The notes below the pieces were generated by a model that had not been told where the DNA came from, did no database searches, and was given only the letters and a program-made list of their open reading frames with translations. From IMG/VR virus record IMGVR_UViG_3300021171_000035, positions 1 through 32,826 of that record: DNA of 32,826 nt. The stretch is one strand, 5' to 3'. Positions 1-32,826 of the stretch are shown here, one piece after another; the stretch's first letter is position 1, and each line of letters starts with the position of its first letter. The stretch comes from a virus. The translations under genes were made by a program, and so were the position numbers.

Positions 1-1
1 T

Positions 2-175
2 TACAAAGATAAATTACGGAAAAACTCTAATAACCGGGCGTGGAAGGCGGCTAATAGAGACAAGGTGCGCGCAAGTGATCTACGTTACCGCACTGAGAAC
101 GCAGAACGCGTTCGTGAGTTGGTGCCGGTCGTGCAACTCAAAAAAGAACGCATTAGATCCTTTGGAGTACTCTAA
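2..175 (+). CDS. C-terminal end of an unknown basic protein (5' truncated by window edge)
   Basis: An open frame enters from the left edge and stops with TAA at 173-175, giving 57 visible residues. They are rich in Arg, Lys, Asn and Glu and carry spaced N-x-x-R / R-Y-R-x-x-N units, for example NRAWKAANRDKVR and LRYRTENAERVRE. Such heptad-like basic repeats occur in the helical parts of some phage HNH-type and other nucleic-acid-binding proteins, but no catalytic motif is visible here. The small terminase subunit often lies at this position, before the large subunit; nothing in the visible piece proves that. The surrounding DNA is more A+T-rich than the rest of the window, which is compatible with a mobile or recently acquired gene. 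Function not assigned. Confidence 0.45.
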   Translation, partial: YKDKLRKNSNNRAWKAANRDKVRASDLRYRTENAERVRELVPVVQLKKERIRSFGVL

Positions 176-213
176 ACTAATAGGCCTTTTGTTATGATTA
201 CCGGAGTACCGCG

Positions 214-384
214 ATGACAGAGTGCGGTGGAATGAGAACAGCGTCGCTTATTCTGCAACTGCTGTCTGTTGTGGGATTGTATTGCATACTGTGGCTTGGA
301 CTGAGTGAGAGTTGTACTGACTATTATTATCCCAAGGGATTGTGCCGACCATATTTCTGGATAGTGGGGCCTCCGTGGCGATGA
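214..384 (+). CDS. Small aromatic-rich single-span membrane protein
   Basis: A 56-residue ORF starts at ATG 214 after a GGAG ribosome site (203-206, spacing 7) and ends at TGA 382-384. The stop overlaps the ATG at 381 of the terminase in an ATGA junction, so it is probably translated and couples terminase translation. Residues about 9-31 (ASLILQLLSVVGLYCILWLG) form one hydrophobic segment, followed by an aromatic, cysteine-containing tail (YYY, FW, PPW). No family is recognised. It belongs to a loose set of Trp/Tyr-rich microproteins scattered between structural genes in this window (4982, 18365, 20068, 30179, 32294 minus). An inner-membrane location is inferred from the hydrophobic segment only. 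Confidence 0.6.
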   Translation: MTECGGMRTASLILQLLSVVGLYCILWLGLSESCTDYYYPKGLCRPYFWIVGPPWR

Positions 385-1730
385 CCGCTGAGATCATCAA
401 CCTCGGCTACAAGTCACGCTCGATATTCGCCGGCTTCCACAAACGTGTGCAGCGGTGGGCCTGCAATATTTGCCATCGTCGTGTCGGAAAGACCTATGCG
501 GCGATCATGGACACCATCGACCGTGCATTATCCCTCAAGTTGCCCAATGGCAGGTTCCACTACATCGCACCACTGCGCAATCAGGCCAAGACTGTCGCAT
601 GGGATTATCTACAAGCGTTCACTGCGCAAGTTCAGGCTTCCCCACCAAACCAAGCCGAGCTCAGAGTTGATCTGATCAACGGCTCTCGCATCACACTGTT
701 CGGCGCCGACAATCCTGATGCACTACGCGGACAGTATTCTGATGGGGTAGTGATCGACGAGTATGCAGACATTGCGCCTAGTGTGTGGAACAAGATTGTA
801 CGACCGATGCTTGCCGACCGCGGTGGGTGGGCGACAATCATGGGCACTATCAAGGGTCGCAACCAACTGTGGGAGTTGTATACTAAGGTGCTTCATGATC
901 CGAGCTGGTACACATCGCTACTGCGTGCGTCGGAAACCGAGGCAGAGCTAACCAAGCTTGATCCGCATTGGCCGGATGAACTGGCCGAGATGAAGCGGAT
1001 GTTGTCGGAGGACGAGTATGCGGCAGAGTTGGAGTGTGACCCATATGCTGCGATCAAAGGCGCGTACTACGGCAAGGAGATGCAGCAAGCTGAGATGGAG
1101 GGGAGGATTTACGAGGATTTGCCTGTTCTTCTTCATGCGCCTGTGCATTGCGCGTGGGATCTTGGCAACGGCGCGAACATGGCCATATGGGCGTTTCAGA
1201 TTGGTGAGAAGGGGCCGCTGATTCATGACTTCATCCAGATTTCGGGTTACTACTTCGATGATTATATACGGGAGTTGGATAATCGGGGCTATCGCGGGCT
1301 TGATTATCTCCCACATGATGCTCGTGTACATTCATTCGAAACCGGCAGAACCCGCGTCCAGACACTGGAGCAAGCCGGACGCAAGCCGTGTCTCATTCCA
1401 AAGCACAAAGCGGACGATGGAATTAACGCCGCAAAGATGACCCTGCGGATATCGAAGTTCAACGCAACCAAGTGTGCGCCGGGGTTAGAGGCATTGCGCC
1501 AGTACAGGCAGGAATGGAATGAGAGAACTCGTGTCTTCCGTGACAATCCTGAACACGATTGGGCTAGTCATGGTGCTGATGCTTTTCGCTACCTGGCTAT
1601 GGCCTGGAAGATGATACGCAACGAGTTGCCGCCCGAGAAGCCAAGGCTATTCATTCCGACCCGCGAGCTCACGATTGCGGACTACGTGAAGTATGGGAAT
1701 AGATCGAGAGATGGGGAGCGCCGGCTATGA
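381..1730 (+). CDS. terL: Large terminase subunit (DNA-packaging ATPase/nuclease)
   Basis: The motor pumps phage DNA into the prohead through the portal and cuts it. Visible in order: Walker A HRRVGKT at residues 32-38 (the family usual is HRRAGKT), Walker B VVIDEYAD with D126-E127, the coupling motif MGTIKG, then an RNase H-like nuclease domain with acidic residues in AWDLG (D260) and SHGADAFRYL (D400). From ATG 381 the length is 449 aa, normal for the family. The frame is also open from GTG 342, whose nearby AAGGG site is only 3 nt away; ATG 381 was chosen because it forms ATGA with the stop of the preceding microprotein and because homologues begin near the GYK-R-S-I-F-x-x-F-H-K-R motif. 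The C-terminus RDGERRL overlaps the ribosome site of the next gene. Confidence 0.95.
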   Translation: MTAEIINLGYKSRSIFAGFHKRVQRWACNICHRRVGKTYAAIMDTIDRALSLKLPNGRFHYIAPLRNQAKTVAWDYLQAFTAQVQASPPNQAELRVDLINGSRITLFGADNPDALRGQYSDGVVIDEYADIAPSVWNKIVRPMLADRGGWATIMGTIKGRNQLWELYTKVLHDPSWYTSLLRASETEAELTKLDPHWPDELAEMKRMLSEDEYAAELECDPYAAIKGAYYGKEMQQAEMEGRIYEDLPVLLHAPVHCAWDLGNGANMAIWAFQIGEKGPLIHDFIQISGYYFDDYIRELDNRGYRGLDYLPHDARVHSFETGRTRVQTLEQAGRKPCLIPKHKADDGINAAKMTLRISKFNATKCAPGLEALRQYRQEWNERTRVFRDNPEHDWASHGADAFRYLAMAWKMIRNELPPEKPRLFIPTRELTIADYVKYGNRSRDGERRL

Positions 1731-2043
1731 TGGATGTTCGCAAGCAAATTACTGACAGACTGCGGCGTAATAGAATGGCCATTGTGAGGGACATGGAAAT
1801 CTTGGCAAGATTGCCTGAACCAAGGCATGCCGTTTGGACCCCTGAGAGACGCAAGAAGATGTCTGATCTAATGAAGGCGCGTCTTGCAGCGAAACGCAAC
1901 GGTGGGTCAATGTTAGAAAAGTTTATGGATGCGTGGAACGCTGCCGTTCGCAATCACTACGAGGCAAGGGACGGGGAGCGGCGGCTATGACGAAACTTTA
2001 TTCTCGAACTTGCGATATTGAGTCTGTGGAGGAGGCGGCTATG
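1712..2043 (+). promoter_or_regulatory. Three copies of a coupling ribosome-binding cassette
   Basis: Three successive starts, at 1727, 1987 and 2041, are preceded by the same short module: a purine block (GGGGAGCG, GGGGAGCG, GGAGGAGG) followed by C-GGCT and then ATG. The first two copies lie inside the ends of the terminase and the 1727 gene, so both proteins end in the same seven residues RDGERRL and both junctions read ATGA. This looks like duplicated stop/start sequence carried with small genes during insertion or duplication. The third copy lies 18 codons inside the 1987 frame and may mark the true start of that gene. Confidence 0.6.
1727..1990 (+). CDS. Small basic protein with NUMOD3-like helix, unknown function
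   Basis: An 87-residue protein starts at ATG 1727 (a second ATG follows at 1730), overlaps the terminase stop, and has a GGGGAG site about 8 nt upstream. It is strongly basic. The central W-T-P-E-R-R-K-K-M-S-D-L-M-K-A-R run resembles the short NUMOD3-type DNA-binding helix of homing endonucleases and some phage proteins (pattern S/T-x-E-x-x-x-K-M-S-x-x-x-K). A related run, S-K-T-F-R-A-A-A-S-E-R-A-K-A-M-W, closes the 14782 protein. The position just after terL and coupled to it suggests a packaging or head-assembly accessory role, but this is inference. No catalytic residues are seen. Confidence 0.6.
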   Translation: MMDVRKQITDRLRRNRMAIVRDMEILARLPEPRHAVWTPERRKKMSDLMKARLAAKRNGGSMLEKFMDAWNAAVRNHYEARDGERRL

Positions 2044-2283
2044 AGCACACCATGGGACAAGCAGCACAACCAGCAAAAGCGGTGGAGAATCGAACCGATG
2101 GACGAGGTCGCTTTGCGGTTCGCCTCGTACTTCTGGCCGGATGAGGATGATTGGTTTGTGATCGCCAAGCGATCGCATGATGGCGTAATTTCGGCCCAGT
2201 TCACGCCGACTAAAAATCGTGAACGCTGGGAGCGGCCGGACCTGGCCATGTTCTATTCGCTGCCGGAGCTCGAAGTCGCATGA
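1987..2283 (+). CDS. Small hypothetical protein, Trp-rich C-terminal half
   Basis: The ORF starts at ATG 1987 in an ATGA junction with the previous gene (GGGGAG 1973-1978, spacing 8) and gives 98 residues. An internal ATG at 2041 has an even stronger GGAGGAGG site (2028-2035, spacing 5) and would give 80 residues; both starts are credible and the downstream one may be the main one. The body contains ASYFWPDEDDWFVIAKRSHDG and WERPDLAMFYSLPE, suggesting a compact alpha/beta fold. No family is recognised. It sits in the coupled string terL - 1727 - 1987 - 2280 - portal, so it is likely expressed with head genes. Confidence 0.6.
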   Translation: MTKLYSRTCDIESVEEAAMSTPWDKQHNQQKRWRIEPMDEVALRFASYFWPDEDDWFVIAKRSHDGVISAQFTPTKNRERWERPDLAMFYSLPELEVA

Positions 2284-2459
2284 CTAGGGGCGCTCAACCT
2301 TATCGCAAGAAGCATTATGACCTGAGGCGGCGGGCGCTGCGGAAGCGGTTTGATCCGTATGAAGACTCGGTGATTTTTGAAAAGCCGCTGCGGCTTTCTC
2401 GCGAAGAGAACGTGCAGTTTCTGAAGACGCTAGAGAGGGAAGTTCGCGTTGGAAAGTGA
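2280..2459 (+). CDS. Very small basic protein between terminase block and portal
   Basis: A 59-residue ORF starts at ATG 2280 in an ATGA junction with the upstream stop and ends at TGA 2457-2459, overlapping the TTG start of the portal by 11 nt. The N-terminal half is very basic (YRKKHYDLRRRALRKRFDP), the C-terminal half is mixed-charge helix. No family is recognised. It closes an otherwise empty 170-nt interval, and the tight overlaps on both sides argue that it is real. Its overlap with the portal start suggests it exists partly to deliver ribosomes to the portal gene, whose TTG start is weak. Confidence 0.55.
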   Translation: MTRGAQPYRKKHYDLRRRALRKRFDPYEDSVIFEKPLRLSREENVQFLKTLEREVRVGK

Positions 2460-4227
2460 CGATCTCGGACTTGGCCCCTCGGACGACGTTAGCGCTTGGC
2501 TCGCTAAGATTGAGTCCGCGCGCAAAGATGACGGGATGGCCAAGTACGAAGAACGCTGCCATCTGATCCGGCGGAAGTATCGCTATGAAGACAGTGCGCT
2601 GGTCAAAACCCGCAAGTATCAGATGCTGTGGTCCAACATTCAGACAATGCAGAGTGCCATTTATGCCAAGCCCCCGCATGCAGTGGTATCGCGTCGATTC
2701 CGTGACCAAGATCCTATTGCGCGGACCGCTACGGAGGTCTTGGAGAGGGCAATCAATTTTACCTTTGACGCGGCCGACTTTGATACAGAGTTCAGAATGG
2801 TCCGCGACGAGTTCCTACTGTACGCCAGAGGTGTCGCAAGAGTTTACTATGAACCAGAGTATGAAACCGAAGACGACTCAAACGAGGAAATCGAAGATGC
2901 CGAAGACATTGTTGGAGATAGAGGAACTTCACACTACGGTAGCGGCGCTCTTGGGGCTACTGCTGGATTTGCAAGCGGCGCACCGGGAGGCCTTGGCGGA
3001 GATATTGGAGGAAGCGGGCCTCAGTTCGGAGGTAGTTATACCTCGCCTGCGGGAAGCGTTGGCAATCTTGGACAAGGCGATCGCGGAAGTCCAGGAGACC
3101 GAGAGCCTAAGCTAAAATTCGAAAATGTCCGCATTCGCTTTGTCCAGCGCGCCGACTTCCGGCATCAACCGGCCAGAGTGTGGTCTGAAGTTGGGTGGGT
3201 TGCGTTCCGGGCGTATTTGACCCGAGCGGAGGTTAAAAAGCGGTTTGGTGATAAAGTTGGCAAGGACATCTCTGTTGATGCCGATCCGGTGGGCAGCGAT
3301 GCAGAGGAGGGACGAGAAGGAAGATCAGGACAGAATGCAGCCGAGAACAAAGCCGTTGTGTGGGAGATATGGAACAAGGCGAAGAATGAGGTTCTATGGA
3401 TTTCTCCGGGCTACGACGACGTGCTTGAGAAAGGCCGTCCCTATCTTAATCTTGATGGCTTCTATCCTTGCCCTTGCCCTACCTATGGCACGCTCACGCC
3501 TGATAGCCTGGTGCCTGTTCCGGATTTTGTATTCTATCAGGATCAGGCTGCTGAGATTGATCAATTAACCGCGCGGATTGGGGCGTTGTCGGATATGCTC
3601 AAGCTCGTGATGTTCTATCCGGCCGGGCCCGGAGGGGAGGGATCGCCGGAAATCGAAAAGGCGCTATCACCAGGGTTTGAGAACAAGGGAATTGCGGTAC
3701 CAAGCAACTTTGCGGCGTTCCTCGAGGGTTCGAAGACGGGCGTGCCGGTGGCATTCCTGCCGACCGATGATACAGCCAAAGTGATTCAGGCGTGTGTCGA
3801 GCTCAGAAAGCAGTTGGTGGAAGATGTCTATCAAATTATCGGAATCTCAGACATTATGCGAGGGGCGACGGATCCGCAGGAAACCGAGGGCGCTCAACAG
3901 CTCAAAGCGCAGTATGGTGGCACGCGAATTAAAGATCGTCAGGCAGAAATCGCCCGCTTCTGTCGAGATATTGCGCGGCTCGTGGGTCAGGTTATCGCCC
4001 AATACTGTTCTCCCCAAACCATCATGGAAATGACCAACATCAAGCTGCCCTCGAAAGTGGACCTGATGATGGCCCAACTGATGCAGGCTAGCGCCGCGGG
4101 GCAAGCTGTACGGGAGCCGCAGCAAGGGATGAACGTAGCCAACATGCCTCGGCCAATACCCCCCACTGGCGCGCCACCGCAGGCCATCCCAAGGCCGCTG
4201 ACGCCAATTCCAATGGGAACGCGATGA
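2449..4227 (+). CDS. Portal protein (head-tail connector vertex), body
   Basis: The protein is predicted to form the dodecameric ring through which DNA enters and leaves the capsid. It has 592 residues from TTG 2449 (GAGGG about 10 nt upstream). The N-terminal third has the usual portal layout: helical KYRYEDSALVKTRKYQMLWSNIQTMQSAIYAKPPHAVVSRRF, then ARTATEVLERAINFTFDAADFDTEFRMVRDEFLLYARG-V-A-R-V-Y-Y-E. The central part contains FVFYQDQAAEIDQLTARIGALSDMLK, and the ring-forming helix includes IMRGATDPQETEGAQQLKAQYGG. Residues about 150-222 are an odd Gly/Ser/Ala-rich insert whose +1 frame encodes a separate helical ORF (2897-3115). The protein ends in a Pro-rich tail just after SKVDLMMAQLMQ; in the relatives I recall, the domain of the next gene follows in the same polypeptide. 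Confidence 0.85.
   Translation: MESDDLGLGPSDDVSAWLAKIESARKDDGMAKYEERCHLIRRKYRYEDSALVKTRKYQMLWSNIQTMQSAIYAKPPHAVVSRRFRDQDPIARTATEVLERAINFTFDAADFDTEFRMVRDEFLLYARGVARVYYEPEYETEDDSNEEIEDAEDIVGDRGTSHYGSGALGATAGFASGAPGGLGGDIGGSGPQFGGSYTSPAGSVGNLGQGDRGSPGDREPKLKFENVRIRFVQRADFRHQPARVWSEVGWVAFRAYLTRAEVKKRFGDKVGKDISVDADPVGSDAEEGREGRSGQNAAENKAVVWEIWNKAKNEVLWISPGYDDVLEKGRPYLNLDGFYPCPCPTYGTLTPDSLVPVPDFVFYQDQAAEIDQLTARIGALSDMLKLVMFYPAGPGGEGSPEIEKALSPGFENKGIAVPSNFAAFLEGSKTGVPVAFLPTDDTAKVIQACVELRKQLVEDVYQIIGISDIMRGATDPQETEGAQQLKAQYGGTRIKDRQAEIARFCRDIARLVGQVIAQYCSPQTIMEMTNIKLPSKVDLMMAQLMQASAAGQAVREPQQGMNVANMPRPIPPTGAPPQAIPRPLTPIPMGTR
2897..3115 (+). CDS. Candidate overprinted gene in +1 frame of the portal gene
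   Basis: A 72-residue ORF lies wholly inside the portal gene. GAGGAA at 2884-2889 gives a well-placed ribosome site for ATG 2897; the stop is TAA 3113-3115. The product is acidic, strongly helical and coiled-coil-like (LEIEELHTTVAALLGLLLDL, REALAEILEEAGL, REALAILDKAIAEVQ). By hand count, third-position G+C is 52/72 codons in this frame but only 26/72 in the overlapping portal frame, which here is low-complexity with 12 of 22 Gly codons as GGA, although Gly-rich genes elsewhere in the window favour GGC. The coding phase therefore seems to switch to this frame. Caution: Gly-rich DNA read one base later naturally yields Ala/Glu codons. No homologue is recognised. Confidence 0.5.
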   Translation: MPKTLLEIEELHTTVAALLGLLLDLQAAHREALAEILEEAGLSSEVVIPRLREALAILDKAIAEVQETESLS

Positions 4228-4982
4228 TAGGAGGAATGAATGTCCCTCAAGGACCTGGAGCGGGAGCAATGGGACCGCCTGGGGGCGGCTTACCTGGCGC
4301 GCCGCAAGGAAATGGAATTGGCGCGAGGCCCGCTGGTCCGCCTACTCAGGAGGATGTCTTTGGGCTGCTCAAAAAGCCAATCAGCAGATTTTTCAAGATC
4401 GATATCGAAACCGACTCAACCGTCGCCGGCGATGAAAGCCAAGAAAAGCAGGACCGAACAGACTTCATCGAAGCAGTGACCAAGTTTATGGAATCATGGG
4501 GCCCTATGGCCATACAGAAACCGGAACTAGCGCCGCTCGCTGGGCAATTGCTGCTGTTCGGAGTGCGTGGGTTCCGAATTGGCCGTGAGCTCGAAGAAGT
4601 GATCGAAGAGACAGTTGATCGGATGGGGCAGGCGCCGCAGGGGCAGCAAGAGGATCCGAAGGTTACGGCCGAAAAGATCAAGATCCAGGGCGCCCAGATC
4701 AAGGCGCAGGGCGAACAGCAGAAAGCCCAAACGGAGGCGCAGACCAAGCAACAAGAATCCGCAATCAAGTTGCGCGAAATCATCATTAAATCGCAAGCCG
4801 AAATGCAAGAGGCTCAAATGAAGCTTGCAGCTCTCGAGCAAGAGCACGGCCACAAGCTCGCAGAGGGACAAATGGCCCACGCTGCCGCGATGGACCAAAT
4901 GGCGATAGAGCGGCAGAAAGCACAAGTAGCGGCAATGCCTAAATGGCCCTCTGGCCCGACGGGCAACGATCAGGGCTTCTGA
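4224..4982 (+). CDS. Portal C-terminal domain / coiled-coil protein encoded separately
   Basis: The 252-residue ORF starts at ATG 4224 in an ATGA junction with the portal stop (an in-frame ATG also at 4236). After a Gly/Pro linker, residues about 45-135 contain GLLKKPISRFFKIDIETDST, then KQDRTDFIEAVTKFMESWGP, and LAPLAGQLLLFGVRGFRIGRELEEVIEETVD. I recall the signature F-x-I-D-I-E-T-D-S-T as the C-terminal domain of larger podovirus-type portal proteins, so this appears to be the missing end of the portal. Residues about 140-235 are a long Gln/Lys/Ala/Glu coiled coil. The product probably joins the portal ring as a separate subunit or clip/barrel extension; alternatively a recent frameshift or inserted DNA split one gene. 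Confidence 0.75.
   Translation: MIGGMNVPQGPGAGAMGPPGGGLPGAPQGNGIGARPAGPPTQEDVFGLLKKPISRFFKIDIETDSTVAGDESQEKQDRTDFIEAVTKFMESWGPMAIQKPELAPLAGQLLLFGVRGFRIGRELEEVIEETVDRMGQAPQGQQEDPKVTAEKIKIQGAQIKAQGEQQKAQTEAQTKQQESAIKLREIIIKSQAEMQEAQMKLAALEQEHGHKLAEGQMAHAAAMDQMAIERQKAQVAAMPKWPSGPTGNDQGF
4240..4479 (+). CDS. Candidate overprinted gene at the portal / portal C-domain junction
   Basis: A 79-residue ORF starts at ATG 4240. The only strong ribosome site at this junction, AGGAGG at 4229-4234, lies 5 nt before this ATG; the overlapping 4224 frame has only a weak site. The first 39 codons give a charged helix (MSLKDLEREQWDRLGAAYLA and on to LVRLLRRM), with G/C at third positions in 33/39 codons against 17/39 for the overlapping Gly/Pro-rich 4224 frame. 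After about 4357 this bias disappears and the rest (Ser/Lys-rich, to TGA 4479) looks like read-through of the conserved portal-domain DNA. It is in the same frame as the upstream portal gene, 12 nt after its stop. It may be a true small gene or the remnant of an inserted coding segment. Confidence 0.5.
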   Translation: MSLKDLEREQWDRLGAAYLARRKEMELARGPLVRLLRRMSLGCSKSQSADFSRSISKPTQPSPAMKAKKSRTEQTSSKQ

Positions 4983-5113
4983 TGATTCCGCTGTGGCTGC
5001 AATATGTATGCGATGGGGCAGCATGGACCTGCTACCCGAGGGCGTGGCTGCAACCGTATAGTTGGTACATTTGGATTTGGCCTATGGCGGTGGTGAAATG
5101 GTCCAGCAAATAA
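4982..5113 (+). CDS. Trp-rich microprotein
   Basis: A 43-residue ORF starts at ATG 4982, sharing bases with the upstream stop (TGATG), with AGGG upstream, and ends at TAA 5111-5113 just inside the following fibre gene. Seven of 43 residues are Trp (LWLQY, AAWTCYPRAW, YSWYIWIWP). The C-terminal half is hydrophobic and could insert in or lie on the membrane. It fills the whole gap between the portal C-domain gene and the GH43-like fibre and overlaps the latter by 16 nt, a coupling arrangement. No family is recognised; compare the other Trp-rich microproteins of this window. Confidence 0.5.
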   Translation: MIPLWLQYVCDGAAWTCYPRAWLQPYSWYIWIWPMAVVKWSSK

Positions 5114-8100
5114 ACATCAACATGAACCCGCTTACGCCAGGCGTGCGTAATGCGCAGATGATCAATGATCCGCTATTTCCAAACGTGATCCCGTGCAATT
5201 TTAACGCCGACCCGACTGTACCCGGGGTGATGCAAGTCACCCTAACCGACGATCCCCTAGCGCCAAATCTGCTCTATTTCATCGATAGCGACGACACGAC
5301 GTTGCAGCCGCCTGGATTCCCTGATGTTCAAATCCTCGGAACTCTGATCGGAACTGGGCTTCTAGATACCGGCACAGGTGACGCTACGAACCTGCTTCAA
5401 TCCTCGCAGCAGTCGTTTAACATTCCGGTCGGGGATTGGGTCAATTCAGCGGTTACGACGATTGATACCATTGCAACCGATCCCCTAAGCACCACAACTG
5501 CCTCGACCATCACCGAAACGGCGGTAACATCGACCCACTATGTGCAACAAGGATTCCAGACCGCCGTCGTGACGGAGGTCTCGTTCTCGGTCTACCTGAA
5601 ACAGGGAATAAGGACACGGGCGCAGCTGTTTCTAAAAGACTCTATGACGACGACGAACAGCGCCACGGCAACGTTCGATCTCGCTGGCGGGGTGGTCGGA
5701 ATTGCTGCGGCAGCAGTCGGGACATGGACGACGCCTCTCGCCACCATTACGGCCGAGGCGAACGGGTTTTATCTCTGCACCCTTTCGGCCACCTTCACCG
5801 GTGGCTCAGGGAGCTACTTCTGCCTGGTCTACGCGGACAATAGCAGCGGCGTGTTAGGCTCAAGCATCAGTTACCTGGGCAGCACGGCGGGCGTCGCCCT
5901 GACGATATGGGGCGCGAAGGTCAACACTGGCGTTCCGGCCGCGTACACGGTCAAGAATACGAGCCTACTTGGCGCGGTCGGGACTACGGTTCAGCAACAG
6001 TTCCAGCCGAATGGGACAACTACGGCATTTTGGGGAACCCAGACGGATAACGCTTGGATAGGCTTCGATGCCGGGGTGCCGGTTCAGTGGACACGCTACC
6101 GGTTCGCGCCACGGCCCTCATCGGCCACAACCCAGACCTATCCGAACGCGCCGGACTACGCGGCGTTCATCGTCGGAACGGTCGTTCAGACCGATGTGGC
6201 GGATTCGACCTTTGCGACACCAACGCTCGCGGACACAATAACCGGCTCGCCCTATTATCCTCGTTATTGGTTGGCCGAACGGCCGATATCCGCTTCCCTA
6301 GCCCAAGCGCGCTATATCCGGATGAAGACTCCTTCAAACGTTTACGGCGGCATTTCCGCATTCCAGGTATTCGCCAAGATCGGAACGACAGCCAATGCGC
6401 GCCCGGTCGAACCTGTCATCACCCCTAACGGAGGGCGATATCCTGGGCTGACGACGCTCGTCACCATGCAGAGCAGCCAAGGGGCTAAGATCTATTACAC
6501 CATTGGCCAGGGCTCCACCCCCGCAGACCCGACCACCTCCAGCGCGCTTTATACCGGTTCGTTCAGCGTCACGATCTCGGCCGGCTCCTATGCTGTCGTC
6601 AAGGCGATGGCAAACATGGCTGGGCTCTCGACGCCTAACTCTACGGTCATAACCTCGGCCCCATACTACGGCTACGGCTACGCGCCGGCGGATAATTGGT
6701 ACGATCACATCGGCCAGCTAATCGAGGCCCACTCGGGGAGCATCATATGGGACCCAAATTCCAAGTACTACTATTGGATGGGGCAGTTTCAGAATATCAA
6801 TTCGATCCAGAGACCTGGGCATGTAGGAGAACCTAACGGGTTCCCTGATACTTTCTTGTATCGTTCAACTGATCTAATGAACTGGACGAATATGGGCAGT
6901 GTGTTGCCAAATGTGTCGCCTACCTTGTTCATTGGCGGCAGATATCACTTAATGTACAATGCGCTGAATAACAACTATGTTGTATGGCTGCAGCCGCAGG
7001 ATAATGCCGGTAACTCCACACTGTTCGAGGCTAACACCCCAATAGGAGGCGGCAACATACTGACCGGCTGGGCGTGGAACATGACGCCTATCATCTCCAA
7101 CACGTTCTACGATTACGACCTGTTTCTCGACAGTGACGGAATCAGTATGTATTGTTTTTGGCGCAACGGCATATCGACCGACATGAGAGTACAGCAACTC
7201 AATACCAGTTACACCGGGTTCACTGGTTCGCCTACGATCATTCCGTATGTGGACACTACGCGCGAGGGTCCCGCATTCTTCAAGTATCCCTATGCGGCAG
7301 GCGGTACGTACTTCATTGTCACATCAGTGAATATCCCATACGACTCAGTGGGAGTGGATGCAAACTTAAGATATATCGTGAACACTGGCGCGACGCCACT
7401 TGCCAATAACTGGACGCCTCTCGACGGCTCGCTTGCGTTTGCCTCAGATCCGTTCGGGGGCAATTACAACTTCCAACCGACCCATGCTTTCGTTCCGCAA
7501 GGCAAGGTTCAGCCGGTGATAATGGGAGACTTCTGGCATAATGACCAGAACTACAATAGCCGCTATGTCTTCGCGCCGGTTGTCTGCATAGGCCAGCAAA
7601 TGACGATTCAGACCCCTACCTCATGGGACCCGAGTCAGCTTGCATCGGCATACACTCTGAACACTCTCAATCTGACAGCTAATGCGTTCACCGCAGGAAG
7701 CGCACAAGGGACCGCAATAGGCGGTATACAGGGGACCTTCCAAAGCTCTGGGCTTGGCTTGCTCGACAGCCATGGCGGCGCGGTTCAATTGAGCGGGTTC
7801 AACCTTCAAGTTGGCCCCACGCCTCCCGCGGGCGCCGGAACGTTCAATATCACACTGCAGGAGACAATCTCACCAGGTACCAACTCACCGAACAATACGG
7901 TGCTGTCGATCAATGAAGTGGCGGCGGGCGGATATCTGAGCGGGGCGGTGTCAACCGGGACAACCACAACGTTCCTTAACCTGACCAGTCTAGGGAGTGT
8001 CGATTGGGCAGCCTTCGGCTACAATTCGAGCGCTGCCTCGATCGAGCGGAAGTCAACCGGCGGATCTCTGATAAGCACTCTTACTGCGGTCGGAGGGGTG

Positions 8101-8517
8101 CTTGCTAACTTCAACGAGGGAGTCAACCCACTTTATTCGTCATCCTGGCAGGATGGCAACGTCCATCCATCAGTCGCTAATGAAAACTATCTCGTTTACA
8201 ATTCCGGCGGCAATGGAACCGGCATGTCATTGACTGTGCCAGCTGGCATAAAAGTGCAAACACTGACATTGTATGTCACGGTTAGCTTCAATGCGGCGAC
8301 TTTAACACAGGGGAAGCTTACTGCGACATTGAGTGACGCCAGCGCCGGTCCGTACACTGATACATCGGTTCAAATGACCAATGGCGCGGCCAATCTGCTT
8401 GGCAGATATATTCTCACGTTTGCTGCCGCATCGAACAGCCAGACACTTACGGTAACGTGGGTGAACAACACAGCTAACTCACAGAATGTGCAACTATTTG
8501 CGGCAACTCTCAACTAA
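5098..8517 (+). CDS. Large virion fibre/spike with GH43-type beta-propeller (galactanase-like) domain
   Basis: ATG 5098 gives 1139 aa; the frame is open from TTG 5062 but GGTGG precedes 5098. The N-terminal part is beta-rich, with a discoidin/carbohydrate-binding-like stretch before residue 420 (ARYIRM, YGGISAFQVF), then a chitobiase-C-like Ig domain (PITP-type start, KIYYTIGQGSTP, LYTGSFSVTI). Residues about 530-840 match the GH43_24 exo-beta-1,3-galactanase plan: EAHSGSIIWDP (543-553), YYWMG, LYRSTDLMNWTNMG, YDYDLFLDSDG, REGPAFFK (acid candidate E723), NFQPTHAF (Q793, matching the Gln proposed as base in that subfamily), MGDFW (809-813) and SRYVFAP. The C-terminus is more beta domains. It likely binds and trims a host surface polysaccharide. 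The propeller region around 6760-7400 is locally richer in A+T, hinting at mosaic acquisition. Enzymatic specificity is inferred. Confidence 0.75.
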   Translation: MVQQININMNPLTPGVRNAQMINDPLFPNVIPCNFNADPTVPGVMQVTLTDDPLAPNLLYFIDSDDTTLQPPGFPDVQILGTLIGTGLLDTGTGDATNLLQSSQQSFNIPVGDWVNSAVTTIDTIATDPLSTTTASTITETAVTSTHYVQQGFQTAVVTEVSFSVYLKQGIRTRAQLFLKDSMTTTNSATATFDLAGGVVGIAAAAVGTWTTPLATITAEANGFYLCTLSATFTGGSGSYFCLVYADNSSGVLGSSISYLGSTAGVALTIWGAKVNTGVPAAYTVKNTSLLGAVGTTVQQQFQPNGTTTAFWGTQTDNAWIGFDAGVPVQWTRYRFAPRPSSATTQTYPNAPDYAAFIVGTVVQTDVADSTFATPTLADTITGSPYYPRYWLAERPISASLAQARYIRMKTPSNVYGGISAFQVFAKIGTTANARPVEPVITPNGGRYPGLTTLVTMQSSQGAKIYYTIGQGSTPADPTTSSALYTGSFSVTISAGSYAVVKAMANMAGLSTPNSTVITSAPYYGYGYAPADNWYDHIGQLIEAHSGSIIWDPNSKYYYWMGQFQNINSIQRPGHVGEPNGFPDTFLYRSTDLMNWTNMGSVLPNVSPTLFIGGRYHLMYNALNNNYVVWLQPQDNAGNSTLFEANTPIGGGNILTGWAWNMTPIISNTFYDYDLFLDSDGISMYCFWRNGISTDMRVQQLNTSYTGFTGSPTIIPYVDTTREGPAFFKYPYAAGGTYFIVTSVNIPYDSVGVDANLRYIVNTGATPLANNWTPLDGSLAFASDPFGGNYNFQPTHAFVPQGKVQPVIMGDFWHNDQNYNSRYVFAPVVCIGQQMTIQTPTSWDPSQLASAYTLNTLNLTANAFTAGSAQGTAIGGIQGTFQSSGLGLLDSHGGAVQLSGFNLQVGPTPPAGAGTFNITLQETISPGTNSPNNTVLSINEVAAGGYLSGAVSTGTTTTFLNLTSLGSVDWAAFGYNSSAASIERKSTGGSLISTLTAVGGVLANFNEGVNPLYSSSWQDGNVHPSVANENYLVYNSGGNGTGMSLTVPAGIKVQTLTLYVTVSFNAATLTQGKLTATLSDASAGPYTDTSVQMTNGAANLLGRYILTFAAASNSQTLTVTWVNNTANSQNVQLFAATLN

Positions 8518-8523
8518 GGAACT

Positions 8524-9924
8524 ATGCCAATGATACGGAATGGTTTGTTATTCAGTCTTCTATCCGTGATCCTTTGCCCCAGCTATGGTGAGGCGTGCGA
8601 GTCCAACACTTCAGTTATGAACACAATGGCTATTCAGAGCCCATGCGTCTCCAATTTGGATGGAACCGGATTCGTCATCACCCAGAATCAGGTTACGCCT
8701 CACGTGACTAACGTGCCGGTCGCGGATGCCAATATGTTCATTCCGGCAAGCACGGCGTTACCGGTCACGGTGCAGGCTCCAGGCGCTGAGAATGTGGAAG
8801 TATGGATGCACGGCGCACTGGCAAAGAGGCTGGTGTTCAGCAACGGCGTCTGGACTGGCACGGTGGACACAACCAAAACGCAGCTATGCGCGCCGCCGTT
8901 CCCTGGGTTCTGCAACTACGAAGGGCCGATGTTGATGGAGGTCCTGACATGGAATACGCCTCCGGGCGATAATTCTTTCACGGTGCACCTTGCCGCGTCG
9001 TTCGATGTATGGGTGCACAATACGCTCAATAGCTGGTATCCATTTATCACGCCCAAGGGTGCCGGTTCGATGCGGCAGGTTTTCTTTGATCGGTTTGGAA
9101 CATTAAACGCAGAAGCGTGCGGGGCTGGCGTATGGCCGAATTGCACAGCGCCCGCAACAGCGGCGGACGGCAAAACCTATTGGGAAAACAAGCCGCGCGG
9201 GGGAGACTTTGGAAACGCCGCGAACGAACATAGCGACGGGCCATACAATCCGTTCAACACCGTAATTGGATCAATCAATATGCTGCCAGGGCAAGTCGGG
9301 TTCCTGCGTATTCGATCGACTTATGACCCGAACTATGTCGATCCTTACGGGTTCAATCGGCACTGGCGCAGCGGGTTCCTGTCCACTGCATTCAATGATG
9401 GCACGTCCAACGTTCCGACCATGACGAATGGCGGCTATTGCGAGATCAGGGCCAAGGTTCCGAAGGCGGACGCGGCATGGAACACGGGCGCGAGCGGCGG
9501 CACCTGGCCGGCATTCTGGGCGCTCGATCGCGACGCAATCACCAACGGTTCGATCGGAAACGTCGAATGGGACATTACCGAAATGTATGGCGTCGATAGT
9601 TCCGTATGGCACAGCAATGTGCACAGCTACGCGCCAGCAACTGGACCAAACCAGGCCATTTTTGACGGGCGCCCTGACGTGACTGAGCCCGATCTATCCT
9701 TGGATTTCCACCGCTATGGGTTGCTTTGGACGGCCACGACCACAACTGCTTATTTTGACGATGTGCCATTTGGCTCATTGCCGATCAGCCAGTTTCCAAA
9801 TGGCAAGAAAATTAACCCGTATCTCCTGATCGATCTCCAGCAAGGCGGCGGCTGGCCATCTAACCCGCCTCCGGCCGGATATAACGACATGTGGATCGAT
9901 TACGTGAAGTGCTACGCGCCATGA
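8524..9924 (+). CDS. GH16-family endo-glycanase with signal peptide
   Basis: The 466-residue protein starts at ATG 8524 (a second ATG at 8530). The first 24 residues are a clear export signal (basic MIRNG, hydrophobic LLFSLLSVIL, cleavage near YGEA). The C-terminal half is a GH16 jelly-roll: GGYCEIRAKVPK, WPAFWALD, the catalytic E-x-D-x-x-E signature E348-W-D-I-T-E353 (nucleophile and acid/base glutamates), then DFHRYGLLWT and YFDDVPFG. GH16 enzymes cut beta-1,3/1,4-glucans or galactans. The N-terminal half has an Ig-like beta domain (VTVQAPGAENVEVW). It follows the GH43-like fibre by 6 nt, so the pair probably attack the same host exopolysaccharide. A Sec-type signal peptide is unusual for a virion part and suggests export from infected cells. 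Substrate unknown. Confidence 0.85.
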   Translation: MPMIRNGLLFSLLSVILCPSYGEACESNTSVMNTMAIQSPCVSNLDGTGFVITQNQVTPHVTNVPVADANMFIPASTALPVTVQAPGAENVEVWMHGALAKRLVFSNGVWTGTVDTTKTQLCAPPFPGFCNYEGPMLMEVLTWNTPPGDNSFTVHLAASFDVWVHNTLNSWYPFITPKGAGSMRQVFFDRFGTLNAEACGAGVWPNCTAPATAADGKTYWENKPRGGDFGNAANEHSDGPYNPFNTVIGSINMLPGQVGFLRIRSTYDPNYVDPYGFNRHWRSGFLSTAFNDGTSNVPTMTNGGYCEIRAKVPKADAAWNTGASGGTWPAFWALDRDAITNGSIGNVEWDITEMYGVDSSVWHSNVHSYAPATGPNQAIFDGRPDVTEPDLSLDFHRYGLLWTATTTTAYFDDVPFGSLPISQFPNGKKINPYLLIDLQQGGGWPSNPPPAGYNDMWIDYVKCYAP

Positions 9925-10142
9925 AATGCGATTGGGGTGAAGTAGTCACCGGTTGGGGGCCTCGTAAGAGGGAGATTGATCTCACAACGCGGGTACGTCA
10001 GCTAGAGGAACGCGAGCGGGAGCGTGACGAGCTGCTTCTTAGCTATATCCGTTCCGATATGGCATCGCCATGGATGGCCTCAGCTAAGGAGTTAGCGGCG
10101 TTTCTAGACAGGCCATTGCCATTCGAACGGATAAAGAAATGA
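9921..10142 (+). CDS. Small charged coiled-coil protein
   Basis: The ORF starts at ATG 9921 in an ATGA junction with the GH16 stop and gives 73 residues; the frame is open further upstream inside GH16. Residues about 14-36 form a strong charged coiled coil (PRKREIDLTTRVRQLEERER). The tail ends FLDRPLPFERIKK. No family is recognised. It couples with the next gene through another ATGA junction at 10139. A head or scaffold accessory role is suggested by position only. Confidence 0.55.
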   Translation: MKCDWGEVVTGWGPRKREIDLTTRVRQLEERERERDELLLSYIRSDMASPWMASAKELAAFLDRPLPFERIKK

Positions 10143-10567
10143 GCGAAAAGTTCGTTTGGGACACGCTTGAGGGGAGACTTCGGCCATGGGCCGAGGTAGC
10201 GGCGCGGCGGCGGGAGAGGGCCCGTTCCTCGCTTGCCGCGCCGTCGATCATCCGTGACGGTCTCGACAATGTGGTGAATCCGGTGGACGGGAAGGCATAT
10301 GATTCGAAAAGCGCGTATTATCAAGCAGTTAAGGCGGCTGGCTGTGAGATCGTGGGCAATGAGGCTGAGAAAATGGTTGGCCCCTCGAGCGCGCGGTCGG
10401 ATGTGAATAGCGCGGATATCGGTGAGGCGCTTCACAAGGTGAAGCAGGGTTATAAACCGTCGCCTGAGCCGTACACATCGGATTTAGATCAGCTAATTGG
10501 GAAATATCCGGCGCAAGAATGGCCAGAAGGCATGACACAAGAAGATATAGAGGCTGAACGTGGCTGA
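10139..10567 (+). CDS. Conserved phage head-module protein with SKSA-type motif
   Basis: The 142-residue protein starts at ATG 10139 (ATGA junction). Its core is PSIIRDGLDNVVNPVDGKAY then DSKSAYYQAVKAAGCEIVGN. The pattern 'I-x-D ... P-x-D/T-G-x-x-x-D-S-K-S-A-[FY]-x-x-x-x-K-A-A-G-C-x-[EI]-V-G-N' recurs in small proteins encoded just upstream of the scaffold and capsid genes of many podovirus-like phages, as far as I recall. Function is unknown; the position argues for a head-assembly role. The C-terminus is acidic and overlaps the GTG start of the scaffold by 8 nt. Confidence 0.7.
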   Translation: MSEKFVWDTLEGRLRPWAEVAARRRERARSSLAAPSIIRDGLDNVVNPVDGKAYDSKSAYYQAVKAAGCEIVGNEAEKMVGPSSARSDVNSADIGEALHKVKQGYKPSPEPYTSDLDQLIGKYPAQEWPEGMTQEDIEAERG

Positions 10568-11672
10568 CGACATTGAAGACATTGGCGGTGGCGATTCTGC
10601 CCCGTCCAGCGAACCCGCGTCTGATCCGGCCGAGGAGCTATCGTCAGAGATACGACGCTCTATCGACTCCCAGCGGGACCGGGGGCCGGACGGCAAGTTC
10701 GTAAGGAGCGAAGCGGGGAAGCGCGAAGCGGGGTGGTCTTCCGATGCGCCAGTTTCTAGCCGAGCTAAAGGGGTTGCGACGGGAGTATCTGATCCTAATG
10801 CAACGCCGGATCGAACTGGCGCAGCAAACCGAGCGGCTAAATCGGGAGATAGCGGCCAACGAGGCGGAACTGGAGAAGCTGCTCAAAGCCTTCTTCCGCC
10901 ACCGGGCTATTCTGTCGCTGCTAAACAGGCTTGGGATACCCTACCGGAACCAGTAAAGGCGGATATCGTCAAGCGCGAGCAAGAGGTCAGCGCTGGCTTC
11001 CAGCGCTATGGCGGGCTTCAGAGATTTGCTGAGAGAGCAGAGCAAAATGGGACAAGCCTTCTAAACGCGGTTAATGATTATGATCAGGTCGAAACCGCGC
11101 TGAGAAAAGACCCAATAGAAGGCGTCGAGTTCATGTTCAGAAAAATGGGCAGGAACCCGATTGAAGTGCTTAAGGCTTGGCTTTCAAAGTATGTGCCAAG
11201 GCAGGGTCAGCAAGCGAGCCAAGGCGCCTACGGCCAGCCGCAACAGTATCAGCAGCCTATCGATCCCAACGCGATTGCCAGCCATGCCGCCAATATGGTG
11301 AGGATGGAGTTTCAGCGCGGCCAGATCGACAATGACATCGCCGCGTTTGCGGCCAATCCGGCAAATCGGTTCTTCCCGAACGTGCGGCGGGACATGGCGG
11401 TCCTCGTCCAAGCCGGGAAGGCAGCTGATCTCCAGACGGCCTATGAGGCGGCTTGCTGGATGCACCCAGAGATCCGCGCCATTATGCTACAAGATGCGGC
11501 GGGCGGACAGAATAAGGTGGCCATGCGCACCGCGCAGCGGGCCCAGAGCGCCGCCAAGGCGGTCACGGGGGCGCCATCGAACAGCCACGCCGGGGAACCG
11601 CCAAAGCGGCGCGATCTGTCCCTAGACGAGGAAATTAGGGCGAGCATCGCGGCCCAAAAAGGGCTCACTTGA
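10560..11672 (+). CDS. Putative scaffolding / prohead assembly protein
   Basis: The 370-residue protein starts at GTG 10560, overlapping the upstream gene. The N-terminus is acidic and disordered, followed by a Gly/Ala/Ser linker (residues about 60-115) and then PPPGYSVAAKQAWDTLPEPV, KADIVKREQEVSAGFQRYGG and LRKDPIEGVEFMFRKMGRNP, a helical layout typical of scaffold proteins located directly before the major capsid gene. The C-terminal part is Gln-rich then helical and ends basic (KRRDLSLDEEIRASIAAQKG), as expected for a capsid-binding tail. The linker region carries an alternative-frame ORF (10744-10956). The stop TGA at 11670-11672 lies just before the group I intron region. The assignment rests on position and layout rather than a diagnostic motif. 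Confidence 0.7.
   Translation: MADDIEDIGGGDSAPSSEPASDPAEELSSEIRRSIDSQRDRGPDGKFVRSEAGKREAGWSSDAPVSSRAKGVATGVSDPNATPDRTGAANRAAKSGDSGQRGGTGEAAQSLLPPPGYSVAAKQAWDTLPEPVKADIVKREQEVSAGFQRYGGLQRFAERAEQNGTSLLNAVNDYDQVETALRKDPIEGVEFMFRKMGRNPIEVLKAWLSKYVPRQGQQASQGAYGQPQQYQQPIDPNAIASHAANMVRMEFQRGQIDNDIAAFAANPANRFFPNVRRDMAVLVQAGKAADLQTAYEAACWMHPEIRAIMLQDAAGGQNKVAMRTAQRAQSAAKAVTGAPSNSHAGEPPKRRDLSLDEEIRASIAAQKGLT
10744..10956 (+). CDS. Candidate overprinted gene in +1 frame of the scaffold gene
   Basis: A 70-residue ORF starts at ATG 10744, preceded by GGGGTGG (10730-10736, spacing 7), and ends at TAA 10954-10956. The product is a basic coiled coil (FLAELKGLRREYLILMQRRI, ELAQQTERLNREIAANEAEL, EKLLKAFFRHRAILSLLNRL). 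By hand count, third-position G+C is 51/70 in this frame and 23/70 in the overlapping scaffold frame, which here is a Gly/Ala/Ser linker. The ORF runs about 50 nt into the conserved PPPGYSVAAKQAWDTLPEPV part of the scaffold. The arrangement (own ribosome site, helical product, switched coding phase, low-complexity host frame) repeats that of 2897 and 4240. No homologue is recognised. Confidence 0.5.
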   Translation: MRQFLAELKGLRREYLILMQRRIELAQQTERLNREIAANEAELEKLLKAFFRHRAILSLLNRLGIPYRNQ

Positions 11673-11704
11673 CAAATGGCAATATTAGTATAAGTGCATA
11701 GTCA

Positions 11705-11789
11705 TCACCTTATCAACGGGTGAAGCCTAGCGCCTTCTCAACTGGCGCGCGGGCAATGGTGCGGATCGAAGCCTTCTCAACGGGCGATC
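11705..11789 (+). repeat. Three consecutive hairpins with the same 9-nt loop
   Basis: Hairpin 1: TCACC 11705-11709 with GGTGA 11719-11723, loop TTATCAACG. Hairpin 2: GCGCC 11730-11734 with GGCGC 11744-11748, loop TTCTCAACT. Hairpin 3: GATC 11764-11767 with GATC 11786-11789, plus GCC 11771-11773 with GGC 11783-11785, loop TTCTCAACG. The stems differ in sequence while the loops keep TT-A/C-TCAAC and a CC/GG closing pair. That is the pattern of conserved RNA loops presented on covarying stems. They lie at the 5' end of the intron, before the HNH ORF. The loop core TCAAC is complementary to the loop of the hairpin at 12185-12207. Confidence 0.7.
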
Positions 11790-11829
11790 AGATCAGCGCA
11801 TGGCGGCCAGCCGAAACAGGCAATACGAC

Positions 11830-12189
11830 ATGAGTGAATCCAAAGCGGAAATTGGCGCCGACTGGATCGCATTGCGATCTATCCCGGAGCCGAATTCTGG
11901 ATGTGTCTTATGGCTAGGCGAACTCAATTCCGCCGGTTATGGGCGCATCAGCCAAGGCAACAATCATGTGGGAAAGCGCGTCAGGTATTTGGCGCACCGA
12001 GTCTCATATGAGCTTGCCAAAGGGCAAGTCCCTGAGGGGATGGAGTTGGACCACTTGTGCAGGGTTCGGTGTTGCATAAACCCCGAACATCTTGAGCCTG
12101 TCACGCGGTCCGAAAACAACCGTCGTGGCGATCTGATGAAGCGCCGTGATGTCCCTAGAGCCGAATGGCAGAAAAGGGGCATCTCATAA
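11830..12189 (+). CDS. Intron-encoded HNH homing endonuclease
   Basis: ATG 11830 gives 119 aa; an in-frame ATG at 11800 would add ten residues but has no ribosome site. The HNH motif is intact: AHRVSYELAKGQVPEGMELD, H-L-C-R, C-C-I-N-P-E-H-L-E-P-V-T, then S-E-N-N-R-R-G, with the metal-binding His/Asn/His and paired cysteines. Such enzymes cut intronless alleles near the insertion site and so spread the intron. The gene lies in a peripheral loop between the three 5' hairpins and the catalytic core, and its TAA stop (12187-12189) is inside the stem of the 12185-12207 hairpin, so gene and RNA structure are interlocked. Confidence 0.85.
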   Translation: MSESKAEIGADWIALRSIPEPNSGCVLWLGELNSAGYGRISQGNNHVGKRVRYLAHRVSYELAKGQVPEGMELDHLCRVRCCINPEHLEPVTRSENNRRGDLMKRRDVPRAEWQKRGIS

Positions 12190-12207
12190 TGGGTTGAAAA
12201 CATTATG
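12185..12207 (+). other. Hairpin with loop complementary to the three upstream loops
   Basis: CATAATG 12185-12191 pairs perfectly with CATTATG 12201-12207 around a 9-nt loop GGTTGAAAA. The reverse complement of this loop is TTTTCAACC, matching the upstream loops TT-A/C-TCAAC-G/T at seven of nine positions. A kissing-loop contact through GTTGA/TCAAC is therefore possible with any of the three. The HNH stop codon lies in the 5' strand, so ribosomes finishing the ORF would open this stem. Confidence 0.6.
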
Positions 12208-12227
12208 GCATCACCTCTCGTTACGAG

Positions 12228-12439
12228 CGTGGATTGATACCCTAGTCCACGTAAAACCGGGTGAAACGGGGAAACTCTCCCAGGAGACAATCCCGTAGGA
12301 AACTCCATATGTAAGCCGAAAGGCCAGGGATGGAGAACCTCTAACGACTAGGCTCCGCGCGAAAGCAGTAATGAGCCCATGAGCCCCCGGCACCGCGATG
12401 GCGGTGATGAGATAGTCTAAGCTGCATGGCGACATGCAG
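12228..12439 (+). ncRNA. Group I intron catalytic core (P3-P9)
   Basis: Readable helices: preceding hairpin CGTGGA 12228 / TCCACG 12246; P3 CCGGG 12257-12261 with CCCGG 12386-12390; P4 ACGGG 12266 / CCCGT 12292; P5 TCTC 12276 / GAGA 12284; P6 CTCCAT 12303 / ATGGAG 12330 with an inner GCC-GAAA-GGC hairpin; P7 GACTA 12346-12350 with TAGTC 12413-12417; P7.1 GGCTC 12351 / GAGCC 12373; P8 CACCGC-GATG-GCGGTG 12391-12406; P9 CTGCATG-GCGA-CATGCAG 12422-12439 with a GNRA loop. The order P7 5', P7.1, P3 3', P8, P7 3', P9 and the td-like P4-P5 indicate subgroup IA, the usual phage type. The RNA should self-splice using guanosine bound in P7. Weaker hairpins follow at 12445-12479. Confidence 0.88.
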
Positions 12440-12488
12440 AAAGTAATGGATAAAGAGCCATTGCGCCGAATGAAATTCGTGGGGAGAT

Positions 12489-13454
12489 GTGGTCACGACT
12501 ACGCTTGAGAATCGCTCGCGTAAGCTCGCGGACAACATCACCAATAACAATGCCCTGCTTGAATTCCTGAAACGTCGCGGCCGTCAAACACCGTTCCATG
12601 GCGGGCGCGAGATTATGCAGGAATTGCGCTATGCGCAAAACCAGACCTTCCTCTGGTATTCCGGCTATGAGGCACTGAATATCGCCCTCAATGACACCAT
12701 GACCGCTGCCAGGTTTGCGATCAAGCAGGCAGCGATTGCGGTGGTGATCTCGGGCCTCGAGGAAATCCAGAATACCGGCGAGGAAGCGATGATTGAGCTG
12801 GTCAGGGCTCGCGTCGATACGGCCGAGGATACGTTCTGGAATCAGATGAGCGCATCCATCTACTCTGATGGGACAGGGTTCGGCGGCAAGCAGATTGGAG
12901 GCCTCGCAATCCTGATCTCGAAGGCGCCAACGTCTGGAATTGTTGGCGGTATCGACCGGGGCGCGCAGGTTTGGTGGCAGAACTTCGCAGTTAGTTCGGC
13001 TCTTGATCCGCGCGGCGCAGTCACCGCCTCGAATATCCAAAGCTACATGAATTCCACGACGATCTCGCTCAAGCGTAACACCGACGGTGTCGATCTGATC
13101 GTCGCGGATAACAACTTCTACCTGGCCTATCTGTCCAGCCTCCAGACCATCCAGCGCATTACCGAGGGCGGTGGCTCGAAGGATATAGGGTCAGGCTTTA
13201 CCAGCCTGAAATATTTCGGCGCCGGAAAGAGCGTCGATGTCATTCTGGACGGCGGCAAAAACGGCCAGATCCCACTCAACACGATGTACTTCGTCAACAC
13301 CGATTACCTCTATTATCGCCCGAGCTCGGAGCGGAATTTCAAGGTGATCGGCGGCGACAGAGCGAACGTCAATCAGGATGCCATTGTCCGGCTCTATGCC
13401 TGGGCGGGAAATCTCACCGTCTCAAATTCATCGCTTCAGGGAGTGCTCTTCTGA
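12489..13454 (+). CDS. Major capsid protein (main exon)
   Basis: The 321 visible residues begin VTTTLENRSRKLADNITNNN after the formal GTG at 12489 and contain the conserved capsid landmarks HGGREIMQELRYAQN, YSGYEALNI, KQAAIAVVISGLEEIQNTGE, SASIYSDGTGFGGKQIGGL, DLIVADNNFYLAYLSSLQ, MYFVNTDYLYYRPSSERNF and NQDAIVRLYAWAGNLTVSNS, an HK97-type shell protein as found in podovirus-like phages. Relatives start 'MA(x)VTTTLENR', so almost the whole protein is present. The GTG at 12489 has its GGGGAG only 2 nt away, a poor start, and a group I intron lies directly upstream; a first exon starting at ATG 11676 would give, for example, MAI-x-VTTTLEN. The mature message is therefore probably spliced. Confidence 0.9.
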   Translation: MVTTTLENRSRKLADNITNNNALLEFLKRRGRQTPFHGGREIMQELRYAQNQTFLWYSGYEALNIALNDTMTAARFAIKQAAIAVVISGLEEIQNTGEEAMIELVRARVDTAEDTFWNQMSASIYSDGTGFGGKQIGGLAILISKAPTSGIVGGIDRGAQVWWQNFAVSSALDPRGAVTASNIQSYMNSTTISLKRNTDGVDLIVADNNFYLAYLSSLQTIQRITEGGGSKDIGSGFTSLKYFGAGKSVDVILDGGKNGQIPLNTMYFVNTDYLYYRPSSERNFKVIGGDRANVNQDAIVRLYAWAGNLTVSNSSLQGVLF

Positions 13455-14515
13455 TGACCATCAGTCTTTATCCTATCGACCCAATGGCTGGTGGAATGCA
13501 TGTCTATTCACCAGAGGGTCCCTTCGGTACCGCAGGCAACTTCCCGCTTCCAAGCTTCAAGCCTGGGCAGGTTCTTATTGGCGACGGCGAAGCGGAATAT
13601 GTCTACTGCCTGTACGCGGTCCCTGCGGCGGTGACATGGAACCAGGGAGACTTCTTCTGCTGGGACAATTCCTATAATGTTGGCCCGGTGGGCGAAATCA
13701 TCGCCGCCTCCGAGTACTTTCCTGGAGAAGCAGTCGGAACCTTGTTCCTTGGCGGCCAGGTTCCGATGATGTCCTCGACAATCCCGGGGTCGATCCCTGG
13801 CAATATCTGGTCGTTCACCTTCCAGCCCGGCGTTTACGGCGTCTGGATGCAGCGTTACGGCACGTCGCTTGGGCAACTTGCTACCCTCTCGACAGGTGCA
13901 ACCCTGACCTTCCCGGCGACTACCGCCACCAAGGGTCAGATCACCATGCAGGCGGCGGCGGCGCTGACAACGTTCAGCTCTTGCCCGGTCGGATCGATCT
14001 GCAATTGCCCGCTGTCCCGCACCTTCACCGCGAACACCGTGAACGGGTCGGCGGTCATCACTGCGGTCAACACGCCAAAATATCTAGTCAAGGGGATGCA
14101 GGTCACTGGGACCGGCATTCCGGCAATGTCCACGACGGTTCAGGGTACGTTCATTATCGACATCCAGGGCTCGACGGTTACTCTGAGTCAGCTGTGCACA
14201 TCGACCAATACCGGCTCGACAATCACTGCCAAAAATAGCCAGACGGTTGGGCAGGTGACCAGCGGCTCAAAGCAGATTACCGGCTGCATCGCGGTGCCTG
14301 GGCTCTATCCAAACCAGATCATCACCGGGACCGGCGTTGTCTCGCTGACGATCCAATCGATCCAGGGTGTTCCTGGCAACTACACGATCAATCTGACGAC
14401 GGCGGCCACGGCCGGCGCCGGCACTAACCTAATTCAGGTCACGCTCGCGGCGGCTGGCACCAATCTGTATTACGAGGTGTTCCTGCGTGGGCCGTACTTT
14501 AACATTGCTCTGTGA
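13454..14515 (+). CDS. Capsid decoration / head-fibre-like beta protein
   Basis: The 353-residue protein starts at ATG 13454, sharing one base with the capsid stop (TGATG). The N-terminal half (SLYPIDPMAGGMHVYSPEGP, GEIIAASEYFPGEAVGTLF) is a compact beta domain resembling small capsid-associated proteins next to capsid genes. The C-terminal half holds two copies of a beta repeat, about residues 194-260 and 262-330, of pattern GS-x-x-I-T ... G-M/L-x-V/P-x-x-V/I-T-G-T-G ... T-I/V-T/N-L. Such repeats recur in phage surface proteins. Direct coupling to the capsid gene suggests a surface decoration protein; the family is not identified. Confidence 0.6.
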   Translation: MTISLYPIDPMAGGMHVYSPEGPFGTAGNFPLPSFKPGQVLIGDGEAEYVYCLYAVPAAVTWNQGDFFCWDNSYNVGPVGEIIAASEYFPGEAVGTLFLGGQVPMMSSTIPGSIPGNIWSFTFQPGVYGVWMQRYGTSLGQLATLSTGATLTFPATTATKGQITMQAAAALTTFSSCPVGSICNCPLSRTFTANTVNGSAVITAVNTPKYLVKGMQVTGTGIPAMSTTVQGTFIIDIQGSTVTLSQLCTSTNTGSTITAKNSQTVGQVTSGSKQITGCIAVPGLYPNQIITGTGVVSLTIQSIQGVPGNYTINLTTAATAGAGTNLIQVTLAAAGTNLYYEVFLRGPYFNIAL

Positions 14516-14521
14516 GGCAAT

Positions 14522-14779
14522 ATGGCTGCTGCTGATGGATTCGACCAAAGTCGATTACAGTTCGTAATTGACGCGCTGCGCACTATGTCGTCCGCAACCG
14601 CCATCGATCTGACGACGGTCAAGGGGCGCAGCGTTATCAGCACGAATGACGATCTGTTGCGAAGCAATGGCCATAGGGCGATTCGCAATAACGACGGAAC
14701 AGGAATGACGCTAGCGCAGATTGCGACGGCGTCAGGCCTCACAGCGGCGCAAGTGCTGGATCTGGCCGGGAGGGTATAG
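14522..14779 (+). CDS. Small head-module protein, unknown
   Basis: An 85-residue ORF starts at ATG 14522 with GAGG just upstream. It is predicted helical, with DGFDQSRLQFVIDALRTMSS and a C-terminal TLAQIATASGLTAAQVLDLA that looks like a small helix-turn-helix or helix-hairpin unit. No family is recognised. It is packed between the decoration-like gene and the 14782 gene and is followed two bases later by the next ATG, so it is very likely a genuine virion-module gene. Confidence 0.6.
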   Translation: MAAADGFDQSRLQFVIDALRTMSSATAIDLTTVKGRSVISTNDDLLRSNGHRAIRNNDGTGMTLAQIATASGLTAAQVLDLAGRV

Positions 14780-14781
14780 CA

Positions 14782-15561
14782 ATGTACGAAGGTTCGGCTT
14801 TCGCGACCGTCAATGATCGTGGGGGGGTAGACTACGCCCCGCACAATCACGGAATCACCCCGGTCTTTCGCATAGCGACGATTATTGACCCAGCGGCCTC
14901 AGAAAAGGCCGGGCGCGCGATCCATGTCGCTCGGGAAGAGGTCACGCTCTACATTGCCGGCGATCAGCTATCCGCCGCGACGCATCCGGCCGATGTGCCG
15001 GTTTGGGGAACGGTTACACCGAAGCAACGCTTCGAAGAAGCCTATGAGAAATGGAAGGGCAAGGGGCAGCGTTTCATTTCCGGCACACCGTTGGACAAAT
15101 GGCCTCTCGCCACGCCTATCTTCATCAAGGAAATGGAATTTCTGAACATCTATTCCGTGGATGACTTGGCGGGCGTCGCTGACGTGCATCTTGACCGGAT
15201 AGCCGATGGTCGGCAATGGCGCGACAAGGCGGCGGCATGGCTCAAATCGGCCAAGGATGGCGCGGCGGCGGCTCAGTACGCGGCCGAGAATGCGCGGCTG
15301 AGGGAAGAGATGGCGGCGCTATCTGCAAAGGTCGAGAGACTATCCGGGGTGACAAAAAGAACGCCGCGTGAAATCGAGAAGGCGCATGATGAAGAGATAG
15401 CCGCGATGGAACTCGAAGCGCAAGAGCGCCCCAAACCGCGCAAGAGACCGCGCAAGAGGATGTCTAAAACGTTCCGCGCGGCGGCCAGCGAGCGGGCAAA
15501 GGCCATGTGGGCGGCTAGGAAGCGTCGTGAGGCTCCGATGAACCTTGAAGGCGACGATTAA
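14782..15561 (+). CDS. Conserved head protein with helix-hairpin domain, coiled coil and basic tail
   Basis: The 259-residue protein has ATG 14782 after GGGAGGG. Residues about 30-160 include DQLSAATHPADVPVWGTVTP, QRFEEAYEKWKGKG and ISGTPLDKWPLATPIFIKEM, then EFLNIYSVDDLAGVADVHLD. The G-T-P-L-x-x-W-P followed by 'L-N-I-x-S-V-D-D-L-A' is a helix-hairpin-like unit conserved in phage head regions near the capsid gene. Residues about 170-195 are a coiled coil (AENARLREEMAALSAKVERL), and the C-terminus is strongly basic, ending in a NUMOD3-like run S-K-T-F-R-A-A-A-S-E-R-A-K-A-M-W. A structural or DNA-contacting role inside the head is plausible; function not established. Confidence 0.65.
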   Translation: MYEGSAFATVNDRGGVDYAPHNHGITPVFRIATIIDPAASEKAGRAIHVAREEVTLYIAGDQLSAATHPADVPVWGTVTPKQRFEEAYEKWKGKGQRFISGTPLDKWPLATPIFIKEMEFLNIYSVDDLAGVADVHLDRIADGRQWRDKAAAWLKSAKDGAAAAQYAAENARLREEMAALSAKVERLSGVTKRTPREIEKAHDEEIAAMELEAQERPKPRKRPRKRMSKTFRAAASERAKAMWAARKRREAPMNLEGDD

Positions 15562-15806
15562 TGATTGGGGCGCTCATAGGACTCATTTTCGTCGTCATTA
15601 TCATTGGCGTCGTTTGGTGGGCGATTCAGACGCTTCTACCGCTTATCCCGATGGCCGAGCCATTTAAAACAATTTTGCATGTGCTGATGGTGTTTGTTCT
15701 AGTTTGCATCATCATGTGGATCATATGGCAGATTCTCTTGGCGTCTGGAGTTATGGGAGCGTCGCTTCCTAGTTTAAGCGGCTCTCACATTGGAGGGTGG
15801 AAGTAA
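15561..15806 (+). CDS. Two-span membrane protein
   Basis: The 81-residue protein has its ATG at 15561 overlapping the upstream TAA (TAATG). Two hydrophobic segments are obvious: residues 2-26 (IGALIGLIFVVIIIGVVWWA) and 38-62 (ILHVLMVFVLVCIIMWIIWQ), separated by a short PMAEPFK loop. The topology resembles small phage membrane proteins sometimes found in head modules. It could be mistaken for a holin, but a better holin candidate lies at 30299 beside the endolysin. Function unknown. Confidence 0.65.
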   Translation: MIGALIGLIFVVIIIGVVWWAIQTLLPLIPMAEPFKTILHVLMVFVLVCIIMWIIWQILLASGVMGASLPSLSGSHIGGWK

Positions 15807-15985
15807 TGGCAACCGGAATGATCACCCAACAAGTCAATGATGTGCTGCAGCCGCTCTTGATGATCTGCATGGCTCCGAAGGGAACCGGCCAGACCCTGAT
15901 TAACCTGACTGAGCTCGCTGCGGCTCTAACCGCGTTCCAGGCTGTGGTCACGACGGCCACGACACAGGCGACGAACAATCCATAG
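15806..15985 (+). CDS. Small helical protein, unknown
   Basis: A 59-residue ORF starts at ATG 15806, sharing a base with the upstream TAA, with GGAGG at 15792-15796 (spacing 9); the frame is open from GTG 15797 but that lacks a separate ribosome site. The sequence is a mixed helix (MITQQVNDVLQPLLMICMAP, ELAALTAFQAVVTTATTQ-like Ala/Thr-rich end). No family is recognised. A putative minor head component by position. Confidence 0.55.
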   Translation: MATGMITQQVNDVLQPLLMICMAPKGTGQTLINLTELAAALTAFQAVVTTATTQATNNP

Positions 15986-16004
15986 GCGGAGGCCGGGATG
16001 CTCG

Positions 16005-16739
16005 ATGACGATTCTTTCGATAGTCCAAGCAGCCTCTATCCGCGCCGGCTTCCCGTCTGCTCCTACCTCGGCCGTTTCCAGTACTGATCAAGACACCCAG
16101 CAAATGGTGGTCTTCGCCCAGGATGCTGGGCGAGAGCTTATGGAGCGCGCCAACTGGGTCAATCTCGACACTGCCGGCACCGTGACCGGGGACGGTGTCT
16201 CAACCCTCTTCCAACTTCCGCAAGATTGGATACGATTCAGCCCGAGTGATAAGTCGCCGCGGGGGGCGCTGGTCTCGAATAAATATCCGCTATGGCCGCT
16301 TTACGGCCCAATCAACACCGAAGATCTGAACCTACTCAAAGCGCTGCCGGCGTCAACCGTGCGGCCGGTGTGGCGAATCATCGGCGGTGCGCTTGAGATA
16401 TGGCCGGCTCTGGCCCTGGCCGAACTTGTGACCTTCAATTACTATTCGTCCTTTTGGATCATGAATGCGGCGCGCACGGTGTCCCGCGCGGCCTTCGCGG
16501 CGGACGACGATTTCTCGCTTATCCCAGAGGATACCGTGATGAAAGGCGCCGTCTGGCGTTGGAAAGCGAGCAAGGGTCTCCAGTACGCCGAGGAATTCCG
16601 GGCCTATGAGCAATCGCTATCGCGGAATAACGCCCAGCAGATGACCGAGAGGATTGTCGAGACTAGCCGCAAGTGGCTTCCCAACGAACGGATGTATTTC
16701 GGGACGATAACTGATCTCACTACGCCGATCACGGGGTGA
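16005..16739 (+). CDS. Head-tail adaptor / connector protein
   Basis: The 244-residue protein begins MTILSIVQAASIRAGFPSAP and contains DQDTQQMVVFAQDAGRELME, RANWVNLDTAG, FQLPQDWIRF, WPLYGPINTEDLNLLKA, WRIIGGALEIWPALA, TFNYYSSFWI, FAADDDFSLIPEDTVMKGAV, WRWKASKGLQYAEEFRAYEQ. This succession is typical of the adaptor family encoded between capsid and tail-tube genes of podovirus-like phages, which docks beneath the portal. ATG 16005 was taken because the conserved N-terminus starts there, although the nearest GGAGG (15988-15992) is 12 nt away and better placed for an out-of-frame ATG at 15998. Confidence 0.75.
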   Translation: MTILSIVQAASIRAGFPSAPTSAVSSTDQDTQQMVVFAQDAGRELMERANWVNLDTAGTVTGDGVSTLFQLPQDWIRFSPSDKSPRGALVSNKYPLWPLYGPINTEDLNLLKALPASTVRPVWRIIGGALEIWPALALAELVTFNYYSSFWIMNAARTVSRAAFAADDDFSLIPEDTVMKGAVWRWKASKGLQYAEEFRAYEQSLSRNNAQQMTERIVETSRKWLPNERMYFGTITDLTTPITG

Positions 16740-16742
16740 TCG

Positions 16743-18359
16743 ATGCTCCAAACCGCGATCTTTGACAAGTCCAAGCAGGAGCCGAGATCGCAAATCTCGA
16801 TCTCGCGGACGCTTGTTGCCCCTATCAAGGGCTGGTACGTAGGAAGCCCGCTCGCGCTAGCGCCAGACCAAACGGCCGTCCTCCTCGAGAATGCCTTTCC
16901 AGAAATTGACTTCGTGCGAGCTCGAGGCGGGGCTTCGGCGTTCGCTACTGGGATGCCAAACGCGGCCGTTGACACGCTCATGCCGTTTCGAGTCGGCGGG
17001 GCCTACAAAATGTTTGCCTCATGCAACGGCTCGATTTACGATGTGACGAACACGGGCGCCGTGGGCGCCCCGCTTGTGACCGGGTTAACCGCTGGCGCCA
17101 AATTCTCATATGTCCAGTTTGCAGCCACTGGCGTTCAATTTCTGCTCGCCGCGAACGGCGTAGATCCACTCCAAATCTATAACGGGACAACATGGGGCAC
17201 TACTCCTGCGATCACGGGCCTAACTGGAAGCCCACTAAATTACCTCTGGGTCTTTCAGAGCAATATTTGGGGCCTGCAACCTGGGTCGCTTAATGCTTGG
17301 TACCTGCCTGGATCTGCGATCGGTGGCGCTGTTTCTATCTACCCAATGGCACCGCTGTTTCGGCTTGGTGGGCAGCTAATAGCTGGAGGAACATGGACTA
17401 TTCAAACAACGGCAGGTTTAGAGTACGCGACAATCTTCGTTACGGATCAGGGAGAAGTTGCGATCTTTGCTGGTACTACGCCAGCTTTGACGTGGTCCCT
17501 TCAGGGCGTCTACAAGATAGCCCCACCGCTCGGCCCAAGGTGCATGTTGCAGGCGGGCGGCGATCTCGCGATCATGACCACAACCGGGATCATCCCGGTT
17601 TCTCAGGTCCAGACAGTCGATGAAATCGCGCTCGAAAACACATCACCAACGATCGCTATTTTGCCGGCATGGCAAGCTGCGGTTAATGCTCGACTTGGTT
17701 TAGCTGGGTGGCAGATTCTCGAATGGCCGCTGCGAACCATGGTCATCGTCAACATGCCTCAGACAACGTCGAGCCTGAATACCCAATTTATGGGCAATGG
17801 CCGAACTGGCGCATGGTGCCGATATATTGGGTGGGATGCGCAGTGTTTCGAGATTGGGGGAGCGAACCAGGATAAGCTATTTTACGGCACGTCGGACGGT
17901 CGGGTGATGCAGGCGGAATTTGGCGGCAATGATGACGGCAAGACCTACACCATGACGATATTTCCAAGCTTTACGGACATGGCCAAGACTGATTATGGCT
18001 TCCCCTCGTTGTCGCAGTCATCGGAGCGGAAGCAGACGAAATTGATCAGGCCGAGGATTCAGGCGAATACGCCGGTAGCGCCTAAGGTGACTATGCGGGT
18101 CAATTACGATCAGTCAATCCCTACCGCACCGTCTCCTTCCCAGCCTGGACCGGCTGGCGGGGCCTTGTGGAACGTGGCCGATTGGGGCGTCGATACATGG
18201 CCGCAACCGGCGTTCTTGTCGCAAAACTGGCTGCCCGCGTTCGCGGTCGGATCAACGATCTCGCCGGTCGTTCAGATGACTTTTGGGCAAACATCCTTGC
18301 CAATTGTCAATTTGACCTCTACTGATGTGCTTTTCGAGACGGGGAACCTTTTCGGGTGA
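16743..18359 (+). CDS. Tail/connector beta-propeller-like protein (tail completion)
   Basis: The 538-residue protein starts at ATG 16743 after CGGGG. It is beta-rich, with recurring F/Y-x-x-x-x-G-x-x-x-L-x-x-x-N-G units: KMFASCNGSIYDVTNTGAVG, FLLAANGVDPLQIYNGTTWG, YLWVFQSNIWGLQPGSLNAW, MLQAGGDLAIMTTTGIIPVS, DKLFYGTSDGRVMQAEFGGN. The N-terminus has a proline/Gly entry 'PIKGWYVGSPLALAPDQTAV' with 'LLENAFPEIDFVRARGGA', which I associate with tail-completion proteins acting like P22 gp10 or T7 gp12. It follows the adaptor gene directly, as expected for tail assembly order. The assignment is by layout, not by a catalytic motif. Confidence 0.65.
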   Translation: MLQTAIFDKSKQEPRSQISISRTLVAPIKGWYVGSPLALAPDQTAVLLENAFPEIDFVRARGGASAFATGMPNAAVDTLMPFRVGGAYKMFASCNGSIYDVTNTGAVGAPLVTGLTAGAKFSYVQFAATGVQFLLAANGVDPLQIYNGTTWGTTPAITGLTGSPLNYLWVFQSNIWGLQPGSLNAWYLPGSAIGGAVSIYPMAPLFRLGGQLIAGGTWTIQTTAGLEYATIFVTDQGEVAIFAGTTPALTWSLQGVYKIAPPLGPRCMLQAGGDLAIMTTTGIIPVSQVQTVDEIALENTSPTIAILPAWQAAVNARLGLAGWQILEWPLRTMVIVNMPQTTSSLNTQFMGNGRTGAWCRYIGWDAQCFEIGGANQDKLFYGTSDGRVMQAEFGGNDDGKTYTMTIFPSFTDMAKTDYGFPSLSQSSERKQTKLIRPRIQANTPVAPKVTMRVNYDQSIPTAPSPSQPGPAGGALWNVADWGVDTWPQPAFLSQNWLPAFAVGSTISPVVQMTFGQTSLPIVNLTSTDVLFETGNLFG

Positions 18360-18364
18360 TTAAA

Positions 18365-18445
18365 ATGTGGTGGAAATGGCAAAACGGCGTGCTTTGGTGG
18401 AACCCGCTCTGCGACGAGCTTTATCCTGGCTATTGGGGGGCATGA
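18365..18445 (+). CDS. Trp-rich microprotein ending PGYWGA
   Basis: A 26-residue ORF (ATG 18365, GGGTGA upstream, TGA 18443-18445) has six tryptophans (WWKW, LWWN, YWGA). Its C-terminal part G-x-L-W-W-N ... Y-P-G-Y-W-G-A matches the end of the minus-strand ORF at 32294-32148, G-x-L-W-W-S ... F-P-G-Y-W-G-A, about 14 kb away. That match across strands makes chance unlikely and supports coding. The stop is followed by ATG 18446 of the next gene, whose ribosome site (GGGGGG) lies within this ORF. Function unknown. Confidence 0.55.
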   Translation: MWWKWQNGVLWWNPLCDELYPGYWGA

Positions 18446-18604
18446 ATGATCAAGGTGTCGCAAAAGGCGAGTTTGGTTCCATTCGAGCGGGCTGCGGCGC
18501 GGATCTTGGCCAAGGTGGCGGCCGGTGCTGATATTGAGGTTGAGGTCGAAAACGAGTTTTGGAAAGCCAAAATAGCGAGAATGAATGACCGTAATTTGCG
18601 ATGA
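18446..18604 (+). CDS. Small helical protein, unknown
   Basis: A 52-residue ORF starts at ATG 18446 one base after the microprotein stop, with GGGGGG at 18435-18440 (spacing 5), and ends at TGA 18604. It is an Ala-rich helix followed by an acidic strand: PFERAAARILAKVAAGADIE, VEVENEFWKAKIARM. It overlaps the start of the GNAT-like gene (18585) by 20 nt. No family is recognised. Coupling on both sides supports expression. Confidence 0.5.
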   Translation: MIKVSQKASLVPFERAAARILAKVAAGADIEVEVENEFWKAKIARMNDRNLR

Positions 18605-18983
18605 CGAATCCGCCAAGGCGATAATTGAGGCGGCGCTTATTCGTAAGATATGCGAGCCATTCCGGGGGCTTGTGGTAAGGCGCGGTCTGGAGGTTATAGG
18701 GGCTATCGTCTTCAACAATTACGATGAGCTCGACGTTCATTTCACATGCGTCATGAACGCGCCGATCAGCATGAAGGATGCAAGGTATGTGGCAAGATAC
18801 GTATTCAAGCAGTTGGGTTGCAAACGGTGCACTGCCGTTACAAGTGAACTTAATCTTGCCGCCCGCCGCGCCCTTCTACAGCTGGGATTTAAGTTCGAGG
18901 GGCGGCTCCGTGAACATTTCGATGATGGCGACGGACTTGTCTATGGCGTGCTCAGGTCAGAGCAGAAAATCGTGAGACTATAA
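18585..18983 (+). CDS. GNAT-like acetyltransferase-fold protein
   Basis: A 132-residue protein. The C-terminal half, SELNLAARRALLQLGFKFEG then RLREHFDDGDGLVYGVLRSE, is the classic end of the GNAT fold: 'N-x-x-A-x-x-x-x-x-x-x-G-F-x-x-E-G-x-x-R' preceding the last strands. The N-terminal half has beta strands (VVRRGLEVIGAIVFNN, DVHFTCVM) compatible with the fold. The usual acetyl-CoA pyrophosphate loop (R/Q-x-x-G-x-G/A) is not clear; the region ARYVARYVFKQLGCKR stands in its place. GNAT-like genes are seen in tail/internal-protein regions of similar phages; targets are unknown. It may modify a host or virion protein, or be a non-catalytic structural relative. Confidence 0.7.
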   Translation: MTVICDDESAKAIIEAALIRKICEPFRGLVVRRGLEVIGAIVFNNYDELDVHFTCVMNAPISMKDARYVARYVFKQLGCKRCTAVTSELNLAARRALLQLGFKFEGRLREHFDDGDGLVYGVLRSEQKIVRL

Positions 18984-20071
18984 TGGGCTCCGCACCTACC
19001 CCTCCAACCCCTCCCGACCCGGCGCAGACTGCAAACGCGCAGGGCTTTGAGAATATCAACGCGGCGCTCGCGCAAGCGCAGCTAAACGATATCAACCAAA
19101 TCACGCCGTACGGGAGCATTACATATTCCCAGAGCGGCCCCGGAACATGGGTTCCGAATCTGCCGACCGGCGGCGGCGGCGCGCCGTGGACTCCTGCCGA
19201 TCCAGCGGGCACGCCGTCGGGTGACGCGGAGCGTGCGCACCCTAATGAAACCTTTGTGCCGCAGTACACTGCGACTACCCAGCTGTCCCCTGGAATGCAG
19301 CAACTATTTGATACTACCCTAGGGGCATCTCAAACTAATGCCAATACTGAGGCAGCTCTTGCCAATAGTACTGAGGCAATGCTTTCCAAGAACATCGATC
19401 TTGGGCCCGGTGCGACACAAGCCTATCTCGACAAGTTAAACACCCAGACTCTAGATCCGCAGTTCGCACAAGCCCAGACTGCATTAAACCAGCAACTGGC
19501 AGATCAAGGGCTAACTCCAGGTTCGGATGGATGGAAATATGCGCAAACGCAATTCGGTTTGAACAAGGCGAACACGTACAATAATATGTACCTTCAAGGG
19601 CAAAATACGGCCGTTCAGGATCTTCTCGCGCAATACAATGAGCCGTTGAATGCAATGGATGCGCTCAAGAGCGGCGCTCAGGTGAGTCAACCTGGCATAG
19701 GCACACTAGCCCCAACGCCGCAAGAGCAAGTGCAGCCTGCGCCATATGCTAGCCTCGTGCAGAGCAACGCCCAGAATGCGACGAGTCAGTTCAATGCTGA
19801 AACGGCGGCGAATGCCCAGATGATGGGCGGTCTGTTCGGTCTTGGCGGGAGCCTACTAGGTGCAGTCGGCGGCCTCTCGGATCGCAGCGACAAGACGGAC
19901 ATCGAAAAGCTTGGCGACAGCGGTGGTCTGCCGATGTACGCCTATCGCTACAAGGATGATCCTAAGACGTACCCGAAGACGGTAGGGCCGATGGCTCAAG
20001 ACCTCGAGAAACAGCAACCCGGTTCCACTTTTGGGATCGGCGGGCATAGGGTGATAAGGAGCCCAACATGA
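18983..20071 (+). CDS. Internal virion/tail protein with C-terminal S74-like chaperone domain
   Basis: The 362-residue protein has its ATG at 18983, sharing a base with the upstream TAA. The N-terminal two thirds are Gln/Asn/Ala-rich helix (INAALAQAQLNDINQITPYG, LDPQFAQAQTALNQQLADQG), with a Gly-rich hydrophobic patch (MMGGLFGLGGSLLGAVGGL). The end, LSDRSDKTDIEKLGDSGGLP, MYAYRYKDDPKTYPKTVGPM, then AQDLE and GGHRVI, matches the peptidase S74 intramolecular chaperone pattern (S-D-x-x-x-K-x-x-I ... Y-x-F/Y-x-Y-K ... G-x-M-A-Q-x-x-E), where a Ser/Lys pair performs self-cleavage in fibres. Here the domain is short, so cleavage is uncertain. It starts the run of large internal-protein genes. Confidence 0.65.
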   Translation: MGSAPTPPTPPDPAQTANAQGFENINAALAQAQLNDINQITPYGSITYSQSGPGTWVPNLPTGGGGAPWTPADPAGTPSGDAERAHPNETFVPQYTATTQLSPGMQQLFDTTLGASQTNANTEAALANSTEAMLSKNIDLGPGATQAYLDKLNTQTLDPQFAQAQTALNQQLADQGLTPGSDGWKYAQTQFGLNKANTYNNMYLQGQNTAVQDLLAQYNEPLNAMDALKSGAQVSQPGIGTLAPTPQEQVQPAPYASLVQSNAQNATSQFNAETAANAQMMGGLFGLGGSLLGAVGGLSDRSDKTDIEKLGDSGGLPMYAYRYKDDPKTYPKTVGPMAQDLEKQQPGSTFGIGGHRVIRSPT

Positions 20072-20217
20072 GTTTTTGGTGGTACGATAACCCTGAAAAT
20101 GATGTTGATGGATGGCTGTGCGAAATCCCCGATGCGCCGATCATACGCCATTATGATCTTCCCGATAATAGGTGCACCTTCGTCACCACAGTCGTCTTCC
20201 CGCAAAGGAAACCATAA
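20068..20217 (+). CDS. Small aromatic-rich protein
   Basis: A 49-residue ORF starts at ATG 20068 in an ATGA junction, with a strong AAGGAG site at 20056-20061 (spacing 6), and ends at TAA 20215-20217, sharing a base with the next ATG. It starts MSFWWYDNPENDVDGWLCEI and continues PDAPIIRHYDLPDN before a hydrophobic VTTVVF end. No family is recognised. The good ribosome site and overlaps at both ends make it likely real. Grouped with the other Trp-rich microproteins, though less extreme (three Trp). Confidence 0.6.
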   Translation: MSFWWYDNPENDVDGWLCEIPDAPIIRHYDLPDNRCTFVTTVVFPQRKP

Positions 20218-20852
20218 TGGACAATTCTCAATTCGGCCCCTCGGTTAACCCTCTCGCGGCGGCGCTCGCCGGTGGGAGCGCTCCTAGCGGCGGCGGCCTA
20301 TCTTCGCAGTTGCAGTCACAGTTGCCAGGTGGCACACCGGGCGGCCTGCCTGGGCTTCCGCCCGGCATGCTCCCGCCAATTAGTCCAACCCCTGGGCAGG
20401 GAACCCCGAATATCGGTGGTCCGGGCTCTGGCGGTCCATCGAGTTTTTCGCCGTTCGCTGGCGGCGCGAGCGCGATGCCTAGCCTTCCTGGCGGCCCGAA
20501 TATTGGCGGCATAAACAACGGTCCAGGCTTCCCGTCTGGACCGCAGGGGGCGGCCGTTCCGTTGAATCTGCCGACGCCAGCGCTCCCCTCGACGCCGGGG
20601 GCAGGCGGGCCATCTCAGCCGGGGGTTGGGGCTCCTCCGTTCTCTTCGTTTGTGTCTAACGCCGGATATGGGCAGGTTCCAAAGGCATTCACCGATCAAC
20701 AGATTGGCCAGGTTGCCAGCGGGGTACCGCAATTGCCGCCGTCCATGACGGATAATGGGGTGCCGCAGATCCCGAGTACTGGCGCGACTGGTCCTGCCTG
20801 GAATCTGCCAGCTAATCCAATATTCGGGTTTGGGACATTGCCGGGGCAATAG
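20217..20852 (+). CDS. Gly/Pro-rich low-complexity virion protein
   Basis: The 211-residue protein starts at ATG 20217 (AAAGGAAA upstream). It begins MDNSQFGPSVNPLAAALAGG and is dominated by Gly, Pro and Ser (GGTPGGLPGLPPGMLPPISP, GGPGSGGPSSFSPFAGG) with a more ordered end (FTDQQIGQVASGVPQLPP). The N-terminal phrase 'N-P-L-A-A-A-L-A-G-G' recurs as 'Q-L-A-A-A-L-A-G-G' near the end of the 20853 product and 'M-L-A-M-A-L-A-G-G' in the 22750 product, suggesting a shared short interaction motif among the three neighbours. Likely a flexible internal or ejection protein; no enzymatic motif. Confidence 0.6.
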   Translation: MDNSQFGPSVNPLAAALAGGSAPSGGGLSSQLQSQLPGGTPGGLPGLPPGMLPPISPTPGQGTPNIGGPGSGGPSSFSPFAGGASAMPSLPGGPNIGGINNGPGFPSGPQGAAVPLNLPTPALPSTPGAGGPSQPGVGAPPFSSFVSNAGYGQVPKAFTDQQIGQVASGVPQLPPSMTDNGVPQIPSTGATGPAWNLPANPIFGFGTLPGQ

Positions 20853-22769
20853 ATGATCATCAACCCTGACATCGAGGAATGGTTTAACAAGCTCCAGGGC
20901 AGGGCGGCCGGCCATGGCGGCGGCGCGCGCGGGCTTCCCGTGCCTACGGGCTCTGCCGCGCTCCAGGGGATCGTTCAACCTGGCCATGGCATGTTCGGGT
21001 TCACTGCCCCTCCTATCAGCGGGCATTACGCTGCAAGGGCGCCAGCTCCTAGTCCATCACTCCCGAGCCCGATGGGCGGAACGCCGAATCAGATCAGCAT
21101 GGCGAATCCAGGCACACCGAACTTAGGCGGCGCGGCTAAGGCGGCCGGGCTGGAGAAGCTTGGTCAGGGTGCCACCCAAATGATCAAGGGGCTTGGCTCC
21201 ACACAAAAACGGATAGCTGATGCTAGGCAGTATGATACGCCTCTATCGAAGCTTGTAGGCGGGAATCCAGGCGCCACAATGCCAGGACCGCAGGGGCCGC
21301 TCTCGCAGCAGATGGCGAACAATCCCGGCGCCACGATGCCGAATATTCCGGCCGCGCCGCAGATTGCTGGGCCCGCGCCATTACCGCCAACTAGACCAAA
21401 TTTCTCTCCAATTGGGCAATCATCTGATCTGCCTCTTGGCGCGCTGGGCAGCGGGTTTCTTGGCGGGGGCGTTCAGCCTGTCCCACCAATTGGTGGGGGA
21501 GGCGGGCTGCCGACTCTTGCCCAGGGAGTTCCCAGCGGCGGCCAGTCAGCGGAAGCGCTAATCCGCGCCGCAGCCCCGCCGAGGGGAATCGACCCTAACA
21601 CTGCCGTAGCAGTTGCGCGATCAGAGGGGCTTAACGCCTACACTGGCGATAATGGCTCGTCATTCGGGCCGTTCCAATTGCATTATGGCGGTGTAGCTGG
21701 CGGCGGAAACGCGGTGCCTGGACTAGGTGACGAATTCACGCGCCAGACCGGCCTAAATGCCCGTGATCCATCGACAGTCGGCTCGCAGATTAATTTTGCT
21801 CTAGATCAGGCGGCTAAGGGAGGGTGGGGGCCATTTCATGGCGCGGCGAGGTCTGGAATAGGAGCGCAACAAGGCATCGGCTTGACTCCAGGGAGCCCGC
21901 TTCCCTCTAGTGCTGGAACTGGCCAGGCTGCCTTTGCCGCGAAGCCGCCAGACTTTACGGGGCCTAATGCTCCTGCTTTTGCTGGCCCAGGGTCGCCGCC
22001 TCCTGCATCGAACCCTAATCCTCGCGAGCCTCCGACTGATCGGCCTGCCTCGAATGATCAGCCTGGCATTCTGCATGGTACGTATAACGGCCAGGATTAC
22101 ATCTATCAGGCCCCTCAAGGCGGCGCGCCAGCTGTTCCGCTTCCACCCGCGCCGACACCGTCATTAGATCCAACTGCGTACACCGCCAACGCTCTAGCTA
22201 ATGCCCTGCCTACATGGCAGGATATTGCAAACAGAGCGCCGGTCATCGGCGGGCGCGGTTCTACGCCATCATCTGATGAGGCTCAATTTAGGTCAGTAAC
22301 ACCTAGCGATATTCACCATCAGATTTCAAGCATTACACCACAAAGCAATCAGTCCGGCGGACTTGCGTCGTCTACCCCACAGGATCAGGCGCCAAGCGGT
22401 GCAACCCCTCATATTCTACAGCAAATTCCAGACAAGCCGCCGCAGGGTACTGGTAGCGGTTATCAGCCGATTCCGACAAGCGGCAATGCGCAGTTTACGC
22501 CGATCAGCAACACGCAGCCCCCGCCGCCACCTGTGCCTCCGCCTCCTGATCAGGGGTTAGGGCAATTGCAGGCTATGGGCGATCCTGGGCAGAATCAGCT
22601 TGCGGCGGCGCTGGCGGGCGGTGGAATGCAGGGACCGCAACTTGATCAATCGGCCATGCTCGCCATGGCGCTGTCGCAGCCGCCACCATTACCGGACTTC
22701 TCGACGCTAGGCGGCGGCATGTCGGACTTCGGCGGTGGGGGAGGGATGTTTGGCGGACTCTTCGGCTGA
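20853..22769 (+). CDS. Internal virion protein with lytic-transglycosylase-like domain
   Basis: The 638-residue protein starts at ATG 20853, directly after the previous stop. Long Pro/Gly-rich arms flank one folded domain at about residues 235-345: RGIDPNTAVAVARSEGLNAY, TGDNGSSFGPFQLHYGG, GLGDEFTRQTGLNARDP, and GWGPFHGAA. The order 'A-R-S-E-G ... G-D-x-G-S-S-F-G-P-F-Q-L-H' is that of SLT/lysozyme-like hydrolases, with E258 as the probable catalytic acid. Such virion-associated enzymes open the peptidoglycan locally during DNA entry. A repeated NNPGATMP / GNPGATMP unit sits near residue 140-165. It ends Gly-rich, overlapping the start of the next gene. Confidence 0.75.
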   Translation: MIINPDIEEWFNKLQGRAAGHGGGARGLPVPTGSAALQGIVQPGHGMFGFTAPPISGHYAARAPAPSPSLPSPMGGTPNQISMANPGTPNLGGAAKAAGLEKLGQGATQMIKGLGSTQKRIADARQYDTPLSKLVGGNPGATMPGPQGPLSQQMANNPGATMPNIPAAPQIAGPAPLPPTRPNFSPIGQSSDLPLGALGSGFLGGGVQPVPPIGGGGGLPTLAQGVPSGGQSAEALIRAAAPPRGIDPNTAVAVARSEGLNAYTGDNGSSFGPFQLHYGGVAGGGNAVPGLGDEFTRQTGLNARDPSTVGSQINFALDQAAKGGWGPFHGAARSGIGAQQGIGLTPGSPLPSSAGTGQAAFAAKPPDFTGPNAPAFAGPGSPPPASNPNPREPPTDRPASNDQPGILHGTYNGQDYIYQAPQGGAPAVPLPPAPTPSLDPTAYTANALANALPTWQDIANRAPVIGGRGSTPSSDEAQFRSVTPSDIHHQISSITPQSNQSGGLASSTPQDQAPSGATPHILQQIPDKPPQGTGSGYQPIPTSGNAQFTPISNTQPPPPPVPPPPDQGLGQLQAMGDPGQNQLAAALAGGGMQGPQLDQSAMLAMALSQPPPLPDFSTLGGGMSDFGGGGGMFGGLFG

Positions 22770-24642
22770 CAGCGATCTAACGAGGCGGCAATTAATGGCC
22801 GCTGCGCTTGCTACCGCGGCGGCGCGCGGTCCAGCCGTGCCTAGCGACGTGCCGTCGAGCGATCTTGACGAGGGGCCGGATATGGACGCGTTGCCGGTCC
22901 CGAAAGAGGGTCCATATATACCCCTGATCAATCGGCCTCCGCCTCGGGGTGGCTATGAGCCTCCCGGCGGTGGGATTCAATATCCAAATAACCCGAGTCA
23001 GAATGTCGCCCCTAATCCAAACATGCTCGCCATGGCTCTTGCGGGTGGCGCTGGGTTTAAGCCGATTTCCGGCGATACGTCGGATATAGAAGACGACGAG
23101 CCTGCGGGCGGCGGGGCTCCCCCGACTCCCCTGCCTGCGGGAAAGGCGTCGGCTGGGGTGAGTCCTCGCATCCCTCAGTCGGCGCCGCCCTCCCATTACG
23201 CCCAATTGCCAGGGCCTCCGCTGCTGCTGCCGGGGGCTGGCAATGTGGCGACGGGGATTAACGCTCCCTCTGGGCTACCCCCGCAAGAGAACCCGCTGGC
23301 GGCCATTGGCAGGATGTTGGGCATAGGGGGTACGCAAGGTGCCCAGGTGGCTCCAGCGTCCTCCGCTGGCGCGCCAATTGCCGGTCAAACTAGCGATATG
23401 GCGCCCCAAACGCCCCAGCAAATGGAAATCTTCAAAGCCAGGCAGGGACTACGTGCCCAAGAGGCGGCGCTTACCGCGCAGATAAACAGCACTGGTAACG
23501 CCGATCTTGCCGAAGCCCTAGCGAAGCAACGGGCTGCCTTGGCCGCGCATGATATGCAGCTAGAGCAATTATATATTGGAACGCTTAAGCAAACGCGCAC
23601 ATTGGGCGATTCAGAGCTTACCAAAGCCGAAAGAGATGCGGGTGGCGAGTGGCAAGTTGATGCGGCGGGGAATCGGTCGATAGTAGGTGGTACGGAAGAA
23701 GACACAACTCGCGAACCGAATGCACAAGAGGCGGCTAAAATCGTGGCGGCCGGTGGCAATCCTATTGAATGGCAGGTTAACGACGGGCAGCTTGTCCATA
23801 CGCTCGGGAAGACTCTTAATACAGAAATGGTGAAGCTTCCTGACGGGACATCTCAACTCGTCAACAAACAGACAGGTGAATTAATTGGGAAACCGATAGG
23901 TGCTCCAAATACTTCTGGCGAACTTAGTGACTCGGCTGTCGAGGAACGTGCACAGCGCGGTGCACAGGGTGATGCTACGGCTTATTCCGGGCTAGGTATC
24001 GGAAAGATAGGATCAACTAATCGCGCCAAAGTAGCTAATCGTGAAGCCGAAATAGTTTCAGGGCAGCATGGCGGGGCAATGGACGAAGCCGCAACAGCGC
24101 AAATTAGAAATCAGGTCGGGCTCGGAGGCGAAAAGCAGGGCGCGCGGACTATGGGGGCAATGGGGGCGCGGATCAATACTTTTGCCGAGGAAGCGAAAGG
24201 CACGTCTGAGGAAGCTCTTGCCCGGTCTCGTGAGCTTCCCCGCGAGGCTTGGGTTCCTATTGAAAAAATTATTCAAGGCGGCGAGAGCATGACGAACGAT
24301 CCAAGGTATGTCCGGCTGCTTGCGGCGAATAACGGCTTGGCGAACACTTATTCCAAGGCAATCAATCCTAATGGCATCCTGACGGATGAAGGCAAGCGCC
24401 AAGCATTCGAAATTCTGAATGTAGCAAGGAGCACTGAGGGTTATGAAGCTGCCGTTAAACAGGTTCTACGCGAAATGAACATTGTTCAAAATTCGATCGG
24501 AACCTCGCGGGCGACGCAACTTTATGGTGGCCAATTGACACCATCAGTTCCGGGCGCGGTAGCGCCGGCCACTCCTGCCGCGCCAAGTGCACCTAAGAAA
24601 CGTGGCGTCTATGTTCCAGGCAAGGGGATTCAGTTTCAATGA
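22750..24642 (+). CDS. Internal virion / DNA-ejection protein
   Basis: The frame is open from GTG 22735; TTG 22750 has GGGGGAGGG just upstream and gives 630 residues, while ATG 22795 is a further option. The N-terminal third is Pro/Gly-rich. The middle and end are long helices rich in Ala, Gln and Glu: QQMEIFKARQGLRAQEAALT, LAEALAKQRAALAAHDMQLE, and WVPIEKIIQGGESMTNDPRY followed by LAANNGLANTYSKAINPNGI and AVKQVLREMNIVQNSIG. The helical end region 'N-x-G-x-L-T-D-x-x-K-R/x-x-A ... ' is common in phage internal proteins. It ends PKKRGVYVPGKGIQFQ. The likely role is in forming the ejection conduit, by position and composition. Confidence 0.6.
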   Translation: MADSSADSDLTRRQLMAAALATAAARGPAVPSDVPSSDLDEGPDMDALPVPKEGPYIPLINRPPPRGGYEPPGGGIQYPNNPSQNVAPNPNMLAMALAGGAGFKPISGDTSDIEDDEPAGGGAPPTPLPAGKASAGVSPRIPQSAPPSHYAQLPGPPLLLPGAGNVATGINAPSGLPPQENPLAAIGRMLGIGGTQGAQVAPASSAGAPIAGQTSDMAPQTPQQMEIFKARQGLRAQEAALTAQINSTGNADLAEALAKQRAALAAHDMQLEQLYIGTLKQTRTLGDSELTKAERDAGGEWQVDAAGNRSIVGGTEEDTTREPNAQEAAKIVAAGGNPIEWQVNDGQLVHTLGKTLNTEMVKLPDGTSQLVNKQTGELIGKPIGAPNTSGELSDSAVEERAQRGAQGDATAYSGLGIGKIGSTNRAKVANREAEIVSGQHGGAMDEAATAQIRNQVGLGGEKQGARTMGAMGARINTFAEEAKGTSEEALARSRELPREAWVPIEKIIQGGESMTNDPRYVRLLAANNGLANTYSKAINPNGILTDEGKRQAFEILNVARSTEGYEAAVKQVLREMNIVQNSIGTSRATQLYGGQLTPSVPGAVAPATPAAPSAPKKRGVYVPGKGIQFQ

Positions 24643-26168
24643 CAACCATCACCGGACCTGACGGCGCAGAAATAGAGTTTCCTGACGAGACCTCGGAAGC
24701 GGAAATGAACGCGGCCATGGCGCAAGCGTATCCGCAACCTCAAGGCGGCATCATGGGCGCGCTGAAGGGCGCCTCGCGGGCGCTGGAGGCAAATATACCT
24801 GGCGTAGATCGGATGGTTGCGGCTGCAAAGGGCGGCGATTACGCGCAGAACCTGGCTAAAGAGGAGGCAACCAATACGCAGTTTGCGAAAGACAATCCTT
24901 GGACTAATACCGCTGGCGGTCTCGCTGCATTATCGGCGGGAAGCGGGGCTTTCGCTTTGGATGTGCCATTCGGCTTAAGTGGCATGGCTGGTCGCGTCGC
25001 TTCATCGGCTGCGCCATGGGCCGTAGGTGGGGGGTTGCAGGGCGCATTAAGTTCACCAGATCTGACGAACATTCCAGACACCGCTAAGCGCGCCGGGCTT
25101 AACGCTGGGATTAGCGGCACCATTGGCGCGGCTGTGCCCCTAGCCGGCGCTGGAATCGCTAAGGCGATCTCGCCATTGCTGGCCGCTCCAGAGCGCCAAG
25201 CCATGGTGGAGGGCCTGCAACAAGCCGGCGTCACACCTACGGCCGGACAGGCTACGGGAAACAGATTCGTTCAAGGACTCGAGGGGCCTTCAGAGGGCGG
25301 CTGGACAAAAGCACTTATGGATCAGGGTGGCATTCCAGCAACCAACGCAACACAGCCGTCATTGCTCGCTGCAAAGACGGCAATCGAAGGGAAGCTAACG
25401 GACGCCGCCTCACGCAACACACTTATCCCTGATGAACAGCTCGCCAAGGACCTTGCTGGCGCGCCTGGAGAATTCAACAAACTGATATCGCCGTCGCCAG
25501 AGGTTGCCAATGTAACAGACCGCCTTATGGCTAAGATGAGCCAACCTATCTCAGGGGAGGAATATGCGTCTTTGAGGTCACAGCTTACCAATCAGGCTTT
25601 CGCGATCAAGAAGACAAACCCAATTGACGCACAGGCTTATCGAAGCATGAGAGACGCCCTTGATGATGGCATGGAGCGATCGATCGAGGCCAACAATCCA
25701 GCTGATCTAGGTGCCTTTAGGGAAGCGCGGAGAAGCTACGGCAACTTTCAGGACATCTCCAAGGCAGCTTCAAAACTCACCGGCGAGAATGCGGTGCAGG
25801 GGACAATTCCTCCGTCGCGAATGCAGGCGGTTCTTTCGAGCGGCAACAAGGCGCCAGCCTATGCGGCGGGGCAGGGGGATCTTGCCCAGCTTACGCGGCA
25901 AGGGGTCGGGATCATGCAGCCTCAGGAGGCGGCCATCAACCCACTTGCCCGTGCGCTTATGAGCCATACCATGGGCGGCTATGCAGGGGCGGCGCTAGGC
26001 CACCTTCCCGGCATCGGCGCCTTGGTCCGCACGCGCCCGGTTCAATCATTTCTGGCGAATCGTGTTATGGCTGGAGCCGGGCCTAGAAGCGGCGCCGATC
26101 TCGCGGCCCTCGCCGCAGGACTATCCGGCCGTCAATTGCTAATGCCACAAGGAAACACGCAGCGGTGA
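24639..26168 (+). CDS. Internal virion protein with Gly/Ala-rich hydrophobic segments
   Basis: The 509-residue protein starts at ATG 24639 (ATGA junction). The N-terminus TITGPDGAEIEFPDETSEAE then MNAAMAQAYPQP matches a small entry motif (D-P/G-x-G-x-x-x-E-F-P ... I/M-x-x-A-M-x-x-x-Y) frequent in phage internal and ejection proteins. Residues about 90-185 hold several Gly/Ala-rich hydrophobic stretches (AGGLAALSAGSGAFALDVPF, AGISGTIGAAVPLAGAGIAK) that could insert in membrane. A helical region follows (VTDRLMAKMSQPISGEEYAS, YRSMRDALDDGMERSIEANN), then another hydrophobic stretch (GGYAGAALGHLPGIGALV). Likely ejected with the genome to span the envelope; function inferred. Confidence 0.6.
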   Translation: MTTITGPDGAEIEFPDETSEAEMNAAMAQAYPQPQGGIMGALKGASRALEANIPGVDRMVAAAKGGDYAQNLAKEEATNTQFAKDNPWTNTAGGLAALSAGSGAFALDVPFGLSGMAGRVASSAAPWAVGGGLQGALSSPDLTNIPDTAKRAGLNAGISGTIGAAVPLAGAGIAKAISPLLAAPERQAMVEGLQQAGVTPTAGQATGNRFVQGLEGPSEGGWTKALMDQGGIPATNATQPSLLAAKTAIEGKLTDAASRNTLIPDEQLAKDLAGAPGEFNKLISPSPEVANVTDRLMAKMSQPISGEEYASLRSQLTNQAFAIKKTNPIDAQAYRSMRDALDDGMERSIEANNPADLGAFREARRSYGNFQDISKAASKLTGENAVQGTIPPSRMQAVLSSGNKAPAYAAGQGDLAQLTRQGVGIMQPQEAAINPLARALMSHTMGGYAGAALGHLPGIGALVRTRPVQSFLANRVMAGAGPRSGADLAALAAGLSGRQLLMPQGNTQR

Positions 26169-26329
26169 CTAACGCGCATAGCAACATGCCAATAGGCACA
26201 GATTCTGACACGGCCCACTTTAGGAAGCTGTGCAAAGAGCCAATTATGAAGATGAAAAGCGATATGCGAACAACGGCCAGAAATACATTGATCAAACTGA
26301 TCATGGAAACTCCAGATGCCAAGGAATAG
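26165..26329 (+). CDS. Small Met/Lys-rich protein upstream of the collar gene
   Basis: A 54-residue ORF starts at GTG 26165 in a GTGA junction with the previous stop (AAGGAAA about 11 nt upstream) and ends at TAG 26327-26329. The C-terminal half is a basic helix, IMKMKSDMRTTARNTLIKLI. It overlaps the start of the collar gene (ATG 26316) by 14 nt. It fills an otherwise empty 150-nt gap. No family is recognised. Confidence 0.5.
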   Translation: MTNAHSNMPIGTDSDTAHFRKLCKEPIMKMKSDMRTTARNTLIKLIMETPDAKE

Positions 26330-27023
26330 CTCAGGGGTATACGTCCAGCCGGCGAGTGATGTCAATCCTCCGATCGCGGGGACGGTCATCGACCCGGTGG
26401 CATTTGCTGCGGCGCTCACAGACATTTCGAGCGAGATCACCAACTCGCTTGACCGTCTCGGCCGTGCCCCTATGCAGGCCATTCTCCAAATGGCGGGCTT
26501 TAAGATCAGCAATCTTGGTGCCCCGGTTAGCCCAAGCGACGCTGCAAGGCTTACGGATGTTGGGGGATATTTCCCGCCTGGGCTTATTGGATGGTTTGCC
26601 GGCTCAGTGGCGCCGGCTGGGTGGCTTCTTGGCGACGGTAGCGCAGTCTCAAGGACAACTTACGCCGGTTTATTTGCCATATGCGCGACTACGTACGGGG
26701 CGGGTGATGGGTCCAGTACGTTCAACCTTCCTGACCTGAGAGGTGTCTTCGTCCGCGGGTGGGACAACGGCGCGGGGAAGGACCCAGCGCGCGTGTTCGG
26801 TAGTTATCAAGCTGACATGTTTGCGTCTCATACCCACATCCAGAGCGCACACACCCACCAGTATAACACCGTGACGGCTGCGAGCGGCGGCGGCGGCATC
26901 GCCATTCCGGCCGGGGCTGGTTCGGTAGCGACAACGACGGCGGCGGCCGGCCTCAACCAAGTGACCGGCGGTGTCGAAACGGCGCCTAAAAATATTGCGC
27001 TATTGGGGTGCATAAGGACGTAG
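26316..27023 (+). CDS. Tail fibre with phage tail-collar domain
   Basis: A 235-residue protein. The N-terminal about 85 residues (virion anchor) include NSSGVYVQPASDVNPPIAGT and ITNSLDRLGRAPMQAILQMA with GFKISNLGAPVSPSDAARLT. Then a textbook tail-collar domain follows: PPGLIGWFAGSVAPAGWLLG, DGSAVSRTTYAGLFAICATT, YGAGDGSSTFNLPDLRGVFV-R-G. The C-terminal part has SHTHIQSAHTHQY, a paired His-x-His motif like the metal-binding (iron) sites in T4 gp12-type short fibres, and the end NIALLGCIRT. It likely contacts the host surface in the tail-fibre complex. ATG 26316 is used because the anchor sequence starts there. Confidence 0.88.
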   Translation: MPRNSSGVYVQPASDVNPPIAGTVIDPVAFAAALTDISSEITNSLDRLGRAPMQAILQMAGFKISNLGAPVSPSDAARLTDVGGYFPPGLIGWFAGSVAPAGWLLGDGSAVSRTTYAGLFAICATTYGAGDGSSTFNLPDLRGVFVRGWDNGAGKDPARVFGSYQADMFASHTHIQSAHTHQYNTVTAASGGGGIAIPAGAGSVATTTAAAGLNQVTGGVETAPKNIALLGCIRT

Positions 27024-27025
27024 TC

Positions 27026-27307
27026 ATGGCAGCCGGTCAAATCATTGTCTTTCCTCCGATCGCCGGGCCTCTCGCTCTTGCCACGGTCGCACAATTGAAA
27101 CAGGGGCTCGCTGTCGCTGACCCGGCAGGGCTCGTCAAGTTCAATTTGCCGGCGGACCCTACTAATTCGGTGACGGTTGGCTGGTATGAAGACCAGTTTA
27201 ATAATTCTGGTGCACTATATACATTTATCCAGACTCAATTAGGATACAATGCATCGCAGATGATAGCCTTCTACAATAGTTTGTCATCCTACCCAGCTAG
27301 GCCGTGA
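27026..27307 (+). CDS. Small protein after the collar fibre, unknown
   Basis: A 93-residue ORF starts at ATG 27026 with AAGGA at 27012-27016 (spacing 9); the frame is open from GTG 27008. It begins MAAGQIIVFPPIAGPLALAT and continues VAQLKQGLAVADPAGLVKFN, with an aromatic C-terminal half (VGWYEDQFNNSGALYTFIQT). It looks like a small globular protein, perhaps a fibre-associated chaperone or subunit. No family is recognised. Confidence 0.55.
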   Translation: MAAGQIIVFPPIAGPLALATVAQLKQGLAVADPAGLVKFNLPADPTNSVTVGWYEDQFNNSGALYTFIQTQLGYNASQMIAFYNSLSSYPARP

Positions 27308-27310
27308 ATC

Positions 27311-27796
27311 ATGATCACAGAGAAAAGACTTAAAGACTTTTTACATTACGATCCCGCATCAGGCGATTGGGCCTGGAGGAGATCGCTAGGTAGAGCGAGG
27401 GCTGGAGACCTAGCTGGCAACAAAGTGCATAACGGTTATAGGACTGTCTTCATCGATGGTGTCCGTCATTCTGCGCATAGGCTTGCCTGGTTCTACATGA
27501 CAGGAAAATTGCCGAAGTCTGAGATTGATCATATCAATATGGACCGCGCCGACAATCGGTGGGACAATTTACGCGTGGCGACAACCTCGCAAAACAAAGC
27601 TAACTCTGGCAAGCGTAGTAACAACACGTCTGGATTCAAGGGGATTTGGTGGCACAAGCGGGCAGGCAAATGGGCGGCCTCAATAATGGTTTCAGGAAGT
27701 AAGCGTTCATTGGGCCTCTATACGACGCCAGAGACCGCTCATGCAGCTTACACGGATGCCGCTAAGAAATATTTCGGGGAGTTCGCGAGGCCGTGA
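27311..27796 (+). CDS. Free-standing HNH endonuclease with AP2 DNA-binding domain
   Basis: A 161-residue protein. The HNH core is HRLAWFYMTGKLPKSEIDHI then NMDRADNRWDNLRVATTSQN (D-H ... N ... N-L-R), followed by NTSGFKGIWWHKRAGKWAAS, IMVSGSKRSLGLYTTPETAH and AAYTDAAKKYFGEFA, a complete AP2/ERF-type three-strand DNA-binding domain. This HNH-AP2 combination is a common mobile endonuclease type in phages. It has no intron features around it and is wedged between the collar-side small gene and the second fibre gene, so it is a free-standing homing endonuclease. Its DNA is locally richer in A+T than its neighbours, consistent with recent arrival. Confidence 0.9.
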   Translation: MITEKRLKDFLHYDPASGDWAWRRSLGRARAGDLAGNKVHNGYRTVFIDGVRHSAHRLAWFYMTGKLPKSEIDHINMDRADNRWDNLRVATTSQNKANSGKRSNNTSGFKGIWWHKRAGKWAASIMVSGSKRSLGLYTTPETAHAAYTDAAKKYFGEFARP

Positions 27797-27798
27797 GA

Positions 27799-29271
27799 AT
27801 GACTCCCGCCTGTTTCGCCGCGCTAACGCAGTTGATGCTATCGGCTGTGTGTGCCGATGCTGCCACTGTCATGCCGGTATGGACGAATGACAATGTGGCG
27901 AATACGATTTCGTTCAATGACACCTTTGGTCACACGGTCATCATTGGCACGTATAGCCCGTCTACAGGGACCTGGACATCTACCGGGTTAGCTGGCGGAT
28001 TTACAAACCTGACGGTAAGCGGGAGCAGCACATTATTAGGGATCCTGGCGGTAACCGGGGCAGTGTCCGGCGCCGGGATGGATGCTTACACCGCTACCCG
28101 CATAGCGGCCGGTCTGCCTGGGATGTTCTCGACACTGGCGGCAAGCGGCTTGACCGGGCTTACTGGCGGATTGAACGTCAGCGGTGGGGCGCTGACCTCG
28201 AGCGGCCTGACTACTCTTAGCGGCGCCCTGAACGTCAGCGGCGCTAGCGGCGCGCAGCCCACGGCGAAGTTCACTGATACCGGGGGCGCAACACTTCCGG
28301 CAACCGGAGCCTTCTATTTCCTTGAGTCCGAAGCATACGCCAGCTTTGGGAGCACGAACACGCACATGGGGCTCGTCGTCCAGGCGACCAAGAACGTTTC
28401 CGGGGCAAACTCTACCGGCTCGAGGCAAGCCTCGACGTTCCAACAGTTGGGGGCTGGCGGAACATCGGCGGACTTCTTTACGGCTGGTTTCGAGCTCACA
28501 GAGCCGTGCCTCGCGCCAGTGACGTGCAACGGGTTCAACCTATCCGGCAATTTCACGGGCAATAATCCTTACGTCTACATTCCGGCTGCGATGACGCCCA
28601 CTACAGTGGTCGGAGAAGAGGTGGACGTTACGGACCTTTCGGCTGGCGCGACGGAGCGCGAGGGGCTACGCGTCGTCGATATCTCCAGCACACAGCACGG
28701 AACGATTGACGCGGCCATGAACATCGTCAACGGCGCCGGTGTAGGGTTCAACACCGGGCTTTATTTCGGGGATGGCACAAGCACGTTCGGAATCACTGCT
28801 GGCGGCACGTTCTTGGATACGCCGGCTACTACGGTCGCTCTGTCGAGCCTGATGAACTTTGCCAATGTCACCGGGGTGCCGACTCTCGGCGGTATTGTTC
28901 TTTCGGCCAATACAGGCCAAACTATCGGATGGGGCACTCATACAGCATGCTGTGCCGGTGGGCAATTCGTTTCAAACACGACATCCGGCGGCCCATCATT
29001 CATCTTCGGGAATGGCTTTGCGGCATACCAAGTGCCACAGGGAACGAACAGCGTTCTAATCGAAGCCAAGGGTCAGATTTATCAGGTGCCTCAGACGATC
29101 GCCAATGTTCTCGCGGTCACATGCAACGGCGCCAGCGAAGGGTCGCGCATGTACGTTAAGGACAGCGTCGGGTCTGCGGCGGCAACCTTCCATCTGATCG
29201 TCGCCAGTGGCGGCGTCGCGACAATAGACTCTCCAGCCTATTGCGACGGAACAAACTGGAGATACGAATGA
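27799..29271 (+). CDS. Second tail fibre / surface protein with signal-peptide-like start
   Basis: From ATG 27799 the protein has 490 residues; the frame is open from GTG 27793, which overlaps the HNH stop. The first about 21 residues (MTPACFAALTQLMLSAVCAD then AA) look like a Sec signal. Next come short Gly/Ser/Thr/Leu repeats of the type 'L-x-V-S-G-x-x-x-x-x-G-L-x-x-L-x-G-x-L-N-V-S-G' (residues about 55-145), typical of trimeric fibre shafts. The C-terminus, SEGSRMYVKDSVGSAAATFH then LIVASGGVATIDSPAYCDGT, is a terminal domain seen on several phage tail proteins. The role is inferred as a fibre. The same signal-peptide oddity occurs in the GH16 protein. Confidence 0.7.
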   Translation: MTPACFAALTQLMLSAVCADAATVMPVWTNDNVANTISFNDTFGHTVIIGTYSPSTGTWTSTGLAGGFTNLTVSGSSTLLGILAVTGAVSGAGMDAYTATRIAAGLPGMFSTLAASGLTGLTGGLNVSGGALTSSGLTTLSGALNVSGASGAQPTAKFTDTGGATLPATGAFYFLESEAYASFGSTNTHMGLVVQATKNVSGANSTGSRQASTFQQLGAGGTSADFFTAGFELTEPCLAPVTCNGFNLSGNFTGNNPYVYIPAAMTPTTVVGEEVDVTDLSAGATEREGLRVVDISSTQHGTIDAAMNIVNGAGVGFNTGLYFGDGTSTFGITAGGTFLDTPATTVALSSLMNFANVTGVPTLGGIVLSANTGQTIGWGTHTACCAGGQFVSNTTSGGPSFIFGNGFAAYQVPQGTNSVLIEAKGQIYQVPQTIANVLAVTCNGASEGSRMYVKDSVGSAAATFHLIVASGGVATIDSPAYCDGTNWRYE

Positions 29272-29477
29272 AGCATGTAATTGTTATGTCTCTGCTGGCA
29301 GGGATCGTGCTGAGCAATGAGCTCGTAGAGGAAATCTTTCGCAACCTCGCGCAACAGCCATATGGCACGGTCGCGCCATTGATCGCCAAGATGCAAAATG
29401 AAGCGACGCACCAACCGACGGCGCCAAAACCTGAGCATTCTACCATTCCTGAGCCGATTCCACCGGAGCCAAAATAA
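29268..29477 (+). CDS. Small membrane-anchored Pro-rich protein
   Basis: The ORF starts at ATG 29268 (ATGA junction with the fibre) and gives 69 residues. The first 17 residues (MKHVIVMSLLAGIVLSN) are a membrane anchor or signal; a short helix follows, and the end is Pro/Glu-rich (TAPKPEHSTIPEPIPPEPK), the kind of periplasmic extension seen in small spanin-like or envelope proteins. There is no lipobox cysteine. It lies several genes from holin and endolysin, so a spanin role is only a guess. Confidence 0.55.
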   Translation: MKHVIVMSLLAGIVLSNELVEEIFRNLAQQPYGTVAPLIAKMQNEATHQPTAPKPEHSTIPEPIPPEPK

Positions 29478-29869
29478 TGCCTTGGAGTGGTAAGGAATTT
29501 GCCTCACGGCACAATCACAAGCTGAAAGGTGCGGCGGCCGACAAGGCGGCCAAGCAGGCAAACGCAATCCTTCGCTCTGGGGCTCCCGAGGGGATCGCCA
29601 TAGCGACGGCGAATAAGCATGCAGAGAAAGGTAAGACAGTGGCAAGGTTGACATCGAAAGAGCGGGCGAAGATACCGCCAAGCAAGTTCGCGGGGCCCGG
29701 CCGCTCCTACCCCGTCGAGGATAAAAAACACGCCCATGCAGCCATTGGCCTTGCGGCCATGCACCATGCGCCGAATGAGAAAGCTATCGACCGCAAGGCC
29801 GAGGCAGTTCTTCACAAGGGCAGCCGTTTCGACCGGATGTCGAAGAAAAGCGGAAGCAGCAAATATTGA
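29477..29869 (+). CDS. Phage-conserved small basic protein (SFAGPGRSxP motif)
   Basis: A 130-residue protein whose ATG overlaps the previous stop by one base. Two recognisable units occur: the N-terminal 'M-P-W-S-G-K-E-F-A-S-R-H-N' with ANAILRSGAPEGIAIATANK, and KIPPSKFAGPGRSYPVEDKK followed by HAHAAIGLAAMHH. Both recur, as far as I recall, in small phage proteins and at the ends of larger phage head or protease proteins; function is unclear. It ends GSRFDRMSKKSGSSKY, closely matching the end of the next product (ASRFDKMAKKSPYR). Confidence 0.65.
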   Translation: MPWSGKEFASRHNHKLKGAAADKAAKQANAILRSGAPEGIAIATANKHAEKGKTVARLTSKERAKIPPSKFAGPGRSYPVEDKKHAHAAIGLAAMHHAPNEKAIDRKAEAVLHKGSRFDRMSKKSGSSKY

Positions 29870-29884
29870 AAAGGAACGTGACAA

Positions 29885-30166
29885 ATGGCAACGAGTGGTA
29901 GAGAACACGGCGGTCCCGGACCTGGCGGGCGCCCCAAGAGCGGCGGCGAGCATGGCGGGTTGCATATGGCCGAGCGCCATCCCAAGGGCGTAGCGCATGG
30001 CGGCGGCCTGCATATGGCCGAGGGCGGCATGGGTAAGCCGCCAAAGGGTGGGATGCCTGGGCCTAAGATCGGCGGCAAGGCGGGCATGCGCAGCGGTACG
30101 ACGCACGCTACTGGCCAAATGGCAAGCCGGTTCGACAAAATGGCCAAGAAAAGCCCATATAGGTAA
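29885..30166 (+). CDS. Gly/His/Met-rich small basic protein
   Basis: The 93-residue protein has ATG 29885 after AAGGAA. It is low-complexity with an internal repeat: SGGEHGGLHMAERHPKG and VAHGGGLHMAEGGMGKP. The shared unit 'G-G-L-H-M-A-E' and the many His/Met residues suggest metal or nucleic-acid binding, but this is speculative. The C-terminus SRFDKMAKKS repeats that of the preceding gene, suggesting that both proteins carry the same docking tag or arose by tail duplication. Confidence 0.6.
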   Translation: MATSGREHGGPGPGGRPKSGGEHGGLHMAERHPKGVAHGGGLHMAEGGMGKPPKGGMPGPKIGGKAGMRSGTTHATGQMASRFDKMAKKSPYR

Positions 30167-30178
30167 CATGCGCCCTTT

Positions 30179-30295
30179 TTGAGTTGGCTATGGTTGAATT
30201 GGTGGGTAGCGGGGCCGATCTCGGTCGCCGTATATCGATCGGATTGGCTTTGGCTTTGGCATCACATACCGCACACCTACATACCAGGGACTTGA
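30179..30295 (+). CDS. Possible Trp-rich microprotein
   Basis: A 38-residue ORF starts at TTG 30179, in the same frame as the upstream gene after its stop, and ends at TGA 30293-30295, just before the holin ATG. Seven residues are Trp (SWLWLNWW, DWLWLWHHIP), in the same style as the 4982 and 18365 ORFs. There is no ATG and no clear ribosome site, so evidence for translation is weak; an out-of-frame ATG at 30190 offers a 45-residue alternative. It is included because the composition is striking and it fills a 130-nt gap. Confidence 0.3.
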   Translation: MSWLWLNWWVAGPISVAVYRSDWLWLWHHIPHTYIPGT

Positions 30296-30298
30296 AAA

Positions 30299-30565
30299 AT
30301 GCTTACCAATTGGCAAACAACACTTAGCGGCATTCCGGCGCTATTCACCGCGTGCTTTTCGGTATATCAGGCGCTCAAGAATGGCCAGGCGCCGGCTAAA
30401 GAGGAATGGGAAATCATCGGCGCTTCGGTGTCCGCGTTCCTGATCGGCCTTAACGCCAAAGACAAGAACGTGACTGGCGGCACGGTCCCGCAAACGCCGG
30501 AAGCAGTGCACCGGGTTGTCGATCTACAAAACGCGCCGCTCCCTACTCCTCGGCCGCGCGCATGA
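30299..30565 (+). CDS. Putative holin
   Basis: An 88-residue protein directly upstream of, and overlapping, the endolysin gene. Residues about 9-27 (LSGIPALFTACFSVYQALKN) and 40-54 (IIGASVSAFLIGLNAKD) are two moderately hydrophobic segments, followed by DKNVTGGTVPQTPEAVHRVV. The phrase 'A-K-D-x-N-V-T-G-G' at this point recurs in small phage holin-like proteins. Holins form inner-membrane lesions that time lysis. Size, position and topology fit; the call is inferential. Confidence 0.65.
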   Translation: MLTNWQTTLSGIPALFTACFSVYQALKNGQAPAKEEWEIIGASVSAFLIGLNAKDKNVTGGTVPQTPEAVHRVVDLQNAPLPTPRPRA

Positions 30566-31341
30566 CGGCGCTTGCGGACCGGCAAAAGGAGTTCTGCGCC
30601 GCGCTCATGGCCGGCTCTCCTGTGCTTAGCCTGCCAGGGCTCCCGATGCGTTCGGCTGCGGCGATCGGAGGCAATGCGACGCAGGAGAACCTTTGCCAAG
30701 CGGTAACGCTAGGCCCCAAAGATCACGACTCGGATGGCGTGCTGCAATGGCGTCAGGAACGTCTAACCGGGCCTGATGGCCTACAGGCGTGGTGCGCGTC
30801 GCATGGCATCGAGTGGAATACGCTCGCCGGCCAGGCCCTATTCACCTTGCATGAACTAACGCAACCTAAATATGCAGTTCTTGCGGCGGATTTGAAGGCT
30901 GGAACGAAATCACTAGAAACGCTTACGCTAAACTTTACGGATACGTTTGAGCGGCCGAGCGAAGCTGGGCGTGTTCCAACAGATCGCATTCGCTACGCCC
31001 ATGACTGTCTTGCCATCCTGATGCGGGACACCGCACCGGGGCCTTTTCCCGCTCCGATTCCTACGCCTCCCGCGCCTCAAGTTCCCACGATCCCCATAGG
31101 AGACTTCCAGATGCCCATCGAACTTATCTTGCAGCTAGTAGGCCCGATCGCAGAGAGCGCGTTCTCTGGCCTTCTTAAGGCGGCCTTGGCGCACGCTGCG
31201 GCGGCCGCTCCTATCCCTGCTTTGCCCCCCAAGGTACCCGCTTCCCCGCCTGTTTTGTCTGGGCTGACGCCAGCTGACTTGGCGCAAATCGAGGCGATGA
31301 TCGAGGGGGTATTCGCCAAGCTCTCGAAGCCTGCGGCGTAG
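30562..31341 (+). CDS. Endolysin of the phage tail-lysozyme type with hydrophobic C-terminal tail
   Basis: The 259-residue protein has its ATG at 30562 overlapping the holin gene (ATGA). Residues about 36-150 match the phage lysozyme-2 layout: GNATQENLCQAVTLGPKDHD then SDGVLQWRQERL, TGPDGLQAWCASHGIEWNTL, QALFTLHELTQPKYAVLAAD, then LNFTDTFERPSEAG. Glu42 in 'T-Q-E-N' is the probable catalytic residue, and the 'D-G-V-L-Q-W-R' loop is the usual second landmark. After a Pro-rich linker (PFPAPIPTPPAPQVPTIPIG) comes an unusual C-terminal extension of hydrophobic/Ala-rich helix (IELILQLVGPIAESAFSGLL, ALAHAAAAAP) that could bind membrane. It degrades peptidoglycan at lysis. Confidence 0.8.
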   Translation: MTALADRQKEFCAALMAGSPVLSLPGLPMRSAAAIGGNATQENLCQAVTLGPKDHDSDGVLQWRQERLTGPDGLQAWCASHGIEWNTLAGQALFTLHELTQPKYAVLAADLKAGTKSLETLTLNFTDTFERPSEAGRVPTDRIRYAHDCLAILMRDTAPGPFPAPIPTPPAPQVPTIPIGDFQMPIELILQLVGPIAESAFSGLLKAALAHAAAAAPIPALPPKVPASPPVLSGLTPADLAQIEAMIEGVFAKLSKPAA

Positions 31342-31350
31342 GAGGATACC

Positions 31351-31569
31351 ATGACCCCAGAGGCTGCAGCATGGGTCGCCGGGTATCGGCTCGGGCGTGA
31401 TGGAAAGCCCCCAGCGATGTCGATCGACATGCTTGAGCATGAACTAGCTGCAGTTGAGGGTGATAATTCGCCGTCTGACGAGACATTCAAGAACTACGAT
31501 TGGCTCTGGCACCTTATGGGCTGGTCCGTAGGTCAAGAGGTTGGGGCATATCATTTGGGGAAGCTATGA
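31351..31569 (+). CDS. Small acidic protein in the lysis region, unknown
   Basis: The 72-residue protein has ATG 31351 after a strong GGAGGA site (spacing about 5). It begins MTPEAAAWVAGYRLGRDGKP and ends WLWHLMGWSVGQEVGAYHLG. Alternating acidic and aromatic patches; no membrane segment. No family is recognised. It is followed in an ATGA junction by a 30-residue membrane peptide, so the two may work together in lysis or membrane functions. Confidence 0.6.
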   Translation: MTPEAAAWVAGYRLGRDGKPPAMSIDMLEHELAAVEGDNSPSDETFKNYDWLWHLMGWSVGQEVGAYHLGKL

Positions 31570-31658
31570 AGAAAACATTTCTGATCGTGATCGGATTGAT
31601 CGCAACCTTCGTGATTGGCGCGCTGTTCGTCATGGTCTTCGCCCTCGCGAGAATGTAA
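31566..31658 (+). CDS. Single-span membrane micropeptide
   Basis: A 30-residue ORF starts at ATG 31566 (GGGGAAG 4 nt upstream, ATGA junction) and ends at TAA 31656-31658. After MKKT the rest is one hydrophobic segment, FLIVIGLIATFVIGALFVMV, then FALARM. It is too short for most gene finders. The basic N-terminus predicts N-in topology. Possible roles include a pinholin-like or lysis-regulating peptide, based only on the neighbouring holin and endolysin. Confidence 0.55.
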   Translation: MKKTFLIVIGLIATFVIGALFVMVFALARM

Positions 31659-31659
31659 G

Positions 31660-32151
31660 ATGGCAATGCCTGAAAACATCCCTAACCCGGATCCGTCGCT
31701 TGCGACCAATGAGCGGCTTGCGAACGCCGTCGGGCTGATCGAGAGCCATCTTGGCCGTAATAGGGATGAGGCAAGGGGGTGGGTTGACGCGCTCCAGGTC
31801 TTGCTAGAGGAAAAAATCAGGAGCGCAGAGGACAAGACATCGAACCTTGATAGAGTGGTTCAGACCAGGCTCGCCGGAAGCGAGACGGCCCTCAATGCCG
31901 CTATGGCTGCTTCCGACAAAGTTGTGGCCAAGATTGAGACTGGGGGAGGGGCTATCATGGCCGAAATGAAAGCCAATTTTTCCAGGCAAATCGATTCTTT
32001 AAATGACAAGATCGAGGATCTAAAAAAGCGCGTCTTCGAGACCGGGGGCCAAAGGCAGGGCGTAAACCAGATGGTTACAATCATCATTGCTGGGCTATCG
32101 GCGCTTGCTGCGGTAGCCTCGATCATTATCGTGTTGTCTAAGGCTGGCTAG
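31660..32151 (+). CDS. Coiled-coil protein with C-terminal membrane anchor
   Basis: The 163-residue protein starts at ATG 31660, one base after the micropeptide stop; the frame is open from 31615. Residues about 20-135 form a long amphipathic helix (RDEARGWVDALQVLLEEKIR, SRQIDSLNDKIEDLKKRV) and residues 140-162 a membrane segment (VTIIIAGLSALAAVASIIIV). This plan (long coiled coil ending 'D-K-I-x-D-L-K-x-R' and a C-terminal anchor) is common in phage proteins of the lysis region; function is not settled. The TAG stop at 32149-32151 shares the palindrome CTAG with the stop of the convergent minus-strand gene. Confidence 0.65.
   Translation: MAMPENIPNPDPSLATNERLANAVGLIESHLGRNRDEARGWVDALQVLLEEKIRSAEDKTSNLDRVVQTRLAGSETALNAAMAASDKVVAKIETGGGAIMAEMKANFSRQIDSLNDKIEDLKKRVFETGGQRQGVNQMVTIIIAGLSALAAVASIIIVLSKAG
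32148..32151. other. Shared palindromic stop CTAG of convergent genes
   Basis: The plus-strand coiled-coil gene ends with TAG at 32149-32151 and the minus-strand microprotein gene ends with TAG reading 32150-32148. The two stops use the same CTAG palindrome, leaving no intergenic space and no obvious hairpin terminator between the convergent transcripts. Confidence 0.6.
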
Positions 32152-32294
32152 GCCCCCCAATATCCAGGGAACGGCACAAGCGACTGCTCGCTCCACCACA
32201 AGTCACCATCTTCGAATGACCAATGGTAAAAGAGCTCGCCGTTCTCCGCTCCGACCATCCATGAAAATCCTGGGCTCAAGCGAACTTGTTCCAA
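32148..32294 (-). CDS. Trp-rich microprotein ending PGYWGA (minus strand)
   Basis: A 48-residue ORF starts at TTG 32294-32292, immediately after the TAA of the upstream minus-strand gene, with GGAGGGG just upstream at good spacing; an internal ATG at 32258 would give 36 residues. The sequence includes SPGFSWMVGAENGELFYHWS then FEDGDLWWSEQSLVPF and the end PGYWGA. The last 19 residues align with the plus-strand 18365 ORF at G-x-L-W-W-[NS], at an aromatic before P-G, and over the identical P-G-Y-W-G-A. This is the strongest support that both microproteins are genuine. Function unknown. Confidence 0.55.
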   Translation of the reverse strand: MEQVRLSPGFSWMVGAENGELFYHWSFEDGDLWWSEQSLVPFPGYWGA

Positions 32295-32507
32295 TTACCC
32301 CTCCAGAATTTTGTCGATCATGGCTCTAAACACGGCTGCGGCGTCCCAAGCTAAGGCGTCATAGTAAGCGGCGTGTATCATTTCTTTCGTAGGCTCGCGG
32401 ATCGCGGCAATGGCGGCGCGAGCGGCGACCTCGAGGGTTTCCTGCGTTGTCTTCTGGTTTAGGGTGTCGCCAATGGCGTCGGCGGCGCGGGCAAGGAGTT
32501 CACTCAT
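32295..32507 (-). CDS. Small helical phage protein, unknown
   Basis: A 70-residue minus-strand protein overlapping the upstream gene in an ATGA junction (32504-32507). It is helical throughout: MSELLARAADAIGDTLNQKT, LEVAARAAIAAIREPTKEMI, HAAYYDALAWDAAAVFRAMI. The phrase 'A-I-R-E-P-T-x-x-M' followed by a helix ending 'x-x-R/W-x-A-M-I-D-x-I/A-L' recurs in small hypothetical phage proteins from early regions. No biochemical role is known to me. It is part of a three-gene minus-strand operon. Confidence 0.65.
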   Translation of the reverse strand: MSELLARAADAIGDTLNQKTTQETLEVAARAAIAAIREPTKEMIHAAYYDALAWDAAAVFRAMIDKILEG

Positions 32508-32821
32508 TCCGGAGGCTCTTCAATCCCGCATCCAACGCTAGTTATTTCAGTAATGATCCATCCATCAAAATTGAGAGGCTTTTCCTTCCCTCCTGCCCAA
32601 CGCGGGGCATGTCGCTGCCACCAACTACGGCAATCCTGGTCTGGGATATGACTTATGCGATCCCCAACGCGGAGACCATGGTCTTGTTCTAGCTCGCTCA
32701 TTTCAGCGTTTCCATAGGAATTCACGGACCTGTTATGGTATAGGACATATTTAGGACAGTGGCTTTCTTCATCTTCATTTCCCGTCTTATGTGTGGCGGA
32801 CCTGGGTTCCGCATTAATCAA
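32504..32821 (-). CDS. Unknown minus-strand protein, possibly 5' truncated by window edge
   Basis: 105 residues from TTG 32821; the frame stays open to the right edge, so the real start may lie outside the window. The visible sequence is Cys/His/Trp-containing (SHCPKYVLYHNRSVNSYGNA, IPDQDCRSWWQRHAPRWAGG), then KEKPLNFDGWIITEITSVGC. Cys and His residues are scattered, without a clear zinc-finger spacing. No family is recognised. It begins the minus-strand block, probably an early or middle transcription unit opposite to the late genes. Confidence 0.5.
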   Translation of the reverse strand: MINAEPRSATHKTGNEDEESHCPKYVLYHNRSVNSYGNAEMSELEQDHGLRVGDRISHIPDQDCRSWWQRHAPRWAGGKEKPLNFDGWIITEITSVGCGIEEPPE

Positions 32822-32826
32822 AGGCT

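Follow-up and report, generated by a model that had tools for sequence, protein, structure and literature searches.

One gene of the lambda Rz/Rz1 pair, which encodes the lysis spanins, is fully nested in the other in a different reading frame. The sgl lysis genes of ssRNA phages are small and arise where an essential gene is less conserved, in its +1 frame (PMC7693330). The HBV surface gene lies over the polymerase spacer (PMC3618453), and the de novo products of overprinted viral genes tend to be disordered, as reviewed elsewhere (PMC8227390). In the ShiLan case, a hidden out-of-frame HNH homing endonuclease of 195 aa lies in a phage methylase gene (PMC11855218). Searches of the open-licence literature revealed no published case of a gene nested in a portal or scaffold gene. 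In this study, we analysed a 32,826-base IMG/VR virus record (IMGVR_UViG_3300021171_000035:1-32826), referred to as the window. Its portal gene very probably contains a nested gene (n1) and its scaffold-position gene probably another (n3); a further ORF (n2), in the gene for the portal C-terminal part, is an unproven candidate.

The locus and its nearest described counterparts

The features concerned are as follows, all on the plus strand.

2449..4227, +, portal protein, N-terminal and main part, host of n1 (phrog_12082 portal, E 5e-147)
2855..3117, +, expanded portal linker in the host frame, 87 aa, versus 12-66 aa in portals without n1
2884..2887, +, GAGG, probable n1 ribosome site, 9 nt upstream of the start codon and also present in the related contigs L001, L002, and L100
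2897..3115, +, n1, very probable nested gene, 72 aa, +1 frame of the portal (recurrence, coding signal, blind scan, alternative-frame similarity, AF2)
4224..4982, +, portal C-terminal part, a separate gene with an ATGA overlap with 2449-4227 (phrog_12082 520-714, E 9e-38)
4240..4479, +, n2, candidate nested ORF, 79 aa, +1 frame of the portal C-domain, in the window only (AGGAGG at 4229-4234)
10560..11672, +, scaffold-position head protein, host of n3 (phrog_25516, E 1.4e-4)
10744..10956, +, n3, probable nested gene, 70 aa, +1 frame of the scaffold (four members, coding signal, blind scan, AF2)

Host genes were assigned using PHROGs. The two portal halves cover positions 17-508 and 520-714 of phrog_12082. 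The scaffold-position gene matches phrog_25516 ('virion structural protein') weakly, and the next conserved gene after it encodes the major head protein. A group I intron was located by Rfam at 12208-12439, away from n1 and n3.

About 90 related loci were collected by portal and capsid searches, and 92 ORFs homologous to the scaffold-position gene were found in them upstream of the major capsid gene. The IMG/VR contigs nearest to the window are L001, L002, and L003, with a capsid 90% identical and a portal (2449-4227) 62-70% identical to those of the window; the portal of L100 is 73% identical to that of L001. In the portal tree, the window and these four contigs form one small clade of tailed phages (support 1.0), a sample of five members that are all metagenome contigs, several with neighbouring project numbers. 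The other related loci comprise many more distant contigs, six bacterial MAG contigs, and, among isolate phages, Bradyrhizobium ppBjS10J-1, Rhizobium RHph_I3_18, and Myxococcus Mx8/Mx9. When genome contigs were scanned, the portal query returned no match and the capsid query returned more distant relatives only.

The arrangement is that of a nested overlapping gene, a kind already known. n1 and n3 share full nesting in a different frame with Rz/Rz1, but they sit in head genes and have no clear membrane segment (hydropathy <=1.43). Like the sgl genes, they are small and use the +1 frame of an essential phage gene where that gene is less conserved; however, sgl products lyse, whereas n1 and n3 belong to a dsDNA phage, occupy two different head genes, and encode products without a clear membrane segment. 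As with the HBV surface gene and other overprinted viral genes, a protein is encoded across a linker of a multidomain protein that varies and tolerates change, and the two frames are unevenly constrained. The sgl genes and the HBV surface gene are the analogues in terms of functional evolution. In contrast to the disorder described for de novo products, the n1 and n3 products are predicted to be ordered and it is the host linker that is of low complexity.

The ShiLan insertion is the nearest described architecture to n1. In both, extra sequence in a presumed loop leaves the host frame open (a linker of 87-103 aa versus 12-66 aa in the present case), and a hidden gene with a GTG start (in two members for n1) begins near the 5' end of the insert. 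n1 could accordingly be pictured as a mobile insertion with a hidden out-of-frame gene, that is, a captured selfish gene of the ShiLan kind (PMC11855218). We consider this rather improbable. The ShiLan gene lies in the third frame, is scattered in distribution, and has no ribosome site, whereas n1 encodes an orphan helical protein of 72-100 aa in the +1 frame behind GAGG-N9. No match to HNH or any other nuclease was found for n1 in Pfam or PHROGs. Instead of a sporadic distribution, n1 is present in every clade member that covers the site (4/4 portals, a small sample), and no copy was found elsewhere.

Coding signal in the nested frames

All three ORFs might be mechanical shadows: reading a disordered, GC-rich host frame one base later may simply give an open and helical frame by chance. 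Two null models were used. In the usage null, the host protein was kept and synonymous codons were resampled in 3000 simulations; in the second null, codons were permuted. The nested interval stayed open in 15-94% of the simulations, depending on the gene and the null model (usage null: 38% for n1, 20% for n2, and 66% for n3). Openness and length are thus common under a shadow, and ORF length was dropped as evidence for the nested genes. n2, with a negative full-length coding score and no conservation, also fits a shadow. The coding scores of n1 and n3 do not: in every member, the observed score was reached in none of the 3000 usage-null resamplings (P<1/3000). For n1 of the window, the codon-permutation null gave P 0.011. 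A separate permutation null for the L001/L002 pair breaks shared ancestry and was not relied on. The preliminary description had let its case depend on whether such ORFs arise commonly in simulation, and the answer is divided: length is commonly reproduced, while the composition of n1 and n3 goes beyond what the host frame forces and that of n2 is marginal. The GC content at the third codon position of the nested frames is 0.68-0.73.

A blind scan for gene-like, stop-free stretches of 50 codons in the shifted frames of all called genes of the window, L001, and L002 recovered both the n1 and the n3 site in all three genomes; its few remaining hits fell in minus-strand or mis-called ORFs. When 158 ORFs of the family (portal, portal-C, and scaffold) were scanned, scores of 0.44-0.96 were obtained at the n1 and n3 sites and <=0.06 elsewhere, except for L035 and L094, in which the stretches lie at unsure 5' ends and appear by eye to be run-in from the preceding gene. 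n2 stood only at the top of the background. Among the portal and scaffold ORFs of the wider family, about 150 others showed nothing resembling the nested genes. The nested frames are distributed more narrowly than their host genes, being found in the five-member clade only (support 1.0), and across the overlap both the nested and the host frames are open in all members (four for n1 and four for n3). Real linkers, when read in the shifted frame, are Arg/Pro/Gly-rich and not helical, and the n1 protein shows conservation that the host frame over it lacks. As an account of all three ORFs, mechanical shadowing is very unlikely, and for n1 and n3 it is strongly disfavoured.

Start sites and conservation of n1, n3, and n2

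n1 was found in all four clade portals that cover its site (window, L001, L002, and L100); the L003 contig begins downstream of the site and is outside this count. The counterparts are helical, charged ORFs in the +1 frame of the portal linker, and the protein length is 72-100 aa across members. The start is a homologous codon in the four members (ATG, GTG, GTG, and ATG, respectively), with GAGG nine bases upstream in each. As a ribosome site this is moderate, a 4-nt match equalled by 15% of random out-of-frame starts. Programmed frameshifting into the n1 frame, which would yield a portal N-domain with a helical tail and no free protein, could make use of the +1 frame, which in 4/4 members has no stop for at least 48 nt upstream of the start. 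We give this little credence, because the start codon and GAGG-N9 occupy one homologous position in four members and the +1 stretch before the start is an Arg/Lys/Thr-rich shadow without gene character.

Conservation separates the two frames of the portal linker. In resampling, the similarity of the n1 proteins gave z 6.9 between the window and L100 and z 5.4 between L001 and L100, whereas the host linker on the same DNA gave z 0.7 and 0.0, respectively, nothing beyond composition. Host-preserving resampling gave z 13.1 and 6.7 for the n1 similarity of the same pairs. Between L001 and L002, the fastest-changing host codon position inside n1 is position 1, which is position 3 of n1 (0.22 versus 0.07 outside; Fisher P 0.0009), and dN/dS over n1 is 0.42 in the n1 frame and 0.82 in the host frame. 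The codon-position shift, dN/dS, and conservation without host-frame conservation all indicate purifying selection on the n1 frame, and n1 is very probably a real gene on this sequence evidence. Selection acting on the RNA or DNA sequence (an intron, a structure, or a packaging signal) might also have conserved the shifted frame incidentally. In favour of this, the window does contain a group I intron, although it lies at 12208-12439. We find this explanation scarcely credible, because Rfam gave no match at n1 or n3, folding of the start regions was no better than that of shuffled sequences (z -0.55 to 2.0), and the n1 protein pattern persists where L001-L100 DNA identity over n1 falls to 0.27-0.6.

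n3 was found in 4/4 clade scaffolds (window, L001, L002, and L003). Its counterparts in L001, L002, and L003 are coiled-coil-like +1-frame ORFs of 62-64 aa at the same place of the scaffold linker, and elsewhere among the relatives the scaffold, read in the +1 frame, mostly gives a shadow rich in Arg, Pro, and Lys. Selection on n3 is less clear-cut. In the one close pair, L001 and L002, the n3 frame has a dN/dS of 0.97 and the host frame one of 0.36, and the similarity among diverged members is modest (z 1.8-3.6), with the host frame conserved too. Between L001 and L003, DNA identity drops from ~0.93 to 0.5 at the n3 start and recovers ~130 bases past the n3 end; the n3 block is a hot spot of divergence, through replacement or fast change. 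With a coding signal as strong as that of n1 and weaker evidence of selection, n3 is probably a real gene.

n2 has the best ribosome site of the three, AGGAGG with 5-nt spacing, which is matched at 1% of the out-of-frame ATG/GTG codons in the genes of the window. Against the usage and permutation nulls, its coding signal gave P 0.0017 and P 0.049, respectively. The coding appearance is limited to the first ~40 codons (P 0.0066), which form the most gene-like segment of the portal-C gene, with a gene-wide P of 0.005. No counterpart was found in the relatives, in which the portal-C N-terminus is short and lacks n2, and the ribosome site of the portal C-domain itself takes the place of the strong n2 site. 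The chances that n2 is a real gene are about even.

The products were modelled with AlphaFold (AF2), with the caveat that helical sequences readily receive confident helices: n1 was predicted as an antiparallel helical hairpin (helices 2-28, 30-39, and 44-71; pLDDT 92.0, pTM 0.74), and n3 as one long amphipathic helix of coiled-coil type (2-62; pLDDT 91.1). The maximum 19-residue hydropathy is <=1.43 in n1, n2, and n3, which indicates no clear membrane segment. Searches of Pfam, PHROGs, and PDB sequences with the nested proteins gave only noise (E>0.03), and no free-standing homologue was found in the six-frame ORFs of all loci, in IMG/VR, or, by tblastn at E<=10, in GenBank phages. Structure searches with n1 returned generic helical hairpins only (the best Foldseek E values were 1.3 for PDB and 0.17 for viral models), and the best VIA-align Z of 8.6 is within the range common for helical bundles. 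n1 and n3 were also considered as one duplicated family, which was ruled out by an hhalign probability of 0.4%.

The preliminary description had proposed a recurrent design of three non-homologous nested ORFs in head genes, each with its own ribosome site. All three ORFs exist in the +1 frame of hosts confirmed by PHROGs, and the hhalign result bears out the lack of homology. The recurrence holds for two head genes, with n1 and n3 each conserved in four members, but within one clade only; n2 is unproven, confined to the window, and conserved in no relative. The ribosome sites range from strong (n2) through moderate (n1) to weak (n3, equalled by 15% of random out-of-frame starts).

Probable origin of the host linkers and possible role of the nested genes

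The linkers had been described as Gly-rich, disordered, pre-existing sites for new genes. Gly richness is seen in the portal linkers (over n1, 28-32% in the window, L001, and L002; 18% in L100) and in the portal-C N-terminus, but not in the scaffold of the window (13%). The idea of pre-existing sites is probably backwards for the portal: linkers are 87-103 aa in n1 carriers versus 12-66 aa, with 0-15% Gly, in relatives without n1. In the portals inspected outside the clade, the +1 frame has stops or lacks gene character. It had also been suggested that Gly-rich codons, shifted by one base, mechanically give Ala/Glu/Leu-rich helical peptides. This was not borne out, since in the shifted peptides from resampled host linkers Arg (13-22%) and Pro+Gly (16-22%) were abundant and Glu+Lys+Asp (5-9%) scarce. 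When n1 was back-translated with phage codon usage, the host frame contained 14-19% Gly and 55-68% disorder-type residues (Gly/Ser/Ala/Pro/Thr/Asp/Asn/Gln), so that the disordered look of the portal linker is largely an n1 shadow. The disorder of the host linker is thus probably for the most part a shadow of the nested gene, with causality the reverse of that first proposed. Because both hidden genes recur in the clade, the low-complexity stretches seem closer to by-products of these genes than to chance nurseries for them. Under random back-translation, the host frame was open in only 1-7% per gene, which indicates that it is actively kept open, as a translated linker and not an intron.

Taken as a whole, n1 and n3 are, with good confidence, real overlapping genes that are initiated separately, as judged from their sequences. 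Both would have been acquired by the ancestor from which all clade members (window, L001, L002, L003, and L100) descend. Each would be translated by internal initiation on the mRNA of its late head gene (portal or scaffold), in the +1 frame of a linker that is under low constraint, and would give a small, soluble helical protein of an orphan family. On the arrival of n1, the portal linker would have grown by tens of codons, and the host frame would have stayed open and in phase, its Gly/Ser/Ala-rich disordered sequence being largely the shadow of the helical protein.

As no family, PDB, or phage match was obtained, the function was judged from position alone, namely the mRNA shared with the head gene. 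As a guess, each product would be an accessory factor whose synthesis keeps pace with that of the portal or the scaffold, for instance a helical head-assembly partner; it may instead have an anti-host role. A more far-reaching reading, which we offer tentatively and regard as doubtful, is that two unrelated newborn helical proteins are coupled to portal and scaffold translation by nesting, so that the partner is made where and when the host protein is made; the linkers would have been lengthened and reshaped in the process, and n2 would be a third, younger case.

Gene callers discard nested ORFs on the same strand, so structured genes within the 'disordered linkers' of structural proteins in phages would be missed. 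Their footprint, a lineage-specific linker expansion in which the host frame is unconserved and the shifted frame is protein-like, can be scanned for across viromes. With n1 and n3 come two candidate orphan families, one linked to the portal gene and the other to the scaffold gene, and hence to head-assembly steps with poorly known cofactors.

Portal genes and the portal-scaffold interval

The portal of the window is encoded by two genes (2449-4982) that overlap at an ATGA. This two-gene organization is common to the clade of the window and several other family members (L009, L010, L013, L019, L020, L028, L035, and L090); the portal is a single, unsplit gene in others.

Two large secreted-enzyme-like genes were observed between portal and scaffold, both within 5062-9924:

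GH43/chitobiase-like gene, 1151 aa
GH16 glucanase gene, 466 aa

In the related locus L001, the portal-capsid spacing is too small for these GH43/chitobiase-like and GH16 genes.

Sequence divergence at n3 and a tail-fibre stretch

When L001 13000-13320 was compared with the related locus L003, DNA identity fell sharply, from 0.93 to about 0.5, with the drop setting in at the start of n3 (the probable nested gene in scaffold). The pattern resembles a cassette exchange.

Separately, the tail-fibre gene (26316-27023) contains a +1-frame stretch at 26563-26682 whose coding score is borderline (gene-wide P 0.005).

HNH endonuclease genes and the group I intron match

The following lie between the scaffold and major capsid genes:

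11800-12439, HNH endonuclease ORF and group I intron match

A second HNH endonuclease gene is located at 27311-27796 (phrog_99 match, E 9e-68). The ORF beside the capsid gene has an HNH_3 domain match (E 8e-16) and is followed, at 12208-12439, by the group I intron match (53 bits), which probably represents an intron within the capsid gene at its 5' end.

Follow-up and report, generated by a model that had tools for sequence, protein, structure and literature searches.

The stretch of DNA analysed here (the window) comprises 32,826 nucleotides, positions 1 to 32,826 of the IMG/VR virus record IMGVR_UViG_3300021171_000035, and is a fragment of a soil-type tailed phage. Two very short open reading frames (ORFs) on opposite strands, referred to as copy 1 and copy 2, encode related tryptophan-rich microproteins and are located among the following features:

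16743–18359, plus strand: neck/stabilisation-type structural protein, 48% identical to that of Bradyrhizobium phage ppBjS10J-1; upstream synteny anchor
18365–18445, plus strand: microprotein copy 1, 26 aa, MWWKWQNGVLWWNPLCDELYPGYWGA, stop; a homologue of copy 2 and of the third copy described below
18433–18448, plus strand: TTGGGGGGCATGAATG, in which the W-G-A-stop codons of copy 1 form the G-rich ribosome site and the stop/start junction of the next ORF
18446–18604, plus strand: 52-aa ORF (MIKVSQKASLVPF...), directly 3' of copy 1
18585–18983, plus strand: GNAT acetyltransferase; downstream synteny anchor
31660–32151, plus strand: convergent gene, overlapping the stop codon of copy 2 by 4 bases
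32148–32294, minus strand: microprotein copy 2, 48 aa, (TTG)LEQVRLSPGFSWMVGAENGELFYHWSFEDGDLWWSEQSLVPFPGYWGA, stop
32295–32507, minus strand: 70-aa ORF preceding copy 2, with GGAGGGGTAA at its end before the copy 2 TTG

The structural protein upstream of copy 1 has its nearest relative in Bradyrhizobium phage ppBjS10J-1, followed by Rhizobium, Sulfitobacter and EBPR podoviruses. PHROG 5107 labels this protein family "amidase", a name repeated in GenBank records of Sulfitobacter phages. Other records speak of a stabilisation, neck or tail tubular B protein, and "amidase" is probably a misannotation. The terminase of the window is about 40% identical to those of Pelagibacter HTVC010P-type, Methylophilales and Rhodoferax phages. 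Between head genes lie two adjoining genes that probably encode polysaccharide-degrading enzymes: the product of the first (5062–8517, plus strand), of 1151 aa, weakly resembles glycosyl hydrolase 43, and that of the second (8524–9924, plus strand), of 466 aa, contains a glycosyl hydrolase 16 domain. The structural region also contains two HNH_3 endonuclease genes (11800–12189 and 27311–27796, both plus strand), one of them with an AP2-like domain; both have relatives in G001, the otherwise unrelated phage introduced below.

The two microprotein ORFs translate as the initial annotation had proposed, namely as a 26-aa plus-strand and a 48-aa minus-strand ORF with a common motif. In copy 2 the family core occupies the last 28 aa, preceded by an N-terminal extension of 20 aa. 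Its TTG start is preceded by GGAGGGG, and an internal ATG at residue 13, with AGGA upstream, provides an alternative start. The final 24 residues of the two copies align without gaps, being identical at W, G, L-W-W and P-G-Y-W-G-A and differing by the conservative substitutions W/F, Q/E, N/D and Y/F. In a six-frame scan of the whole window, each 24-mer retrieved the other copy with a BLOSUM62 score of 76, the runners-up scoring 27 and 31. Shuffled queries reached a mean of 26.5 (sd 5.5, maximum 64, n = 1000) and Markov-shuffled windows a mean of 24 (maximum 45, n = 200). Since the observed score exceeds both null distributions, the resemblance is not attributable to chance, which bears out the earlier remark that such identical endings are hard to explain otherwise.

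A pattern fixing only WW and [FY]PGYWG, with a gap of 3–11 residues between them, was scanned against 2.9 million viral contigs in IMG/VR. Four contigs matched; three marine contigs were rejected because the two halves of the motif lay in different frames, so that this search, of the kind the initial annotation had suggested, yielded one further intact member. It resides in IMGVR_UViG_3300050821_008212 (G001; loci L003 and L008), a contig of 36.9 kb, and encodes 28 aa (MYYHWVFKEGDLWWWEESELLFPGYWGA) from an ATG start with TTGGGGGGC upstream. It shares 64% identity with copy 2 over 28 aa and 50% with copy 1 over 24 residues. Of the 20 positions that the pattern left free, 10 agree with copy 2, a number reached by none of 200,000 shuffles. 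The spacing LWW-x7-[FY]PGYWGA-stop is the same in all three copies, each of which thereby has the form G-x-L-W-W-x7-[FY]-P-G-Y-W-G-A-stop that defines membership; the A-stop ending and the exact 7-residue spacing lie beyond the search pattern. The N-terminal extension of copy 2 and the DNA preceding the G001 copy were no more similar than shuffled sequences (P 0.80). When the ORFs of G001 were compared with the window by blastp, the matches were limited to a pair of HNH proteins, a weakly similar terminase and a single stretch of 43 aa, and by this comparison G001 is a different, essentially unrelated phage.

Searches of PHROGs, Pfam, NCBIfam and PADLOC gave no relevant match for the microprotein family, and a profile search of the PDB detected no relative at E ≤ 10; the sole Pfam match at E ≤ 10 was to an unrelated FmdE zinc finger (E 0.097). 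Against 50,697 phages, tblastn returned only chance matches (E 7–8), and none for the 28-aa copy; against plasmids, only chance matches to Streptomyces and Embleya (E at least 3) were obtained. Viral scans with either block on its own, C-terminal or N-terminal, or with a relaxed fixed-spacing pattern recovered nothing besides the G001 copy. Profile searches of Rhizobiales genomes and of two proteobacterial classes (about 1150 draws for the latter), covering several hundred genomes in each group, found no intact member, the single weak match having a frame broken by stops. Resemblances to WW domains, PWWP and CBM5/12 noticed by eye were dropped as they lacked statistical support. The known family consists of three copies on two viral contigs and is very rare among sequenced material. 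The description of an undescribed Trp-rich family stands, given the lack of any library match and the existence of a third member, but the family is far rarer than that wording implied.

A pattern scan of about 85,000 genomes gave only out-of-frame matches or convergence in Bacteroidales. The Bacteroidales proteins (loci L009–L061; about 215–235 aa), which we take to be DUF4136-like, possess a conserved aromatic stretch, WW-x-x-YPGYWYPGYWG. They resemble the family in the peptide WW...YPGYWG, but are more than 200 residues long and carry the motif internally, a convergent low-complexity match.

Nucleotide differences separating the G001 copy from copy 2 are distributed 7/5/16 over codon positions 1/2/3, stop codon included (binomial P 0.008), the third position accounting for 16 of 28 changes. 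Once the eight pattern-fixed codons were omitted, the distribution was 7/4/13, and amino acid identity exceeded that of a neutral simulation (P 0.03). Different codons are used at 9 of 15 degenerate conserved residues, while GGG and TAT codons recur in all three copies. Start codons and ribosome-site-like sequences are seen at the microprotein ORFs, as read from the DNA. Given the excess of third-position changes in this closest pair of copies, translation of the frame is probable, on evidence that is moderate but not overwhelming; protein-level constraint on the family is present at modest strength, conservation being thinly sampled by three sequences.

The genomic contexts of the three copies differ. 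In the window, 225 bp, consisting of copy 1 and the 52-aa ORF, separate the stabilisation gene from the GNAT gene. In all five phage relatives with the same gene order (Bradyrhizobium ppBjS10J-1, Rhizobium RHph_Y25, Sulfitobacter pCB2047-C, EBPR podovirus 2 and locus L007), the stabilisation gene is followed directly by the GNAT-type gene and the microgene is absent. In several alphaproteobacterial genome loci a GNAT-like match also closely follows a related stabilisation gene, with spacing that is not always resolved. Conserved flanks in these relatives, with the microgene missing between them, mark copy 1 as inserted cargo, as expected of a phage moron or accessory gene. The 52-aa ORF, an orphan for which a homologue search found nothing, may have been inserted together with it. 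Copy 2 lies in a minus-strand operon, where the convergent plus-strand gene over its stop codon leaves it with no coupled downstream gene; a consensus scan confined to the copy 2 region found no promoter or terminator, and host promoters may differ from the consensus used. In G001 the microgene is flanked on one side by a gene with weak phosphoribosyltransferase resemblance and on the other by a DUF1376 replication gene, which among phages is best matched in those of Rhizobium and Bradyrhizobium.

A microgene found in a late structural, a minus-strand and an early replication operon, and missing from the syntenic site in relatives, behaves as mobile accessory cargo would. The proposal that the family has moved is borne out by the third member in a different type of operon and by the empty site in the relatives. 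The initial annotation had named as counter-evidence the absence of the pattern at equivalent positions in related phages. Such absence is literally what was found, but it is expected for mobile cargo, as this test addresses vertical conservation, and the non-syntenic G001 copy confirms the family.

All three copies share a near-identical DNA ending, TATTGGGGGGC. In two of them, copy 1 and the G001 copy, TGG GGG GCN TGA abuts the next ATG and TGGGGGGC provides the ribosome-binding site for the gene that follows. The W-G-A-stop codons therefore double as a ribosome site, which partly explains the identical DNA ending. Copy 2 lacks a coupled downstream gene, yet retains PGYWGA, so its end is constrained as protein there. 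The ending singled out earlier as identical accordingly reflects protein-level conservation in copy 2, but in the other two copies is partly a ribosome-binding site. In G001, the gene preceding the microgene likewise ends in a ribosome site plus stop codon, and a perfect 14-nt direct repeat, TTGGGGGGCGTGAA, flanks the microgene (L008, 9987–10088; 88 bp apart), each repeat copy containing the ribosome site and the stop codon. This bracketing counts in favour of a mobile gene, and the repeat may have served the insertion.

This overlap raises the alternative that the microgene is a translation-coupling spacer, its end serving mainly as a G-rich ribosome site (TTGGGGGGC, stop, start) and its peptide having little or no function. 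Copy 1 and the G001 copy both end in TTGGGGGGCRTGAATG at the next start, as does the gene preceding the G001 microgene, and the GGG and TAT codons shared by all three copies would suit such a role. A ribosome site leaves copy 2, the W-x-[FW]..G-x-LWW block, PGY and the 7-residue spacing unexplained, the conserved residues contain synonymous changes, and such junctions are scarce in both genomes (1 and 4); we regard the spacer as unlikely. The position of copy 1 between two structural or assembly genes could instead indicate a minor virion or virion-assembly component, such as a small structural or decoration peptide. This is distinctly unlikely, since the microprotein is missing from all relatives with the same operon and its other copies occur between the phosphoribosyltransferase-like and DUF1376 genes and in the minus-strand operon.

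The tryptophan content invites two further explanations. With 5–6 Trp codons per core of 26–28 residues, tandem Trp included, the ORF could be a leader peptide that senses charged tRNA-Trp and attenuates a downstream gene. The region of copy 2 contains no terminator-like stem in our scan, nothing lies downstream of copy 2, the microgene is found behind unrelated genes, and the C-terminal hexapeptide is conserved, unlike in leader peptides, where only control codons are; attenuation is consequently highly improbable. A membrane-active or lytic peptide would likewise be rich in tryptophan and other aromatic residues, but family members have a net charge of −1 to −6, in contrast to cationic membrane peptides, lack a hydrophobic segment of membrane-spanning length and are not restricted to a lysis position, making this role very unlikely. 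Short aromatic-rich sequences can mislead, as the convergent Bacteroidales proteins illustrate, but given the null models and a third member, found independently, whose start, spacing and stop agree, the chance that two unexpressed ORFs merely happen to look alike is negligible. The structural, leader-peptide, membrane-active and coupling-spacer explanations all rank below a host-directed binder.

We favour a real, mobile family of phage microproteins, its three copies descended from a common ancestor, and consider such a family very probable. The two ORFs of the window are diverged copies with the core W-x-[FW]-x-[DEN]-G-x-L-W-W-x7-[FY]-P-G-Y-W-G-A-COOH, and the gene behaves as accessory cargo that moves across operon types. 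The W-x-[FW]-x-x-G-x-L-W-W block may fold as an acidic, aromatic beta-hairpin with a Trp-zipper-like turn; beyond a linker, the invariant C-terminal hexapeptide, PGYWGA, would lie exposed and act as the contact peptide. This peptide would dock onto a conserved host protein, in the manner of phage host-takeover or counter-defence microproteins. A host-directed binding function is proposed by analogy and only tentatively; movement between types of operon would also be consistent with other roles. The explanation as a whole, a mobile microprotein family combined with host-protein docking, is a reasonable possibility that falls somewhat short of probable. The low-confidence AlphaFold2 model of copy 2 (pLDDT 65, pTM 0.41) shows a beta-meander whose tail is unstructured, and Foldseek gave no match to viral models at E ≤ 0.001. 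PHROGs, Pfam, NCBIfam and PADLOC revealed neither similarity to a known inhibitor nor a neighbouring counter-defence gene.

Among known systems, the closest in kind are small phage proteins of host takeover, such as T7 Gp0.4 and lambda Kil acting on FtsZ, T7 Gp4.5 on Lon and Aqs1 on LasR (PMC11323111). Like the microproteins, these are tiny, accessory, phage-encoded and patchily distributed, and have no recognisable domain. They typically dock on a host protein, the analogy on which the docking proposed here is based, but are mostly longer, and a sequence relation to the family was not detected. The way in which Trp and other aromatic residues alternate about an [ED]-N/D/E-G turn (for example in W-K-W-Q-N-G-V-L-W-W) recalls trpzip peptides (e.g., trpzip2; PMC2705519, PMC12271999), a likeness read from sequence only. 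Trpzips are designed peptides of 12 residues with W-x-W in the second strand, whereas the family has L-W-W and a conserved C-terminal tail. Choline- or cell-wall-binding repeats of the LytA type (PMC4471590) also form a short aromatic beta-hairpin, W-x-[FY]-x-[DN]-G-x-[WL]-[WY]-[WYF]. Unlike those repeats, the family's motif is not tandem and has no wall-binding enzyme attached, and Pfam and PDB-chain profile searches identified no such repeat.

A more specific scenario is that a self-contained microgene of about 90 bp, equipped with its own 3' ribosome site in which W-G-A-stop supplies both the Shine-Dalgarno sequence and the stop/start junction, can insert between genes of any phage operon via microhomology at their junctions, sparing translation of the downstream gene while delivering a 26–28-aa peptide, with a Trp hairpin and a C-terminal docking end, against a conserved host target. 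We consider this scenario quite unlikely in its entirety. If the microgene does supply its neighbour's ribosome site, tiny cargo could enter tightly coupled operons without polarity.

The outcome is a mobile phage gene family, very small, rare and hitherto unlisted, which in kind is another phage accessory microprotein. An ORF of 26–28 codons, below the usual limits of gene calling, could be recognised as a mobile phage family from raw sequence, and its invariant C-terminal hexapeptide offers a ready bait for pull-down experiments.
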